Origin: Mesoplasma entomophilum
GTDB taxonomy: Bacteria > Bacillota_I > Bacilli_A > Mycoplasmatales > Mycoplasmataceae
Direction of reading: 5' to 3'
Assembly (NCBI RefSeq): GCF_002804125.1
Contig: NZ_CP024966.1
Coordinates: 62,001 to 126,000 of the forward strand
Length of the DNA: 64,000 nt
Shown here: positions 1 through 64,000 of the stretch, piece by piece
How positions within the stretch are numbered: position 1 is the stretch's first letter
How the letters are laid out: each line of letters opens with the position of its first letter
The notes under the pieces: model-generated
Database searches by the model: none
What the model saw: only the letters and a program-made list of their open reading frames with translations
What the model was told of the DNA's origin: nothing
Made by a program: the position numbers and the translations under genes

Positions 1-410
1 TAACAAATATATTAAATAAAGAATCAGGTCTATTAGGTTTAAGTGGTAAATCAAGCGATATGCGTGATGTAACTGGTGGATATTTTAAAGGTGATGAGGA
101 TTACAAACGAGCACTTAATAAATACACTCAAGTTGCAGCTGATTACATTATCAGATTTGCTAACTTATTAGGACGCGACATTGATGGAATTGTGTTTACA
201 GCTGGTGTTGGTGAAAATTCAATTCACACAAGACAATTTATCTTAGAAAAATTGCCTTTATTAGATATTAAAATTGATACTGCAAAAAATGATGAAAGCT
301 ATGGAGATTATAAATATATTTCTTCAGCTGATTCTAAAATTAAAGTTTTAGCAGTTAGAACTAATGAAGAGTTAATGATTTGTAAAGATACAATTAGCTT
401 AACTAAATAA
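1..410 (+). CDS. ackA: acetate kinase, C-terminal part (5' end outside window)
   Basis: This is the 3' end of acetate kinase, which makes ATP and acetate from acetyl phosphate, the last step of the Pta-AckA overflow route that many Mollicutes use for substrate-level ATP. The reading frame is open from base 3 and already carries the C-terminal family blocks: a GLSGKSSDMRD stretch followed by the FTAGVGENS nucleotide-binding motif and a closing VRTNEELMI. About 135 residues are visible, roughly the last third of a 390-400 residue enzyme. A clean hairpin terminator follows directly, so this is the last gene of its transcript. Identification is firm; only the start is missing. Confidence 0.95.
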   Translation, partial: TNILNKESGLLGLSGKSSDMRDVTGGYFKGDEDYKRALNKYTQVAADYIIRFANLLGRDIDGIVFTAGVGENSIHTRQFILEKLPLLDIKIDTAKNDESYGDYKYISSADSKIKVLAVRTNEELMICKDTISLTK

Positions 411-414
411 GATT

Positions 415-442
415 AAAAATAACCTTAGAGGTTATTTTTTTA
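415..442 (+). terminator. Rho-independent terminator after ackA
   Basis: A 10-bp perfect stem (AAAATAACCT / AGGTTATTTT, loop TAG) is followed by a T-run, starting five bases after the ackA stop codon. Confidence 0.9.
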
Positions 443-481
443 ACTTTTAAATTATAATTACTAGTAATAAAGAGGTAAACA

Positions 482-1282
482 ATGAAAAAAGTATTATTTA
501 TAGGTTTAGGGCATATGGGTACAGCACTTGTTAAAGGAATATTGAAAAACCCTAATAATGGAATAAAAGTTTTTGGCTACGATGTTATTAAAGAAGTTCA
601 GGAAAAAGCGGTAAAAAATATTAAGGGTTTAAACTCTTTGAACGATATTAGTGATATTGAAACTAAAAACATTGATTTTATTGTAATTGGGACTAGACCA
701 ATTGATGTAGAACCACTATGTAGCGAAATAGATCAATTAAATATTAATGGTAAAACAATAATTTGTATGGCAAATGCAGTAACAATTGATACAGTTCAAA
801 ATTGTTTTAAACAAAATGAAAATGTAATGGTTATCAGAATGATGCCTAATATGAATGCATCTATTCAAAAATCAGTAACAGCTTTGGCTACAAAAAATGC
901 GTCTAATGAAAAAATAAATTTTGTTACAAAAATGTTTGAACTTTGTGGAATAGTTGAAAATGTCAGTGAAGAAAATTTTGGAACTTTAACAGCTATCTCA
1001 GGTTGTTCACCATCTTATATAATTTCTTTTTATAAGGCAATGACTGACTATGCAATATCAAATGGTTTTGAAAAGGAACAAGCATTTAGAATAATAGAAG
1101 AAGCTATAATTGGAAGTGTAGTTAATGCATCAAAATCAGAAGTATCATTAAGAACAATTGTAGATCAGATCTGTGTACCAAATGGTTCAACAATTGAGGG
1201 GCAAAAAGTTCTAGATAATAAAGAATTTGAAAATATAATTAAAGAAGCTTTAAAAGCTGCAGAAAAAAAAGCGGTTTCCTAA
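482..1282 (+). CDS. proC: pyrroline-5-carboxylate reductase
   Basis: ProC reduces 1-pyrroline-5-carboxylate to proline with NAD(P)H in the cytosol. The 266-residue length matches the family. The N terminus is a Rossmann dinucleotide-binding fold with the GLGHMGTAL glycine motif at residues 8-16, and the C-terminal dimerisation domain carries the typical SGCSPSY and late ...VCVPNGSTIEG... blocks (here ICVPNGSTIEG). A good AGAGG ribosome binding site lies 6 bases before ATG. It stands alone between the ackA terminator and a convergent acetyltransferase gene. Mollicutes usually lack full proline synthesis, so it may work on pyrroline carboxylate from arginine/ornithine turnover or as a redox valve; that role is inference. 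Confidence 0.93.
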   Translation: MKKVLFIGLGHMGTALVKGILKNPNNGIKVFGYDVIKEVQEKAVKNIKGLNSLNDISDIETKNIDFIVIGTRPIDVEPLCSEIDQLNINGKTIICMANAVTIDTVQNCFKQNENVMVIRMMPNMNASIQKSVTALATKNASNEKINFVTKMFELCGIVENVSEENFGTLTAISGCSPSYIISFYKAMTDYAISNGFEKEQAFRIIEEAIIGSVVNASKSEVSLRTIVDQICVPNGSTIEGQKVLDNKEFENIIKEALKAAEKKAVS

Positions 1283-1321
1283 AATATTTCAGTCTATTTT
1301 AAAATACTTTTTTTTTATTAC

Positions 1322-1888
1322 TTATAAATTTTTAATTTTTTTAGCAGGTACACCTGCATATATTGAATTTTCTTCTGCATTTTTTGTCAAAATTGCTCCA
1401 GCTGCAATAATAGTATTTTCACCAATTGTAACTCCTGGAAGAATTGTAACTCCGGAACCAATCCAAGCATTTTTTCCAATAACAACTCTTTGTGGATAAA
1501 TAATATGTCTTTCATTAGGCTTGATACCGTGGTTTAACGTTGCAATATTTACATTCATTCCGATTAAAGCTCCATCATGAATTTCAATGCCCCCTCGATC
1601 TTGAAAGTTGCAATTTTTATTAATAAAAACATTCTTCCCAATTTGAATATTTTTTCCATAATCTGTATAAAAGGGTAAAAAACATCTAAAGCTTTCATCA
1701 AGTTTTTGATCAGTTAAGATTTCAAATTGTTTTAAAATCTTTGTTTTATCAGAAAGTTGATTTAATTTAACTAACTGTGATTGTGATTCCATGGCCATTT
1801 CATCCATTCATCTCGCTATCTCTGGGTTTTTCATATTAATTGGCTCGTTATTGGCTCTTGTAAAATTTATATATTCTTTTCTATTCAT
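1322..1888 (-). CDS. maltose/galactoside-type O-acetyltransferase (hexapeptide repeat)
   Basis: This is a left-handed beta-helix acyltransferase of the Maa/LacA/NodL family, which moves acetyl from acetyl-CoA to a sugar hydroxyl. It has 188 residues, the usual length. The N-terminal ~55 residues form the Maa-type helical cap, then hexapeptide repeats ([LIV]-G-x4) run to the end, including IGMNVNIATLNHG with the catalytic His region and the terminal AGVPAKKI signature. The start at 1888 is preceded by AGAGG; the frame passes one TGA (Trp 27), so an apparent later start at 1807 would drop the cap. The physiological acceptor in a wall-less cell is unknown; detoxification of non-metabolised sugars is the standard guess. 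Confidence 0.88.
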
Positions 1889-1941
1889 TATTTTTTTGTA
1901 CCTCTTTATATTAAAATTAAATCATAAAATATTCTAAATAT

Positions 1942-1980
1942 ATAAAAATCTACTTTCTATTAAGAAAAGTAGATTTTTAT
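1942..1980 (-). terminator. terminator downstream of the first azoreductase gene
   Basis: A 14-bp stem (arms 1942-1955 and 1967-1980) ends in A/T runs on both sides. It lies 57 bases past the stop of the minus-strand azoreductase gene and before the acetyltransferase start, so it likely ends that transcript. Confidence 0.8.
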
Positions 1981-2036
1981 CTTTGACTCAGCAATTTGTT
2001 TATAATAATTTGTAATTTATTTTTTGTTTTAAAAAT

Positions 2037-2636
2037 TTAAAATTCTTTAGCTGCCTCAATTAATTTCGGAATAATTAACGAAACAATTTCTTTTGGAGAT
2101 TGTGTACTTAATGGTTCAACTTTAACTCCAGCCAATAAAATTGGTTCAGCAACGGTTGCCCCCATAAATTCTCATGTTCCTTTTAAGTAAGCAACATGAT
2201 CACCTCATGGGTATCAACCTTTTGGTGCACCTTGAGTCGCAAGAATTTGAACTTTTAATTTATCTAACAAACCAATGCTTGCACCTTTTGTTGCATACTT
2301 ATAAGAAAATGTTTGGTTTGCTAAAGCAACATGATCAATGTAGTTTTTTAACATTCCAGAAACGTGAAAGTTATACATAGGTGCAATAATTAATAATTTA
2401 TCAATTTCTTTTAACTGATTAATGTATTTCATTCCTTCTTCTTCATTTCAATATGATGAAAATGTTTCAGTTGTTAGAACATTTGTTCCAACGATAGTTT
2501 TATTTAAATCTAATTCAATAATTTCATCGTTTGGATTAAGTTTTTTATATTCTTCTAAAAATACTTTTGCCATTTCATGTGAATTTGATTTTTCACTTGG
2601 AATAACAGAACCGTTTATAACTAATAATTTGCTCAT
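2037..2636 (-). CDS. azoR: FMN-dependent NADH azoreductase (flavodoxin-fold), copy 1
   Basis: This is an AzoR/AcpD-family flavoprotein that reduces quinones and azo compounds in two-electron steps with NAD(P)H, protecting against quinone stress. It has 199 residues, the family length. It starts MSKLLVINGSVIPSEKS (FMN-phosphate loop), has the APMYNFHVSGMLKNYIDH FMN-binding segment near residue 95, and the ATQGAPKGWYPWGDH block near 145. Two or more TGA Trp codons interrupt the naive frame. AAGGAG lies 8 bases before ATG. A paralogue of identical length sits at 5365 beside an HxlR regulator; this copy has no adjacent regulator and shares a bidirectional promoter with the TatD genes. Confidence 0.92.
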
Positions 2637-2661
2637 AAAATATTCTCCTTTTATTATTTTA

Positions 2662-2686
2662 ATTATATCACTAAAAGATTATAATC
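2662..2686. promoter_or_regulatory. bidirectional promoter region between azoR copy 1 and tatD
   Basis: The palindrome GATTATAATC (2677-2686) contains TATAAT on the plus strand (2680-2685) and, in the reverse direction, TATAAT on the minus strand (2683-2678). A second minus-strand TATAAT lies at 2667-2662. Spacing to the two start codons gives plausible 5' leaders in both directions. No good -35 is evident. Confidence 0.5.
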
Positions 2687-2720
2687 AATATTATGAAAAC
2701 GACTGAGAGGTAATTTGAAA

Positions 2721-3521
2721 ATGTTGAAGGACAATAAAATTTTTGATGCACACATTCATTTTAATGATGATTATAAATACACTGAACAAATGATAGATCC
2801 AATGATAAAGGAGGCTATAGAAAACGATGTTGAAGGATTTCTTTGTGCAAGCTTTGATGTGAAATCAAGTCTTAAGGCAGTTGAGCTTTCTAAAAAATAT
2901 GGCGGCATTATTTTTGCCGGAATTGCGATTCACCCAAATGATGTTTCAAAAACAGATTTATCAGTTTTAGATACATTAGATGAATTAGCTAATAATAAAG
3001 AAGTAATAGCAATTGGTGAAACAGGTCTTGATTATTTTTATACTAAAGAAGATGCAGCGCTACAAAAAGTTTTTTTTAACAAACATATAGAATTGGCAAT
3101 TAAACATAATAAAGTTTTACAAGTCCATATCAGAGACCATGTTGATTCTTACGAAGCATACGATGATGTAATTGAAATATTAAAAAAATATAGTATAAAA
3201 AAAGTTGTTATTCATTGTTTTTCAGCAAATACTGAATATGCGCAAAAATTCTTAGATCTAGGTTGTTATATTAATATTGGTGGAGCAGTAACATTTAAAA
3301 ATGCCAAAGCACTTCAAGAAGCTGTTTTAAATATTCCTTTAGAAAAAATGTTGGTTGAAACAGATGCTCCATACTTAACACCACATCCTAATAGGGGAAA
3401 ACTAAACGAAGCAAAATATATAAATTTAACTGTTGAAAAAATTGCTGAATTAAAAAATACAACTAGAGAAGAAGTAATAAAAAATACAACTCGTAATGCT
3501 AAACTAATTTTTAATATTTAA
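2721..3521 (+). CDS. TatD family metal-dependent hydrolase (DNase), first of tandem pair
   Basis: TatD proteins are TIM-barrel metallohydrolases with 3'-5' exonuclease/DNase activity, linked to DNA repair and quality control. The protein has about 266 residues, the usual length. Metal ligands are visible in order: FDAHIHF at the N terminus, the Glu in IGETGLDYF near residue 100, His in QVHIRDH, His in VIHCFSA, and Asp in ETDAPYLTPHP. An in-frame TTG at 2715 is possible but only 4 bases from the AGAGG; the ATG at 2721 has better spacing. Gene 2 of the pair follows 45 bases later with its own ribosome binding site. Confidence 0.9.
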   Translation: MLKDNKIFDAHIHFNDDYKYTEQMIDPMIKEAIENDVEGFLCASFDVKSSLKAVELSKKYGGIIFAGIAIHPNDVSKTDLSVLDTLDELANNKEVIAIGETGLDYFYTKEDAALQKVFFNKHIELAIKHNKVLQVHIRDHVDSYEAYDDVIEILKKYSIKKVVIHCFSANTEYAQKFLDLGCYINIGGAVTFKNAKALQEAVLNIPLEKMLVETDAPYLTPHPNRGKLNEAKYINLTVEKIAELKNTTREEVIKNTTRNAKLIFNI

Positions 3522-3566
3522 AAAAGTTTTATAATTAAAGAGTAAAAGAAAAAAGAGGATTACATA

Positions 3567-4358
3567 ATGGCAGGAGTATACGATACACATTGTCACTTAA
3601 ATGACAATATTTATATTGAAAACGAAATTACAAGTGGTGAAATGGCATCAGAAGCCAAAAAAAGTGGTGTGGACATCATTAATAATGTTGGTTATGACAT
3701 CAAGTCATCAAAAGTTGCTTTAGTACAAGCACAAAAAAACAAGCATGTTTGAGCATTAGTTGGGATACACCCAACTAATGCACAATTCTTTACAGATGAA
3801 GCTTATAACACTTTAGAAGTGTTAGCTAATGCTGATAAAGTTGTTGGAATTGGTGAAACAGGTTTAGACTACTCAAGAGGTAGCGAATACAAAAATCAGC
3901 AAATTGCAGGCTTTACAAAACAAGTAAAATTAGCTAAAAAAATGGATTTGCCATTAATGCTTCATATTAAAGATATTGATGGATCAATTGATGCTTATAA
4001 TGATGTTTTGGCGATATTAAAAAAAGAAAAATATTTTAAAGCAGTTTTGCATGCTTTCAATGAAAGTGTGGAAGTTGCTCAAATGTTCATTGATAAAGGA
4101 ATTTTAATTTCGATTAATGGTCAAGTAACAAGAGACAAAAATCTTAAGAAAGTTATTGTAGATCTACCAATGAATAGCATTGTAGTTGAATCTGATGCAC
4201 CTTATGATACACCAAAACCATATAATAAAAAAACTAATGCACCTAAATATTTACCATTAGTTGTTGATGCAATTGCAAATATTAAAAAAATGAATAGATC
4301 TGATGTAGCAGAAATAACAAGAGATAATGCAATTAGGTTATTCTTTCCAAAAAAATAA
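3567..4358 (+). CDS. TatD family metal-dependent hydrolase (DNase), second of tandem pair
   Basis: This is a diverged paralogue of the preceding gene (263 residues), joined across one TGA Trp codon at 3750. The TatD ligands are kept: YDTHCHLND at the start, Glu in IGETGLDYS near residue 92, His in MLHIKDI, His in VLHAFNE, and Asp in ESDAPYDTPKP. The two copies share layout but differ at many positions, so the duplication looks old. RBS AGAGGA lies upstream of ATG, and a strong terminator closes the pair. Whether the copies divide RNA and DNA substrates cannot be read from sequence. Confidence 0.9.
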
Positions 4359-4384
4359 AAAACTTAGCAAAAGCTAAGTTTTTT
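4357..4384 (+). terminator. terminator after the tandem tatD genes
   Basis: A 12-bp perfect stem (AAAAAACTTAGC / GCTAAGTTTTTT, loop AAAA) starts inside the stop codon. Its T-run abuts the stop of the minus-strand metallothionein-like gene, so it may serve both directions. Confidence 0.9.
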
Positions 4385-4385
4385 A

Positions 4386-4496
4386 TTAGTCACAAGAACA
4401 CTCGCTCATTGTGCAATTACAATCTTTGCATGTGCAATTATCTTTTGTGCAACTAGCACAGTTACAAGTTTTACAAGTACATTTGTTATCTGTCAT
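4386..4496 (-). CDS. metallothionein-like Cys-rich miniprotein
   Basis: This 36-residue ORF encodes 11 cysteines (31%) at positions 6, 8, 11, 13, 16, 21, 23, 26, 28, 33 and 35, arranged as repeated CxC/CxxC units separated by Thr, Lys, Asn and Asp, with no aromatic residues. That composition is the hallmark of metallothioneins, which bind Zn, Cu or Cd in thiolate clusters. It is a real gene rather than chance: a perfect GGAGG lies 5 bases before ATG, and an extended -10 promoter and a 5' hairpin precede it. The divergent neighbour is a ribbon-helix-helix protein with a Cys-rich tail. It resembles no bacterial family I can name with confidence (SmtA-type proteins are longer and contain His/aromatics), so the function is inferred from composition. 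Confidence 0.75.
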   Translation of the reverse strand: MTDNKCTCKTCNCASCTKDNCTCKDCNCTMSECSCD

Positions 4497-4506
4497 ATAA
4501 ACCTCC

Positions 4507-4521
4507 AAGGAAATGTTCCTT
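4507..4521 (-). promoter_or_regulatory. 5'-terminal mRNA hairpin abutting the metallothionein-like Shine-Dalgarno
   Basis: AAGGAA and TTCCTT form a 6-bp stem with a 3-base loop. The predicted transcript start from the -10 element falls at about the first base of this hairpin, and GGAGG (4506-4502) follows it with no gap. It could stabilise the very short mRNA or influence ribosome access. Confidence 0.45.
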
Positions 4522-4556
4522 AATTTCATAATACCACGAAATTAAAATTATGTATA
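4520..4556 (-). promoter_or_regulatory. promoter with overlapping operator-like inverted repeat (metallothionein-like gene)
   Basis: Read on the minus strand, the promoter has a -35 TATACA (4556-4551), a 17-base spacer and an extended -10 TGGTATTAT (4536-4528). The 8-bp arms TTAATTTC (4520-4527) and GAAATTAA (4538-4545) form an inverted repeat centred on the -10, ideal for repression by a dimeric regulator such as the ribbon-helix-helix protein encoded divergently. Confidence 0.5.
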
Positions 4557-4584
4557 TAAAATATGTGTATATAAAATTTTTATG

Positions 4585-4590
4585 TATAAT
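4585..4590 (+). promoter_or_regulatory. -10 element for the ribbon-helix-helix gene
   Basis: TATAAT lies 19 bases before the ATG, with AAAGAGG between them. Upstream are two near-direct repeats (ATGTATATAAAAT at 4550 and ATGTGTATATAAAAT at 4563) that could be regulatory or just AT-rich drift. No convincing -35 is present. Confidence 0.4.
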
Positions 4591-4608
4591 TATATTAAAG
4601 AGGTTAAA

Positions 4609-4938
4609 ATGAAAAATAAAGAATTTGAAGTAGTAAATAGACTTGGTGGTAAACCAGTAAATATCTACCTAAATGATGAAGTATTAATAATGGAAGAATT
4701 ATTTGAAAAAAAATATAATCAAAAACCAAATAGATCAAAAATTTATAAAGAATATTTAAAAAAACAATTAGGTGATGAATTATTAATAAAAGCTAACGAG
4801 TTTGATAAAAGCAGATGTGATTGTTGCAGAGAAAGTTATTCGTTAGTTAAAAAACAAATGTATTTATGTAATGAAAAAGCCAATAAAAGAACATGCATCA
4901 TTTGTGATGATTGCATAACAAAAAATAGAAGTTTTTAA
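4609..4938 (+). CDS. putative ribbon-helix-helix regulator with Cys-rich metal-binding tail
   Basis: This 109-residue protein was not recognised as a named family. Residues 15-55 fit an Arc/CopG/MetJ-type ribbon-helix-helix: a short beta strand (PVNIYLNDEV) then two helices with an NRSKIYKEYLKK second helix. Residues 70-102 hold seven cysteines (70, 72, 73, 87, 96, 99, 102) as CDCC...C...CIICDDC, a plausible metal or redox centre. NikR is a known case of this fold coupled to a metal domain, although its domain is different. The ATG at 4609 is chosen because AAAGAGG ends 5 bases before it; an upstream in-frame ATG at 4582 overlaps the -10. It is divergent from the metallothionein-like gene and is its best candidate regulator. 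The function is inference. Confidence 0.65.
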   Translation: MKNKEFEVVNRLGGKPVNIYLNDEVLIMEELFEKKYNQKPNRSKIYKEYLKKQLGDELLIKANEFDKSRCDCCRESYSLVKKQMYLCNEKANKRTCIICDDCITKNRSF

Positions 4939-4950
4939 CTTCTATTTTTT
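4921..4950. terminator. bidirectional terminator between the RHH gene and hxlR-like gene
   Basis: A 13-bp perfect stem (arms 4921-4933 and 4937-4949) overlaps the stop of the plus-strand gene and the last codons of the minus-strand gene. A/T runs flank it on both sides, so it can act in both directions. Confidence 0.85.
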
Positions 4951-5247
4951 ACAATTTTTAGTTCCTCATTCACTCATTTGATCTAGTATAGGTTTTAAGC
5001 TTTCGCCTAAATCAGTTAGTGAATATTCGACTTTTGGGGGAACAACCGGATAAACCTTTCTTTTAATCAAATTGTTTTCTTCTAAAAATCTTAAATTTGA
5101 GGTCAATACTTTCTGACTTATTCCGCTTATTCTTTTTTCTAATTCATTAAATCGGCATGTTCCAAACGAAAGTTCTCTTATTATTAATATAACTCATTTT
5201 GATTTAATAAAATTCAATGTGTATTCTAGTGGACAAAAATGTTCCAT
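4942..5247 (-). CDS. HxlR/DUF24 family winged-helix transcriptional regulator
   Basis: This 101-residue protein belongs to the MarR-related HxlR (DUF24) family, usually redox-sensing repressors. It has the hallmark N-terminal [19 protein letters not shown], with the single conserved sensor cysteine at residue 5, the winged-helix core ([20 protein letters not shown] and [12 protein letters not shown]) and the wing ([12 protein letters not shown]). Two Trp residues are TGA-encoded, so the gene is invisible under the standard code. Bacillus subtilis YodB and CatR of this family repress azoreductase/quinone genes through this cysteine. Here the divergent neighbour is an azoreductase, so that gene is the likely target and the regulator probably controls itself as well. 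Confidence 0.88.
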
Positions 5248-5268
5248 AAATCCCTAACTTTCTTTTTG

Positions 5269-5299
5269 GTAAGTATATAACAATTTAGTGTGTACTTAC
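5269..5299. promoter_or_regulatory. operator-like inverted repeat between hxlR-like gene and azoR copy 2
   Basis: GTAAGTA (5269-5275) and TACTTAC (5293-5299) form a 7-bp-arm inverted repeat 17 bases apart. The left arm overlaps a minus-strand -10 (TATACT, 5277-5272) of the regulator gene. A further palindrome ATACATGTAT lies at 5325-5334 nearer the azoreductase. HxlR/DUF24 proteins bind TACT/AGTA-type dyads, which fits. Confidence 0.5.
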
Positions 5300-5364
5300 A
5301 TTTATACGCTCCTTATATTATTATATACATGTATGCGTTAAATACAAATAGAGGGTAAATAAAA

Positions 5365-5964
5365 ATGAAAAAAATATTAGTAATTAATGCTAGTGTTTCT
5401 CAATTAAACAATTCAGATTCGTTAGCAATGTCAAACATGTTTGTGGAAGAATACAAAAAAATAAATCCGAGCGATGAAATCATTAGGTTAGATTTAAATG
5501 AAGCACCAATGTCACAAAAAACATTAACAAGAAATAACATAAATGAATATTTTAACCATGAAGATTCATTTAGTTTCATAGAGCAACTGAAATCAATTGA
5601 TAAGATTGTTTTAAACTTTTCAATGGTTAACTGAGGAATTCCAGCAATATTAAAAAATTATATTGATCACATCACAATAGCAAACTTTACATTCACTTAT
5701 AAAGGTTCAACTGATGGTAATGCTATTGGTTTACTTTCAAATATTGAAAATATTCAAATCTTAGCAACAAAAGGTGGAACTGGAACTCCAAATTCAGCAT
5801 TTACTGAACATGTAAAAAATATATGAGAATTCTTAGGAGCTAAAGTCGAAAATCCAATTATTATTAATGACATGATGGATATTCCTCCTTACGCAGAACA
5901 AACACCTATTGCTAACTTAGAAAAAGTTAAAAGTGATATCTTAGAGGCTGCAAAAAAATTCTAA
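5365..5964 (+). CDS. azoR: FMN-dependent NADH azoreductase, copy 2
   Basis: This is the second AzoR-family quinone/azo reductase, 199 residues, the same length as the copy at 2037. It begins MKKILVINASVSQLNNS (FMN-phosphate loop), has NFSMVNWGIPAILKNYIDH at the FMN site with a TGA Trp at 5632, and ATKGGTGTPNSAF in the place of the other copy's ATQGAPKG. The copies are clearly homologous but diverged. The divergent HxlR/DUF24 gene 117 bases upstream suggests induction by electrophiles or quinones. The RBS is GAGGG. Confidence 0.92.
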
Positions 5965-5972
5965 TTGAATAC

Positions 5973-6004
5973 AAAAAAAGGAACAAACAAGTTCCATTTT
6001 TTTT
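5973..6004. terminator. bidirectional terminator between azoR copy 2 and the ABC-F gene
   Basis: A GGAAC/GTTCC stem (5980-5984, 5991-5995) is flanked by an A-run on one side and a T-run on the other. It lies between two convergent genes. Confidence 0.8.
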
Positions 6005-7541
6005 ATCCTAAAATATCTTCAAAATCTAAAACTTTATCAGCCCATTGAGTTTCAAAGTTAATATCGTGGGTTGTAATTAAAACAGTCCCTTCAAATGCCT
6101 TGATTGCATCCAATAAAGATTCTTTTGCAAGAACATCAATGTGATTAGTTGGTTCATCAAGAATAAGTAAACTACTTGGTTCCAAACTAAGAGCAGCTAA
6201 TCTAACTTTAGTTTGTTCTCCCCCAGAAAGCTCCTTCATTTTGTTCATCATTAATTCACTTTTTATTCCGAACATACCAATTTTAGCTCTGACTTCACCA
6301 GGTGTCATTTGAGGGTATCTTGTTAATAAGTAACTAACTGGTGTTTCATGATCTTCAAAGTCATCAATTTGATGAAAAAAGTTTGTAAAAACACCTTGCC
6401 CAATTTCAACGGACCCGCCAATTTTTTCAATTTCACCAGCAATTGTTTTAAGGAAAGTTGTTTTACCAATACCGTTGTAACCTTTAACGATACATTTTTC
6501 GCCTTCTCTTAATTCAAATGTTAAAGGTTTTGTTAAAGCAAAATCATATCCAATTTCCAATTGCTCTGCCTTAACAATAACTGTTGAGCTAGGTCTTCTA
6601 TATTTGAAATGCATATTAGGCTTTGCATTTTCTTTTCTAGCATCCATTACATCAATTTTTTCTAATTGCTTTTGTCTTGATTGTGCACTACGAGCGGTTG
6701 AAGCTCTAGCACCATTTTTAGCTATGTATTCTTTAAGTTTTGATATTTGCCCTTGTTGCGCCTCGCGTGCTCTATCATATTGTTCAGCACGCAATGCTGA
6801 AAGTTCAACGTATTTATCGTAGTTTCCAACGTATCTAACAATTTCCAAATTTTCAATTGCGTAAATAACATTAACAATTCTATTTATGAAATCTCTATCA
6901 TGAGAAACAACTAAAAAGGCATTTTCATAATTTTGTAAAAAAGTAACTAATCACTCAACTTGCTCAACGTCCAAGAAGTTAGTAGGCTCATCAAGTAAAA
7001 TAAAGTCATCATTTTTTAATAGTAATTTAGCTAGTAAGATTTTACCTCTTTGCCCACCAGAAAGCGAACCTAAAGGACGCTTAACATTATCTGGTTCAAT
7101 TCCTAAACCAGCAACTAAGTTTCCAATTTGTTTATCAATGCTATCAAAACCTTTTATGTTCAATTCATCTTGTAGTGCTAGCGCTTTAACAAGTTCTTCT
7201 TCTTTATATTCAATAGCCATATCTTCATAAATTTTATGAATTTCTGCTTCCATATCAAAAAGATATTTGAATGCATCTTTTAAGTATTCTTCACCAGTTA
7301 CGCTCATGTCAACTTCCTGGTGTTGGTCAAGATATCCAATTTTAGCTTTTGGATGTCATTCAACATTTCCATGATCAGGAACAATTTTTTGAGAAATAAT
7401 ATTTAATAATGTTGTTTTACCAGCTCCATTTGGACCTAAAAGAGCAACATGCTCACCCTTATTGATTCGCATGTTTGATTCTTCATATAATTTTTTACCA
7501 CCATTTTGGTGTGTTATGTTTTCTAATAATATTAAACTCAT
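6003..7541 (-). CDS. ABC-F family ATPase (ribosome-associated type)
   Basis: This is a soluble tandem ABC ATPase of 512 residues with no membrane segments, as in ABC-F proteins that act at the ribosomal E site (EttA/YbiT-like) or confer antibiotic protection. The first ABC domain has GPNGAGKTT near residue 34, signature LSGGQ and LLDEPTN. A linker follows with a charged helical stretch (near residues 230-300), then the second domain has GYNGIGKTT, LSGGEQ and LILDEPTNHID. Two TGA codons are read through. AAGGAG precedes ATG. The subfamily cannot be settled by eye; YbiT/YdiF-like is the closest impression. Confidence 0.9.
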
Positions 7542-7592
7542 ATGTTCTCCTTAAAAAATAAATCTTTTTAATTTTATCAAAATAATAAAAAT

Positions 7593-7613
7593 AAAAAAGG
7601 GTATGCCCCTTTA
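7593..7613 (-). terminator. terminator after the PAP2 gene
   Basis: On the minus strand AAAGGG and CCCTTT pair and are followed by a run of T. It overlaps the stop codon of the PAP2 gene and precedes the ABC-F gene, so the latter probably has its own promoter. Confidence 0.75.
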
Positions 7614-8765
7614 TCTAAAGTTTCTGTTATTTTTAGTATTGTATTTATTTATTATTTTATCTATTACAAGACCATTAAAAATAAACAAAATTAATGTCAT
7701 TGAAATTGTAAAAGAAGTGTCTGTTATTCAGTGTGTTCTTGAAATTATTTGAGTATATTGCATTAAATTAATATGAACGAATCAACCAATTAAAAATATT
7801 CATTTTCATCCTGTTATTTTTCGATTCTTTTTTTCTCCAATAAAGAAGTAACCTGCAAATACAATAGCAAAGCACGAGTTCATATGCCCTGAAGGGAAAT
7901 CCATATTTCATCATCCTGGTTTTTGAGAACCTAACGGTTTGAAAATATCTTTTATATTTCCAAAAAAATTGTTTATTTGTCATCACTCTTTGTAAGGAAC
8001 GCTTTCAACTAGACCTGTTTCTTTATTTATATAACCTCAACTTTTAATTTTATGTCCAGTTTGAACTCAATAATCCCTTCATTCAGGTTGAAGTCTATCT
8101 GAATAAAATATATTAGCGAAATCAACACTGTAAAAGTAGGGTCTACCAAAAGTAGGTTTCATTATTCAAACAACTAAACTTGAAACTATGTAAATTGTTA
8201 ACGCTTTAATAGCATCAACTCTGTAGCCATTTTGTAGAAGATCGGCTCTATTAGAAAATTTAAATCTAAGAAAGTAAAAAACTCCACCAAATCCAATAGT
8301 TTCAATTATAAAAAGTGAAACTAAAATATATTGTCGTATCTTTTGATTATCAAGAAATCATCCATTAACTCCAGGCCCAAAACCATCATCTCTTAAAGGG
8401 GCAGCTATGATCTGTGTTATATTGAATGTTAATCAAAAAACTAATCAACCAACATAATAAATAATTAAAACTATTTTCCATTTTAAACTTTTTGAAGATG
8501 AAATGAATGTAACTTCTAAAATAACAGCAATGAATAAAAAAATAAAAATAAATGATTGAGTCATACCGGCTTCTTCATAGATCCAAACAATTATTTTAAT
8601 GAAATAAACGTCCATGCCTTTTGCAAATCAAGAATTTATTTCCATGTCAAAAAAACTTCCAACACCAAATAAAATAATTGATAGTGCCAGAAAACTAAAT
8701 ATAAATATTTTTAAAACTAAATAATCATTTTTTTTATTTTGGAATGCGTTTTTCATTTCTTTCAT
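7611..8765 (-). CDS. PAP2 superfamily membrane phosphatase
   Basis: This 384-residue polytopic membrane protein is only visible when TGA is read as Trp (about 15 such codons). The C-terminal half carries the three PAP2 motifs in order: KPTFGRP (K-x5-RP type), PSGHM and SRTHWITD (SR-x-H-x3-D type), the catalytic triad of lipid and isoprenoid pyrophosphate phosphatases. The N-terminal ~200 residues hold about four membrane helices; a hydrophilic Trp/Lys-rich loop separates motifs 1 and 2. It likely dephosphorylates a lipid phosphate such as phosphatidic acid or phosphatidylglycerophosphate. The start overlaps the exonuclease gene by 32 bases, which implies coupling; the weak AAAGG fits that. 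Confidence 0.85.
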
Positions 8766-9681
8766 TAACCTTTAAAATTTTATTTCTCGACTCACTTGCC
8801 ATTTTTTCAACATCAGCAACGTAAGCTCACATTTTATGTTTTTTTAAAAACTTACTCAAACCGTATCAATTCACTTTAATAGGTTTCAAATTGATTCTAC
8901 CAATTGGTAGTCTATCCTGAATTGTTGTTATCTTCTTATTAGTTAAAATTAACTCTTTACTTTCATTTAATCTTTTTGAAATATTTTTATTAATTTCGTC
9001 AATATGATCAAAAATGTTATCAATATTTCCATATTTACTTAAAAGTTCAGTTGCTTGAGCATAGTGTAAGTATCTAACGCCTTTAATATTATCGCTAGGA
9101 TCACCCATTAATGCTTTGATATCTGCAACTTGATTTGGATGACATCCAAATTTTTCAAAAACTTTTTCATCGTTAATTAATATATGCTCATCATCTTTAC
9201 TACTATTGGTAATAACAGTAGTTTTTTCACCAACAAGTTGGAAAATATCTTTATCATTTGACAATATGTGTACATCATAGTCTAACTTTGTAGCTATTCT
9301 ATTAATTGTTCCAATTATGTCGTCAGCTTCATATCTTGGCATTTCATATCAAGGAATATTAGCCGCAGTTAAAAATTCTCTAATGATTTGTTTTTGTGGA
9401 ACTAAATCTTCAGGAGTTTCTTTTCTTTTAGCTTTATATTCTGGATATAATTCTCGACGTCAACAACCCTCATCCATGTCTAAAGTAACAATGATGCTGT
9501 AGTAGTTATTTTTCTTTACTAATTGATTAATTTTTGCAACAAAGGTGTAAATTGCATTTATTGGAACACCTTCTCTATTAGTTGCTAATTTTTTTCTCTT
9601 AAGAGTTCCGTAGTAACCCTTATGTAGCAAATGATATCCGTCGATAATTAATATCGTGCGTTTTTCATTTAATGTATTCAT
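8734..9681 (-). CDS. 5'-3' exonuclease (PolA N-terminal domain homologue)
   Basis: This is a stand-alone FEN-like 5' nuclease of 315 residues, equal to the N-terminal domain of DNA polymerase I without the polymerase. It would remove Okazaki RNA primers and flaps. Visible metal-binding and active-site blocks are ILIIDGYHLLHKGYY at the start, RRELYPEYKAKRKE, then MPRYEADDIIGTI, ILSNDKDIFQLV and the helix-hairpin-helix-like DIKALMGDPSDNIKGV. TGA Trp codons split the naive frame. Mollicutes often have this domain as a separate gene. The downstream PAP2 gene overlaps its 3' end. Confidence 0.92.
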
Positions 9682-9740
9682 TTTTTCTAAATCCTTACAA
9701 GGAGATTATATCATACTATACAAGTTAAACAAAGATATAG

Positions 9741-10301
9741 CTAATTTAGCAAATGAATGATATCTTCAATTTGGTTTTTTAAGGCATTTAAATCAAAAAT
9801 ACATTTAGTATCTTCAAATTTTTTATTAATTATTTCAATATTGTTTTTATTAAGAAAAGCTTCTATTTCCTTTATATTATTTATTTTAAAATAAATTGAC
9901 AAATTATTAATTTGTTTGATATCTTCAAAATCAGCTTTTTTAACAATACTCGCTGCACTTGAAGTATAAGCTCTTGTTAGAGGACCGGCACCTAATTTAA
10001 TGCCACCAAAATATCGAGTTATAAGAATGCAAATATTTGTTAAGTCATTTTTTTCTATAACGTTAAATATAGGCTTCCCAGCAGTCCCTTTTGGTTCACC
10101 ATCATCGTTGTAACCACCAAAAATGGTGTTTGAACCAATTTTGTAGGCGTAACAATTATGTCTTGCATCATTCGCAGAAAAATCTTTTATAAATTGATCC
10201 AATTCTTCTTTTGAATTAACTTGTACAGCATGACAAATAAACTTAGATTTTTTAATTTCAATTGTTTCTGAGTAAACTATTTTGCTTTTAATTGTTTTCA
10301 A
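9741..10301 (-). CDS. YigZ/IMPACT family protein
   Basis: This is a YigZ/UPF0029 protein, 186 residues. The N-terminal domain has the family signature KKSKFICHAVQV, then NDDGEPKGTAGKPIF and TRYFGGIKLGAGPLTRAY, followed by a short ferredoxin-like C-terminal domain. Relatives include the eukaryotic translation regulator IMPACT; the bacterial role is not settled. The chosen start is TTG at 10301 because AAAGGAG lies 9 bases upstream of it, inside the longer frame that begins further up at 10337. It is divergent from secA over a symmetrical promoter region. Confidence 0.88.
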   Translation of the reverse strand: MKTIKSKIVYSETIEIKKSKFICHAVQVNSKEELDQFIKDFSANDARHNCYAYKIGSNTIFGGYNDDGEPKGTAGKPIFNVIEKNDLTNICILITRYFGGIKLGAGPLTRAYTSSAASIVKKADFEDIKQINNLSIYFKINNIKEIEAFLNKNNIEIINKKFEDTKCIFDLNALKNQIEDIIHLLN

Positions 10302-10325
10302 AGTGCTATTCTCCTTTACTAAATA

Positions 10326-10343
10326 GATTATAATCATTATAAT
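10326..10343. promoter_or_regulatory. bidirectional promoter region between yigZ-like gene and secA
   Basis: Two overlapping-direction -10 elements occur: GATTATAATC (10326-10335) and ATTATAAT (10336-10343). Each reads TATAAT on both strands. The minus-strand ribosome binding site and the secA gene lie at suitable distances on either side. Confidence 0.5.
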
Positions 10344-10389
10344 AATTAAAGTTAAAAAATTACGTTTAGTAGGAGTAGTAGGAGATAAA

Positions 10390-13221
10390 ATGGCATCAGA
10401 TAAAAGTTTACTTCGAATGTATGGGAAATATGCAAATGAAATCCTTTCATTGGAACCAAAAATGAAAAAACTTGCAAATGAAGATTTTGCAATAAAAACT
10501 CAAGAATTCAAAGATAGAATAGCAAATGGTGAAAATGTTGATGATCTAGTTGTTGAAGCATATGCTTTAGCTAGAGAAGCAGCAAATAGAGTTTTAGGAT
10601 TGAATGCTTATAAAGTTCAATTGGTTGGTGCAATTATTTTACACTTTGGTGATATTGCAGAAATGAGAACTGGTGAAGGTAAAACACTTACAGGATTATT
10701 CCCGGCTTATTTAAATAGTTTAACTGGAAAAGGTGTTCACATTGTTACAGTTAACGAATACTTATCAAGACGTGACTCTGAAATAAATGGTCAAGTTTTT
10801 GACTTTTTAGGAGTTTCTGTTGGATTGAATGGAACTAGAATGCCTAAACATTTAAAAAGGGAAGCATATCATGCAGATATAACATATACAACAAATGCAG
10901 AATTAGGTTTTGATTACTTAAGAGATAACATGGTTGTTGATAAAGAACATAAAGTACAAAGAGAACTAAATTTTGCAATTATTGATGAAGCTGACTCTGT
11001 TTTAATTGATGAAGCGAGAACCCCTTTAATTATTTCTGGTGGAAGTTCATCAAGAATTAATTTATATAAAGCTGCTGATGAGTTTGCACAAAAAATTAAT
11101 GATAAAGAAGATATTGATATTGATTTGGAAACAAAACAAGTTTATTTAACAGAAACTGGTATGAAAAAAGCAAAAGATTTCTTTTCATTAGATAATCTTT
11201 TTGCCTTAGAAAACACTGAAATATTTCACTTAATTTTAAATGCCCTAAAAGCACACTTTACTTTTAAAGAAGGTGTTGAATATACTGTGGCTACTGGAGA
11301 AGTTGAATTAATTGATCAATTTACTGGACGTATATTAAAAGGACGTGCATATTCAGATGGATTGCAACAAGCTATTCAGGCTAAAGAAAAAGTTGAAATT
11401 GAAGAAGAAACAACAACATTAGCAACTATTACATACCAAAACTTTTACCGTTTATATGCTAAATTGTCTGGTATGACAGGGACTGCTAAAACTGAAGAAG
11501 AAGAATTTATTAAGATTTATAATACTAGAGTTGTTGTGTGTCCAACTAATAGACCTGTTATTAGAAAAGATGAACCAGATTTTACTTTTGGTACAAAACA
11601 CGCTGCTTTAAAAAAATTAATTGAAGATATTAAAATTGTTAATGAAAAAGGTAATCCTATCCTTATTGGTACAACTAGTGTTGAATCATCAGAGCAAATC
11701 GCAAGATACTTAGAAAAAGCAGGGTTGCATTTTGAAATGATTAATGCAAAAAATCATGACAGAGAAGCTGATATTGTTTCTCAAGCTGGACAAAAACACG
11801 CCATTACATTAGCTACTAATATGGCTGGTCGTGGAACTGATATTAAACTAAGTAAAGAAGTCAAAGAACTTGGTGGTTTAGTTGTGTTTGGAGTTGAGCG
11901 AAATGAAGCAAGACGTATTGATAACCAATTAAGAGGTAGAAGTGGACGTCAGGGAGACCCTGGTATGTCAAGATTTTATATTTCTATGGAAGATGACTTA
12001 ATGATACGTTTTGCGTCTCCTAGAGCAAGAAAAAGTTTTTTAAGTTTAGGTGATGAACACATTAAATCAAAATTCTTTACAAGAGCAGTAACAAATGCTC
12101 AGAAAAAACTTGAAGGATTAAACTTTGATCAACGTAAAAACGTTTTAGATTATGATAATATTTTAGCGCAACAACGTGAAGCTATGTATGCACAACGTGA
12201 TTCCATTTTATGAGCAGAAAACTTAAAAGTTGTTATTAAAAAATTTCAAATAACTGTGGCATATGAATTGATAGAAGAAAATTCAGAAATTATTCATGGT
12301 GAAAAAACTTTAAATGCTGAAAAATTATTAAAAGTTATTGATGGGAAACTTGTTGCACACAAAAGATTTGTCGCAAAAGATTTTTATAATAAAGAAAAAA
12401 TGAACTTAGCTGTTCAAATAGCAGAAGCAATGTTGGAATTTTATAAGGCTAGAGTTATTGATATTCCTGATGATGTTGTTCTTCAAATGGAAAGAAAAAA
12501 TATTTTAACTTCATTTGATAAATATTGAACAAGACATATAGATGTAGCTTCAAAGCTAAAAGCAGGTATTTACTTACAACAATATGCTCAAAATAACCCA
12601 TTAGCTGTTTATGTAGAACAAGCAACTGAATTATTTAATAAAACAAAAATTAACATTGCTTCTGAAGTAGTAGATATACTTTCAAAAATTATTTTAAGAG
12701 ACCCTGAACAAGTTGTTGAATCTCAAAAAATTGAAATTACTGATGAAATAATTGATGATATTTTAGAATCAACTGGACTAACAAAAGCAAACATTAATAA
12801 TAAAGATATAAATGCTAAATTTGATGAATTAATTGACAAAGCAACTAATCAAAATGATATTAAAAAGTTGTCTATTCAAAGAGACATTATGTTAGGTCTA
12901 GTTATTGAAATTCAAAAACGAAGAGAAAATTCAGGAAATCAAACAGTAAATCTTGGTAAAGATGAAATTGATCAAATGCTTGCTATGTTAGGGATTCAAA
13001 ATGTTGGAACCACAACTAGAGAAGAAATACTTTCTAAATATGAAGAAAAATTAAAAACATGCACTAATGCGGAAGAAAAAAAACTTGTAAATATAGCAAG
13101 AGACGTGATTATTGCATTATATGAACAAATTGAATTAATTAAAAAAGATGCAAGTTCTTTGAAATCAGTTATCGATGATGACAATGATGGTGGAGAGATT
13201 GCCAAAACAAGAATTGGTTAG
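10390..13221 (+). CDS. secA: preprotein translocase ATPase SecA
   Basis: SecA drives unfolded secretory proteins through the SecYEG channel by ATP hydrolysis. The protein is 943 residues. Motifs seen are MRTGEGKT (Walker A, near residue 100), IIDEADSVLIDEARTPLIISG (DEAD box), the preprotein cross-linking region, AGRGTDI and RGRSGRQGDPG (motif VI). A TGA Trp at 12211 and another at 12526 split the naive frame. The normal helical scaffold ends near WTRHIDVASKLKAGIYLQQY; about 210 further residues follow, charged and without the usual Cys-containing zinc tail. The RBS is AGGAGAT, and a hairpin terminator follows. Confidence 0.96.
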
Positions 13222-13225
13222 AACT

Positions 13226-13252
13226 AAACACTAGAGTAAAGTCTAGTGTTTT
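13226..13252 (+). terminator. terminator after secA
   Basis: A 10-bp stem (AAACACTAGA / TCTAGTGTTT, arms 13226-13235 and 13242-13251) has a six-base loop and a short T-tail, directly after the stop codon. Confidence 0.75.
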
Positions 13253-13263
13253 AGGCATTAAGT

Positions 13264-13295
13264 AACCACGAACCACGGAACCACGGAAATTACGG
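13264..13295 (+). repeat. 8-base tandem repeat in the uvrB leader
   Basis: AACCACG, AACCACGG and AACCACGG lie in direct succession, followed by the degenerate AAATTACGG. The last unit runs straight into the GGAGG ribosome binding site of uvrB. Confidence 0.7.
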
Positions 13296-13306
13296 AGGAA
13301 ATAAAA

Positions 13307-15310
13307 ATGAAATATATAAATAATAATAAATTTGATTTAAAAAGTAATTTTAAACCTGGTGGTGATCAGCCAAAGGCAATTGAAAGTCTTTTAAAAGGTT
13401 TAAAAGAAAATAAAAAACATCAAGTTCTTTTAGGAGCAACTGGAACTGGTAAAACATTTACAATGGCTAACATTATAAAGGAAATTAATAAGCCAACTTT
13501 AGTTTTAGCTCATAATAAAACTCTAGCAATGCAACTTTATTATGAGTTAATGGAGTTTTTCCCAAATAATAGAGTTGAATATTTTGTATCAAACTTTGAT
13601 TTTTTTCAACCAGAAGCGTATAAACCAGCAACAGATTTATACATAAATAAAGATGCAAGAATAAATATGGAACTTGATATGTTAAGAATGAGCGCAATGA
13701 ATGCATTATCAATTTCAAACGACACAATTGTTGTTGCTTCTGTTGCTGCAATTTATCCGTCGCAAGATCCTGTTCAATATGCATCAAGTTTTTTTGAACT
13801 AAAAACAGGTCAAAAGTTTTCAAAAAGAGAACTATTAACATATTTAGTAAAAACAGGTTATACAAGAAATGATGTAGAAAATTCTCCTGGTACTTTTAGT
13901 GTTAAAGGTGATGTTATAAAAGTTGTTCCTGGTTGATCCATGTCAGCTATGTATCGTTTTTCATTATTTGATGATCATATTGAAATGATTGATATGTTAA
14001 ATATTGTTACTGGAGCATTAATTGAAAGAATATCAACAGTTACAATATACCCAGCACAAGCATATGTAACGCCAGAAGATAAGTTAAAACAGGCTTGTTT
14101 AAATATTAGAGAAGAATTAGCAACAAGACTTAAAGAGTTAAAAGAAGAAGGCAAATTATTAGAAGCCGAAAGACTAGATCAAAGAACAAGATATGATTTA
14201 GAAAGTTTAGAAGAGTTTGGTTTTTGCAGTGGAATTGAAAACTACTCGGCTCATTTGGATTTTAGAGCGCCGGGCGAAACTCCATATTCATTATTAGATT
14301 ATTTTAAAGGTGATTTTTTAACTATTATTGATGAATCACATATAATGGTTTCTCAAGTAAGGGGAATGTACAACACTGATAGAAGTAGAAAGCAAACACT
14401 TGTCGAATATGGTTTTAGATTACCATCAGCATTAGATAATAGACCATTAAATTTTGAAGAGTTTACCGGAAAACTTAAACAAGTTATATATACTTCTGCC
14501 ACCCCTGGTGACTATGAGTTAGATTTAGTTAATAATGAAGTTGTTGAACAAATTATTAGACCAACAGGTTTATTAGATCCTATTATCGAAGTTAAAAAAA
14601 CTGAAGGTCAAATTGAAGACATAATTGAGCAAATACATCAAAGAACAAAAGTTAACGAAAAAGTTTTCATAACTACATTAACAATAAGAATGAGTGAAGA
14701 CTTAACAAGTTACTTACAAGAAAGAAATATTAAAGTAGCTTATTTACATTCGGAATTAAAAACACTTGAGAGAAGTGAAATTTTAAATGACCTTAGACGT
14801 GGTGTTTATGATGCTGTTGTTGGAGTTAACTTACTGCGTGAAGGTTTAGATTTACCAGAAGTAAGTCTAGTTTGTGTTTTAGATGCGGATAAGCAAGGTT
14901 TTTTAAGAAATACAAAATCTCTTATTCAAACTGCAGGTAGAGCAGCAAGAAATGCTAATGGTAAAGTAATTTTTTATGCTGACACAATTTCAACATCAAT
15001 GCAAGAAGCTATGGATGAAACAAACCGTAGACGTGAAATACAAAAAGCATACAATGAAAAACATAATATAATTCCAGTAACAATTACAAAGAAAATAAGT
15101 CAATCAACTTTAAGTGAAGCAACTAAAAAAGAGCTTGATAATATTAAAAAACAAAAAACTGCAAAAGGCAAAAAAGAAGCTTATCAAAAAACAATTGATG
15201 ATATTAGAGCAGAAATGATCCAAGCAGCTAAAGATTTAGATTTTGAAAAAGCAGCAGTTTTAAGAGATACAATTATTGAATTAGAAGCTAAAAAAAGTGA
15301 GGTAAAATAA
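13307..15310 (+). CDS. uvrB: excinuclease ABC subunit B
   Basis: UvrB is the damage-verifying helicase-like subunit of nucleotide excision repair; it is loaded by UvrA and recruits UvrC. It has 667 residues, the usual size. Walker A GATGTGKT is at about residue 45, the beta-hairpin region with YYELMEFFPNNRVEYFVS follows, DESH is in IIDESHIMVSQ, and helicase motifs V/VI appear in GVNLLREGLDLPEV and QTAGRAARN. The C-terminal UVR domain that contacts UvrC is present (last ~40 residues). One TGA Trp (13934) interrupts the naive frame. Its stop overlaps the uvrA start (TAATG), so the two are translationally coupled. Confidence 0.96.
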
Positions 15311-18159
15311 TGGAAAATAAAATAGTAATAAAAGGTGCTAGAGAAAATAATTTAAAGAATGTTGATTTAGAAATACCCAAAAATAAATTAGTTGTTTTTA
15401 CCGGATTAAGTGGAAGTGGTAAATCATCATTAGCATTTGCAACAATTTATGCTGAAGGTAGAAGAAGATATATAGAATCACTTTCAGCTTACGCAAGACA
15501 ATTTTTAGGTGGAAATGAAAAGCCTGATGTTGATTCAATTGAAGGATTGAGCCCAGCAATTTCAATTGACCAAAAAACAACATCGCACAACCCTAGATCA
15601 ACTGTTGGTACAGTAACAGAAATTTATGACTATTTAAGATTGCTTTACGCAAGAGTTGGTACACCATACTGTATTAATGGTCATGGTCAAATACATGCAG
15701 CAACAATTAAAGAAATAATTAACAATATAAAAAATACAACCGAAGAAGATGAACAAGTTTATATTTTATCACCAGTCGTTAGAGACAAAAAAGGAACACA
15801 TAAAGATTTGTTATCAAAATTATTGGCAGAAGGTTTCATTAGAGTTTTAATTGATGGCGAAATCAAAATGTTAGAAGAAGAAATTACATTGGATAAAAAT
15901 CAAAGACATAATATTGATATTGTTGTTGATCGTTTAATTTATCATGACGATGATGAGGTTCATTCAAGATTATTTTCAGCTATTGAAATAGCTTTACAAT
16001 ACTCAAATAGCTTAGTAAAAATAAAGTACCCGCAAACTGAAAATAAAGAAGATAATTTATTTTCAAATTCATATTCATGTAATGTGTGTGGATTTAATAT
16101 TCCTGAGTTAGAACCAAGACTGTTTTCTTTTAATGCACCTTTAGGAGCATGCGGTGATTGTGATGGTTTAGGTGTTAGATTGGTTTCTGATCCAGAACTA
16201 ATTATTCCTGATAAAACTTTGTCAATTAACCAAGGTGGAGTAGTTTATTTTAAAAACTTTTTAAATACAGATAATCTAGAATGACAAAAATTTAAAATTC
16301 TTTGTGATTACTATTACATTGATATGAATTTGCCAATTGAACAACTAACTGATAAACAGATTAAAGCAATACTTAGAGGTAGTGATGAACAAATTGAAAT
16401 TAAATTACTAAGTAGTAGTGGAAGAAGATATGACTCATATGATTTTATTGAAGGAGTTGCAGACTTAATTCAAAGAAGATATTTTGAAACAAAATCTGAA
16501 GAAATTAGAAAATGATACACAAAGTTTATGTCATCAAGTGTTTGTCAATCTTGTGATGGAGCAAGATTGAATCCCACAGCTTTATCAATCAAAATAGCAG
16601 ACAAAAATATTTTTGATTTCACAAAAATGAGCATTCAAGATGAATTAGAATTTATTTTAAATGTTGAGTTAACACAAACACAAGCTCAAATTGCTAACTT
16701 AGTTTTAACTGAAATTACAAATAGAATTAGCTTCTTAAATGAAGTTGGTTTAGGTTATTTAGATTTAGCAAGAACAGCAACTACTTTATCTGGAGGAGAA
16801 GCTCAGAGAATTAGATTAGCAAAACAAATAGGTAGTCAGCTAACAGGGATTTTATATGTTCTTGATGAACCTTCAATTGGATTGCACCAAAGAGACAACG
16901 ATAAATTAATTAAAACTTTAAAACACTTACGTGATTTAGGAAATACTTTGATTGTTGTTGAGCATGATGAAGATACAATGAAAACTGCTGATTGAATTGT
17001 TGATGTTGGCCCTCAAGCAGGAGAGCATGGTGGACAAATTACTTTTAGTGGGACATATGATGAAATATTGAAATCAGATACTATAACTGGTAGATACCTT
17101 TCAGGTAAAGAAACAATTCCAGTTCCTAAAAAACGTAGAATCGGAAATGGCCAAAAAATTGATATCGTTGGTGCTAGAGAAAATAATCTTAAAAACGTTA
17201 ATGTTTCTATTCCATTAAATAAATTTATTGCTATTACTGGGGTAAGTGGTAGTGGTAAATCTACATTATTAGAAGACATTATTTACAAAGGGATAAGAAA
17301 AAATCTTGCAAAAGAAACAATAATAACTGGGAAATTCAGTAAAATGAATGGTCTAGAAAATATTGATAAAGTTATTTTTATTTCTCAAGAACCAATTGGT
17401 AAAACCCCAAGATCAAACCCTGCGACTTACACTGGTGTTTTTGATGATATTAGAGATTTATTTACAAACTTGCCAGAAGCAAAGATTAGAGGATACAAAA
17501 AAGGTAGATTTTCATTTAATGTACCTGGTGGTAGATGTGAGCATTGTTACGGTGATGGGGTAATTACTATATCAATGCAGTTCATGCCAAGTGTAGAAGT
17601 TGTGTGTGAAATTTGTGAAGGTAAAAGATATAACGATGAAACTTTACAAGTTAAATTTAAAGAAAAAACAATTGCTGATGTTTTAAATATGACTGTTGAA
17701 ACAGCAGCTGCATTTTTTGAAAACATTCCAAACATCAAGGATAAGTTAGATACTATATTGGAAGTTGGTTTAGGTTATATTAGACTTGGACAATCTGCAA
17801 CAACATTATCTGGTGGAGAAGCTCAAAGAATTAAATTATCAACTTACTTATTAAAAAAACAAACTGGAAAAACAATGTTTTTATTAGATGAACCTACAAC
17901 TGGTTTACATATTGATGATGTAAAAAGATTAGTTCACGTTTTAAATAAACTAGTTGATTTAGGAAATACTGTTGTAGCTATTGAACATAACTTGGACTTC
18001 ATTAAAGTTGCTGATCATGTTATTGACTTAGGGCCAGAAGGTGGAATTGGTGGTGGTTTAATTGTAGCTGCTGGAACACCTGAACAAGTTGCTGATACAA
18101 AGGGCTCATATACTGGAACCTATTTAAAAGGATATTTGTATAATGATTTCAGTAGATAA
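15310..18159 (+). CDS. uvrA: excinuclease ABC subunit A
   Basis: UvrA is the dimeric ABC-type damage sensor of nucleotide excision repair. It has 949 residues. Two ABC modules are seen: GLSGSGKS near residue 35 and GVSGSGKS near residue 645, each with an LSGGEAQRI signature and DEP Walker B. Zinc-binding CNVCG...CGDCDG and CEHCYGDG...CEICEG pairs are present. Three TGA Trp codons (16282, 16513, 16993) break the naive frame. It overlaps uvrB by one base and folC by 17, forming a uvrB-uvrA-folC-ECF S-component operon. Confidence 0.96.
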
Positions 18160-19249
18160 TTTTTTAATACCAATTCAACAGAGATTTCAAAATGAATATA
18201 ACTTGGATAAAGTTTTAAAAAAATTAAATAATATTGAAAAAAACATACCAGTTATTAATGTAGTTGGTACAAATGGAAAAGGAAGTACTTCTTTTTTCTT
18301 ATCTAACGGGTTAAAAACAAAGTATAAGAAGGTTGGTTTATTCATTTCACCGGCTTTCTTATATCATAATGAAAGAATTCAAATTAATAATGAGCCAATA
18401 AGCGATGATGACTTAAAAAAATATGTTTTAAAAGCTGAAAAGTTCATTAAAGAATGTAAACTTACATTTTTTGAAACATGAACTCTCATAGCAATTATGT
18501 ATTTTAATGACAACAAAGTTGATATTGCAGTGATTGAAGCTGGAATTGGTGGTCTTAAAGATTCAACTAACTTATTTTCAAATCAGCTATTAACTTTATT
18601 AACCTCAGTTTCTTATGATCACACAGAAATATTAGGAGAAACAATTGAAGAAATAATTTATCAAAAAATTAATATTGCTAAACCAAGAACAACTTTAATA
18701 GTTAGTGAAGATAATTATAAATATAAAAAAATAATTGAAAGTAAATTAAATAAAGATATCACTGTTTTATACTCAAACAAATTAGAAGAGGAAACAATAA
18801 TATATCAAAAGGCTAACAAAGGTTTAGCAAAAAAAGCTTTAGAATTTTTAGGAATTAATAATTTTAACTGTTTAGATTTAAAACCAATGATTGGAAGATT
18901 TACTCAAGTAAACTATCATAATAGAAAAATAATAATTGATGGAGCTCATAATTTAGACGGCATCAATTCTTTGATCAGTAGTATTGAAAATAAAAATGAG
19001 TGAACTGTTTTATATGGATCAATTGAAGGAAAAGAACATAAAAAAATATTAGATTCCTTAGATGCTAACTTTAAAAGTGTTAATATTACAAATTTTGATT
19101 TTCACAAATCATGAGAAATAGATGACATTGATCATATAAATAAAATTAAAGACTGAAAACAGTTTATTGAAGAATCAGAAAATAATTTATTAATTTGTGG
19201 AAGTTTGTATTTTATTCCACAGGTTTATGATTATTTAACTAGTAAATAA
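18143..19249 (+). CDS. folC: folylpolyglutamate synthase family (Mur ligase fold)
   Basis: FolC adds glutamates to folates so they are retained and bind their enzymes better. It has 368 residues, slightly shorter than the bifunctional FolC/dihydrofolate synthase of other bacteria. The P-loop [11 protein letters not shown] is near residue 40, the family block [15 protein letters not shown] follows, then AVIEAGIGG and the C-terminal domain [11 protein letters not shown]. Several Trp codons are TGA. It overlaps the end of uvrA by 17 bases. A membrane protein resembling a folate ECF S component follows 16 bases later, so the pair likely imports and traps folate. Confidence 0.9.
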
Positions 19250-19265
19250 GAAAAGAGGTGGTTTC

Positions 19266-19940
19266 ATGCTATTTTGAATAACAAACTTAATAGCAGGCGT
19301 ACTAATCCTCTTAATGTTTTTTATTGGAATTGGAATAGATAAAATTTATGCTAAAAAATTCTCAGTAAAAAATATTACATTATTAGGTTTGATTGTTGCA
19401 TTAAGTATTATTCTTACAAATGTTGTAGGTTATTCTATGGTATTTGGTTTTAGAATTATGATAGGTAATTTTATGATATTTTTCGCAGGAATGATATTTG
19501 GTCCCCTTGGAGGAATTGTTGCTGGTTTTTGTTCAGACTTGGTTGGATCAATGATAAATATAAGTGGAACATTTCACTTAGGATTTATGTTTGCCAAAAT
19601 TTTTATTGGATTTTGTGGGTCATTGGTATTTTTGTTTAAAAAGAATAATTGATGATTTATTAAAATGGTATTCTTTTTAATTTTAAGTTTAGCAATAACA
19701 AGTTTTTTAATTACTCCAATTTGTTTAGTTGCAAGTGGTTACACTAGTTTAGCAGCAATAAACTTTGTAAAAAAGATAATTATTCTTCCTATAGAATTAA
19801 TGATATTTATTCCTAGCATTTATGCATGCCTAAAAATAACTAACATTTTGCTAAAAAGCGAAATTAGTCAACCTTCAAGACCTTGGTTTTTGAAAAGCGG
19901 TGAACTTAATTTTATATTGAAAAAAATAGTTAGATTATAA
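19266..19940 (+). CDS. ECF transporter S component, probably folate type (FolT-like)
   Basis: This 224-residue integral membrane protein has about six hydrophobic segments and the substrate-binding S-component look: a long first helix, then RIMIGNFMIFFAGMIFGPLGGIVAGFCSDLVG, the conserved 'P/G-rich loop plus D' block (near residues 70-100). S components bind a vitamin and work with a shared EcfA-EcfA'-EcfT module encoded elsewhere. Folate is proposed only from its place directly behind folC with an AGAGGTGG ribosome binding site. The ATG at 19266 is chosen; the second codon set includes a TGA Trp (MLFW). Confidence 0.8.
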
Positions 19941-20109
19941 TTTATAAAAAATGCCTTATATTATATGCTGAAAAAAGTCAGGTATATTTTACAAATTTGT
20001 ATTTGCATTTTGTATATTATTTTCTTTTTAAAACAAAATTTTCATATAGATACTTACTAATCTTTTATATTTTAACTGTGTTAAAATTGAATTATAGAAA
20101 GAGGTTAAA

Positions 20110-21714
20110 GTGAGTTTAAAGAAAATTTTTATAATTACCGTATCCGCCTTTACATTAGTAGGGTCAGGAGCTCTTGTTGCATATTCTAGTAAGAATAACT
20201 TAGATTATGTACAAGAAAATTTTAAAAATTTGAGAGAAGAAATGTTAAATGAATATAAAGCTGATTTTAAATATTCCAAAATTCTTGATAGAGAACTTAT
20301 TAATTATGGTTTTAAAGAAAATGGGAAAGCAAAAGTAAACAAAGAAACTGAATATTCTTTTTTAGGACAAGAAACAAGTAAATATATTAAAGTTTATGAT
20401 TACTGAGACGAAAAAGCGGGTTATTTTGGTGCACGAAGAGTTTATCTTTATGAAAAAGATAAAATTGAGAATATTATTTATAATTTTTTTGATAAAGAAT
20501 TAAATGACAGTTATTTTAAACAATATAACTACTATAATTTTGAGAATGAAACATCATTTGTTAATAAATATTTAAGTTTATCGTCAATTCATCCTACAAA
20601 TGAATTTGAAAATAAATTATCAAATTTGTATCTGAATAAAATTAGTTATGCAAATAATGAAGAATTAAATTATTTATCTGATTATGCTTACAATCAATAT
20701 GAAGGTGAAATTGCTAGTGAAAAAAACACTGACTATTTTGTACAAACAATAAATGGTTGGGATTTGGTTGGTGGTTTTATGGAAGCTTTTAAAATATATT
20801 TAGTAGCTTTTGTAATTGTTTCAATAATAACAGCAGCTATAGCTTCTTTAATTGCAACATCTGCGGGAACTGGAATGGTAGGTTTAATACCTTTAAAGGC
20901 TGCTATTGTAAAAGCTTTAACTTCTTCTGGAATTGTGGTTAGTGGAATTGAAACAAGCATTATAGCTTCTATAATAGCTATATTAATTAAATATCCTATA
21001 AGACAAAACTTTAATGCAAAATTAATCATTCAAATGATTCAAAACAAAGAAATTAATTCTATTTTAGAAAGTAATAAAAAGGCTCTTTTAGAGGGTTATG
21101 GTGAAGATGTTTGAAAAAAATATGAGGAATATTTTAAAAAAGGTTTTAACAATGGATTAGGCGGTAAGTTTGGTTCTTGATTTGGAAGCGTAAGTGTAAA
21201 AGACAGAGCGGTTCTTATATCTGATCAGACTAAAAATCCGCTATGGGATTTGAAAAGTGCTCCCTCTAATTCAACTGCTAAGTTTAGGGAGTGATTACCT
21301 TGAATGACTTATACAAAGAAAAAGAATTACGATCATTATTTTAACAGAACACAAAAACTTACTTTTTTTACAGCAACGTTAGCAACTAAATTTACATGAA
21401 CAGGAACATATTATGGCGATATTAATTCGCCTATGGCCAATAGTTATCAACTTGATAAATCAGGGAATTGATTAGAAAAAACTACTTTAAATTTAATGCC
21501 ATATTATCTAAAAAAAACTAAATCTACATCAAAGTCAATGTATATTTCTGAAAATCTAAAAAATACAAGATATTATGCAACCATGTATAAAGACAATAAG
21601 AATGACTTTAGTAGCTCACTTGATTATAAAACAAAAAATACACTTCAAAATTATCCAACATTGAATCAGTATAATAATTCTAAATTTGCCTCATTTGGTA
21701 TTATATTTAAATAA
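20110..21714 (+). CDS. unrecognised secreted or membrane-anchored protein with Gly/Ala-rich hydrophobic hairpin
   Basis: This 534-residue protein starts at GTG (RBS AGAGG, 5 bases). Residues 1-28 form a signal-peptide-like stretch (LKKIFIITVSAFTLVGSGALV) with no lipobox Cys. Residues ~175-215 are soluble and Tyr/Asn-rich. Residues ~220-300 are a long hydrophobic Ala/Ile/Gly/Ser-rich run of two or three membrane segments, and the remaining ~230 residues are soluble and polar. About ten Trp residues are TGA-encoded, with TGG at two sites. I do not recognise a family. The layout (signal peptide, soluble part, hydrophobic hairpin) recalls secreted pore formers, but that is only a suggestion. A small 4-helix membrane protein follows. 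Confidence 0.7.
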
Positions 21715-21785
21715 TTGAAATCATATTCGTTGCAAAATTGGAACATAATATTTGCATTTTTATTTAAGAAGAAAGGGGTTAAAAA

Positions 21786-22340
21786 ATGAATAAAGAAAGT
21801 TTTTTTCTGAAAAATATTAAAAGAATTTATATAATTTTTTGATTTGTTTTTGCTTTGCATGCAATAATTTTTTTAGTTCTTTTATCAATTGTTATAGTTA
21901 GTTTTTACTTAGAAAAAATTGACATAGTTGCTTTTTATATTTTAATTTTAGAGATTTCTTACATATGACTGTTCTTGCTATTAATTGGCATTTATTCATT
22001 TTGTAAAAGATTAGATGTAAATGATCACATTTTAAATAAAGAATTTATGGTTTTAGTACTTAATAAAAAAATATGGAAACAAAATTACATGGATTCCGCT
22101 AAACCAAGGCAATGATTAATTTTTAATTTTTTTACATTTATTTTTCCTGTTGCTTCTATTGTGGCAACTCTTGGAACGGGATTCCAATTATCTATTGATT
22201 TGATGTTGAGTATTATTTTTATATTACCGTTCTTAGTATTTTATTTATCAATGAAAATTGGGTTCTTAATATTTGGTACATCAATAAGAAAAAATGCTAG
22301 TCAAACTATTTTAAATGACGATTTAAAAACATTAATTTAA
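21786..22340 (+). CDS. small polytopic membrane protein, unknown function
   Basis: This 184-residue protein has four predicted membrane segments in two pairs (about residues 14-40, 45-70, 112-135 and 138-165) separated by a charged loop. AAGGGG precedes the ATG. It lies 71 bases after the unrecognised secreted protein and before a terminator, so the two probably form one transcript. The gene is only continuous if TGA is Trp. No family was recognised; a partner or self-protection role for the neighbour is speculation. Confidence 0.7.
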
Positions 22341-22386
22341 AATATAAGATTTTATAAATAACAGCCTTATATATTTTTGCTAAAAT

Positions 22387-22415
22387 AAGCCATTTCATAA
22401 TTGAAATGGTTTTTA
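22387..22415 (+). terminator. terminator before hprK
   Basis: An 8-bp stem GCCATTTC / GAAATGGT (22389-22396, 22403-22410) is followed by T5. It closes the unrecognised secreted/membrane pair. Confidence 0.8.
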
Positions 22416-22528
22416 TCTGTTTTTAAGTTTTTCTTTATAAAGTAAACTTTATTTTTATTGTAATTACTAATAATCATTTATAGAACAAATATAGTAAAAT
22501 TATAATAATAAAAAAGGAGCTGTATTTA

Positions 22529-23461
22529 ATGAGCAAATTAACTATTAAAGAACTAGTAAATAAATTTGATTTTGAAATTATTTCAGGGGCAAATAATATA
22601 AATAATGAAATTACAGTTTATGGTCTTAACCGTGCCGGCTTAGAATTAACAGGATATTTTAATGAACAAGAGGACAAAAAACATAAACGTGCTATTTTAA
22701 TGTCTTCAAAGGAAAATAATTATATGACACAATTTTCTGATCAGGAAGCTTTTGAAAAGTATACTAATTTATTAAAAATGGGTTCACCTGTAATTATCAT
22801 TACACAAAAATTTACGGATGAAAGATTAAATAAAATTGCTAGTGAATTAGATTTTCCCTTGTTAAGAATAAACTATCCATCAACTAGTGAATTAACTCAA
22901 AAAATATTAGATATTTACGATTTGTATTTTGCTCCAACAATTGAAGTTCACTCAACACTAATGAATATATTTGGGAAAGGTGTATTAATTTTTGGACAAT
23001 CAGGGATTGGTAAATCTGAAGTTTCATTGGAATTAATGAAGAAAAACCACCTGTTTGTTGGGGATGACAGAATTGTTATTTCAAATAGAAATAGTGAATT
23101 ATTTGGTAAATCACATGCACTTTTACAAAACTTAATTGAAGTTAGAGGAATTGGTATTATTGATATTTCTAAAGTTCAAGGTCAGCAATTAATAATGCCG
23201 GAAACGAAAATACATATGGGAATTGAATTATTTAAATTCCAAGAAGGTGGAATTGATAATACTGACAGGCTAGGTAATGAATGAACACAAAAAGATTTCT
23301 TAGGATTAAAAATACCATACTTAAGAGTTCCAGTTAGTGCTGGACGTAACCTAGCAAATATTATTGAAGCAGCAGTTGGTCAACTAAAAGTTAACGAAAG
23401 TACTGATGCTCAAGATATTATTGAATTATTAGCAAAGAGAAATAGTGAATTAACAGAATAG
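22529..23461 (+). CDS. hprK: HPr kinase/phosphorylase
   Basis: HprK phosphorylates and dephosphorylates Ser-46 of HPr, linking sugar uptake by the PTS to glycolytic state. It has 310 residues. The C-terminal kinase domain has Walker A GQSGIGKSE near residue 155 and the HprK signature EVRGIGIIDIS near residue 205. The N-terminal domain is the usual MurF-like fold. A TGA Trp follows at 23282. It heads a five-gene operon hprK-lgt-trxB-lgt-whiA, in the same order as in many Gram-positive bacteria (with extra lgt copies). The RBS is AAGGAG. Confidence 0.95.
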
Positions 23462-23468
23462 AGGAAAA

Positions 23469-25079
23469 ATGTGAAGCACATATGATGATTACTATAAATG
23501 ATTATTAAGTCAAAATACTACACCTGGAGACATGCGTCTTCTTTTTGGTTTAGTACCTGCTTATCCAGTATTTATGTTTTTGGGTATATGTTTAGTAATT
23601 TTAGTAACAGCGATTCAAATGAATAGAAGAAAAGTACCTCTTAGAGAATTAGAAATAGGCATTTTAATAATAGTGCCAATAGGAATTATTGGTGGTACTT
23701 TTTTTGGAAAAGTATTCTTGCCAAACTATCAAAGTTGATCAAATTTTTATAAAGTATTTTTCTTCTGACAACCAGGTATGTCATTTTTTGGAGCTCTTTT
23801 ATTAGGCTCTGCTGCAGGTTTTGGTTGATTTTATAAAAGAAGTAAAGTAACTCAAATTTCAATGTGGGTTTATTTGGATTTAATTTTAGTAAATATTTTA
23901 TTGGGTCATGCTCTTGGTAGATGAGGTAATTTATATAATCAAGAAATATTAGGGAATCCAGTTAGTTATGAAAGCATTTCGTGAATGCCTAATTTTATTA
24001 AACATAGATTATTTTATTTTCCAAATCTTATGTATTATGAAAATTCTCTTGAACCTGGAAGACATATTTATGATGACCCCTTATGATTTAAAAGTATTTA
24101 TTCTAATGGAATTTTAAACTTAAGTATTACTAATAATTGAAAACACATCGAAACAGGCGAAACATTAACAGAACTTTTGACAAATAAGAGTTTATTTCAG
24201 TACAGATCTCCGTTATTTTTAATTGAAGGACTAGGGAATATTATTTTATGATTACTTATAACTTTTGGCGTAAGGAATATTAACAGATTTTCAAACAAAA
24301 AAAACAATCCTTGAAGTTTACAGCCAGAAGCATATCCAAGTTTTTGAAACCCAAAGTTTAAATCTATATCTGAAAAAAAACTGATAGACTGATATACATT
24401 AGCTCCTGTAAAATATAGAAAAGTTAAAATAACAAATGAAGATGGTGAATCTTATGAGCTAACTATGAGTTTAAGAAGTGTTTGAAATAAAGCATATTAC
24501 TGAGTTGAGCCTGATTATGAATCTAACAAGAAATTATTTTCTCAAATAGAAGAGTGAAGAAGTGACTTGTACAATGCTACTTTAAAATACCAAAGCGATA
24601 AAAAGCAATTTAAAATAAAATTAGAAAAAATGAAAAATGAATTTAATAAAAAATATAAATTCACAAAAAGTAATTTACAAGAAGAATTAAAAACGCAGTA
24701 TAAAAATAACGTCACTTTAGAAAAACAAAAAATGAAAGAAAAACAAATAGAATTTAATAATAAATTTTCATTTGGTCAAAGGTATTTAGGCGTTAATCCA
24801 TATGGAAAAGAACTTGAAAAAGCAAATAACCCAAATGGTTTTATTGTCACAAGATGTGGAGTTTCTGCTGGTTCATATATATTAGGTTATGGTATACTTA
24901 GAACAATATTAGAAACTCAAAGACAAGCAACAGAATATATGATTCCAAATCATGTAGTTGTTAACTTCTTAGTCTTGAGTTTGATAATACTTACAGGAAT
25001 ATTTATAATTGTTATGACACAATTTGTTATTCCATATAAATGAAGGGAAATTGGGTGGTTATATGAAAAAACATACTAA
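23469..25079 (+). CDS. lgt: prolipoprotein diacylglyceryl transferase homologue, degenerate copy with coiled-coil insertion
   Basis: Lgt attaches diacylglycerol to the lipobox Cys of prolipoproteins. This 536-residue copy is almost twice the usual ~280. It keeps HALGRWGNLYNQE (the Lgt signature) near residue 150 and an [18 protein letters not shown]-terminal block. The extra length is a hydrophilic Lys/Glu/Gln coiled-coil-like insertion (about residues 285-440) before the last helices. At the position of the conserved His of the HGG motif (E. coli His103) it has Phe107 (MSFFGALL), so catalysis is doubtful. ATG is followed at once by TGA Trp. Its 3' end overlaps trxB by 17 bases. Confidence 0.85.
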
Positions 25080-25998
25080 TGAAAACTTAAAGGACATTTT
25101 AATTATTGGTGGTGGCCCAGCCGGTTTAACTGCTGGAGTTTATGCTGCTAGAGCTGGAATGAAAACTATCATTTTAGAAAAAGAAGCGCCTGGTGGAAAA
25201 ATGGTTAAAACCGATACGATTGAAAACTATCCTGGCTTTGATAGTATCAAGGGACCAGATTTAGCACTAAAAATGTATATGCAAGTAATTAATCTTGGAG
25301 CTGAATTTGTTTATGATGAAGTTATTAAAATTGAAAAAAATGAAGAAACATTTACAGTAACTACTAGAAATGGTCAAACAATTGAATCTCTGAGTGTGAT
25401 TGTTGCAACTGGTACATTAGAGAATAAATTAGGAATACCTGGTGAAGATCAACTTTATGGAAAAGGTGTCAGTTATTGTGCTGTTTGTGATGGAGCCTTT
25501 CATAAAGGGAATCCAGTAGCAATTGTTGGTGGAGGATATTCAGCAGTTGAAGAAGGAATTTATTTAAGTAAATTTGTAAGTAAATTATATGTTGTTGTAA
25601 GAAAAGATCACTTTAGAGTAGACTCTGTGACTTTATCTAAATTGGAACAACTGGAAAATGTTGAATTTATAATGAACTCTGTTGTTAAAAAAGTTAATGG
25701 GAACGATAAAGTAGAATCAGTTGAAATTGAAAATGTTATTTCTAAAGAAGTTAAAACTGTTCCTGTAACTGGCTTATTCCCTTATATTGGAGCAACTCCA
25801 GTAACTCAATTTTTAGAAAATCTTAATTTAAATAAAAGCGAGGGCTATTTAACTGGAGATGCTAAATTAAAATCTAATGTTAAAGGTTTATTCATAGCTG
25901 GTGATGTTAGAGAGGTTCCATTGAGACAAATTGCTATCGCAGCTGGTGATGGAGCTTTAGCTGGGCAAATGGCTGTTAACTACGTACAAGAATTATAA
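25063..25998 (+). CDS. trxB: thioredoxin reductase
   Basis: TrxB reduces thioredoxin with NADPH via FAD and a redox-active disulfide. It has 311 residues. The FAD-binding [17 protein letters not shown] is near residue 14, the active site CAVCDGAF near residue 140, the NADPH fold [11 protein letters not shown] follows, and [10 protein letters not shown] near the end closes the FAD site. The start at 25063 lies within the end of lgt, with GGGTGG as ribosome binding site; a longer upstream frame at 25024 lacks one. It is part of the hprK-whiA operon. Confidence 0.96.
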
Positions 25999-26025
25999 TT
26001 AATAAATAAGAGAGGCGGATGCAAT

Positions 26026-27444
26026 ATGGATATTAAAAAGGATAAGTTTAATAAAATTGCTTTTGATTTTAAGAGAGATAAAATAAAATGAATTTCAATA
26101 GGTTTATGAGCATCATTATTCATTGCTGTAATAGTTTTATTTTCTGTTTTTTGAACAACAAAAAATGTAATTTGAACTCAGGAAGATAGTTTTTCAAATT
26201 CTACAACCGGTCTTGCGGAAGACCAAATAAGTTATGGTGGCATAGCAAAATCATATGGTGGAATAGCGATCTACCCAATGGCAATGACAATTGGTATGTT
26301 AGTTGCAATTTTATTTAGTTTGTATAAGTTTTGGAAAAAAGGACTTGATGTAATTCATCTTTCTATAGGTATAGCTATATGTATTCCTATATCTTTAATG
26401 GGTGCAAGTTTCTTTGGTAAATTAAATGCGCAATCTCCCGGAGTCAATGCTGGAGGCGTTGGATTTTGAGGACTTTTTGCATTTTGAGAGCCAGGCATGG
26501 CAATTCACGGAGGAGTATATGGAGGATTGTTAGCAGGAATTATCCTTTTCTATTTCGTTGGCAGAAAAACAAAAACATCTATGTTAGTTTATGCAGATGC
26601 GATTGTACCTAATATACTTTTAGGTCAAGCTATAGGTAGATGAGGTAATTTCTTTAATCATGAAGTTATGGGTGCACCAGTAGCTGTTACATATCATGGT
26701 GGAGGATGAAATTTAGGGTCCAACGGAGTTGATTGAACTAATGTTCATGATTACTATAGTTGACTGCCAAAATGAATAGGCAGAAATTTAATGGTTAGGG
26801 CGGATTCTTCTCAAACCATTAACGGTATTACATTTAACAAAGGCGACTTAGTTCAATTATCACCAATTTTCCTTTATGAGTCATTGAGTTTATTAGCTGC
26901 ATGATTAATAATAACTTTCATTATTCCTAATATAACTAAATGAATAAGCAAAAAACCTTGAAAAGTTGAATCTGGAAAATATAACTATAAATTATCATTT
27001 TCAATAAAACAATGATTTATGCCTTGAATAAAATCAACTGATGAAGTTCAATCATCAAGAGATATATGAAATTTAGCGTACTTTAGAAATATTGATGAAA
27101 AAGCAAAAGAACAATATTTAATAAGTTTGGAATTGGATAGAAAAAAATATTTAAAACCAAAAGAGATTAATAAAGCTAATAAATTGAATGATTATATTTC
27201 AACTAAAGCTGGAGTTGAATGTTTTGCATATTTCTTCGCATGAAATTTTGTAAGATTTTTCTTAGAATTAAGTAGACCAGATGACCATTTATTTGTTATG
27301 TATGATAAACCGTTATCCTTATCATTGATTCTTATATCTGCTTTTATTGGTTTAATTGGAATGGTTGCTTCGCAGTATTGATTACCAAGTTTAATTAGAA
27401 AAAACGGCTATTTATACGAGAAAGAATATTTTTCATTAAATTAA
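26026..27444 (+). CDS. lgt: prolipoprotein diacylglyceryl transferase, intact catalytic motif
   Basis: This second Lgt is 472 residues with about seven membrane segments. It keeps the catalytic His (EPGMAIHGGVYGG, His161), the Lgt signature QAIGRWGNFFNHE near residue 205, and the terminal block AWNFVRFFLELSRPDD. It also has a long N-terminal extension of ~90 residues and a cytoplasmic insertion (about residues 310-385). It is the better candidate for the working enzyme that lipidates the lipoproteins at 47139 and 61129. More than 20 Trp codons are TGA. The RBS is AGAGGCGG. Confidence 0.92.
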
Positions 27445-27464
27445 AATAAGGAAGGAGTGAAATT

Positions 27465-28418
27465 ATGTCATTTGCACTAGCGGTTAAAGAAGAAGTAATT
27501 TCACACACTTTTGATGATGAATTAGGAAAAGCTTTTTTAGCAGGATTTATTAAATATAATGGTGACTTGATTTGAAATTCAGGTAATGAAAAATTGAAGT
27601 TAACATCAATTAGTAATAAAATTGCTAGAAGTATATTTGGTCTTTGCAAAAAAATGTTTGATGGTCATATTGAAATTTCAGTTTCTCAAACACAAACTTT
27701 AAAACAAAATAAAACATTTCAAATAACCCTAATAGGCAAAATTTCGAAGTTTTTAAAATTATTAAATATTTGAGACGAAAATGGAATAAAGGTTATTGAG
27801 TTTAAACCTTTAAAACAACAAAATAATAAAGAAGAATTAACTAAGTTAAAACGTGCTTATATGGCTGGTGTATTTGTTGCAGTAGGTTCTGTTAATTCAC
27901 CAGAAACAACTAATTATCATTTAGAATTGCAATTTAAAGATGAAGAGTCAGCAACTTACGTTATTGAGTTAATGAACAAGTATGGTTTTGATTTTAAAAT
28001 TTTAAAAAGAAATGAAAAGTTATTTATATGTTATATTAAGAAAGCTATAATGGTTTCTGACTTTTTAAAATTTATTGATGCTTATCAAGCTGTCATGAAT
28101 TTTGAGAATGAAAGAATTATGAGGGATGTTTCAAACAATGTAAATAGAGTTAATAATATTGATATTTCTAATGAAAAGAAAACTCTATCTGCGGGACTAA
28201 AACAAATAGATCAAATAAGTAAAATTCAAGCAAACTTGGCAACAAAAAGACTTTCTGAAAAAGCTGCTTATCTTTGTGATCTTAGAATTCAAAATCCAAA
28301 TGCATCTTATGCTGAGTTAACTGAATTAATGAATGAAAACGGCTACGAAATAACAAAATCAGGAGTAAGCAATTTATTTAAGATAATTGAAAAATTAAGT
28401 TTAGAATTTAAAGTTTAA
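27465..28418 (+). CDS. whiA: WhiA-family DNA-binding protein
   Basis: WhiA combines an N-terminal LAGLIDADG homing-endonuclease-like fold (without nuclease activity) with a C-terminal helix-turn-helix; in sporulating Actinobacteria it is a transcription factor and in Firmicutes it affects division and chromosome segregation. It has 317 residues. The N-terminal FAGFIKYNG-like repeats and the C-terminal HTH (NPNASYAELTELMNENGYEITKSGVSN) are visible. Position after the second lgt and trxB resembles the yvcJ-yvcK-whiA/hprK clusters of other Firmicutes. The role in Mollicutes is not settled. Confidence 0.88.
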
Positions 28419-28476
28419 TATTGGACAAAACCACTTTTTTAATGTTTAATTGAGATAGGGAAAAGGTGGCAAGAAG

Positions 28477-28713
28477 ATGAAAAAATATGAAAACGAAAAT
28501 GCACTACTTTTAATAGTAGCTGCAAATTTAAAAAAAATCAGACAAGCTAAGAAGCTAAGTCAAGAGGAACTTGGTTTTAGATGTGGTATTTCAAAAAATT
28601 ATATTTCTGATTTTGAAAGAGGAAGAAGAAATATAACTATTAAAGTTTTTCAAAAAATAGTTGAAGGATTAGAAATACAACCTGAAGAGCTATTAAAAAC
28701 CCACTCTAAATAG
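28477..28713 (+). CDS. small XRE-family helix-turn-helix regulator
   Basis: This 78-residue protein is a single cI/Cro-type (XRE) HTH domain and little else: helix 2-3 sequence SQEELGFRCGISKNYISDFERGRR is typical. It has no effector domain. AGGTGG precedes ATG, and the terminator overlaps the stop codon. Its targets are unknown; in Firmicutes such mini-regulators often control a neighbouring operon or plasmid/phage genes, but no mobile element is seen here. Confidence 0.9.
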   Translation: MKKYENENALLLIVAANLKKIRQAKKLSQEELGFRCGISKNYISDFERGRRNITIKVFQKIVEGLEIQPEELLKTHSK

Positions 28714-28722
28714 TGGGTTTTA
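28696..28722 (+). terminator. terminator overlapping the XRE gene stop
   Basis: AAAACCCACT / AGTGGGTTTT (arms 28696-28705, 28712-28721) form a 10-bp perfect stem with the stop codon in the loop/right arm. Confidence 0.9.
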
Positions 28723-28786
28723 TATAGTATTGAAATATAAAATGTAGTATTATTAAATATAATAAAAACAAAAAGGAGATAATTTT

Positions 28787-29053
28787 ATGAATTCATCAAC
28801 AGCACAAATAATTATTTTAGTTATAGAGATTGTAGCAATGGTAGTATCAATAATTATGATTTTAATTGGTATTTTTCAAAATAAAAATTCTCAAAGTGGA
28901 TTAAGTGCATTAAATGGTGGTAATGACGAATTATTTTCAAATTCAAAAGAACGTGGATTAGATAAAACCTTGTCTACTTGAATGATGACATTGGGTATTA
29001 TATTTTTTGTAGTAGCATTAGCTGCATGTATATTAACAAACATGTATCTATAA
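28787..29053 (+). CDS. secG: preprotein translocase subunit SecG
   Basis: SecG is the small two-helix partner of SecYE. It has 88 residues with hydrophobic segments at about 8-30 and 65-85, and the typical middle: QNKNSQSGLSALNGG followed by a charged RGLDKTLS turn and a TGA Trp. The length is right and an AAGGAG leads into ATG. No secY is in the window. Confidence 0.9.
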
Positions 29054-29077
29054 TTAACCTTTTTAGAAGGAGTTAAA

Positions 29078-32000
29078 ATGAAACTTAGATTAATTCTTAA
29101 ACAATCATGAAAAGATTATAAGAACAAAAGTATACTTTACTTTGTTTTCATAATCTTTTTGACAATTATATTAGGAATTATTATTGGTGTTTTATCGTTT
29201 ATAACTTTTGCTGAAATGAATATGAAAGATGCTCATCGATCAAGATATGGTGGACAAATATATGTGCAAAACAATTTAGTAAGTAAAAATTATGTTAGCA
29301 ATGAAAGCATTAAATTAACGGGCAGAAGCATAGTTGATGCACAAGGCAAGCTTAATAATTATATTTATAATAATCTTAACTTAGATACAAAAAACAAAAT
29401 AGGTGCTCAACATGATGAAATTATTGATGTGTATATTGATTTAATAGGTCAATATTTTAAAGGAAACATCAAAACATTTAGATATTCTTCATCAGAAAAA
29501 AAGCAGGAATCTTTAGAGAAGATTAATAAAGCAGAAAATTTAAGTATTGATATAGAAACACTTATTCAAATTAATGAAGATCTTTATAAAAATTTGTCAT
29601 TGGTTTCAAGTGAACTTTTCATGCTTTATTTATATGATGGTTTAAAAGATAAATATACATTTTGGTCTCACCCTGTTGAATGAAATATTAAAGATCAATT
29701 TAAAAATAGTCTTACATTATTTTTAAATCCAAATTATAGAGATAATTTTAGAAATGATGAGGAATTCAATAAGTATTCTGAATTTAATCCTAATGAGGCA
29801 AGTAACTTTAAAATTTATAACGAAAAGCCAACTTCTGAGTTTTCAATTGAAGATAGAGAAAAAATATACAATGGTCAATTTGTTTATACAACTCCAAGAT
29901 ATTTAGAGTTGAACAATTTGAAAATTGGAGATACAATAAAAATTTTTCGTAATGACATTTTATATACTTTTTTAATTAAAGGTACAATAATGACGCCTTA
30001 TTCAACAACAATGAATTACAATCAAGGTAAAATGACAACTGGGTTACAAGGATATTATTATCTATTAGGTAATAATAGAAAAATTGGCAACAATGAAAAT
30101 GATTTGAGACTAGATAGTCAGAGATTAAGCTATTCAATTTTAAATAAAAATATAAACAAAGTTAATGAAGATATATTTAATTTCATGAATGATGGTTTTT
30201 ATTATTCAAAAGAGCTAGATCAAAATGGCAATTTGAAACCAGCTTATTTAAGCACTTTATGAAATGACATGTATAAAACTGATGTATATAGTGTTACATA
30301 TAAATTGCTATCAAAAATTTTACTAGTAATTATAATTGGTCTGCTTTTAATTATCTTTGTAGTTTTTTATTTTATGTGTGAAAATTTTTCAAAGTTAAAC
30401 AAAGAAACTTATTATAATTTAAAAGCAATGGGATGCGGCAATGTCACGTTGACTTTAATTTCATCTATATCTGCTGTTATTCCTATTTTAATTTCATTTA
30501 TATTTTCTTTATTCATTTCATTACCAATTGGTAAAATGTTCGCAATATCTGTAGCTACTGCATACTCTTTTTCATGACCAGGAGTAATGCTAACTTGAAA
30601 ATTATTTATTTTTACAATAATTATTCTTTTTGGAATTTTTGGAATTTTTATGTTTAATAACTTTATAGTTATATCTGGTAAAAAAGCAAAAATAAATAGG
30701 TTTAAAGAAAACAAAAAGCCTTCAAAATTTATAATGAGTACTAAAAAAATTATTAATCCATTACCTAGCAAAGCAAGAATTGGCTTAGCATTTGCTTTAT
30801 CTAATATAGCAAAAAATATTTATTGCTTCATTATATTATCATTGGTTTTCACTGTAATATTATTTACTTTCCAATTTAATACTTCAGTTAATAACTCAGC
30901 TAGTTCAATGGTCAGCTTTGCTTACCCAGGCATTTCAATAAAATATCAAAGTAATTCCTGAGAATTTAAAACAAATTATTTGATTGATGAAAAAGGTGAA
31001 AATAAAATCACTTATGATTTTTCTACTGAGCAAATAATAGATTATAAAGAAATTGACAATCTTATTAAAGTTTCCGACTATGAAAGTCTGTTAGGTATGA
31101 TAATCAATACATCATTTGAAAATACCTCAAATAGTATTCGCGCAGAGGCTTCTAATTACATGATTATGGGAGATTTCATTTGAAATATTGCAGAATCAAT
31201 AAAATCTGAAGAACAGTTAAAAGATGAAATTATTAATCCGTTAATAATAGCCATAAGTATTAATTCACAAATAGCGCCACAAGAAAAAGAAAAAGTAGTG
31301 AATTGATTAATAAATCCAGGAAATCAAAAAACAATTTGAAAATATTATAAATTATTGCAAGATAGAGTTTTTAGCTTAAAAGCTGATCTTGGTGAATTAG
31401 GTATTGAATCTGAATCAATTTTTCCGATTAACTTGTTATTTGGAAAAACTGTAATAATTCCACAAACAAAAAACTACTGAAGTTCAGGTGTAAAGTTTTC
31501 AAATATTTCTGATGGACATACTTGAGGTAGTGCTATTTCTGTAGCAGCGAGCAAAAAACAAGCTCAAAATAACATTCAAACACTTTCTCAAACAAATTCA
31601 ACTTCAATTGGAAATACAATAACAAAAATTAAATTGCCAAACGGGAATGAAGTTTCAGCATTAAAGGTGGAAGTGGCAAAACCATTAGCTGACAAATATG
31701 GAATGCGTTCTGGTAATACGATGTTAATGAGCGTTGAATCTTTAAAAACTAATGAAATTTCAGAAGTAAGAATTCCTATCTATATTTCAGGTATAAGAGA
31801 TGATGATCTTTTAACTAAAAATGTATATTTTGAAAAAACAGATTATTTTAAAGTTTTAAAAGAAACACTTGAAAATAGAGCACAGCCAATGATTGCAAAA
31901 AATCATGATAATGAAGTTTTAAAAAGTTCTGAATGAGAAAGTTATATAAATTTAATAGATGAAATAATAGAAAAATCAGAATCAAGTGACCCTACTGAAA

Positions 32001-32677
32001 ATCAAGTTTTAAATAATTCACAATTTTCAAAAAATGATATACCAGTAAATATTAGGTATTTAACATTGCCTAAAGTTTCTAATAAGCTTATTGGTGACTT
32101 AATTAAGGATGATTTAAATAATACACAAAGTGATAGAACAGATCTATTAAGTTATTGAGACAAAATAGATTCAGCAGATGAATTTTGAAATTCTAAAAAT
32201 GGTTTATATTTTAATTCGCTTTCAAAAGATGTATGAAACTATAGACTAATTAGAGATGCAATTTTAGCTAAAGCTGCTCCATTCCAAAATATTATGAGAA
32301 CACTTGATCAGGCTTTAGTTTGTATGGTTTTAGCTATATCATTAGTTTTAATTTCACTAATTTTATTTGAAAATAAAAATACAATTATTCTATTTAAATC
32401 GCTTGGTTATAAAACCAGAGAAATTAACAAGTATCTTGTTACTGGCTACTTGCTAGCAGCGATTGGAGCCATAATAATAGCCCTTGTAGTAAATAAATAT
32501 ATTATAGGTTACTTGTCACCTATAGTATATGAAACTGCCGGTATTTCCCTAACATATGTTTTAAGTTATTCTTATATTTTATATGCTGTAATTCTTACTA
32601 CAAGTTTTATATTATTAATATTAGGTTCAATTAAAATATATACGAAAAGACAAAATCCAAAAGAAGCAATCAAATAA
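29078..32677 (+). CDS. very large FtsX-like ABC-type permease
   Basis: This 1199-residue protein has the FtsX/MacB fold in duplicate: one helix near residue 15-45, a ~350-residue extracellular part, three helices (about 410-435, 465-490, 515-535), another helix near 582-605, a second extracellular part of ~460 residues, and three terminal helices (about 1075-1100, 1120-1145, 1158-1186). Such permeases move lipids, lipoproteins or peptides or act as mechanotransducers with an ABC ATPase partner. No ATPase gene is adjacent. The frame is open over seven segments only because TGA is Trp; no TAA or TAG interrupts it. RBS AAGGAG; the first pepA starts 9 bases after its stop. Confidence 0.85.
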
Positions 32678-32686
32678 GGAGAAAAT

Positions 32687-34033
32687 ATGATCAAAATAAA
32701 TGAAACAAAAAAAGCTATTAAATTAATAGCGGTAAAAGATAACTCTAAAAATAAACTAATAAAGGATAAGCCAGGAGAAATAACTTTAATATCAGAAGAT
32801 AAAACAGTTTATTTAGTTCTTAAAAAAGCTGAAGAAACATTTATTGAACAAATTTCAACGGGTATGAAATCTGTTATTTCAAATTTTGATTTTGACATAG
32901 ATATAGAAATTGATTCTTTGGAAACCATTTGTAAAGGTACAAAAAAAGAAACAATTATTAAAACAATTTTTGAGACAATTTCATTTGAGACTCATAAAGG
33001 TTTATCAATTACTAAAACAGAAAAAGAAGTAAATTATAACTTAGTTTTCAGCGGAGATTATATTAACTTAATTTCTGAATTAAAAATTGTTTGCGAACAA
33101 ATTAATTATGCTAGAGATTTGCAAGATACACCGCCAAACATTGGAACTAGTGAATATTATGCTGAAAAATTAGTTAATGATGCAAAAGGAATAAAGGGAT
33201 TAAAGGTCACTGTTTTAGGTAAAAAAGAAGCTGCTAAATTAAATATGGGACTGTTCCTAGGTGTTAATGCAGGATCAGCTCACGAGCCAAGAATCGTTGT
33301 TATGGAATACTGTGGAGATTCTTCAAAACCAAAAACAGGATTAGTTGGAAAAGGAATTTGCTTTGACTCTGGAGGATATAACTTAAAACCTTCAAACTAT
33401 ATGGAAGGAATGAAATTTGATATGTCAGGAGCTGCAGTTGTTTTATCAGCAACAATGGCATTAGCAAAGGCAAATGCGAAAGCTAACATTGTTGCCGTTG
33501 GTATGTTCACTGACAATAAAATTGGCCAAAATGCTACTTTGCCAGATTCTGTTATTGAATCAATGAATGGTAAAAAGGTTTTAATTTATGATACAGACGC
33601 AGAAGGAAGATTAGTGTTGGCTGATGGTATTAGTTATGTAGTCAAAGAAAAAAAAGTTGATATGATTATTGATGCATCAACTTTAACTGGTACGGTTTTA
33701 TTTGCTTTAGGGCATAATGCAACAGGAGCGTTTTCTCATTCAGATGAATTAATTAAAGAGTTAATGAAAGCATCTGAAAAATCAGGTGAAAGATTTTGAA
33801 GATTACCAATTTTTAAAGAACATTTAAAACAAGTTAAAAAAGATGCTGCTCCTTTAGCAGATTTAACAAATGCTTGCAAAGTAAGATATGAGGACTGTTC
33901 ATATGCTGCAGCATTCTTAAATGAATTTGCGGAAAATAAACCATTCTTGCATTTAGATATTGCAGGAACAGCTGATAAAGAAAATAAAGGTCAAGGTGTT
34001 TTAGTTAAAACATTATTTGAAATGTTCAAATAA
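32687..34033 (+). CDS. pepA: leucyl aminopeptidase (M17), copy 1 of 3
   Basis: PepA-type M17 enzymes remove N-terminal residues from peptides with two metal ions. It has 448 residues. The C-terminal catalytic domain has GKGICFDSGG (Lys and Asp ligands), EGMKFDMSGAA (Asp ligand) and DTDAEGRL (Asp/Glu ligands and catalytic Arg), and the N-terminal domain is variable. It sits 9 bases after the permease, so they probably share an mRNA. Copies 2 and 3 follow on the same strand with their own terminators. A TGA Trp occurs near residue 370. Confidence 0.94.
33296..33366 (+). repeat. 71-bp exact match to pepA copy 2 (34737-34807)
   Basis: The two stretches are base-for-base identical around the GKGICFD motif, while the sequence on both sides differs at synonymous sites. 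This looks like a gene-conversion tract or a strongly conserved mini-block. Confidence 0.6.
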
Positions 34034-34052
34034 AGTGGGTTTCCACTTTTTT
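34032..34052 (+). terminator. terminator after pepA copy 1
   Basis: AAGTGG / CCACTT with loop GTTT is followed by T6. It overlaps the stop codon. Confidence 0.8.
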
Positions 34053-34124
34053 ATTTTGCTAACTACTTATTGTTTAGTTCATTAAGTGCTATAATTTTTT
34101 TAAATAGAAAGATGGTATATATTT

Positions 34125-35468
34125 ATGATTACATTAAATAAACAAAATCACGATATTAAATTAGTTGCTGTTGCTGACAACAAAACTAATGAATTTATCA
34201 AAGACAGTGCGGGAGCAGTTACATTTATTTCAGAAGATAAAACAATCTATTTAGTTATTAAACAAAAAGGATGTAGAGTTAAACAAATTAAAGCAGGATT
34301 AAAATCAGCTTTAGCAAACTACAAAAAAAACTTAAACATTGATTTAGATTCAATTATCAATCAATTGGGAGAAGAACATAAGGACTTAGTTTTCAATACG
34401 GTTTATGAAACAATTTCATTCTTATCACATGATGTTATTTCATACAAAAAAGATTCAAAACCAAGTAACATTGAATTTAATATTGAAACATCAAGAGATT
34501 TTTCAGAATTAGAAGCTGCAGCAGCTATTAAAACAGAATTTATTAACTATGCTAGAGATTTACAAGATACTCCACCAAACATTGGAACAAGTGAATACTA
34601 CGCTGAAAAAATTTCAAAAGATGCAGAAAAAATTGACGGATTAAAAGTTACTGTTTTAGGAAGAAAAGAAGCAGAGAAGTTCGGAATGGGATTATTCTTA
34701 GGTGTTAATGCTGGATCAGCGCACGAACCAAGAATTGTTGTTATGGAATACTGTGGAGATTCTTCAAAACCAAAAACAGGATTAGTTGGAAAAGGAATTT
34801 GCTTTGATTCAGGGGGTTATAACTTAAAGCCTTCAGCTTCAATGTTAGGAATGAAATTTGATATGTCAGGTGCTGCTATTATGTTATCAGCAACTATGGC
34901 TTTAGCAAAAGCAAAAGCAAAAGCAAACGTTGTTGCTGTAGCAATGTTTACAGACAACAAAATTGGTCAAAACGCAACTTTACCAGAATCAGTTTTAACT
35001 TCAATGAACGGTTTAACTGTTGAAATTAACAATACTGATGCTGAAGGAAGATTAGTTTTAGCTGATGGTATGACATACGCAATTAGAGAAAAAGGTGTAG
35101 ATCAAATTATTGAAGCTTCAACTTTAACTGGAGCATTATTAGTTGCTTTAGGAAGTTCAGCAATTGGTGTATTTACTCATCAAGACGAATTATGAAATAC
35201 TTTCGAAACAGCTTCATTTCAAACTAGAGAAAGAATGTGAAGATTGCCAATTTTTGAAGAACATTTAGAAAGAGTTAAATCTGGAGCAGTATTAGGTGAC
35301 TTATCAAATGCAGTTAAAGGATACGAAGGAAGTTCGACAGCAGCAGCATTCTTAAATGAGTTTGCTGAAGAAAAACCATTCATTCACTTTGATATTGCTG
35401 GAACAGCTGATATTGACGGACGTGGACAAGGTGTTTTAGTTAAAACATTATTTGAAGTTTTAAAATAA
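34125..35468 (+). CDS. pepA: leucyl aminopeptidase (M17), copy 2 of 3
   Basis: This second M17 aminopeptidase has 447 residues. Ligands and catalytic residues are all kept: GKGICFDSGG, LGMKFDMSGAA and NNTDAEGRL. It lies 91 bases after copy 1, separated by a terminator, and has its own start region, so it could be expressed independently. It is most like copy 1 (a 71-bp block is identical). Codon choice in this copy appears more uniform (many ACA/TTA/GTT), consistent with high expression. It probably degrades peptides imported by the opp system. Confidence 0.94.
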
Positions 35469-35476
35469 TAAAAATT

Positions 35477-35505
35477 AATCATAAGTATTAACTTATGATT
35501 TTTTT
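35477..35505 (+). terminator. terminator between pepA copies 2 and 3
   Basis: AATCATAAGT / ACTTATGATT form a 10-bp perfect stem with loop ATTA and a T-run; copy 3 begins 18 bases later. Confidence 0.85.
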
Positions 35506-35522
35506 GAATAGAAAGAGACTAT

Positions 35523-36872
35523 ATGATAACAATAAATAATAATAATTTGGAATACAAATTAGTAGCTGTTAGAAATAATAAAATAAACAAAGATATATGT
35601 GATAAACCTGGATCAATAACTTTTATTAGCGAAAGTAAAACATATTATTTAGTAATCAAAAAAGACACAATGTCATATTTAAGACAATTAAAATTAGGAT
35701 TGTCGGATTTTGTGAAGAATATTAAAGCTGATACTAATATTGATTTTAAAAGTATCATCGAGATAATTAATGATGTTGAAAAAGAAATAATCTTTAATGT
35801 AATCTGCGATGTTATTTCATTTGAGTCACATAATTTTATAACATACAAAAAAGATATTAAGAACATCAATCACACAATAAATATTGATTGTTCTGATGAG
35901 ATGAAAAATTTATTAGATGAAAATATCTTAAAAAATAAGTATGTTAACTATGCAAGAGATTTACAAGACTTTCCACCAAATATCGGAACTAGTGATTTTT
36001 ATGGTGAAAAACTTTTAAATGATGCTTCAAAAATTGAAGGATTAAAGGTCACTGTTTTAAAAAATAAAGAATTGAAAGATTTAGAAATGAATCTTGTTTT
36101 AGCAGTAAACCAAGGTTCAAACCATGAAGCAAATGTTGTAGTATTGGAATATAATAATAACCCAAATGGTGAAAAAGTAGCACTTATTGGAAAAGGAATC
36201 TGTTTTGATACTGGAGGTTATGATTTAAAACCTTCAATGTTTATTGAGGGTATGAAATTTGACATGACTGGTGCCGCAATTGTTATGTCTATTGCTATGG
36301 CGTTAGCTGAAGCAAAAGCAAAAATTAATTTTGTAGCAGTTGGTTTATTTACAGATAACAAAATAGGTCAAAAAGCTGTTTTGCCTGAATCAATTATAAA
36401 ATCAAAAAATGGATTAACTGTTGAAATCAACAACACTGATGCTGAGGGAAGATTAGTTTTAGCAGATGGTATAACATACGCTATTAGAGAAAAAAATGCT
36501 GATGTCGTTTATGATATTGCAACGCTAACTGGAGCAACTGCAATGGCATTAGGAGAGTCAGCATCAGGAGTATTCACAGAGTTTGATGAAATGTGAAATA
36601 AACTAAGCGAAGCTTCAAACTATACAGCAGAAAGATTTTGAAGATTGCCTGTTTTTGATGAACACAAGGAACAAGTTCAAAATGATTCAGTTTTAGCTGA
36701 CTTAACTAATTCATGTAACAAAGGTCCGGGTGGATCAACTGCAGCAGCCTTTTTAACTTTTTTTGCAGAGGATAAAAAATTCTTACACATTGATTGCTCA
36801 AGAGTTGTAAGAGTTGGATTAAAGGGACAGGGATATATTGTTAAAACAATGTTTGAACTGCTTAAAAAATAA
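35523..36872 (+). CDS. pepA: leucyl aminopeptidase (M17), copy 3 of 3
   Basis: This third M17 aminopeptidase has 449 residues and is the most diverged of the three. It keeps GKGICFDTGG (Thr for Ser), EGMKFDMTGAA and NNTDAEGRL, so the metal site is intact. The region just before, which in copies 1 and 2 reads VNAGSAHEP, is VNQGSNHEA here, which may alter substrate preference. The RBS is weak (GAAAGAG). Confidence 0.93.
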
Positions 36873-36921
36873 TAAGTGATTTTTAAGATATAATAAGTAA
36901 TAAGAAAATAGAGGAATAAAT

Positions 36922-37596
36922 ATGAAAATTAATACATGAACATTTTACGACGCTAAAGATTTAGTTGACGTACAAATGAACTCATTACTATCCGGAGATA
37001 TCGTATTCTTAGTTTTAAGACCTGATATTAATCAACCAAATAGATTATTAGGATTTGGTTTACCAAAAGAAAAATCAGCAACTATAATTGTTGATTTACA
37101 AAATAAAGAATTATCTCATGATGATGTTTATGCAATCTTTAAAGGAAACTTAGGGATAACTCAATCTGAAAACTTAAAACCTATCGAAATTAGTGGGACA
37201 AATCTTTCAAAACCAATAAGATTAGAAAATATTGAAAAACTTGTTGAAGTTTATAATGTATTCTTTAGAACTGAATCAATCGAATTTGATACAAAAGATT
37301 ACTCAACAGAAGAAGATCTAGGAAAAGCTGATATTTTTACAGAATTGGATTTTAATAAAATTGCTTTACCAAACATTTTGCAAAGTTTACAAGCTGGTAT
37401 GACTGAATATAATAAACAAATGGAATTTCTACAAAAAACTGAAATGCCAGATGATGAAAGAAAAGACAGAATTGTTTCATTATCAATTCTTCAATCAAAT
37501 TTAATTTTATTTTTTGATAATGCATTAAGAAAATTAAACAACGTTGTTGTTGAACAACAAGAAGAACTTAATAAGTTAAGAAATGAAAAAAACTAA
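36922..37596 (+). CDS. conserved hypothetical protein, unknown function
   Basis: This 224-residue soluble protein was not recognised. It has no signal peptide or membrane segment. The first ~95 residues look like a mixed alpha/beta domain (FLVLRPDINQPNRLLGFGLP, IIVDLQNKELSHDDV), the middle is acidic, and the last ~75 residues are helical with a Glu/Lys-rich coiled coil at the end (NVVVEQQEELNKLRNE). An in-frame TGA Trp occurs at codon 6. GAGGA lies 9 bases before ATG. It stands between pepA and purA as a likely single gene. Confidence 0.75.
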
Positions 37597-37637
37597 TAGT
37601 ATTATAAATAACTATTTTAAATAAGAAATATTTTATA

Positions 37638-37643
37638 TATAAT
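37638..37643 (+). promoter_or_regulatory. -10 element before the purA leader
   Basis: TATAAT lies about 33 bases before the leader ORF start and 160 before purA. No convincing -35 is present. Confidence 0.4.
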
Positions 37644-37675
37644 AAAAAAGTAATTTAAAGATAAAGGAGATATTG

Positions 37676-37741
37676 ATGAAGGTTCTTATCCAGGTAATAA
37701 AACTTAATAGAACAACATCAAAAATAACTCAAGTAATATAA
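37676..37741 (+). CDS. possible 21-residue leader peptide or small ORF upstream of purA
   Basis: A very good AAAGGAGA lies 6 bases before an ATG that opens a 21-codon frame (starting MKVLIQVIKLNRTTS), stopped by TAA. A terminator-like stem begins immediately at its stop codon and purA follows. This layout (SD, short ORF, hairpin, gene) is that of a translated leader. The peptide has no obvious run of a regulatory codon, so attenuation is only one option; a real small protein or an artefact remain possible. Confidence 0.4.
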   Translation: MKVLIQVIKLNRTTSKITQVI

Positions 37742-37786
37742 AAATAATCTCAAAATGCGCAAAAATGCATTGAGGTTATTTTTTAT
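37741..37786 (+). terminator. terminator/attenuator hairpin before purA
   Basis: A stem of about 14 pairs with a two-base bulge (left arm 37743-37758, right arm 37767-37780) ends in a T-run and lies 16 bases before the purA start. It either ends the short upstream transcript or attenuates purA. Confidence 0.7.
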
Positions 37787-37802
37787 TTAGAAAAGGATTT
37801 TT

Positions 37803-39092
37803 ATGAGAGAAATAAATTCATTAGTTGTAGTTGGTAGTCAATGAGGAGACGAAGGTAAGGGGAAAATGACAGACTATTTTGCTCAAAAAGCAGATGTTGT
37901 TGTTAGATTTGCCGGTGGTGATAATGCAGGTCATGTTATCAATTTTAATGGTCAAAAACATAAGGTTACAATAATTCCATCAGGTATTTTCAATTCAGAA
38001 GTAACAAGCGTTATTGGTAATGGGTGTGTTGTTAACTTAATTAATTTAGTGAAAGAATTAGAAACAATTCAAAAAAGCGGAGTTAAATTAGGTAAGCTTT
38101 TAATTTCAGATAGAGCTCAATTGATTCTACCATACCATATTTTAATTGATGGTGCTCAGGAAGAAGCTAGAGGTGCTAGAAAAATTGGAACAACAAAAAG
38201 AGGAATTGGTCCAACTTATCAAGATAAAGCAGCAAGATTAGGTATTAGAATTGCTGATATTGAAGAAAAAGATTTTAAAGAAACTTTTAAAGAAATTTTT
38301 GATTACCAAATGACATTCCTAAATAAAATGTTTAATATTGAATCTATTAGTTTTGAAAAAACATATTCAGATTTAATGAAAGCATATGAAGTAATCAAAG
38401 ATTGTATTACAGACACAGGTATCTTTATTGAAGAAGCTATTAAGTCTGGCAAAAAAGTTTTATTTGAAGGTGCTCAAGGTGCGCTTTTAGATATTGATCA
38501 TGGAACTTACCCTTACGTTACAAGTTCAAATACATCTGCAAACAATGCATCAACAGGTACTGGAATTTCTCATAAACTAATCAGTAATACTCTTGGAGTT
38601 GTAAAAGCATACTCAACAAGAGTTGGAGCTGGTGCATTCCCGACAGAATTACTAAATGAGATTGGTGATGGAATCAGAGAACGTGGACATGAATATGGGT
38701 CAAATACGAAAAGACCAAGACGTGTTGGTTGATTAGATTTAGTTGCTTTAAAACACGCTGTCAGAACATCTGGAATTGATTATTTATTCATTACATTACT
38801 TGATGTATTATCAGGTGTTGATGAATTAATGATTTGTGAAAAATATGTTTTAGATGGTCGAGAAATTGACTTTATTCCAGCTACAAGTTCTAAACATGAA
38901 AAATGTGAAGCCAAATACATTTCAATGCCAGGTTGAAAAGAAGATATAACTCAAGTTAAGTCGTTTAATGAATTGCCTACAAATGCAAAAAATTACTTGA
39001 ATAAAATTGCTGAGATTTGTGATATTGAAATAACTGGTTTTTCAGTTGGACCAGATAGATTGCAAACTGTTATAACAAAAGAAATAATGTAG
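37803..39092 (+). CDS. purA: adenylosuccinate synthetase
   Basis: PurA joins IMP and aspartate using GTP, the first step from IMP to AMP. It has 429 residues. The N-terminal VVGSQWGDEGKGKM P-loop is near residue 8 (its Trp is TGA), followed by GDNAGHVI, then GTTKRGIGPTYQDKAAR, FEGAQGALLDIDHGTYPYVTSSN and TKRPRRVGW. It is followed 18 bases later by purB, which completes AMP synthesis. A hairpin and a short ORF precede it. Confidence 0.97.
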
Positions 39093-39110
39093 AAAAATTT
39101 TAGGTTAAAT

Positions 39111-40409
39111 ATGATAAAAAGATATTCGGTAAAAAAAATTGAACAAATTTGAGATGAAAATAACAAATTAAATGTTTGATTAGATGTTGAGAAAAAAGTT
39201 ACTTTCGCATGAATGAAATTAAATGTCATTTCTGAGAAAGAATATAAACTAATTAACGATAACGCAAAAATAAATATTGAAAGAATGTTAGAAATAGAAA
39301 AAGAGACACGCCATGATGTTGTCGCGTTTACTAGAGCCATTTCAGAAACTTTAGGTGATGAAAAAAAATGAATTCATTTAGGTTTAACATCAACAGATGT
39401 TGTTGATACTGCGCAAAACAAATTAATTCAGCAATCAAATGATTTAGTTTTAGAATCACTAAATAGTTTAAAAGAAACTTTAAAGGAAAAAGCATTGCTT
39501 TACAAAAATACTTTAACAATGGGTAGATCACATGGTATCTATGGAGAACCGACTTCTCTAGGGTTGAAGTTCTTGTTATGATTTGATGAATTGCAAAGAC
39601 AAATTGAAAGATTTGCACTAGCTAGAATTCAAATTGAAGTTGCAAAAATATCAGGGTCTATGGGGAACTATGCGAACTTAGAATTTGAGGTTGAAGAAAT
39701 TGTTGCTCATGAAATGGGTTTAGGTATTGATAATATTTCAACACAGGTCACACAAAGAGATAGACATGCTTTTTTAATCAGTGTGTTTGCTAACATTGCT
39801 TCTACACTTGAAAAAATAGCAACTGAAATTAGATTATTTCAAAGAAGTGAAGTTCAAGAATGACATGAAGGATTTAAACCAAATCAAAAAGGTTCAAGTT
39901 CAATGCCACATAAGAAAAATCCAATTAGTTCTGAAAACATAACAGGACTTTCAAGATATTTAAGATCATTTACAAATACTGCATTTGAAAACAATGTTTT
40001 ATGACATGAGAGAGACATATCACATAGTTCAAATGAAAGAATAATATTTGTTGATGTATTTAATGTTTTAGTTTACACAGTTGATAGATTAAACGATACG
40101 CTTAATGATTTAGTTATTGATGAGAATAAAATGTTAGAACATATAAATTCTCAGTTTAACGTTTTTTATAGTCAACCAATACTAAACTACTTGTTAATCA
40201 ATTGTGATAAATCAAGAGAAGAAATATACGACTTTATTCAGAAGTGTACTTTCGAAACAATGAATAACAAAATCGATTTTAAGCAATCATTAATTAACAA
40301 CAATATAAAGAAATATTTACAAAATATAAGTGTTCTTGATGAAATTTTTAATATAAACTACTTTATTAGGAATGTTGAGAAGATATATAACAGAACATTA
40401 AATAAATAA
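39111..40409 (+). CDS. purB: adenylosuccinate lyase
   Basis: PurB releases fumarate from adenylosuccinate to give AMP (and acts on SAICAR if the pathway exists). It has 432 residues. The fumarase-superfamily blocks are present: TSTDVVDTA near residue 90, [14 protein letters not shown] near residue 140, and the signature [16 protein letters not shown] near residue 262. TGA Trp codons split the naive frame several times. It forms an operon with purA and is followed by prs 36 bases later. Confidence 0.96.
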
Positions 40410-40445
40410 TTTGATATTATAAAGACAAAAGGGGAAAAATTAAAA

Positions 40446-41489
40446 ATGCTTTCAAACAAAGAAAATGTACATATATTTGGTTTAACTCAAGGAGTTGAGT
40501 TAGCTCAAGAAATTTGCGATATATTAGGAGTAAAAAGAAAAGAAGTTAAAACTTTAAAATTTGCTGATGGTGAAATTTTAATTGAATCATTAGACTCAGT
40601 AAGAGGTAAAGAGATTTTTGTAATTCAATCTACTTCAACACCAGTTAATGAAAGCATCATGGAATTATTAATTGCCATTGATGCATTCAAAAGAGGAAGT
40701 GCAGAAAAAATTAACGTTGTAATTCCATATTATGGTTATGCTAGACAAGACCGTAAAGCAAAAGGAAGACAACCAATTACTTCAAAATTAGTAGCTGATT
40801 TATTGACAAAAGCAGGTGCTGATAGAGTTATGACAATTGATATACATTCACCACAATCGATGGGATTCTTTGATGTACCAATGGATAACTTTTACACTGC
40901 TCAAACATTAGCAACTGAAATCATAGATACAATTGAAGCTAAAAATTGAGATCCAGCTAACTGTATTTTAGTATCACCAGATTATGGCGGAATGACTAGA
41001 GTTCATAAAGTTGAATCATATACAGGTGGAGTAACTAATGGAATTGCAGTTATTGGTAAAAGAAGACCAGAGCCAAATAAAGCAGAAGTTGAATTTGTTC
41101 TTGGGGATATTAAAGATAAACACTGTTTCATTATCGATGACATGATTGATACAGGTGGGACTATCATTAATGCAGCTAAAGCTTTAAAAGAGCAAGGCGC
41201 TAAAGATGTACATATATTTGCTTGTCATGGATTATTTAATGGTCCAGCAAAAGAAAGAATGCAAGCAGCTATAAGTGAGGATATTGTGCAAGAAGTTGTT
41301 GTTACTAATACAATTCAATTGGCTGAAGAAAAAAAATTCAAAGGATTAAAAATTATATCAGTTGCCCCTTTATTAGCCGAAATGATTGATTCATCAATTA
41401 GTCATGAATCATTAACTGAAGTTTATAATAATAAAAAGCAAATTATTTGAGATAGAGCTCAATTTATAGTAAATAAATTTAAAAAATAA
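40446..41489 (+). CDS. prs: ribose-phosphate pyrophosphokinase
   Basis: Prs makes PRPP from ribose 5-phosphate and ATP, feeding nucleotide and NAD synthesis. It has 347 residues. The PRPP loop is IIDDMIDTGGTI near residue 225, and the ATP-site block SKLVADLLTKAGADRVMTIDIHSPQ near residue 115 is present. The C-terminal ~15 residues are basic. Two TGA Trp codons are read through. It sits between purB and pth, 16 bases before pth. Confidence 0.96.
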
Positions 41490-41505
41490 TTAAGAGGAAT
41501 ATAAA

Positions 41506-42066
41506 ATGAAATTAATAGTAGGATTAGGAAATTATGGTTCTCTATATGAAACTACAAGACATAACGCAGGTTGAATAGTGTTGGATCAACTTATTGAAAA
41601 ATATGGTTTTACACAGCAAAAAAATGAACATAACTCAATAATTTTCTTTTCTAGTATTAATAATGAAAAAGTATTATTTGTGAAACCCCAAACTTATATG
41701 AACAATTCAGGAATAGCAATTCAAGCAATCATGCATTACTATAAAATTGATGTCAAGGACTTAGTTATTTTGCATGATGAAAAGGATTTTCCTGTTGGAA
41801 AAAATCAGTTTAAAATGAATGGTTCTGCAGCAGGGCATAATGGAGTAAAATCAGTAATTCAATATTTGGGAACTCAAAATTTTAATAGATATAGGATTGG
41901 CATTGGTCAACCTGAATATGGTTGAAAAATAATAGACTGAGTTCTTTCAAAATTCAAACCAGATGAATTAGAAAGTATAATGTCAACCTCAAAAACTATT
42001 TCAAACTTTGTCAGTGATTGAACTAAAGGCACATCATTTCAAAATATAATGAATTTATACAACTAA
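41506..42066 (+). CDS. pth: peptidyl-tRNA hydrolase
   Basis: Pth frees tRNA from stalled peptidyl-tRNA. It has 186 residues. The GLGNYGSLYETTRHNAGW block (His catalytic) is near residue 6, followed by VKPQTYMNNSG, LHDEKDFPVGK and GSAAGHNGVKSV, all family signatures. Several TGA Trp codons occur in the C-terminal third. RBS AGAGGA. The terminator overlaps its stop codon and serves the convergent methyltransferase gene too. Confidence 0.95.
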
Positions 42067-42080
42067 TAGTTGTATTTTTA
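42057..42080. terminator. terminator overlapping the pth stop
   Basis: ATACAACT / AGTTGTAT (42057-42064, 42068-42075) with loop AAT and a T-run. The minus-strand methyltransferase ends just downstream. Confidence 0.85.
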
Positions 42081-42081
42081 T

Positions 42082-42825
42082 TTACTTTTCAAAAATAAAT
42101 GTAAGTGTTTTTAAATTTAAAATTTTAACATTCTTATAATTTTTTATTGTTTGAATATTTTTAAATCCTAACTTTTTAAGAATATTTTTAAACTCTTCAA
42201 CGCCATACCATCATAATGTAAAAGGTTGAACTTCATTTTCTAAATTTCTTGTGTATTCTAATTCAGTGTAAGTTTTTTGATTTATTCAATCTATTGAAAT
42301 TGATTTATTTTTTATTTTTATCAAGTCATCATTGTCACAGACAAAATCGTACTCATGAATATTTCCAGCTTTAAAAGAAGTAGGAAATATAAAATCCAAA
42401 TAAATTCTCCCGTTTTCTGTTAAATGATTTTTAAAATTGTTTAAAACTGAAATTATATTTTCTCTGTCTAGCAAGCAAAAACTTCCATTTGGCATTATTA
42501 TTGTTTCAAATTTCAAATCAGTTTTAAAGTCTTTTAAATCACTAAGCATAAATTCAGAGTGCATATTGTATTTAATTAGATTTTGTTTATATATCTCTAG
42601 CATTTCTTTAGAATTATCTAATGCAAAAATTTCTATTCCTTTTCTCAAAAGCGGAATAGCCATCCTTCCATTTCCTACACCAGCTTCTAAAACAATTCCA
42701 TCTCTTTGAATTAATTCATTAGTGTAGAATTCTATATCTCCATCAATTGATGCTCCTGGTGGTTTTGTTTGATCACAGACTAATGCAGACAAACTTCCAT
42801 AATAATTTTTTTTGTTATTTTCCAT
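42082..42825 (-). CDS. SAM-dependent methyltransferase (class I)
   Basis: This 247-residue class I Rossmann methyltransferase has motif I VLEAGVGNGRMAIPLL near residue 40, motif II IFALDNS, and motif IV IIMPNGSFCLL near residue 105, where small-molecule methyltransferases carry a varied loop. The substrate is not deducible. The transcript looks leaderless: TATAAT (42838-42833) is only 7 bases before the ATG with no ribosome binding site. TGA Trp codons occur in its C-terminal part. Confidence 0.85.
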
Positions 42826-42832
42826 ATTTAAT

Positions 42833-42838
42833 ATTATA
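42833..42838 (-). promoter_or_regulatory. -10 element of an apparently leaderless gene
   Basis: TATAAT on the minus strand ends 7 bases before the methyltransferase ATG, which places the transcript start at about the start codon. Confidence 0.5.
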
Positions 42839-42849
42839 AATTAAATATA

Positions 42850-42876
42850 AAAAAATTAAGGCTTTAAACCTTAATT
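42850..42876 (-). terminator. terminator after the 4-helix membrane gene
   Basis: AATTAAGG and CCTTAATT pair around a 7-base loop and are followed on the minus strand by a T-run. It overlaps the membrane gene's stop codon. Confidence 0.75.
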
Positions 42877-43385
42877 TTACCTTTTCTTATTTGGTGTTCC
42901 AAATAACTAATTTTTAACATAATTTTTACAACTCAAATTACTATACCTGCACTAATAGAATCACATATTATTGAAAGTATTGTTGAAATTTTTGAAGTTT
43001 CGTCTGATTTCATAAATTGAAATAGGAACAACAAACTTAGAATACTCAAAGATAAACCTGCTAAACCAAAGAAAAAACTGTATAAGTCTAGTCTATTTGC
43101 AAATTTTTCTAGTGGTAATATTTTTAAACCTTTTTCACATTTTCTTTTTAATATAGTTCCACCATATTTAAAAGCAATAATTGCTGTTGCTGTACTTAGT
43201 GTATCAAAGCAAACAGTTAATATTGTAAAAATAAATGAAGCTTCTGGATCTGCTTCTCCTCAAGTCTTTGAACTTAAACTTAGAAGACTTAATATTCCTA
43301 GGATAATTCCTATTGTTCCACAAAGTGCACTAATTAATTCAACTGTTATAAGAATTCTTGTTTCTACTTTTATATTCTTTTTCAT
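42864..43385 (-). CDS. small four-helix membrane protein, unknown function
   Basis: This 173-residue protein has four hydrophobic segments (about 8-32, 48-70, 100-122 and 130-158) linked by short charged loops. No family was recognised. Like its downstream neighbour it appears leaderless: TATAAT (43398-43393) lies 7 bases before the ATG, and the only purine-rich stretch lies beyond the -10. It is divergent from rpsF across ~165 bases. A TGA Trp is used. Confidence 0.75.
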
Positions 43386-43392
43386 AAAAATT

Positions 43393-43398
43393 ATTATA
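43393..43398 (-). promoter_or_regulatory. -10 element of the leaderless membrane gene
   Basis: TATAAT on the minus strand is 7 bases from the ATG. Confidence 0.45.
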
Positions 43399-43469
43399 CA
43401 CCTTTAAACTTTTTTTGCATTAATTTGTGTTTTTAAAGGGTTAAACTAGATTTTAAGAGTGTAATCTTG

Positions 43470-43475
43470 TATAAT
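43470..43475 (+). promoter_or_regulatory. rpsF promoter -10 element
   Basis: TATAAT preceded by TG (TGTATAAT) lies 75 bases before the rpsF start. The -35 is weak. Confidence 0.5.
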
Positions 43476-43484
43476 ATTTTAAGC

Positions 43485-43526
43485 GAGTTAATGTACACGG
43501 GATTAACTCCTTGGCCCAAAGGCCCA
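43485..43526 (+). promoter_or_regulatory. structured 5' leader of rpsF (candidate S6:S18 autoregulatory element)
   Basis: An 8-bp stem GAGTTAAT / ATTAACTC (43485-43492, 43502-43509) has a nine-base loop. It is followed by a GGCCCAAA direct repeat (43513-43528) that can form a second small hairpin, and then the AAAAGGAGG ribosome binding site. rpsF leaders in many bacteria carry an S6:S18-binding structure; the exact consensus was not verified here. Confidence 0.4.
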
Positions 43527-43550
43527 AAGACCAAAAGGAGGACATTAAAA

Positions 43551-44372
43551 ATGTTAAGAAAATATGAAGCTATGTTTATCTTAGACCAAGATACACAAGA
43601 TGTTAACGCTTTATCATCAAGAATGATTGATATCATTTCTAAAGATGGAAAAGTAATTGAAAAAAACGATTTAGGATTAATCGAATTTGCATACAAAATT
43701 AACCATAAGAAAAAAGGACACTATTTTGTAGTTATAGTTGAAGCTAGTGCTGAAGCTATTAAAGAATTTGAAAGAATCGCAAACATTGAAAAAAATGTTG
43801 TTAGAACTTTAATCATCAATACAGAAAATGAACAAGGTTATGAACAATCAGTTCAATTATCAAAAACTGATATGACTAAATTCGAAGAAGAAAGAAAAGC
43901 AAAAAGAGATTTCAAAAAACCTTTTGTTAAAAAAGAATTTACTAAACCAACTGAAAAAAGAACTTTTGAAAAACCTTTAGAATCAACAACTGAAGTTAAA
44001 GCTGCTAAAGTTGTTGAAGAAGTTTCACATGAAGAAGCTCATGATTTTGTTTCAAAAATGGAAGAAAAATATAAAGCTCACTTAGCTGAAACTGTTGAAG
44101 AGCATGTTGAAGAAGTTGAAGTTAATGAGACAAAAACTACAGCTAAAAAAGAAGCTGCACCAAAAATGTCAGCTGCTGAAAGAGCTAAAGTTGATGGATC
44201 ACACAATATTGATGAAGAAAGATACGAATTACAAAAATATTCAAACAAATTAAGAAGTGTTGCAATCGAAAAAAACTTATCAAAAAAATTACAAGAAGTT
44301 AACTTAAGAGATTTAACTAAAAAAGAACTAATCGAATACATGAGAAAAGTTCGTGCTGCATTAGCTAAATAG
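43551..44372 (+). CDS. rpsF: ribosomal protein S6 with long C-terminal extension
   Basis: S6 binds 16S rRNA in the small-subunit platform together with S18. The first ~95 residues are a normal S6 (YEAMFILDQDTQ, KKKGHYFVVIVEA, VVRTLIIN). The full protein is 273 residues: the remaining ~180 residues are Lys/Glu/Thr-rich low-complexity sequence and a final ~50-residue helical block (KLRSVAIEKNLSKKLQEV, DLTKKELIEYMRKVR). Extensions of S6 occur in Mollicutes; their purpose is unknown. The start at 43551 follows AAGGAGG. It forms the usual rpsF-ssb-rpsR operon. Confidence 0.94.
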   Translation: MLRKYEAMFILDQDTQDVNALSSRMIDIISKDGKVIEKNDLGLIEFAYKINHKKKGHYFVVIVEASAEAIKEFERIANIEKNVVRTLIINTENEQGYEQSVQLSKTDMTKFEEERKAKRDFKKPFVKKEFTKPTEKRTFEKPLESTTEVKAAKVVEEVSHEEAHDFVSKMEEKYKAHLAETVEEHVEEVEVNETKTTAKKEAAPKMSAAERAKVDGSHNIDEERYELQKYSNKLRSVAIEKNLSKKLQEVNLRDLTKKELIEYMRKVRAALAK

Positions 44373-44431
44373 TTATATAATCAAAGTAAGAAATATATAA
44401 GTTCAATGAACTTAAAAAGGAGCAGTAAACT

Positions 44432-44887
44432 ATGAACCAAGTATGTTTAATAGGAAGAATTACAAAAGACATTGAATTAAGAAACACAACTAATGGGCAA
44501 GGAAAATTTGTTTCATTCACATTAGCTGTTAGTGAATATTCTGGTCAAAAAGAAATCACAAATTTTATTCCTTGTTTTGCTTTTAATAACACTGCTGAAA
44601 ATATGGCTAGATTTTTATCAAAAGGAAGTCTAATATCAGTTTCAGGTAGAGTTAATGTTAGAACATCACAAAGCGATGGAAAATATGAAACTATTGTAAC
44701 TATTACTGCCGACCGTGTAAACTTTTTAGAATCTGCTAAAAATAGAGGATCAAATAACTCTGTTGAAACAAATTCAAACATTAATTTAGATTCACCTATT
44801 CAAAATAGAACTTCATCTATTGCATCAAATAATGTGCAAACAGAAGAAATCATTTTAAGTGAAGATGAATCAATTTTATGAGATTAA
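44432..44887 (+). CDS. ssb: single-stranded DNA-binding protein
   Basis: SSB coats single-stranded DNA in replication and repair. It has 151 residues: an OB fold over about residues 1-105 (NQVCLIGRITKDIELR, FVSFTLAVSE) followed by a short Asn/Ser linker. The C-terminal tip, which recruits partners, is acidic and ends ILWD (Trp TGA-encoded, then Asp and stop) instead of the common DDDLPF. It lies between rpsF and rpsR as in most Firmicutes; the 59-base gap from rpsF has a small hairpin (AAGTTC / GAACTT). Confidence 0.94.
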
Positions 44888-44913
44888 TATAAATTAGAAA
44901 GGCTACTAAAATT

Positions 44914-45144
44914 ATGGCAATGAAAAAATTCGTTAAAAAAAGAAAAAAAGTTAACTTTTTTGCTAAAAACAAAATTAACTACATCGATTACAAAGATGTT
45001 GAATTATTAAAAAAATTCATTTCAGGAAATGGACAAATCTTACCAAGAAGAATTACTGGTACATCTCCAAAACATCAAAGACAATTGGCTGTTGCAATTA
45101 AAAGAGCACGTCAAATGGCTTTATTACCATACGTAATTGACTAA
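44914..45144 (+). CDS. rpsR: ribosomal protein S18
   Basis: S18 has 76 residues, with the classic basic N terminus, the [26 protein letters not shown] core and the [13 protein letters not shown] tail. No zinc-binding Cys set is present, as in the Cys-minus form. It completes the rpsF-ssb-rpsR operon and is followed by a terminator. Confidence 0.97.
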
Positions 45145-45152
45145 TTAAAACT

Positions 45153-45180
45153 AAAACCGTCATTCATTGATGGTTTTTTA
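45153..45180 (+). terminator. terminator after rpsR
   Basis: AAAACCGTCA / TGATGGTTTT pair (one G-U) around a short loop and end in a T-run. Confidence 0.85.
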
Positions 45181-45279
45181 TTTTATCATGTTTTTTTGAA
45201 ATGATATAACATTACAATATGTTAATTAAATCAAAGTGATTTATAATATAAATAAGTTAAAAATACTTAGGGGGTTTTT

Positions 45280-45723
45280 ATGAAAGTAATTTTTTTACAA
45301 GACGTAAAAGGACAAGGGAAAAAAGACGAGATAAAGGAAATAAGCGATGGTTATGCAAGAAACTTCTTATTTCCAAAAGGTCTAGCTAAAATAGCAACTG
45401 AAGGTAGTGTAAAAACAGTTAAAAACAGAAAAATTGTTGAAGAGCAAGAAAAAGATTTAGCTATTGCAGAAACTAAGCAATTAAAATCATTGTTAGAAGA
45501 AATAACATTAAAATTTAAATTGCAAATAAACGAAGGAAAAGCTTTCCATTCAATTTCAAATCAAGATATAGTAGATCAATTAAAAAACTCATACAAAATT
45601 GACTTGGATAAAAGAAAATTTGTTAATTTTAAAAACCTTAATCAATTAGGTCTGCATTATATAGTTATAAAATTGGGGTTTGGTATTGAAGCCAAATTAA
45701 AAGTAGAAGTTCAAGGGGTATAA
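45280..45723 (+). CDS. rplI: ribosomal protein L9
   Basis: L9 has 147 residues. The N-terminal domain is [30 protein letters not shown] in family style (positions 1-30; key residues Gly-Gln-Gly, Gly-Tyr-Ala-Arg-Asn), followed by a long connecting helix and a small C-terminal domain. The RBS is GGGGG-like. dnaB starts one base after its stop, so the two are coupled; the rplI-dnaB order is widespread. Confidence 0.97.
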
Positions 45724-45724
45724 A

Positions 45725-47071
45725 ATGAGCAGAAAAGATATGAGTGAAAATAATTTATATACGGTTGAAAAAATGGTTTTGGCTATTGCAATGCATTCTC
45801 CAAATGCATTGCCTGATATTATGACTGGACTAGTTGCCGATGACTTTTTAGATTCAACACACAAAATAGTTTTTCAAGCAATAACCGACTTACATACACA
45901 AAGCAAAGAAGTTACTATTAACTCTGTTGCAAATCAAATTGAGAAAAAAGGGAATTTAGAATCAATTGGTGGAATTCAAAGATTACAAGATATAGCTCTA
46001 GATTTCTTTTCAGATGAAGGGATTGAAAACTTTATTGAGGATATTTTTTATGCAAGTTCATCAAGAAAATTTGATGCAGCACTAAGAAGAGTGCAAAACT
46101 TAAGAAGAGAAGAGCAAATGGATATTGAAACATCTATTAATGAAATGCAAAAAGAGTTATTAAAAATTGACCTTAATGCACAAAAGAACGATGTTCAAAG
46201 TATACATGTTTCAACAGAATCATTGATTAAAAAAATTCAAGAATTAGAAAAAAGAAGTGAAACTTTAACAGGTATTCCAACAGATTTATTTGAATTAGAC
46301 GAAATAACTTCAGGGCTTCAAGAGGGTGACCTTATTATTCTAGCAGCTCGTCCAAGTATGGGAAAAACTGCTTTTGCTTTAAACCTTGCATACAATGCAG
46401 CAAGACATAAAAATGGTGTTGCTGTATTCTCACTAGAAATGCCAGCTGAACAATTAACACAAAGAATTATGACAATGGTTTCAAAAATTGATTCAAGAAA
46501 ATTAAGAACAGGTAAAAATATTTCGAAAGCTGAATGAAGTAACTTGTTAGCTTCTAAAGAAATTGTTTCCCAATTACCAATTTATATTGATGATACTCCA
46601 GGAATTACTGTTCAACAAATTCAATCAAAGTTATATAAATTAAAGAGAGATCATGATGTAAAATTCTGTGTTGTGGATTATCTTCAATTAATTAGTTCAA
46701 CAAATAGCACTGCTGATAGACAGAATGAAATATCAAATATTTCTCGCCAGTTAAAAAGAGTTGCAAGGGAATTAAGAATTCCAATAGTTTGTTTATCACA
46801 ATTATCAAGAAGTGTAGAAAAACGTGAAGATAAAAGACCTATAATGTCTGACTTGCGTGATTCAGGAGCTATTGAACAAGATGCAGATATTATTATGTTC
46901 TTATATCGTGACGATTACTATAAACATAAAGATGCAAATGAAGAAGAAAACAAAATTGTTGATCAAGTAAGTTCAACAGATTTAATTCTTTCTAAACATA
47001 GAAACGGTGCTACTGGAACCATTAGTATCTTATTCGATAAAAGTCATGGTAAGTTCATGGATAAAGGGTAA
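45725..47071 (+). CDS. dnaB: replicative DNA helicase
   Basis: DnaB is the hexameric replication-fork helicase. It has 448 residues. The N-terminal domain that binds primase precedes a RecA-like core with LAARPSMGKTAF (Walker A, near residue 209) and the Walker B region VVDYLQLI. The conserved SQLSRSVEKR and DLRDSGAIEQDAD blocks are present. A TGA Trp occurs at 46535. It follows rplI directly. Confidence 0.97.
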
Positions 47072-47072
47072 C

Positions 47073-47100
47073 TAAAATGGGAGAAATTCCATTTTTTTTT
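47073..47100 (+). terminator. terminator after dnaB
   Basis: AAAATGG and CCATTTT pair around an eight-base loop and are followed by T8. Confidence 0.8.
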
Positions 47101-47138
47101 TGCTATAATTATACAAGATATACTCATAAGGAGGAATT

Positions 47139-48569
47139 ATGAAAAAATTATTATCTATTATTACAGCTCTAACTGTGGCTGCATCAGCAACTAGTAGTTT
47201 AGTCTCATGTAAAGTTATTACAAATGAATTTAAAATTGAAGTCCCTGAATTTGAACAGTCATTAAAATATGAATTTAAGGATGGTCAATATAAACCAAAA
47301 GAGTCATATAAAAATACTGAAGCAGATGTTAAAAAAGCTCTTGATGGTATAACAGGAAATTTTGCTTCATCTTTAGTTGCTGATATGATTAATTCCTTAT
47401 TTTTTAATGCTAATTTAAGCGTTACTCAAAATTCAAAAAATATATGACAATATTTATTTAGAACAGATAAAGAAGGTGTATATGCTGATGGTCAATATAG
47501 AACAGCCGGATTAAATAGTAAGCAACAAGATAAAATAAATGATTATTATTCAAATGTTTCAAAAATTGCTTCTTTACTAGGACTAATGCAGTATTCAGAA
47601 TGAAGCAATTCTCAATCAACTAATGTTGAAGAAATTAAAGTTGCTGAAGCTAAAAAACCTATTACTTTATCAGAAGAAACAATAAAATTAGTTAATGAAA
47701 GCAAAATGTTTGAAAGTTCAAATAATCAAGGAATAACAAATGTTAAAATAAAATCAACTCCAAAATTGTATGAAGGAAAAATTGGTTTAGCTAAAAAAAC
47801 TACAGAAGGAATTGAAAAATCAGAAGAAGCTAATAATGAACCTATTAAAATTGATTCATATGTTTCTAGCTACATTTCAAAAGAAACAAACTATAGTGAA
47901 AAAACAGCAAAAGAAACTGATCCAAATGACCCAACAAAAGGTTATGGAGAATATATTGCTGGAACTAATTTAGCAGTTGACTTTTTTTCTCAACTTCTAA
48001 TTTCTGAATTACAAGGTTCACCTGAAGTTCCGATTCAAGTTAAAAAAGTTAAAGAACAATCGGATATAAGTAAAGAAAACGTTAAAAAACAAGGGCTTAT
48101 TTTAAATTCAGAAAATGTTGCTGAAAAAAGTAAACAACCTGAATTTGAATACACTGAAGATGAAAAGGGAAACAAAACGCCATATGCATATGGTTACTCT
48201 TTAGTTTCTTTAGAACCAATTAATTTAGAGTTAACATATAATGATAATTTAGACTTAAAAACAGGTAAACCTAAACCTGGAAATCAAAATTATATTATTG
48301 ATTTAACTATTGAAGGATTAAGCGCTGCATTTAAACCTATTTTAGGGTTTACATCATACAAAAATGAAAAAGATGAAGTAGTTAAAGATAAATCTGGTAT
48401 TCCATATGTTGGTTGAAGATTCATGGGTTATCAGTTTAATTCAAAAAATATTATTGGTTATAATGAAGATGGAACACAGTATACCGAAAAACCAAATAAA
48501 AAAATGGCAGCTACTAATAAGAAGTTTAATGATTTCAATATAAGTAAATTTGAATTTAAAAAAGCTTAA
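47139..48569 (+). CDS. surface lipoprotein, unknown function
   Basis: This 476-residue lipoprotein has a clear signal peptide and lipobox (MKKLLSIITALTVAAS...SLVSC, Cys24), so Lgt and LspA would process it. The mature protein is hydrophilic, Lys/Glu/Asn-rich with much low complexity, and lacks a family I recognise. It resembles the generic variable lipoproteins of Mesoplasma/Spiroplasma. It has its own -10 (TATAAT near 47104) and terminator, so it is a monocistronic unit. TGA Trp codons occur. Confidence 0.85.
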
Positions 48570-48581
48570 TTTAATATTTAT

Positions 48582-48610
48582 AAAGCATTATAATAATGCT
48601 TTTTTTATTT
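48582..48610 (+). terminator. terminator after the lipoprotein gene
   Basis: AAAGCATT / AATGCTTT (48582-48589, 48595-48602) with a T-run. Confidence 0.85.
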
Positions 48611-48676
48611 AAAAAAGCAAAAATTATATAATACAAGTATAATATTATTAAGTATTTTAGCTTGAGAGGAGATATG

Positions 48677-49591
48677 ATGGATAATTTTTTAAAATGATTG
48701 ATGTCTGGAAATCATCTAGCATATGCTTCTAGTTTACTAACACTTTCTTGTTTAGTTCTTTTTGGGTTAGGTTCTTTTATATATAAAAAATACTTAGTAA
48801 GAAAAGGTGATTTATTTATTTCTCCTACTTTTAACACAAAAAATATTACATACATGGGAATAATGATTGCATGTTCAGTTTCGGTTACTGTTGTTATTTC
48901 TTTAGTAGCTCCTATTACTGTTTTTCCACCAATCAGAGTAGCTTTTGAAGGGATTATGATTAAAATTACCGGTATGATTTTTGGACCAATAATAGGATTG
49001 ATTGTTGGATTAATTACAGAATTGCTAACTATGCTATTTATTCCATCATTTATTCACCCAGCTTACTTTATTGTTGCCATTGGTTTTGGTTTCTGAGCTG
49101 GTATGGCATCATTTACATTTAAATTGAAATCAAAGCATCAATGAATTACTGTTGTTATAATAACTTTATTTATAATTGCTGCAACTGCATTTTTATATAA
49201 CACTCTTCAATATTTAACACCAGATGAAAACGGCAATGTTAAATTATTTGGTATAGCAGTTAAAAAAGAATTAATTCCAATGCTATTCATTATAATGATG
49301 GGAGTACTATTATCAATTTGCTACATAATGTGCAGTGTTTTTGTTTTATTGAAAAAGCAAAAATGATTAGAAATAATTCTTCCAATTTTCCTTATTTGTA
49401 TAGTTACAGAAATACTGATAACTGTTTTAACTGCTGCTTGAGGTGATGCAGGGTTGTTAACTTCAAATACAGATGATGGTTACATTAGCATGGTAGCCTT
49501 AAGGGTGCTTCAAATACCTATAAAAATTATTTTTAATACAGCTTTATTAGCAACTGTTTATTCAGTTCTGAGACCATTAATTAAAAAATAA
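48677..49591 (+). CDS. ECF-transporter S-component-like membrane protein
   Basis: This 304-residue membrane protein has about seven hydrophobic segments. Its middle contains PPIRVAFEGIMIKITGMIFGP then IIGLIVGLITELLTML (near residues 90-120), the sequence pattern of energy-coupling-factor S components. The extra C-terminal helices make it longer than a standard S component (~200 residues). The substrate is not evident. The ATG at 48677 is preferred over that at 48674, because AGAGGAG ends 6 bases before it. cysS starts 15 bases after its stop, so they share a transcript. Confidence 0.7.
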
Positions 49592-49606
49592 TACGAAAGG
49601 ATCTAT

Positions 49607-50932
49607 ATGAAACTATTTGATACATTAACTCAAGAACATAAGAAAATAAACAAAAAATCTATCAATATATATTCATGTGGACCTACAATTTATGACTATA
49701 TCCATATTGGTAATGCAAGACCAATTATTTTAATGGACACATTAATTAGATTCTTGGAATCAAATGATGTAAAGGTCAATTTTTTACAAAACATAACTGA
49801 CATTGACGATAAGATAATTGAAAAAGCTTTAGTTGAAAATAAAACTGAAAAAGAAATAACAGACAAATATTTGGCTGCTTTTTTAGAAAACCTAAATAAA
49901 TTAAATATAAGAATGCCAGATAAATTAATACCCATTAGTGAAAAAATTAATGAAATGAATTTTTTTATTTCAGAATTAGTGAAAGCAGAAGCGGCATATG
50001 ATGTCGAAGGCGATGTTTATTTTGATATTCAAAAATTTGCAAAAGAATATGGAAAATTATCTAACAAAAAAATTGATGACTTGATTTCAGGAAATAGAGT
50101 GGAAATTGATAATAAAAAGATGAACCCATTGGATTTTAACGTTTGAAAAAAAACCAATAAAGGAATCTTATTTGACTCTTCATTTGGTAAAGGTAGACCT
50201 GGTTGACATACAGAATGTGCTTTACTAATCGATGAATATTTTAAAGGCCAAACAATTGATATTCACTCAGGAGGCATTGATTTACAATTCCCCCACCATG
50301 AAAATGAAAGAATTCAATTCATTGCAAAAAATAATAAAGAATTAGCTGATATTTGAATGCACAATGGACACTTAACTATTGATGGTGAAAAGATGAGTAA
50401 GTCATTAGGAAATGTTATGACATTAGCAAATTTCTTAAATCAATATAATTCTGATATTTTAAGATGAATATTTTTATCAACTTATTATAGACAACCAATA
50501 AATATATCAGATGATATTATTGATCAAGCAAATAAATTTATTCAAAAGATTAATAACTTGAGTAAAAAAATAAAACAAATAATCATAACTGAACAAATTG
50601 ATATGACAAATATTTTAGATGAAAATATCTTAAAAGAATTCAAAAAACATATGCTTGATGATTTAAATACTTCTAGGGTATTAACCTTAATTGAAGAAAT
50701 TATAAAAGAGATAAATAAACTAATTTTAACTAAAGAATTTGAAAAATTTGCTTTAAAAATTAACTCACTAAATTACATCTTAAAAACTTTAGGTTTAAGT
50801 GTTAATATAAACACTATTATTAGCCAAGATGAAAAAGAAATATTTTGAAGTTGAAAACGCGCTGTTAGTGAAAAAGACTTTGAAAAAGCAGATGAAATAA
50901 GAAAAGTATTGATTAGTAAAGGGGTTTTATAA
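49607..50932 (+). CDS. cysS: cysteinyl-tRNA synthetase
   Basis: CysS charges tRNA-Cys. It has 441 residues. The class I HIGH region is present as [11 protein letters not shown] near residue 25, with the zinc-ligand Cys in CGPTIYD; the KMSKS loop is [10 protein letters not shown] near residue 265. Zinc-binding Cys/His also lie in GWHTECALL and FPHHENE. Multiple TGA Trp codons are used. The next gene (rlmB) starts one base after its stop. Confidence 0.96.
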
Positions 50933-50933
50933 A

Positions 50934-51662
50934 ATGGATAATTTAAGTTTAATTTATGGTAAACATGCAGTTAATGAGTTTATAAAAAAACACCCAAATT
51001 TAATAAAAAAAGTTTATAGCTCTAATAATTTTAAAATTGAAATCACTGACTATAAATTTCAAGTTATAAATACAGATATTAAAAAAATTGAGGAATTAAT
51101 CGGACATGAAGTTAATCACCAAGGTGTCATAGCTGAAGTTAAAGAGTTTAATTATAAGCCTTTTAATGAAGCCCTAAACGAGATGAATAATGATGAACCA
51201 AAATTAGTTTTAATTTTAGACCAAATTCAAGACCCGTACAATTTTGGTGCAATAATTAGAAGTTCTAGTTTATTGGGCGTTGATCAAATTGTTATTTTAG
51301 ATCATAAACAAGTTTTTGTTAACTCAACAGTTGTGAAAACATCAGCTGGAACTGTATATGACATGAAAATTAGTAAAGTAACAAATTTAAGTAATGCAAT
51401 TAAGGATTTACAAAAAAAGGGCTTTTGAATATATTCAACACATTTAAATTCACAATCTAGTGATATGAGAAAAGTTGATTTTGCAAATAAAACAGCAATT
51501 GTAATCGGAAATGAGCACAAAGGTGTAAGTGAGTTAGTTATGAAAAATAGTGATATGAATGTATTTATACCATCAACTAATACAATAGACTCATACAATG
51601 CTAACGTAGCCGCATCTTTAATTCTATTTCATGTTGCCAATTATATTGGAAAACTTAAATAA
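50934..51662 (+). CDS. rlmB: 23S rRNA 2'-O-methyltransferase (RlmB/TrmH SPOUT family)
   Basis: This 242-residue SPOUT methyltransferase has a TrmH-type N-terminal RNA-binding domain (SLIYGKHAVNEFI) and the catalytic knot with LDQIQDPYNFGAIIRS (near residue 98), IGNEHKGVSELV and NVAASLILFH at the C terminus. RlmB methylates G2251 of 23S rRNA. cysS-rlmB adjacency is common in Firmicutes and supports that name over TrmH. A TGA Trp occurs at 51426. Confidence 0.92.
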
Positions 51663-51668
51663 TAAATG

Positions 51669-51674
51669 TATAAT
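51669..51674 (+). promoter_or_regulatory. -10 element for the rpmG-secE-nusG transcript
   Basis: TATAAT is preceded by TG and lies ~65 bases before rpmG, inside or just after the end of rlmB. Confidence 0.45.
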
Positions 51675-51687
51675 AAACATAGTTATT

Positions 51688-51737
51688 AGGAGGTCAACCT
51701 CCTTTTTAATTAGACAATGACTTGGTTGAGGAGGGTT
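51688..51737 (+). promoter_or_regulatory. rpmG leader with hairpin that can alternatively mask the Shine-Dalgarno
   Basis: AGGAGG / CCTCCT (51688-51693, 51698-51703) form a 6-bp stem with loop TCAA and T4, like a terminator. The same AACCTCC (51696-51702) is complementary to the ribosome binding site GGAGG-G-TT (51730-51737) of rpmG. The region may end the rlmB transcript or be an attenuator/translation switch. Confidence 0.5.
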
Positions 51738-51740
51738 AAT

Positions 51741-51905
51741 ATGCATAAAACAAAATCTACGAGAAAAATAATTTTAGTATGTGAAGATTGTTTAAGTAGA
51801 AATTATTCGTTGAATAAAAGTAACTTAACTCAAAAAGAACGTTTAGAAATCAAAAAATTTTGCGCAATGTGCAATAAACACACATTACATAAGGAAACAA
51901 GATAA
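51741..51905 (+). CDS. rpmG: ribosomal protein L33, zinc-binding form
   Basis: L33 has 54 residues and keeps two CxxC pairs (CEDC near residue 17 and CAMC near residue 43), the zinc-binding type. GAGGAGGG precedes its ATG at 51741. The upstream frame that adds a longer N terminus has no ribosome binding site. It overlaps secE by one base (TAATG). Confidence 0.95.
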
Positions 51906-52240
51906 TGGCTATGAAAAAACAAAATCAAGTAATTTTAGAAGAAACTAACATTCAAGAAGAAAACTTGGATAAACCTAAAAAAAAGAAAATTAAGATTTCT
52001 AAACAAACTAAAAAATCAATCAAAGTTAAAAAACAAAAAGAAAAGAAAAACTTTAAATTGGCAATGAAAGAATTGCCAATTAAAATAGTCAAAGAAATAA
52101 ATAAAATTAAATGATCTGGATGAGATAACCTTAAAAAGAAATACATAATTGTTTTATTATTTATGGTATTTTTTGCAATATTATTTTTCTGTATTGGATT
52201 AGGTATTGAAGCATTATTTAGATTAATCAAAGTATATTAA
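51905..52240 (+). CDS. secE: preprotein translocase subunit SecE
   Basis: SecE is the essential small partner of SecY. This 111-residue version has a long Lys-rich cytoplasmic N terminus (~65 residues) and one C-terminal membrane helix (YIIVLLFMVFFAILFFC...). Order rpmG-secE-nusG is the textbook arrangement. The Trp residues before the helix are TGA codons, so the membrane half lies beyond the naive stop. Confidence 0.92.
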
Positions 52241-52253
52241 AATAGGAGTAAAT

Positions 52254-52877
52254 ATGAATAAAGAAGAATTATTAAAATTAGAAGCTGAAATCTTGGCTTC
52301 AAAAGGTCAGTGATTTGTTGTTAACTCACAAACAGGACATGAAGAAAAAGTTTTAAATGACTTAAAAAATAAAATTAAGGCTGAAAAAATGGAAGATCAA
52401 GTTTTTGATATTAAAATTTCTAAAGGTTTGGTTTTAACTAAAACCGGAAAAGAAAAAGAAAAAAACTTGTTCCCAGGATATTTGTTTATTAACATGATTA
52501 TGTCTGAAGAGTCATGATTCGTTGTCCGTAATACCCCGGGTGTAACAGGATTTATTGGATCATCAGGTCGTGGAGCAAAGCCATTTCCATTAACAGTGGA
52601 TGAGGTTGTTGAAATGTTAGTACCAAAAACAGAAGTTATAGTTGAAGAAGTTAAAAATAGTGAAAATGAAGCAGTTGCTAAAAAACCATTATTCACAGCT
52701 CCTTTTGTTGTTGGTGATTTTGTAAGAGTTAAAGAAGGAATCAATGCAGGAGAAGAAGGTGAAGTAAGTTCAATGGACTTTGAAAAAGGTGTTGCTGTTG
52801 TTCTTATCGAAATGTTTGGTAGATATACAAATCTTGAAATTTCTTTTGAAAACGTTGAACCAGTTAAAGAATACTAA
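52254..52877 (+). CDS. nusG: transcription termination/antitermination protein NusG
   Basis: NusG binds RNA polymerase and links it to Rho or ribosomes. It has 207 residues: an NGN domain (QWFVVNSQTGHEEKV, FPGYLFINM, TPGVTGFIGS) and a KOW domain (FVVGDFVRVKEGINAGEEG) near residues 155-185. Two TGA Trp codons precede the naive frame. It is 13 bases after secE and followed by a terminator. Confidence 0.96.
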
Positions 52878-52886
52878 TAATAAATT

Positions 52887-52908
52887 AAATGACGTGAGTC
52901 ATTTTTTA
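52887..52908 (+). terminator. terminator after nusG
   Basis: AAATGAC / GTCATTT with loop GTGA and a T-run, 10 bases after the stop codon. Confidence 0.85.
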
Positions 52909-52955
52909 TTTGGTTTTCTTATGTTAAAATAATAAAAAGTAAAACTTATCTAATC

Positions 52956-52973
52956 TAACGTTAATCGCGATTA
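52956..52973 (+). promoter_or_regulatory. overlapping palindromes upstream of the RNase J-like gene
   Basis: TAACGTTA (52956-52963) and TAATCGCGATTA (52962-52973) are perfect palindromes that share two bases. The CGCG core is rare in this AT-rich sequence. They lie 40-57 bases before the start and could be a protein-binding site at the promoter. Confidence 0.4.
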
Positions 52974-53012
52974 GTGAATATTATATAAATTAAAATAATA
53001 AGGAGAAACTAA

Positions 53013-54773
53013 ATGTCAAAAATTAAATTTATGGCACTTGGTGGACAAGATGAAAGAGGAAAAAATCTTTTTGTTTTAGATATAGATGATAATCTTTTCA
53101 TTTTGGACGCGGGTGTTAAATATCCTGATAAAGGTATTTTAGGTGTAGATATAGTTACACCAAAACTAGATTACTTAAAAAATAACAAACAAAAAATTAA
53201 AGGAATTTTTTTAACAAATTCTGCAAGTTACAATATGGGCTCTGTTCCATACATTTTAAAAACAATGGACATTCCAGTTTATTGTAATGAAATTACTCAA
53301 TTAGTTGGAAAAATTAAAATATCAAGAATGCGTATCAAAAACACAAAAGACCAAAATTTTGTTGTTGTTAAAGATAAGCAAATTTTAGATTTTGGAAAAG
53401 TGAAAGTTGAAGTTTTTAGAACTACATCAGCTTCACCTCAATCATATGGTTATGCTTTCCATACTGAAGAAGGAACAATTGTATATGCTGGAGATTATAT
53501 TATTGATGGTAAGGAACAATCATACTTTTCAACAGATTTTAACCATATAAATGAAATTGGCAAAAAAGGTGTTCTTGCTCTAATTGCAGATAGTGAATAT
53601 GCATCAAGAAGCGGATTCACTGTTCCTAATCATAAAATTGAAAACTTCATTTCAACTTCATTTAAAGAAAAGAAAACTAAAATAGCTATTGGTATTTTTG
53701 AAGAAGATATTTTTAAATTAGGTGAAATTTGTATGGCAGCAAAAGAAAATAATCGCAAGATTGCTGTTTATGGAAGAACAATGACAGAAATATTAAAATC
53801 AAATTTAATTAATGAAAATTTACAAATTCTTCCAGAAGACATTATTACTGTTGACGAATACATGAAATCAGAAAATGGCCTTTTAATTATTTCAGGAACA
53901 GGAGATGTTTTATATTCAAAATTAGCAAAAATTGCTACAGGGAACGATGAAGTTGTTGAGTTTGCTGAAAAGGACTTAATCATCTTAGCAACACCACCAG
54001 CACCAGGTGTTGAAAAAAGACATGCGCAAATTCTTGATGAATTAGCAAGAACAGACGCTAGGTTAATTGCATTAAGCGACAGAAATATTTGATCAATGCA
54101 TGCATCTTATGAAGATATTAAAGTTTTCACAAGTATGTTAAATCCAAAATATTTTATTCCAGTTAAAGCATTATTCAAAGATTCTCTAAAAGCTGAGAAG
54201 GCAGCAATTGAAGCTGGTGTAAATGAAAGAAATGTTGTTATATTAGATAATGGTCAAGTTGCTAATATTTCAAAAAACTCAATTTCTATAGCTGATAAAA
54301 AAGTTGATATAGGTAATTCATATGTTGATCAAGCTGGAGTTGGAGATGTTGGAGCCATAGTTTTAAATGAAAGAAAATTATTAGCAACTGATGGTGTAAT
54401 GATTATTGGTGCAACAATTGATTCAAGAAATAAGGAATTAATTTCAATGATTGATACTCAAATGCGCGGAGTTTTATATATTAAAGAAGAAAATCCAATT
54501 TTTAGAATAATTCAAAAAGAAATTGAATCACTTTTGGAACAGGGTCAAAGTCAATTCAAAGAAAACCCAAATAAATATGATATTAATGAAATAAAAAAAG
54601 ATATAGCCACAAGAGTTAGAACATTAATAAAACAAGAATCTGGTAAACAGCCAATTGTTTTAGTAATAGTTAATGAATATGATGGTAAAGACTATGTGTT
54701 TAAACCAAGAAATAACTTAAATAGAAATAATTATAGAAATAATAATAATAATAGCAAAAAAGGATCAAAATAA
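53013..54773 (+). CDS. rnj: RNase J-family protein with degenerate active site
   Basis: RNase J enzymes are metallo-beta-lactamase/beta-CASP nucleases central to mRNA decay. This 586-residue member has the full RNase J layout and ends with an Asn-rich tail. The metal-binding HxHxDH motif is missing: IFLTNSASYNMGSVPY stands at that place, and the later HSIPDS and HVSGHG motifs are replaced by SASPQSY and HASYED. It is therefore probably a non-catalytic, RNase J2-like partner of an active RNase J elsewhere. A TGA Trp at 54090 splits the naive frame. AAGGAG precedes ATG. Confidence 0.9.
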
Positions 54774-54786
54774 TTGATCCTTTTTT
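54756..54786. terminator. bidirectional terminator overlapping the RNase J stop
   Basis: AAAAAAGGATCA / TGATCCTTTTTT (54756-54767, 54775-54786) is a 12-bp perfect stem with the stop codon in its loop. It is shared with the convergent membrane gene, whose stop it touches. Confidence 0.9.
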
Positions 54787-55291
54787 ATATTGTATACATT
54801 ACTATAACAAAAATTAAAAATGGCAATAAGGAAAAAGTAATTGTATTTCTTCATCTAATTAAAATGGCTTCTTCCTTAGTATAAGTTTTTTGATATCTTA
54901 ATCTTTTATCATTAAAATAATTTACAGCTTTTTTATTTCTAATGTAGTTAATAATAAAAATAGCTAAAATCTCAATACATAAATATGCTGTAGCAACAAA
55001 AGCCGTTGCATCAAGAAATCTTTTTTTGCTTGTTATATTAGGAGCAAAACTTGCAACATCTTTGAATGCATAACCAAGTCCAAAACTTAGTCCTATACCA
55101 ATTAAAGTAATACCTAAAATTGATATTCAGCTTACTCAATTAAATTTTTTGATTTCTCTAAATTTTTTCATTTTAGTATAATTTTCAGCTGCTTTTAAAT
55201 CACTATTTAATTCTTTATTAATATCCTTATAGTGTTGATCTAAACCTTCTTTTCTTAATTTTTTAAGGTTTTTTAATTCATTCTTTGCCAT
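54785..55291 (-). CDS. small membrane protein with charged N terminus, unknown function
   Basis: This 168-residue protein has a ~55-residue Lys/Glu-rich helical N terminus, then hydrophobic segments at about 58-82, 97-122 and 145-167. No family was recognised. AAAGGAG precedes the ATG, and a gene-length frame is continuous only with TGA as Trp. It is divergent from the opp operon. Confidence 0.75.
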
Positions 55292-55306
55292 ATTTGCTCC
55301 TTTCAA

Positions 55307-55335
55307 TTGACTTACATACTCTTTTAGTTTATCAT
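55307..55335 (+). promoter_or_regulatory. opp operon promoter
   Basis: TTGACT (55307-55312), a 17-base spacer and TATCAT (55330-55335) form a good vegetative promoter 35 bases before oppB. Confidence 0.65.
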
Positions 55336-55369
55336 ATTAAAAAATAATATATATAAGGAGGTTAAGACC

Positions 55370-56704
55370 ATGATTAAATCAAAAAACAAAAGCACTTTAA
55401 AAAACTTTAACTTAGATGTGTTAGATTTAGATCTAAATGAAGAGTTAATTTATGCGCAACCCACATTCTGAAGAACTGCTTCTTATAGATTTGAGGAATT
55501 AAAAGAAGAGACTTTAAAATATTTTAGAAGACATCCACTTATTGGGTATTCTTTTAAGCGTATTATTTATGGACTATTAACATTAATTGTAAGTATTGCG
55601 ATAGTTTTCTTTTTAGTTAACTTTGTAACACCAGATTCATCATATTTACCAGATGTTTCTGAATTAGGAAAAATGGGTATTGGTAATGAAGGGCCAAAAT
55701 ACGAGGCATTTTTACAAACAAGATTAGAATTATTTGGAGTTAGTGGTAATGCTATAGATAGATTATTAAGATACTTTAAAAACATTATTCCATTTATTCC
55801 AAAACATATTTTAGTAGGGCAATCTGTTATATTCCCCAATGCTTCTAATTTATCTGATTCTCAAATTATCATTAACACAGTTTTATTTACAGGTGGACAA
55901 GTTGATGGTTTATTAAAAACAGGATCAAAAGAATTAATTGATGCAATCACAATTAGTGCTTCATACAAAACTGTTTGAGTATACTTAGGTGTTGTTAAAT
56001 CAAGTTCTATGGGTATGCCAGGTTCAACTGAAGTAACAAGTTTATTTGCAAGTGCAATTCCATATTCATTTGGAATTGGAAGTGTAGCTGTTTTATTTTC
56101 TTATTTAATTGGTATTCCTCTAGGTATTGAAGCTGCTAAAAGAAAAGGGAAAGCAACAGATGGAGCAATTAACGGAACTGCTACATTCTTATTAGCTGTG
56201 CCTTCATTAGTTATTGTTATATCAATTTATTTAATTTCAATTTTAGTTTTTGGTCATTCCTCAATTTTTAGTTCAGGATCATTCTGAACAAGATTTTGAC
56301 CAGTTGTTGCCTTAGTTATATTAATGACTCCAACAACAATTATATTAACAAGACGTTATGTTGTTGATGAAATGACTGCTGATTATACAAAGTTTGCATA
56401 TGCAAAAGGATTAGGTGAATCAAAAGTTTTCTACGTTCACATTTTTAGAAATGCTGGAGTAAGAATTTTACGTGAGTTGCCTTTAGATTTAGCATTTACA
56501 TTATTTGGAGCTTCAATTTTAACTGAAACTCAATGAAACATACCAGGTATGTCACAATTAATTATTAATGGAGTTAATAACCGTGACTCATTTGTTATTT
56601 TAGGATTCATTACTTTTGCGTCATTAGTAAAAATTGCTGCAACATTAGTTTCAGACTTATTTATGGTCTTAATGGACCCTAGAGTTAAATTAAGTGGTAG
56701 ATAG
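55370..56704 (+). CDS. oppB: oligopeptide ABC transporter permease OppB
   Basis: OppB is one of two membrane-spanning subunits of the peptide importer. It has 444 residues, longer than the typical ~310; the extra ~100 residues are a cytoplasmic N terminus and a periplasm-side loop around residues 85-200. The conserved EAA-type loop (DEMTADYTKFAYAKGLGESKV, near residue 325-345) and ~6 membrane helices are present. An excellent AAGGAGG precedes ATG. It is the first gene of oppB-C-D-F-A. Confidence 0.93.
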
Positions 56705-56719
56705 AAAGAAGGAGAAAAT

Positions 56720-57691
56720 ATGACAAACATCGATAGAGAAAAATTCGAAAGAGAAAACAAAGTTAATTTTGATGAAATTGACGAACAAATGTTTCAAATC
56801 ATCGAAGAACAAACTAGCGAAAGTGAAAGATTAAACTCAAAGCCTTATAGTTATTGAAAATCTGTAGGTAAATTACTAGTTACCTCTCCTACTTTCATGA
56901 TTTCTATTTTAGTTTTAATTGCAATTTTACTTTTAGCATTCATTGTACCTGAAGTAATGAATTATAAAAATACTTCAAGTACTATTGGAGATCCTGCTTT
57001 ACCATCATGAGAACACTTGTTTGGTATTGGAATGAATGGTGAAGATTTATTTGCTAGAGTTTGAGCAGGGACAAGAACAACTTTGTTATTTGCTTTCTTA
57101 ATTGCAGCTATTCAAGTAGTTGTAGGAGTTGTTCTAGGTTCAATCTGAGGTTACTTTAGAAAATCAGATTTAATTTTTATTCAAGTGGCAAGTATCATTA
57201 CAATTGTTCCACAATTTATTTTATTACTATTAATGGTTTTCTTATTCAATAGTAAAGGTTACTGAGTTATTGTTTTTGCTATATCACTTCAAGCATGAGT
57301 TGGTATTGCACAAATGGTAAGGGTACAAATTATGTTAGTAAAAAACACTGACTATAATACTGCATCAGTAAGTTTAGGTTCAAGTTCATACAGAATTATA
57401 AACAAAAACATTATGCCAAAAATTTTACCAGTTATCGTACAGACAGCTGCATTTGCAATCCCAACAGCTATTTCAATTGAGGCTTCACTTGCTTACTTAG
57501 CATTTGACTTTATTCCAGCGGGACAAACATCTTTAGGGCAAATATTAAACCAAGTTATGAATGAAACAAAATGACAAATCTATCCAAATTTATTAATTGC
57601 TCCAATGGCAGTTATTATGATAGTTTCAGTTGTATTCTTCTTAGCTGCTAGGGTATTTGCTGACTCATTAGATCCAAAAAATCATAGATAG
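56720..57691 (+). CDS. oppC: oligopeptide ABC transporter permease OppC
   Basis: OppC is the second membrane subunit of the peptide importer. It has 323 residues with a soluble N terminus of ~65 residues, then six hydrophobic segments. The EAA loop (VKNTDYNTASVSLGSSSYRI, near residue 213-232) follows the pattern of this family, and the ending SLDPKNH-type stretch (SLDPKNHR) is typical of OppC. TGA Trp codons are common. The RBS is AAGGAG. Confidence 0.92.
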
Positions 57692-57702
57692 GAGACCAAC
57701 TT

Positions 57703-59271
57703 ATGGCTACAAATAAAGACAAAATTATTTCTCTTCAAGACGTTGTTGTTAAATTCAATGTTCGTGGAAAAATGTTAACAGCTATTAGAAATGTTTCTTT
57801 TGATATTTATGACGGAGAAACAGTTGCTATAGTTGGTGAATCTGGATCAGGTAAATCAGTTTTAACTAAAACATTAACTAATATGTTAGAAAGTAATGGT
57901 TACATTTCAAATGGAACAATTATGTACTTTCCAACAGAAGAATCAAAAAATAATTCTGAAACAGCTATTAGAGAAGATGTAAACTTAGTTAATTATCACA
58001 AAGGTTCATTGACTTCAGATACTAGAAAAAAAATTAAAAAAAGTAATTACAAAACAATTAATAATGCAAAGATTCGTTTGGAGGCACTTAATGCTCGTTT
58101 AGGAGTTAAAGGTGTAGATACAGAAGATACATTGGCAAAAATAAAAGAGGAAAGTGAAATCATCCATGATGCTTATTATGAACTTTCAACATTCTCAAGA
58201 TTAAGAAAAAGAACGGTTTTACGTTTAACTCCAACAATGAAAGAAATTTCAAATAAAAAGAGAAATCTTTCTTTAATGAAAGGAAGACAAATTCTTGCTG
58301 GATTAAGAATTCTTGCAGAACAAGAGTTTTTAACTGAATTTGAATTAAACTTAAAACATGTTTTAGAAAAGTTAAAAAATGCTGAAACTGTTGAAGAACA
58401 TGAAGTTAATACTTTATTAGCTGCATGAAAGTTTCAAACAACTCCAACTTGATTAAATAAGAGAGAAGCTATAAAAAAATTAAAACAAGTTAGAGGGGGG
58501 ACAATTGCTACAATTTTTCAGGACCCAATGACTTCATTAAACCCATTACTAAGTGTAGGTTTTCAAATTTCAGAAGCAATTAGATTGCATAATAAAGTTT
58601 CAAGACATGCTGCTAAGCAACAAGCAATTGAATTAATGAATAAAGTAGGTATTCCAAATGCTGAAAAACGTTATCATGACATTCCAGGGAAATACTCTGG
58701 TGGTATGAGACAACGTATTGTTATTGCCATTGCATTAGCATGTAAACCAAAAGTTTTAATTTGTGATGAACCAACAACAGCACTTGATGTTACTATTCAA
58801 GCTCAAATTTTGGAGTTAATTAAAGAACTTAAAAAAGAATTTAATTTAACTGTAATATTCATTACTCATGACTTAGGGGTAGTTGCAAATGTTGCAGATC
58901 GTGTTGCAGTATTGTACGCTGGTCAAATTATTGAATATGGAACTGTTAAAGATATTTTCTTTGATGCAAGACACCCATATACTTGAGCATTATTGTCTTC
59001 ATTACCTCAATTAGGAACAAAAGGTGAAGAATTATTTGCTATTACAGGTACACCTCCAAGTTTATTTAACAAAATTAAAGGTGATGCATTTGCGCCAAGA
59101 AATAAATTCGCTTTAGCAATTGATTTTGAATATAATCCACCAATGTTTGAAATTAGTAAAACTCATGGTGCAAGAACTTGATTATTAGATCCAAGAGCAC
59201 CTAAAGTTGAAAAACCTAAAATGTTAGAAAACTTAAAAGAAGCTGTAATTGAAGCAAAGGTAGGTGAATAG
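57703..59271 (+). CDS. oppD: oligopeptide ABC transporter ATPase OppD, with large insertion
   Basis: OppD powers the transporter together with OppF. It has 522 residues against a normal ~340. Walker [10 protein letters not shown] is near residue 47, but the Q-loop (IFQDPMTSLNPL) only comes near residue 270, because a ~180-residue Lys/Glu-rich insertion lies between them. The signature YSGGMRQRI, Walker B VLICDEPTTALD and H-loop FITHD follow normally. The C-terminal CxxxC-type [4Fe-4S]-like cysteines of other OppD proteins are not obvious. Confidence 0.94.
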
Positions 59272-59272
59272 T

Positions 59273-61126
59273 ATGGCTAAGGATTCAATCATAAAAGTAC
59301 GTGATCTTTTAATTGAATATGGACACGGTAAAAACAAAGTTTCCGCTGTTAAAGAAGTTTCTTTTGATATTTATAAAGGAGAAACTTTTGGACTGGTAGG
59401 AGAATCTGGTTCTGGTAAATCAACTATTGGTAAAGCCTTGATGGGAATCGAACCAATTAATGATGGAACTATTTACTACCAAGATACATTAGCATTTGGT
59501 AAAGCACCTAATTTAATTAAGATGAATGAAAAAATGGAACACCACATTAAAGTAATGAAACTTAATCAAACTGCTATTACTAAAGCTTTAGAAATTTATT
59601 CAGAAGATTACAAGCGTGTTTACTTCAAATATATTGAAGGAAGATATTATGACTTAAAATCAAAAGAAACTGTTGAATATTCTGATAATAAAATTAGAAA
59701 AATTGAAGAGGGTTTAGATTTAAAAGATCATAAATTAGTTTCAAAATCAAAAGATCCAAAATTAAAATTAGTTGAGGATGCTGTTAAAGAAATTATTAAA
59801 AGAATTTTAAAATTATACAAACTTCAAGATAAGTCTTTAGCATTTTTAAAAATGTTAAAAGAGGATGGAATTATTAATCCAGAGTTATTAAAAAAAGTTA
59901 ATGAATTGCATGCAAGAACAAATAAGCTAACAATTAAAATTAGAAAATCAGAATCTAAAATGTACTTAACAATTCAAGAAATTGAAAAGGTTAGAGACGA
60001 TGTTAGAAAAGGCAAGTACAAATCAGTAAAAAGATTTTTCTTTGACTTAGGTAAACTATTAGAAATTTTAATTGCTGAACATAAATTAGTATCGCCTATG
60101 ATTTCTGATTTAAAACAAGCTCAAAAATTAAGTTCTGCAATTGTATCAACAGGTAGTGATAAAAAACAATGATTAAAATGAATAAATGAAAAAATAGCAA
60201 CAATCGGTGATGAATCAAAAGTTGCTGAATTAGAACTAATCAGAGAACTAATGTCTATGGAAAATATTCAAAAAACATTAGAAAAATCACCAAAATATTC
60301 ATTACCAACTAGTTCAGAAAGACATGAATTAAAAAAACAAATGCAAATGATTTTCCAAGATCCAGCATCATCATTAAATGATAGAATGCCAGTTGAAGAA
60401 ATTATTGCTGAAGGTTTAGATAATTTCCCTGAATTATACAAAAATGAACAAGCTGCTCAAACTTATATTGACTGATTTAATTTAAATAATCCAGATAAAG
60501 TAGGAAAAATAACATTAGAAAACATTAAATACCAAAAAGTAAAACAATTTTTAATTTTACAGTTATTAACTACTGTTGGTATGTTACCTGAACACTTGTC
60601 ACGTTACCCACATGAATTCTCTGGTGGTCAACGTCAACGTATTGGTATTGCTAGAGCATTAGTTATGAAACCATCATTTGTTGTTTGTGATGAACCTATC
60701 TCAGCACTTGATGTTTCAATTAGAGCACAAGTAATTAACTTACTAGCTAAATTTCAATTAGAATTTGATTTAACATATATTTTCATTGCTCACGACTTAA
60801 GTGTTGTTAGATTTATTGCAAATAGAATTGCAGTTATTTATCGTGGAGATATTGTTGAATTAGCTGATGCTGATGAATTATTTAATAATCCATTACACCC
60901 ATATACTAAATCATTATTATCTGCTGTACCATTACCAGATCCAGATTTAGAGAAAAAGAAAAAAAGCATCAAATACAAACCTGAGGAGCAACATTTTGAT
61001 TACATTACAGATTCTCCAAAATGAAGAGAAGTTCAAAAAGGACACTTTATTTTAGCGAATGAAAGAGAAGTTGCTGAAATTAAATCCGATAAAAGAAAAT
61101 CTAAAAAAATCGAGAAAGGAGCATAA
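59273..61126 (+). CDS. oppF: oligopeptide ABC transporter ATPase OppF, with very large insertion
   Basis: OppF is the second ATPase of the importer. It has 617 residues against a usual ~310-330. Walker [10 protein letters not shown] is near residue 44; the Q-loop ([14 protein letters not shown]) only comes near residue 360. The ~300 residues between are a Lys/Glu-rich, largely helical insertion. The signature [10 protein letters not shown], Walker [11 protein letters not shown] and FIAHDLS follow. The start at 59273 is one base after oppD's stop and is preferred to the in-frame GTG at 59264. Confidence 0.93.
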
Positions 61127-61128
61127 TT

Positions 61129-64000
61129 ATGAAAAAATTACTTAGTATAATTGCTGCTGCAACTTTAGTTACAACAGCCGGATCAACTTTAGTTTCTTGT
61201 GGAATGTCTACAACAAAACTAATGGCAAGAAAAGTAAATACAAAAGAGTATAAAGGTTTCATGACTGCGGCTCTTAATACTTGATCACCTGGATCAACTA
61301 TGCAAAATTCAGACTCAATCATATTAGAAAACTTATATGACGGATTATTAACTCCTAATGCTCATGGTGAAATCGAAGGTCAAATGGCTGATTGATGGGG
61401 ACATAATGCAGAAGGAACTGAATATTACTTTCACTTAAGAGATAAAGAAACAGAATCTAAAGATGGAAGAAAAACAGGGGTTCCAAAATGAACTGCTGTT
61501 AAAAATGGTCAAATTAAAAGCACACAAGATGTTACAACTATGGACTTCTATAATGCATTTAGATTTACATTTAACCCAAATAGTTCAGCTGATGGGGCTG
61601 CTCCAACAAATGGATTATTTAAAAACGGTTCAAAATTACAAAGCATATTATCAACTATTTCAACATATGATGCTGTTAAATTAGAGGGTAAAAATTTTGG
61701 TAGAACAACTGCTCAAGGTGGACAACAAAATATTGGTGCTGAAGCTATTTCGACAAGAAACTTTGACATCATTGTTATGTTAGTTAACCTTTGAACTGCT
61801 GAAAAAGACGGGCAAGCTAAAATTGATGCATTAGCCAATGCCAAAATTATTCCAATTACAAATGGTAAAGATAAAGATGGTAAAGATATAATAATTGGTT
61901 ACCAACAAACTCCTGAATTTGATGCCTTAATTACTGAAATGGAAAAATACCAAGGTGAAGAAAACTTTCAAAAATTAATTTCAGATAGTGCACAAAACGG
62001 TGGAATGATGGCTATTTCTCTTTCAAAAGAAGGATTAGGAACAGCAACTTCTTCAAAAGGAACATATGAAACAAGTAATGAACAAGTTTATAACATTAGA
62101 TATACTTTGGAAAATGCTTCAACTTCATTCTTTACATCAGCTGCTGGATATGGTTCATTAAAGCCTTTACCATACTACGCGGTTAGTTACTCAGATAATC
62201 AAAATAGATCATGATATAACTTTTCAAAAAGATACCAACCAAGTATTAATGAAATGTGATTTTCAGGTGCTTATTACTTAAAATCATACAAAGCATCTTC
62301 AAACACTGTTTTATTAAAAAACCCTAATTACTATCAAGCAGATAGAACATATATTGAAAAAGCAACTTTCACTTTAACTAGAAGTCAATCTGTTGATTCA
62401 AACAGGCTTTGATTCGAAGGTGGCGATGCTTCAGAAGTAGCTATTTCACCTAATGATGCAAGTGGATGAAAAAAATATGTTGGTGATGATTACAATTCAG
62501 AAGAACAAAAATTTGCATTTGAAGGAACTCATGCAACTTCTACTGTTCCAAGTCAATATACTTTTACAACCTTCTATAACTATGGAAGATTGACAAAAGA
62601 TGGTAAAGATATATCAAAATCATCATTAGCTTTAGCACAAAAATCTGTTAGATTGTACTTAAATTACTTTATGCAAAGAACTCAATATCCAGCTTATGTA
62701 GCGGGTAAATTAGATAATGATAAAAATACAAAGGAATCATTAGCATGAGATGGTGGAGAAGACAAAAATGTTAAAACTAGATCTTCAACCTTATTAAGAA
62801 ATACTTTTACAATTCCAAGATTAGCAACTAATCCAACTAAAGAATCATCTGATACTGTGCAAAACGGAAAAGTTAATGGAATTCCTCTGGAAGATTATAC
62901 TATTCAAAATATTGGTGCTGATTATAACAAAGCTTATGGTTTAACTAATACTCAATTAACAAATCAAAATGCTTCACCTGTTAATGAAACTATTTCAAAA
63001 GCAGATAAAACAAGATTAAGTATATTAGAAGAGAACATATCAATTCCAAATTGAGATAAAAATTTATTAGAAAAATTTTATAACGAAGAATTTGGATCAT
63101 TAATAGATGGAAATGACGCTTTTTATCAAAATGATTTAATGGCTTTAGGAATGTTCTTGGATGATAATGGAAATGTAAAACATTCATTGCAAAGTGAACT
63201 ACAAAAGTTTGCAAATTTAGCGTATACTTCAATTGTAGATAGAAAACAAAATAGTAAAGAAGTAGATCAAAAAAATGAAAAAGCAAAAGCAGAAATATTG
63301 GGTAATGTCGTTAGAAAAGATCTTGAAGATAAAAATATTTTAGATTCAAATAATAAAAAAGATTCTATTTCTATTGAGTGACTTTTAAATGGAGCATCAA
63401 GATTAACTTTAAATCCAAGAGTTGAATATTTAGTAGATGAATTTAATAAGGCTGTTGGTACTTCAAGTCCAATTACTTTAAAAACTAAAACTTCAAATGA
63501 CGTTTCAGATTATTTAAACTTGTCAAAAATTGGTGATTTTGATATATATGTTAGTGGTTGAGGACCAGATTATACTGACCCTTATAACTTTTTACATACA
63601 TTAATTTGAGGTGGAGAGTATGGTGTTTATACTAACATCGGTAAAGTTCTTGAAACTGATTCTTCTGGAAAAAACCAAACATTTAAAGAAGAAAGTAAAA
63701 CTTCATCTAATGAACCAAAATTAAAAATAAAAGATGAATTTAAAAAATATGAAACAGTTTATCAAGATATCAATAAGTCAATTACTAAATATACAGGTAT
63801 AGTTGAAACAGCTAAAGGCATGGGAGATTTCACAGAAAGATTGAAAACTTTATCAGAAGCTGAAACTTATGCACTTTACGATGTTGCTTTAACAACACCT
63901 CTTTACAATAAAACTCCAATGAAAACTATTCAGTTATCATACTTAGATCCATTTACTAGATCTTCATTTATAGCTGGAAGTTCAAATTTAAGATTATTTG
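61129..64000 (+). CDS. oppA: oligopeptide-binding lipoprotein OppA, 3' end beyond window
   Basis: OppA is the substrate-binding lipoprotein that delivers peptides to OppBCDF. At least 957 residues are visible, typical of the ~1000-residue Mollicute form. The signal peptide and lipobox (MKKLLSIIAAATLVTTAGS...LVSC, Cys24) are clear. The SBP family 5 fold is suggested by SDSIILENLYDGLLTPNAHGEIEG near residue 60 (key residues Leu-Tyr-Asp-Gly) and the later FSGAYYLKSY block. Like OppD and OppF it is larger than usual, and many Trp are TGA. It starts two bases after oppF's stop, and the frame is still open at base 64000. Confidence 0.92.

Follow-up and report, generated by a model that had tools for sequence, protein, structure and literature searches.

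We identified, in a 64,000-nt stretch of Mesoplasma entomophilum DNA (hereafter the window), a 36-codon gene for a small, cysteine-rich, metallothionein-like protein (the MT gene), which faces a divergent gene for a candidate regulator with a ribbon-helix-helix (RHH)-like N-terminus and a cysteine-rich C-terminal domain (RHH-Cys). An operator-like direct repeat lies between the two genes. Together, these three elements would form a genus-wide two-gene metal-buffering unit, a proposal that we regard as reasonably probable on the strength of comparative sequence analysis. The features of the locus, in window coordinates, are as follows.

3567–4358, plus strand: TatD-family nuclease gene (tatD; PF01026, 5.6e-69), a convergent neighbour outside the MT unit.
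4359–4384, both strands: hairpin (CTTAGC-AAAA-GCTAAG) flanked by A and T runs and resembling a bidirectional terminator, common to tatD (plus) and the MT gene (minus).
4386–4496, minus strand: metallothionein-like ORF (36 aa, 11 Cys, no His, no aromatic residues), found in all seven genomes of the genus.
4502–4506, minus strand: Shine-Dalgarno (SD) sequence GGAGG, 5 nt from the ATG and invariant in seven genomes.
4507–4521, minus strand: leader hairpin (AAGGAA-CAT-TTCCTT), which abuts the SD sequence and whose first base is the predicted +1.
4528–4536, minus strand: extended -10 promoter of the MT gene, TGGTATTAT, with the pattern TG-N-TAnTAT in seven of seven genomes.
4549–4571, minus strand: candidate operator of two direct repeats, TATACACATA (4571–4562) and TATATACATA (4558–4549), with a 13-bp period.
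4585–4590, plus strand: -10 box (TATAAT) belonging to the divergent regulator gene.
4609–4938, plus strand: divergent regulator candidate of 109 aa, with an RHH-like N-terminus and a seven-Cys C-terminal domain (CxCC...C...CxxCxxC).
4942–5247, minus strand: HxlR-family regulator with an N-terminal Cys (PF01638, 5.1e-34; the nearest NCBIfam model, RrpB, is below its cut-off).

The MT gene was confirmed as a real coding gene. It runs on the minus strand from an ATG at 4496–4494 to a TAA stop at 4388–4386; a preliminary description of the locus had placed the ORF correctly but left its strand unstated. The encoded peptide is MTDNKCTCKTCNCASCTKDNCTCKDCNCTMSECSCD, and the ORF contains no TGA codon, so that its reading is independent of the genetic code. 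The product has a predicted mass of 3.9 kDa and a pI of about 4.9. An alternative reading, in which the frame is a chance ORF and not a gene, draws on the lack of a family match for the peptide, but when the 64-kb window was simulated 60 times with a Markov model, no ORF exceeded 7 Cys per 36 residues, as opposed to the 11 observed here. In addition, orthologues are found at the same locus in all seven Mesoplasma genomes examined, and the start codon, the SD sequence, the -10 element and the operator-like repeat are all kept across these relatives. The comparative data have already ruled out the chance reading, to which we give practically no credence. A longer reading of 47 aa (start at 4529) was also considered and rejected, since the ATG start would lie across the -10 box and is without a counterpart in several relatives.

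The pooled pN/pS of the MT gene across six species is 0.11. Cys codons swap between TGT and TGC from species to species while Cys itself is retained, and each of the seven species encodes exactly 11 Cys with no internal stop. Even the most divergent copy (G002, 47% identity), in which an indel is accompanied by a moved Cys, still has exactly 11. To judge from these substitution patterns, the gene is under strong purifying selection. The existence of conserved-Cys orthologues and the absence of premature stops in relatives had been put forward as the deciding checks on this ORF, and both came out in its favour. A search of 53 further genomes from the family Mycoplasmataceae gave no copy of the gene, and none was seen outside Mesoplasma in wider sets of 320 genomes (order) and 392 genomes (a sample of the phylum); no relatives were found in viral contigs or plasmids. 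Weak matches in four genomes (G020, G105, G083 and G247) proved to be short pieces only, and Cys-rich frames near TatD genes in sister genera are unlike the MT gene and look like out-of-frame readings. The earlier suggestion of a buffer for very small genomes in general is too broad, as Mesoplasma alone carries the gene among the Mollicutes genomes searched.

The ribosome binding site, extended -10 promoter and 5’ hairpin that had been proposed for the gene are all present on the minus strand (4506–4502, 4536–4528 and 4521–4507, respectively). A spacing of 6–7 nt, used here to place +1, has been mapped in M. florum (PMC7745072), and the MT transcript is therefore predicted to start on the first or second base of the leader hairpin. 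The arms of this hairpin are nearly invariant in the seven genomes, but the sequence and length of its loop differ between them. The window contains a single copy of the inverted repeat (0.05 copies expected), and its folding energy alone is unexceptional (z -0.2 to -1.8). The hairpin may contribute to mRNA stability; alternatively, the dyad could be a protein site. All Rfam matches at the locus were far below gathering scores. The terminator-like stem is similar in relatives and is disrupted in G001. The locus goes unmentioned in the main texts of the M. florum omics papers.

By composition, the MT peptide falls within the metallothioneins as they are usually delimited (low mass, about 20–30% Cys in CxC/CxxC arrangements, few or no aromatics), having a low mass, a Cys content of 31% (five CxC pairs and one further Cys on its own) and no aromatics; the preliminary description had also noted the CxC/CxxC spacing and the lack of aromatics. 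By family, it belongs to none in Pfam or NCBIfam as judged by profile searches: PF00131 gave E 3 (8.5 bits, cut-off 23), the best match to PF12749 was sub-threshold (E 0.44), and PF02069 (SmtA-type) matched neither the peptide nor, even at E 0.1, anything in the seven genomes of the genus. No significant match was obtained in the Pfam, NCBIfam, PDB, plasmid or viral libraries, and the only PDB sequences returned were CCHC zinc knuckles (E > 2), which we set aside as compositional. A literature search on metallothioneins with Mollicutes, Mesoplasma or RHH proteins, which covered main texts accessible without subscription, found no description. Within the libraries and texts covered, the earlier impression of an undescribed-looking protein holds.

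The peptide resembles eukaryotic metallothioneins (PF00131, PF12749) in its CxC/CxxC composition and lack of aromatics, which is probably convergent composition. The alpha domain of vertebrate metallothioneins holds an M4Cys11 cluster through 11 thiolates, the same number as in the Mesoplasma peptide, a coincidence that is suggestive only. SmtA-type metallothioneins combine Cys and His, whereas the Mesoplasma protein lacks His in six of the seven species. MymT of mycobacteria, which acts in copper detoxification, is likewise small and Cys-rich (PMC7387436), but it differs in regulator and phylum, and no MymT-like sequence was matched in the libraries searched. Elsewhere in the family, a genome of another genus (G009, L034:1486-1617, minus strand) encodes a 39-aa ORF, MNETSCTHCGVSMHPDEVVMVNDKPYCCQACARADGQVN, with a sub-threshold PF02069 match (26 bits, cut-off 33), which is another small metal-binding candidate.

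A short, conserved and lineage-specific Cys-rich peptide could also serve as a metal-delivery chaperone, an enzyme-specific metal store or a modified, RiPP-like peptide. Against such uses, no modification-enzyme or transporter gene adjoins the MT gene, and the peptide is hydrophilic and has no signal-peptide-like stretch; we consider them improbable. A metallothionein-like function, by comparison, appears very likely from the conserved Cys residues, the low pN/pS, the fixed Cys count and the adjoining Cys-rich regulator candidate, and it remains the best reading of the gene, as originally suggested. The gene that faces it and the operator-like repeat, both overlooked in the preliminary description along with the strand, are the strongest evidence for function.

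The divergent regulator candidate is present in all seven Mesoplasma genomes and was restricted to the genus in the searches made. Seven Cys residues in its C-terminus (C70, C72, C73, C87, C96, C99 and C102) are invariant in the seven genomes. Its N-terminus has the consensus VNIYLNDETLILEELFEKKYNQKPNRSKIYKEYLKKQL, in which a V-x-I-x-L ribbon and an NRS turn are invariant. An hhalign comparison of this N-terminus with NikR, CopG and Arc gave a score of 22.7 (E about 1e-4); as controls, the best of 200 column shuffles reached 17.9, and reversing the profile gave 8.9. The beta-alpha-alpha sequence pattern with its N/G-x-S-type helix cap is present. The NikR and CopG reference sequences were confirmed against the PDB. 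The match to the NikR profile is local, covering the ribbon and the NRS turn, and a Pfam search of the regulator returned no RHH match. The AlphaFold monomer (pLDDT 77; the other four models, 48–56) has a strand and two helices followed by a Cys-rich hairpin and a helix. A fold search with this middling-confidence monomer model gave no significant match and listed no RHH structure; RHH folds are intertwined dimers, which a single chain may not show. Taken together, these comparisons indicate that the N-terminus is likely a ribbon-helix-helix. PDB profile matches of the regulator to designed TIM barrels and other unrelated chains were confined to short stretches and discarded as noise. Weak matches in other Mollicutes (E 0.002–0.009) were also rejected: they were partial frames, several with stops, and those that were read had no MT gene nearby.

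The proposed protein is like NikR in joining an RHH-like DNA-binding half to a C-terminal half with potential metal ligands. NikR senses nickel through an ACT-like domain that carries a His/Cys site, whereas the C-terminal domain in Mesoplasma is Cys-only and about 40 residues long, and its likely target is an MT-like gene and not nickel uptake. SmtB is an ArsR-family winged helix; the Mesoplasma candidate, RHH-like with its seven-Cys domain, does not belong to the ArsR/SmtB family by the Pfam/NCBIfam models searched, which gave no ArsR match. The arrangement is nevertheless like that of the cyanobacterial smtA/smtB (bmtA) locus, in which a metallothionein gene and a divergent, metal-dependent repressor gene flank an operator (PMC7387436), in that the Mesoplasma Cys-rich gene diverges from a regulator candidate across an operator-like element in seven of seven genomes.

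This element lies in the 112-bp intergenic region shared by the two genes and has the consensus TATAyACATAwtTTATATACATA. In the seven genomes, 21 of its 23 bases are invariant, compared with 15 of 40 and 12 of 25 in the flanking spacer. Allowing up to three mismatches, each of the seven genomes has one such site, at this locus only; the G001 region contains three repeats, scored as two overlapping sites. Measured from the -10 boxes (4533–4528, minus; 4585–4590, plus), the repeats cover the -35 regions of both divergent genes. A protein bound there would be expected to block both promoters. Promoters of M. florum lack a conserved -35 (PMC7745072), so that the promoter itself does not explain the conservation of the repeats. 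The MT gene, the regulator gene and the repeat occur together in seven of seven genomes. On this comparative evidence, the two genes are a real, selected gene pair across the genus, and regulation of the MT gene by the divergent protein is likely.

RHH-like autoregulation of a small neighbour through repeats would also fit, in outline, a toxin-antitoxin-like pair made up of an autoregulator of antitoxin type (the RHH protein) and its partner (the small protein). We consider this very improbable: the genes are divergent and do not form one operon, there is a single copy per genome of the genus in a fixed place, the regulator bears a Cys domain instead of a toxin-binding tail, and the hydrophilic, Cys-rich character of the small protein sets it apart from known toxins.

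In G001, transposase-like reading frames lie directly behind the MT terminator region and extend the MT-tatD gap to about 1.26 kb. This insertion splits off tatD and leaves the MT gene, the repeats and the regulator gene joined, which argues that tatD is a neighbour and not a partner. Two tandem TatD paralogues, about 38% identical, are present in the window (2715–3521 and 3567–4358), and the pair is kept in many genomes of the family. On the other side, the HxlR frame with its N-terminal Cys is found in seven of seven genomes, although it is apparently shortened in G005. The enzyme encoded beside it (4942–5964 in the window for the two genes) differs, being an azoreductase in the window, G002 and G003 or a peptide methionine sulfoxide reductase-like (MsrA-like) protein in G001, G004 and G006, an apparent swap of stress enzymes.

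With its HxlR, azoreductase and MsrA-like genes, the neighbourhood looks like one of thiol stress. The MT protein could accordingly be a thiol or redox buffer, that is, an expendable supply of Cys thiols for use against oxidants and electrophiles, with the regulator sensing disulfide or electrophile stress. The HxlR protein comes closest to RrpB/RrpA, which are redox regulators, and retains its N-terminal Cys, and the azoreductase or MsrA-like genes next to it would equally suit a thiol/oxidant response. However, the HxlR gene has its own orientation and changing neighbours, and it probably forms a redox-response unit of its own. In the MT protein, the precise spacing of the CxC/CxxC motifs and the constant number of 11 Cys also speak more for a metal cluster than for a reservoir of thiols, and the CxCC...CxxCxxC pattern of the regulator resembles a structural or sensory metal site. 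We therefore regard the thiol-buffer reading as unlikely.

Metal buffering is also in keeping with the exporter repertoire of the genus. No member of the cation-efflux (CDF) family was found in the seven Mesoplasma genomes (14 of 14 in control genomes), and the heavy-metal P1B-ATPase model exceeded its cut-off in none of the seven, compared with 13 of 14 controls; two sub-cut-off matches, inspected over their whole length, are P-type pumps that lack the CPC motif. With no CDF and no above-cut-off P1B exporter, metal sequestration makes sense in Mesoplasma. In the mechanism we propose, the RHH-Cys protein would bind the 13-bp-spaced direct repeats and repress both promoters. Metal at the seven-Cys domain would weaken DNA binding, so that the MT protein is made. 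The 5’-terminal hairpin and strong SD sequence may favour a stable, well-translated mRNA, and the peptide, its 11 thiolates serving as ligands, would fold about a soft metal (Zn, Cd or Cu(I)) and keep it sequestered in the cytoplasm. We lean towards this full derepression model, with somewhat less assurance than towards its individual parts.

In conclusion, we see an even chance that the locus represents an independent reinvention of the smtA/smtB switch, in an organism without the usual heavy-metal exporters, by a metallothionein family confined to the genus as far as searched, an RHH protein with a Cys-only sensor that would constitute a previously undescribed class of metalloregulator, and a private single-site operator. 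The locus is small enough for complete testing, and its regulator/operator pair would be both compact and native. If the proposal is true, it would add to the Mollicutes both a family of metallothioneins and a metal sensor of a new type, and the locus would show a way in which toxic metal may be dealt with by a near-minimal cell that has neither CDF nor P1B exporters.
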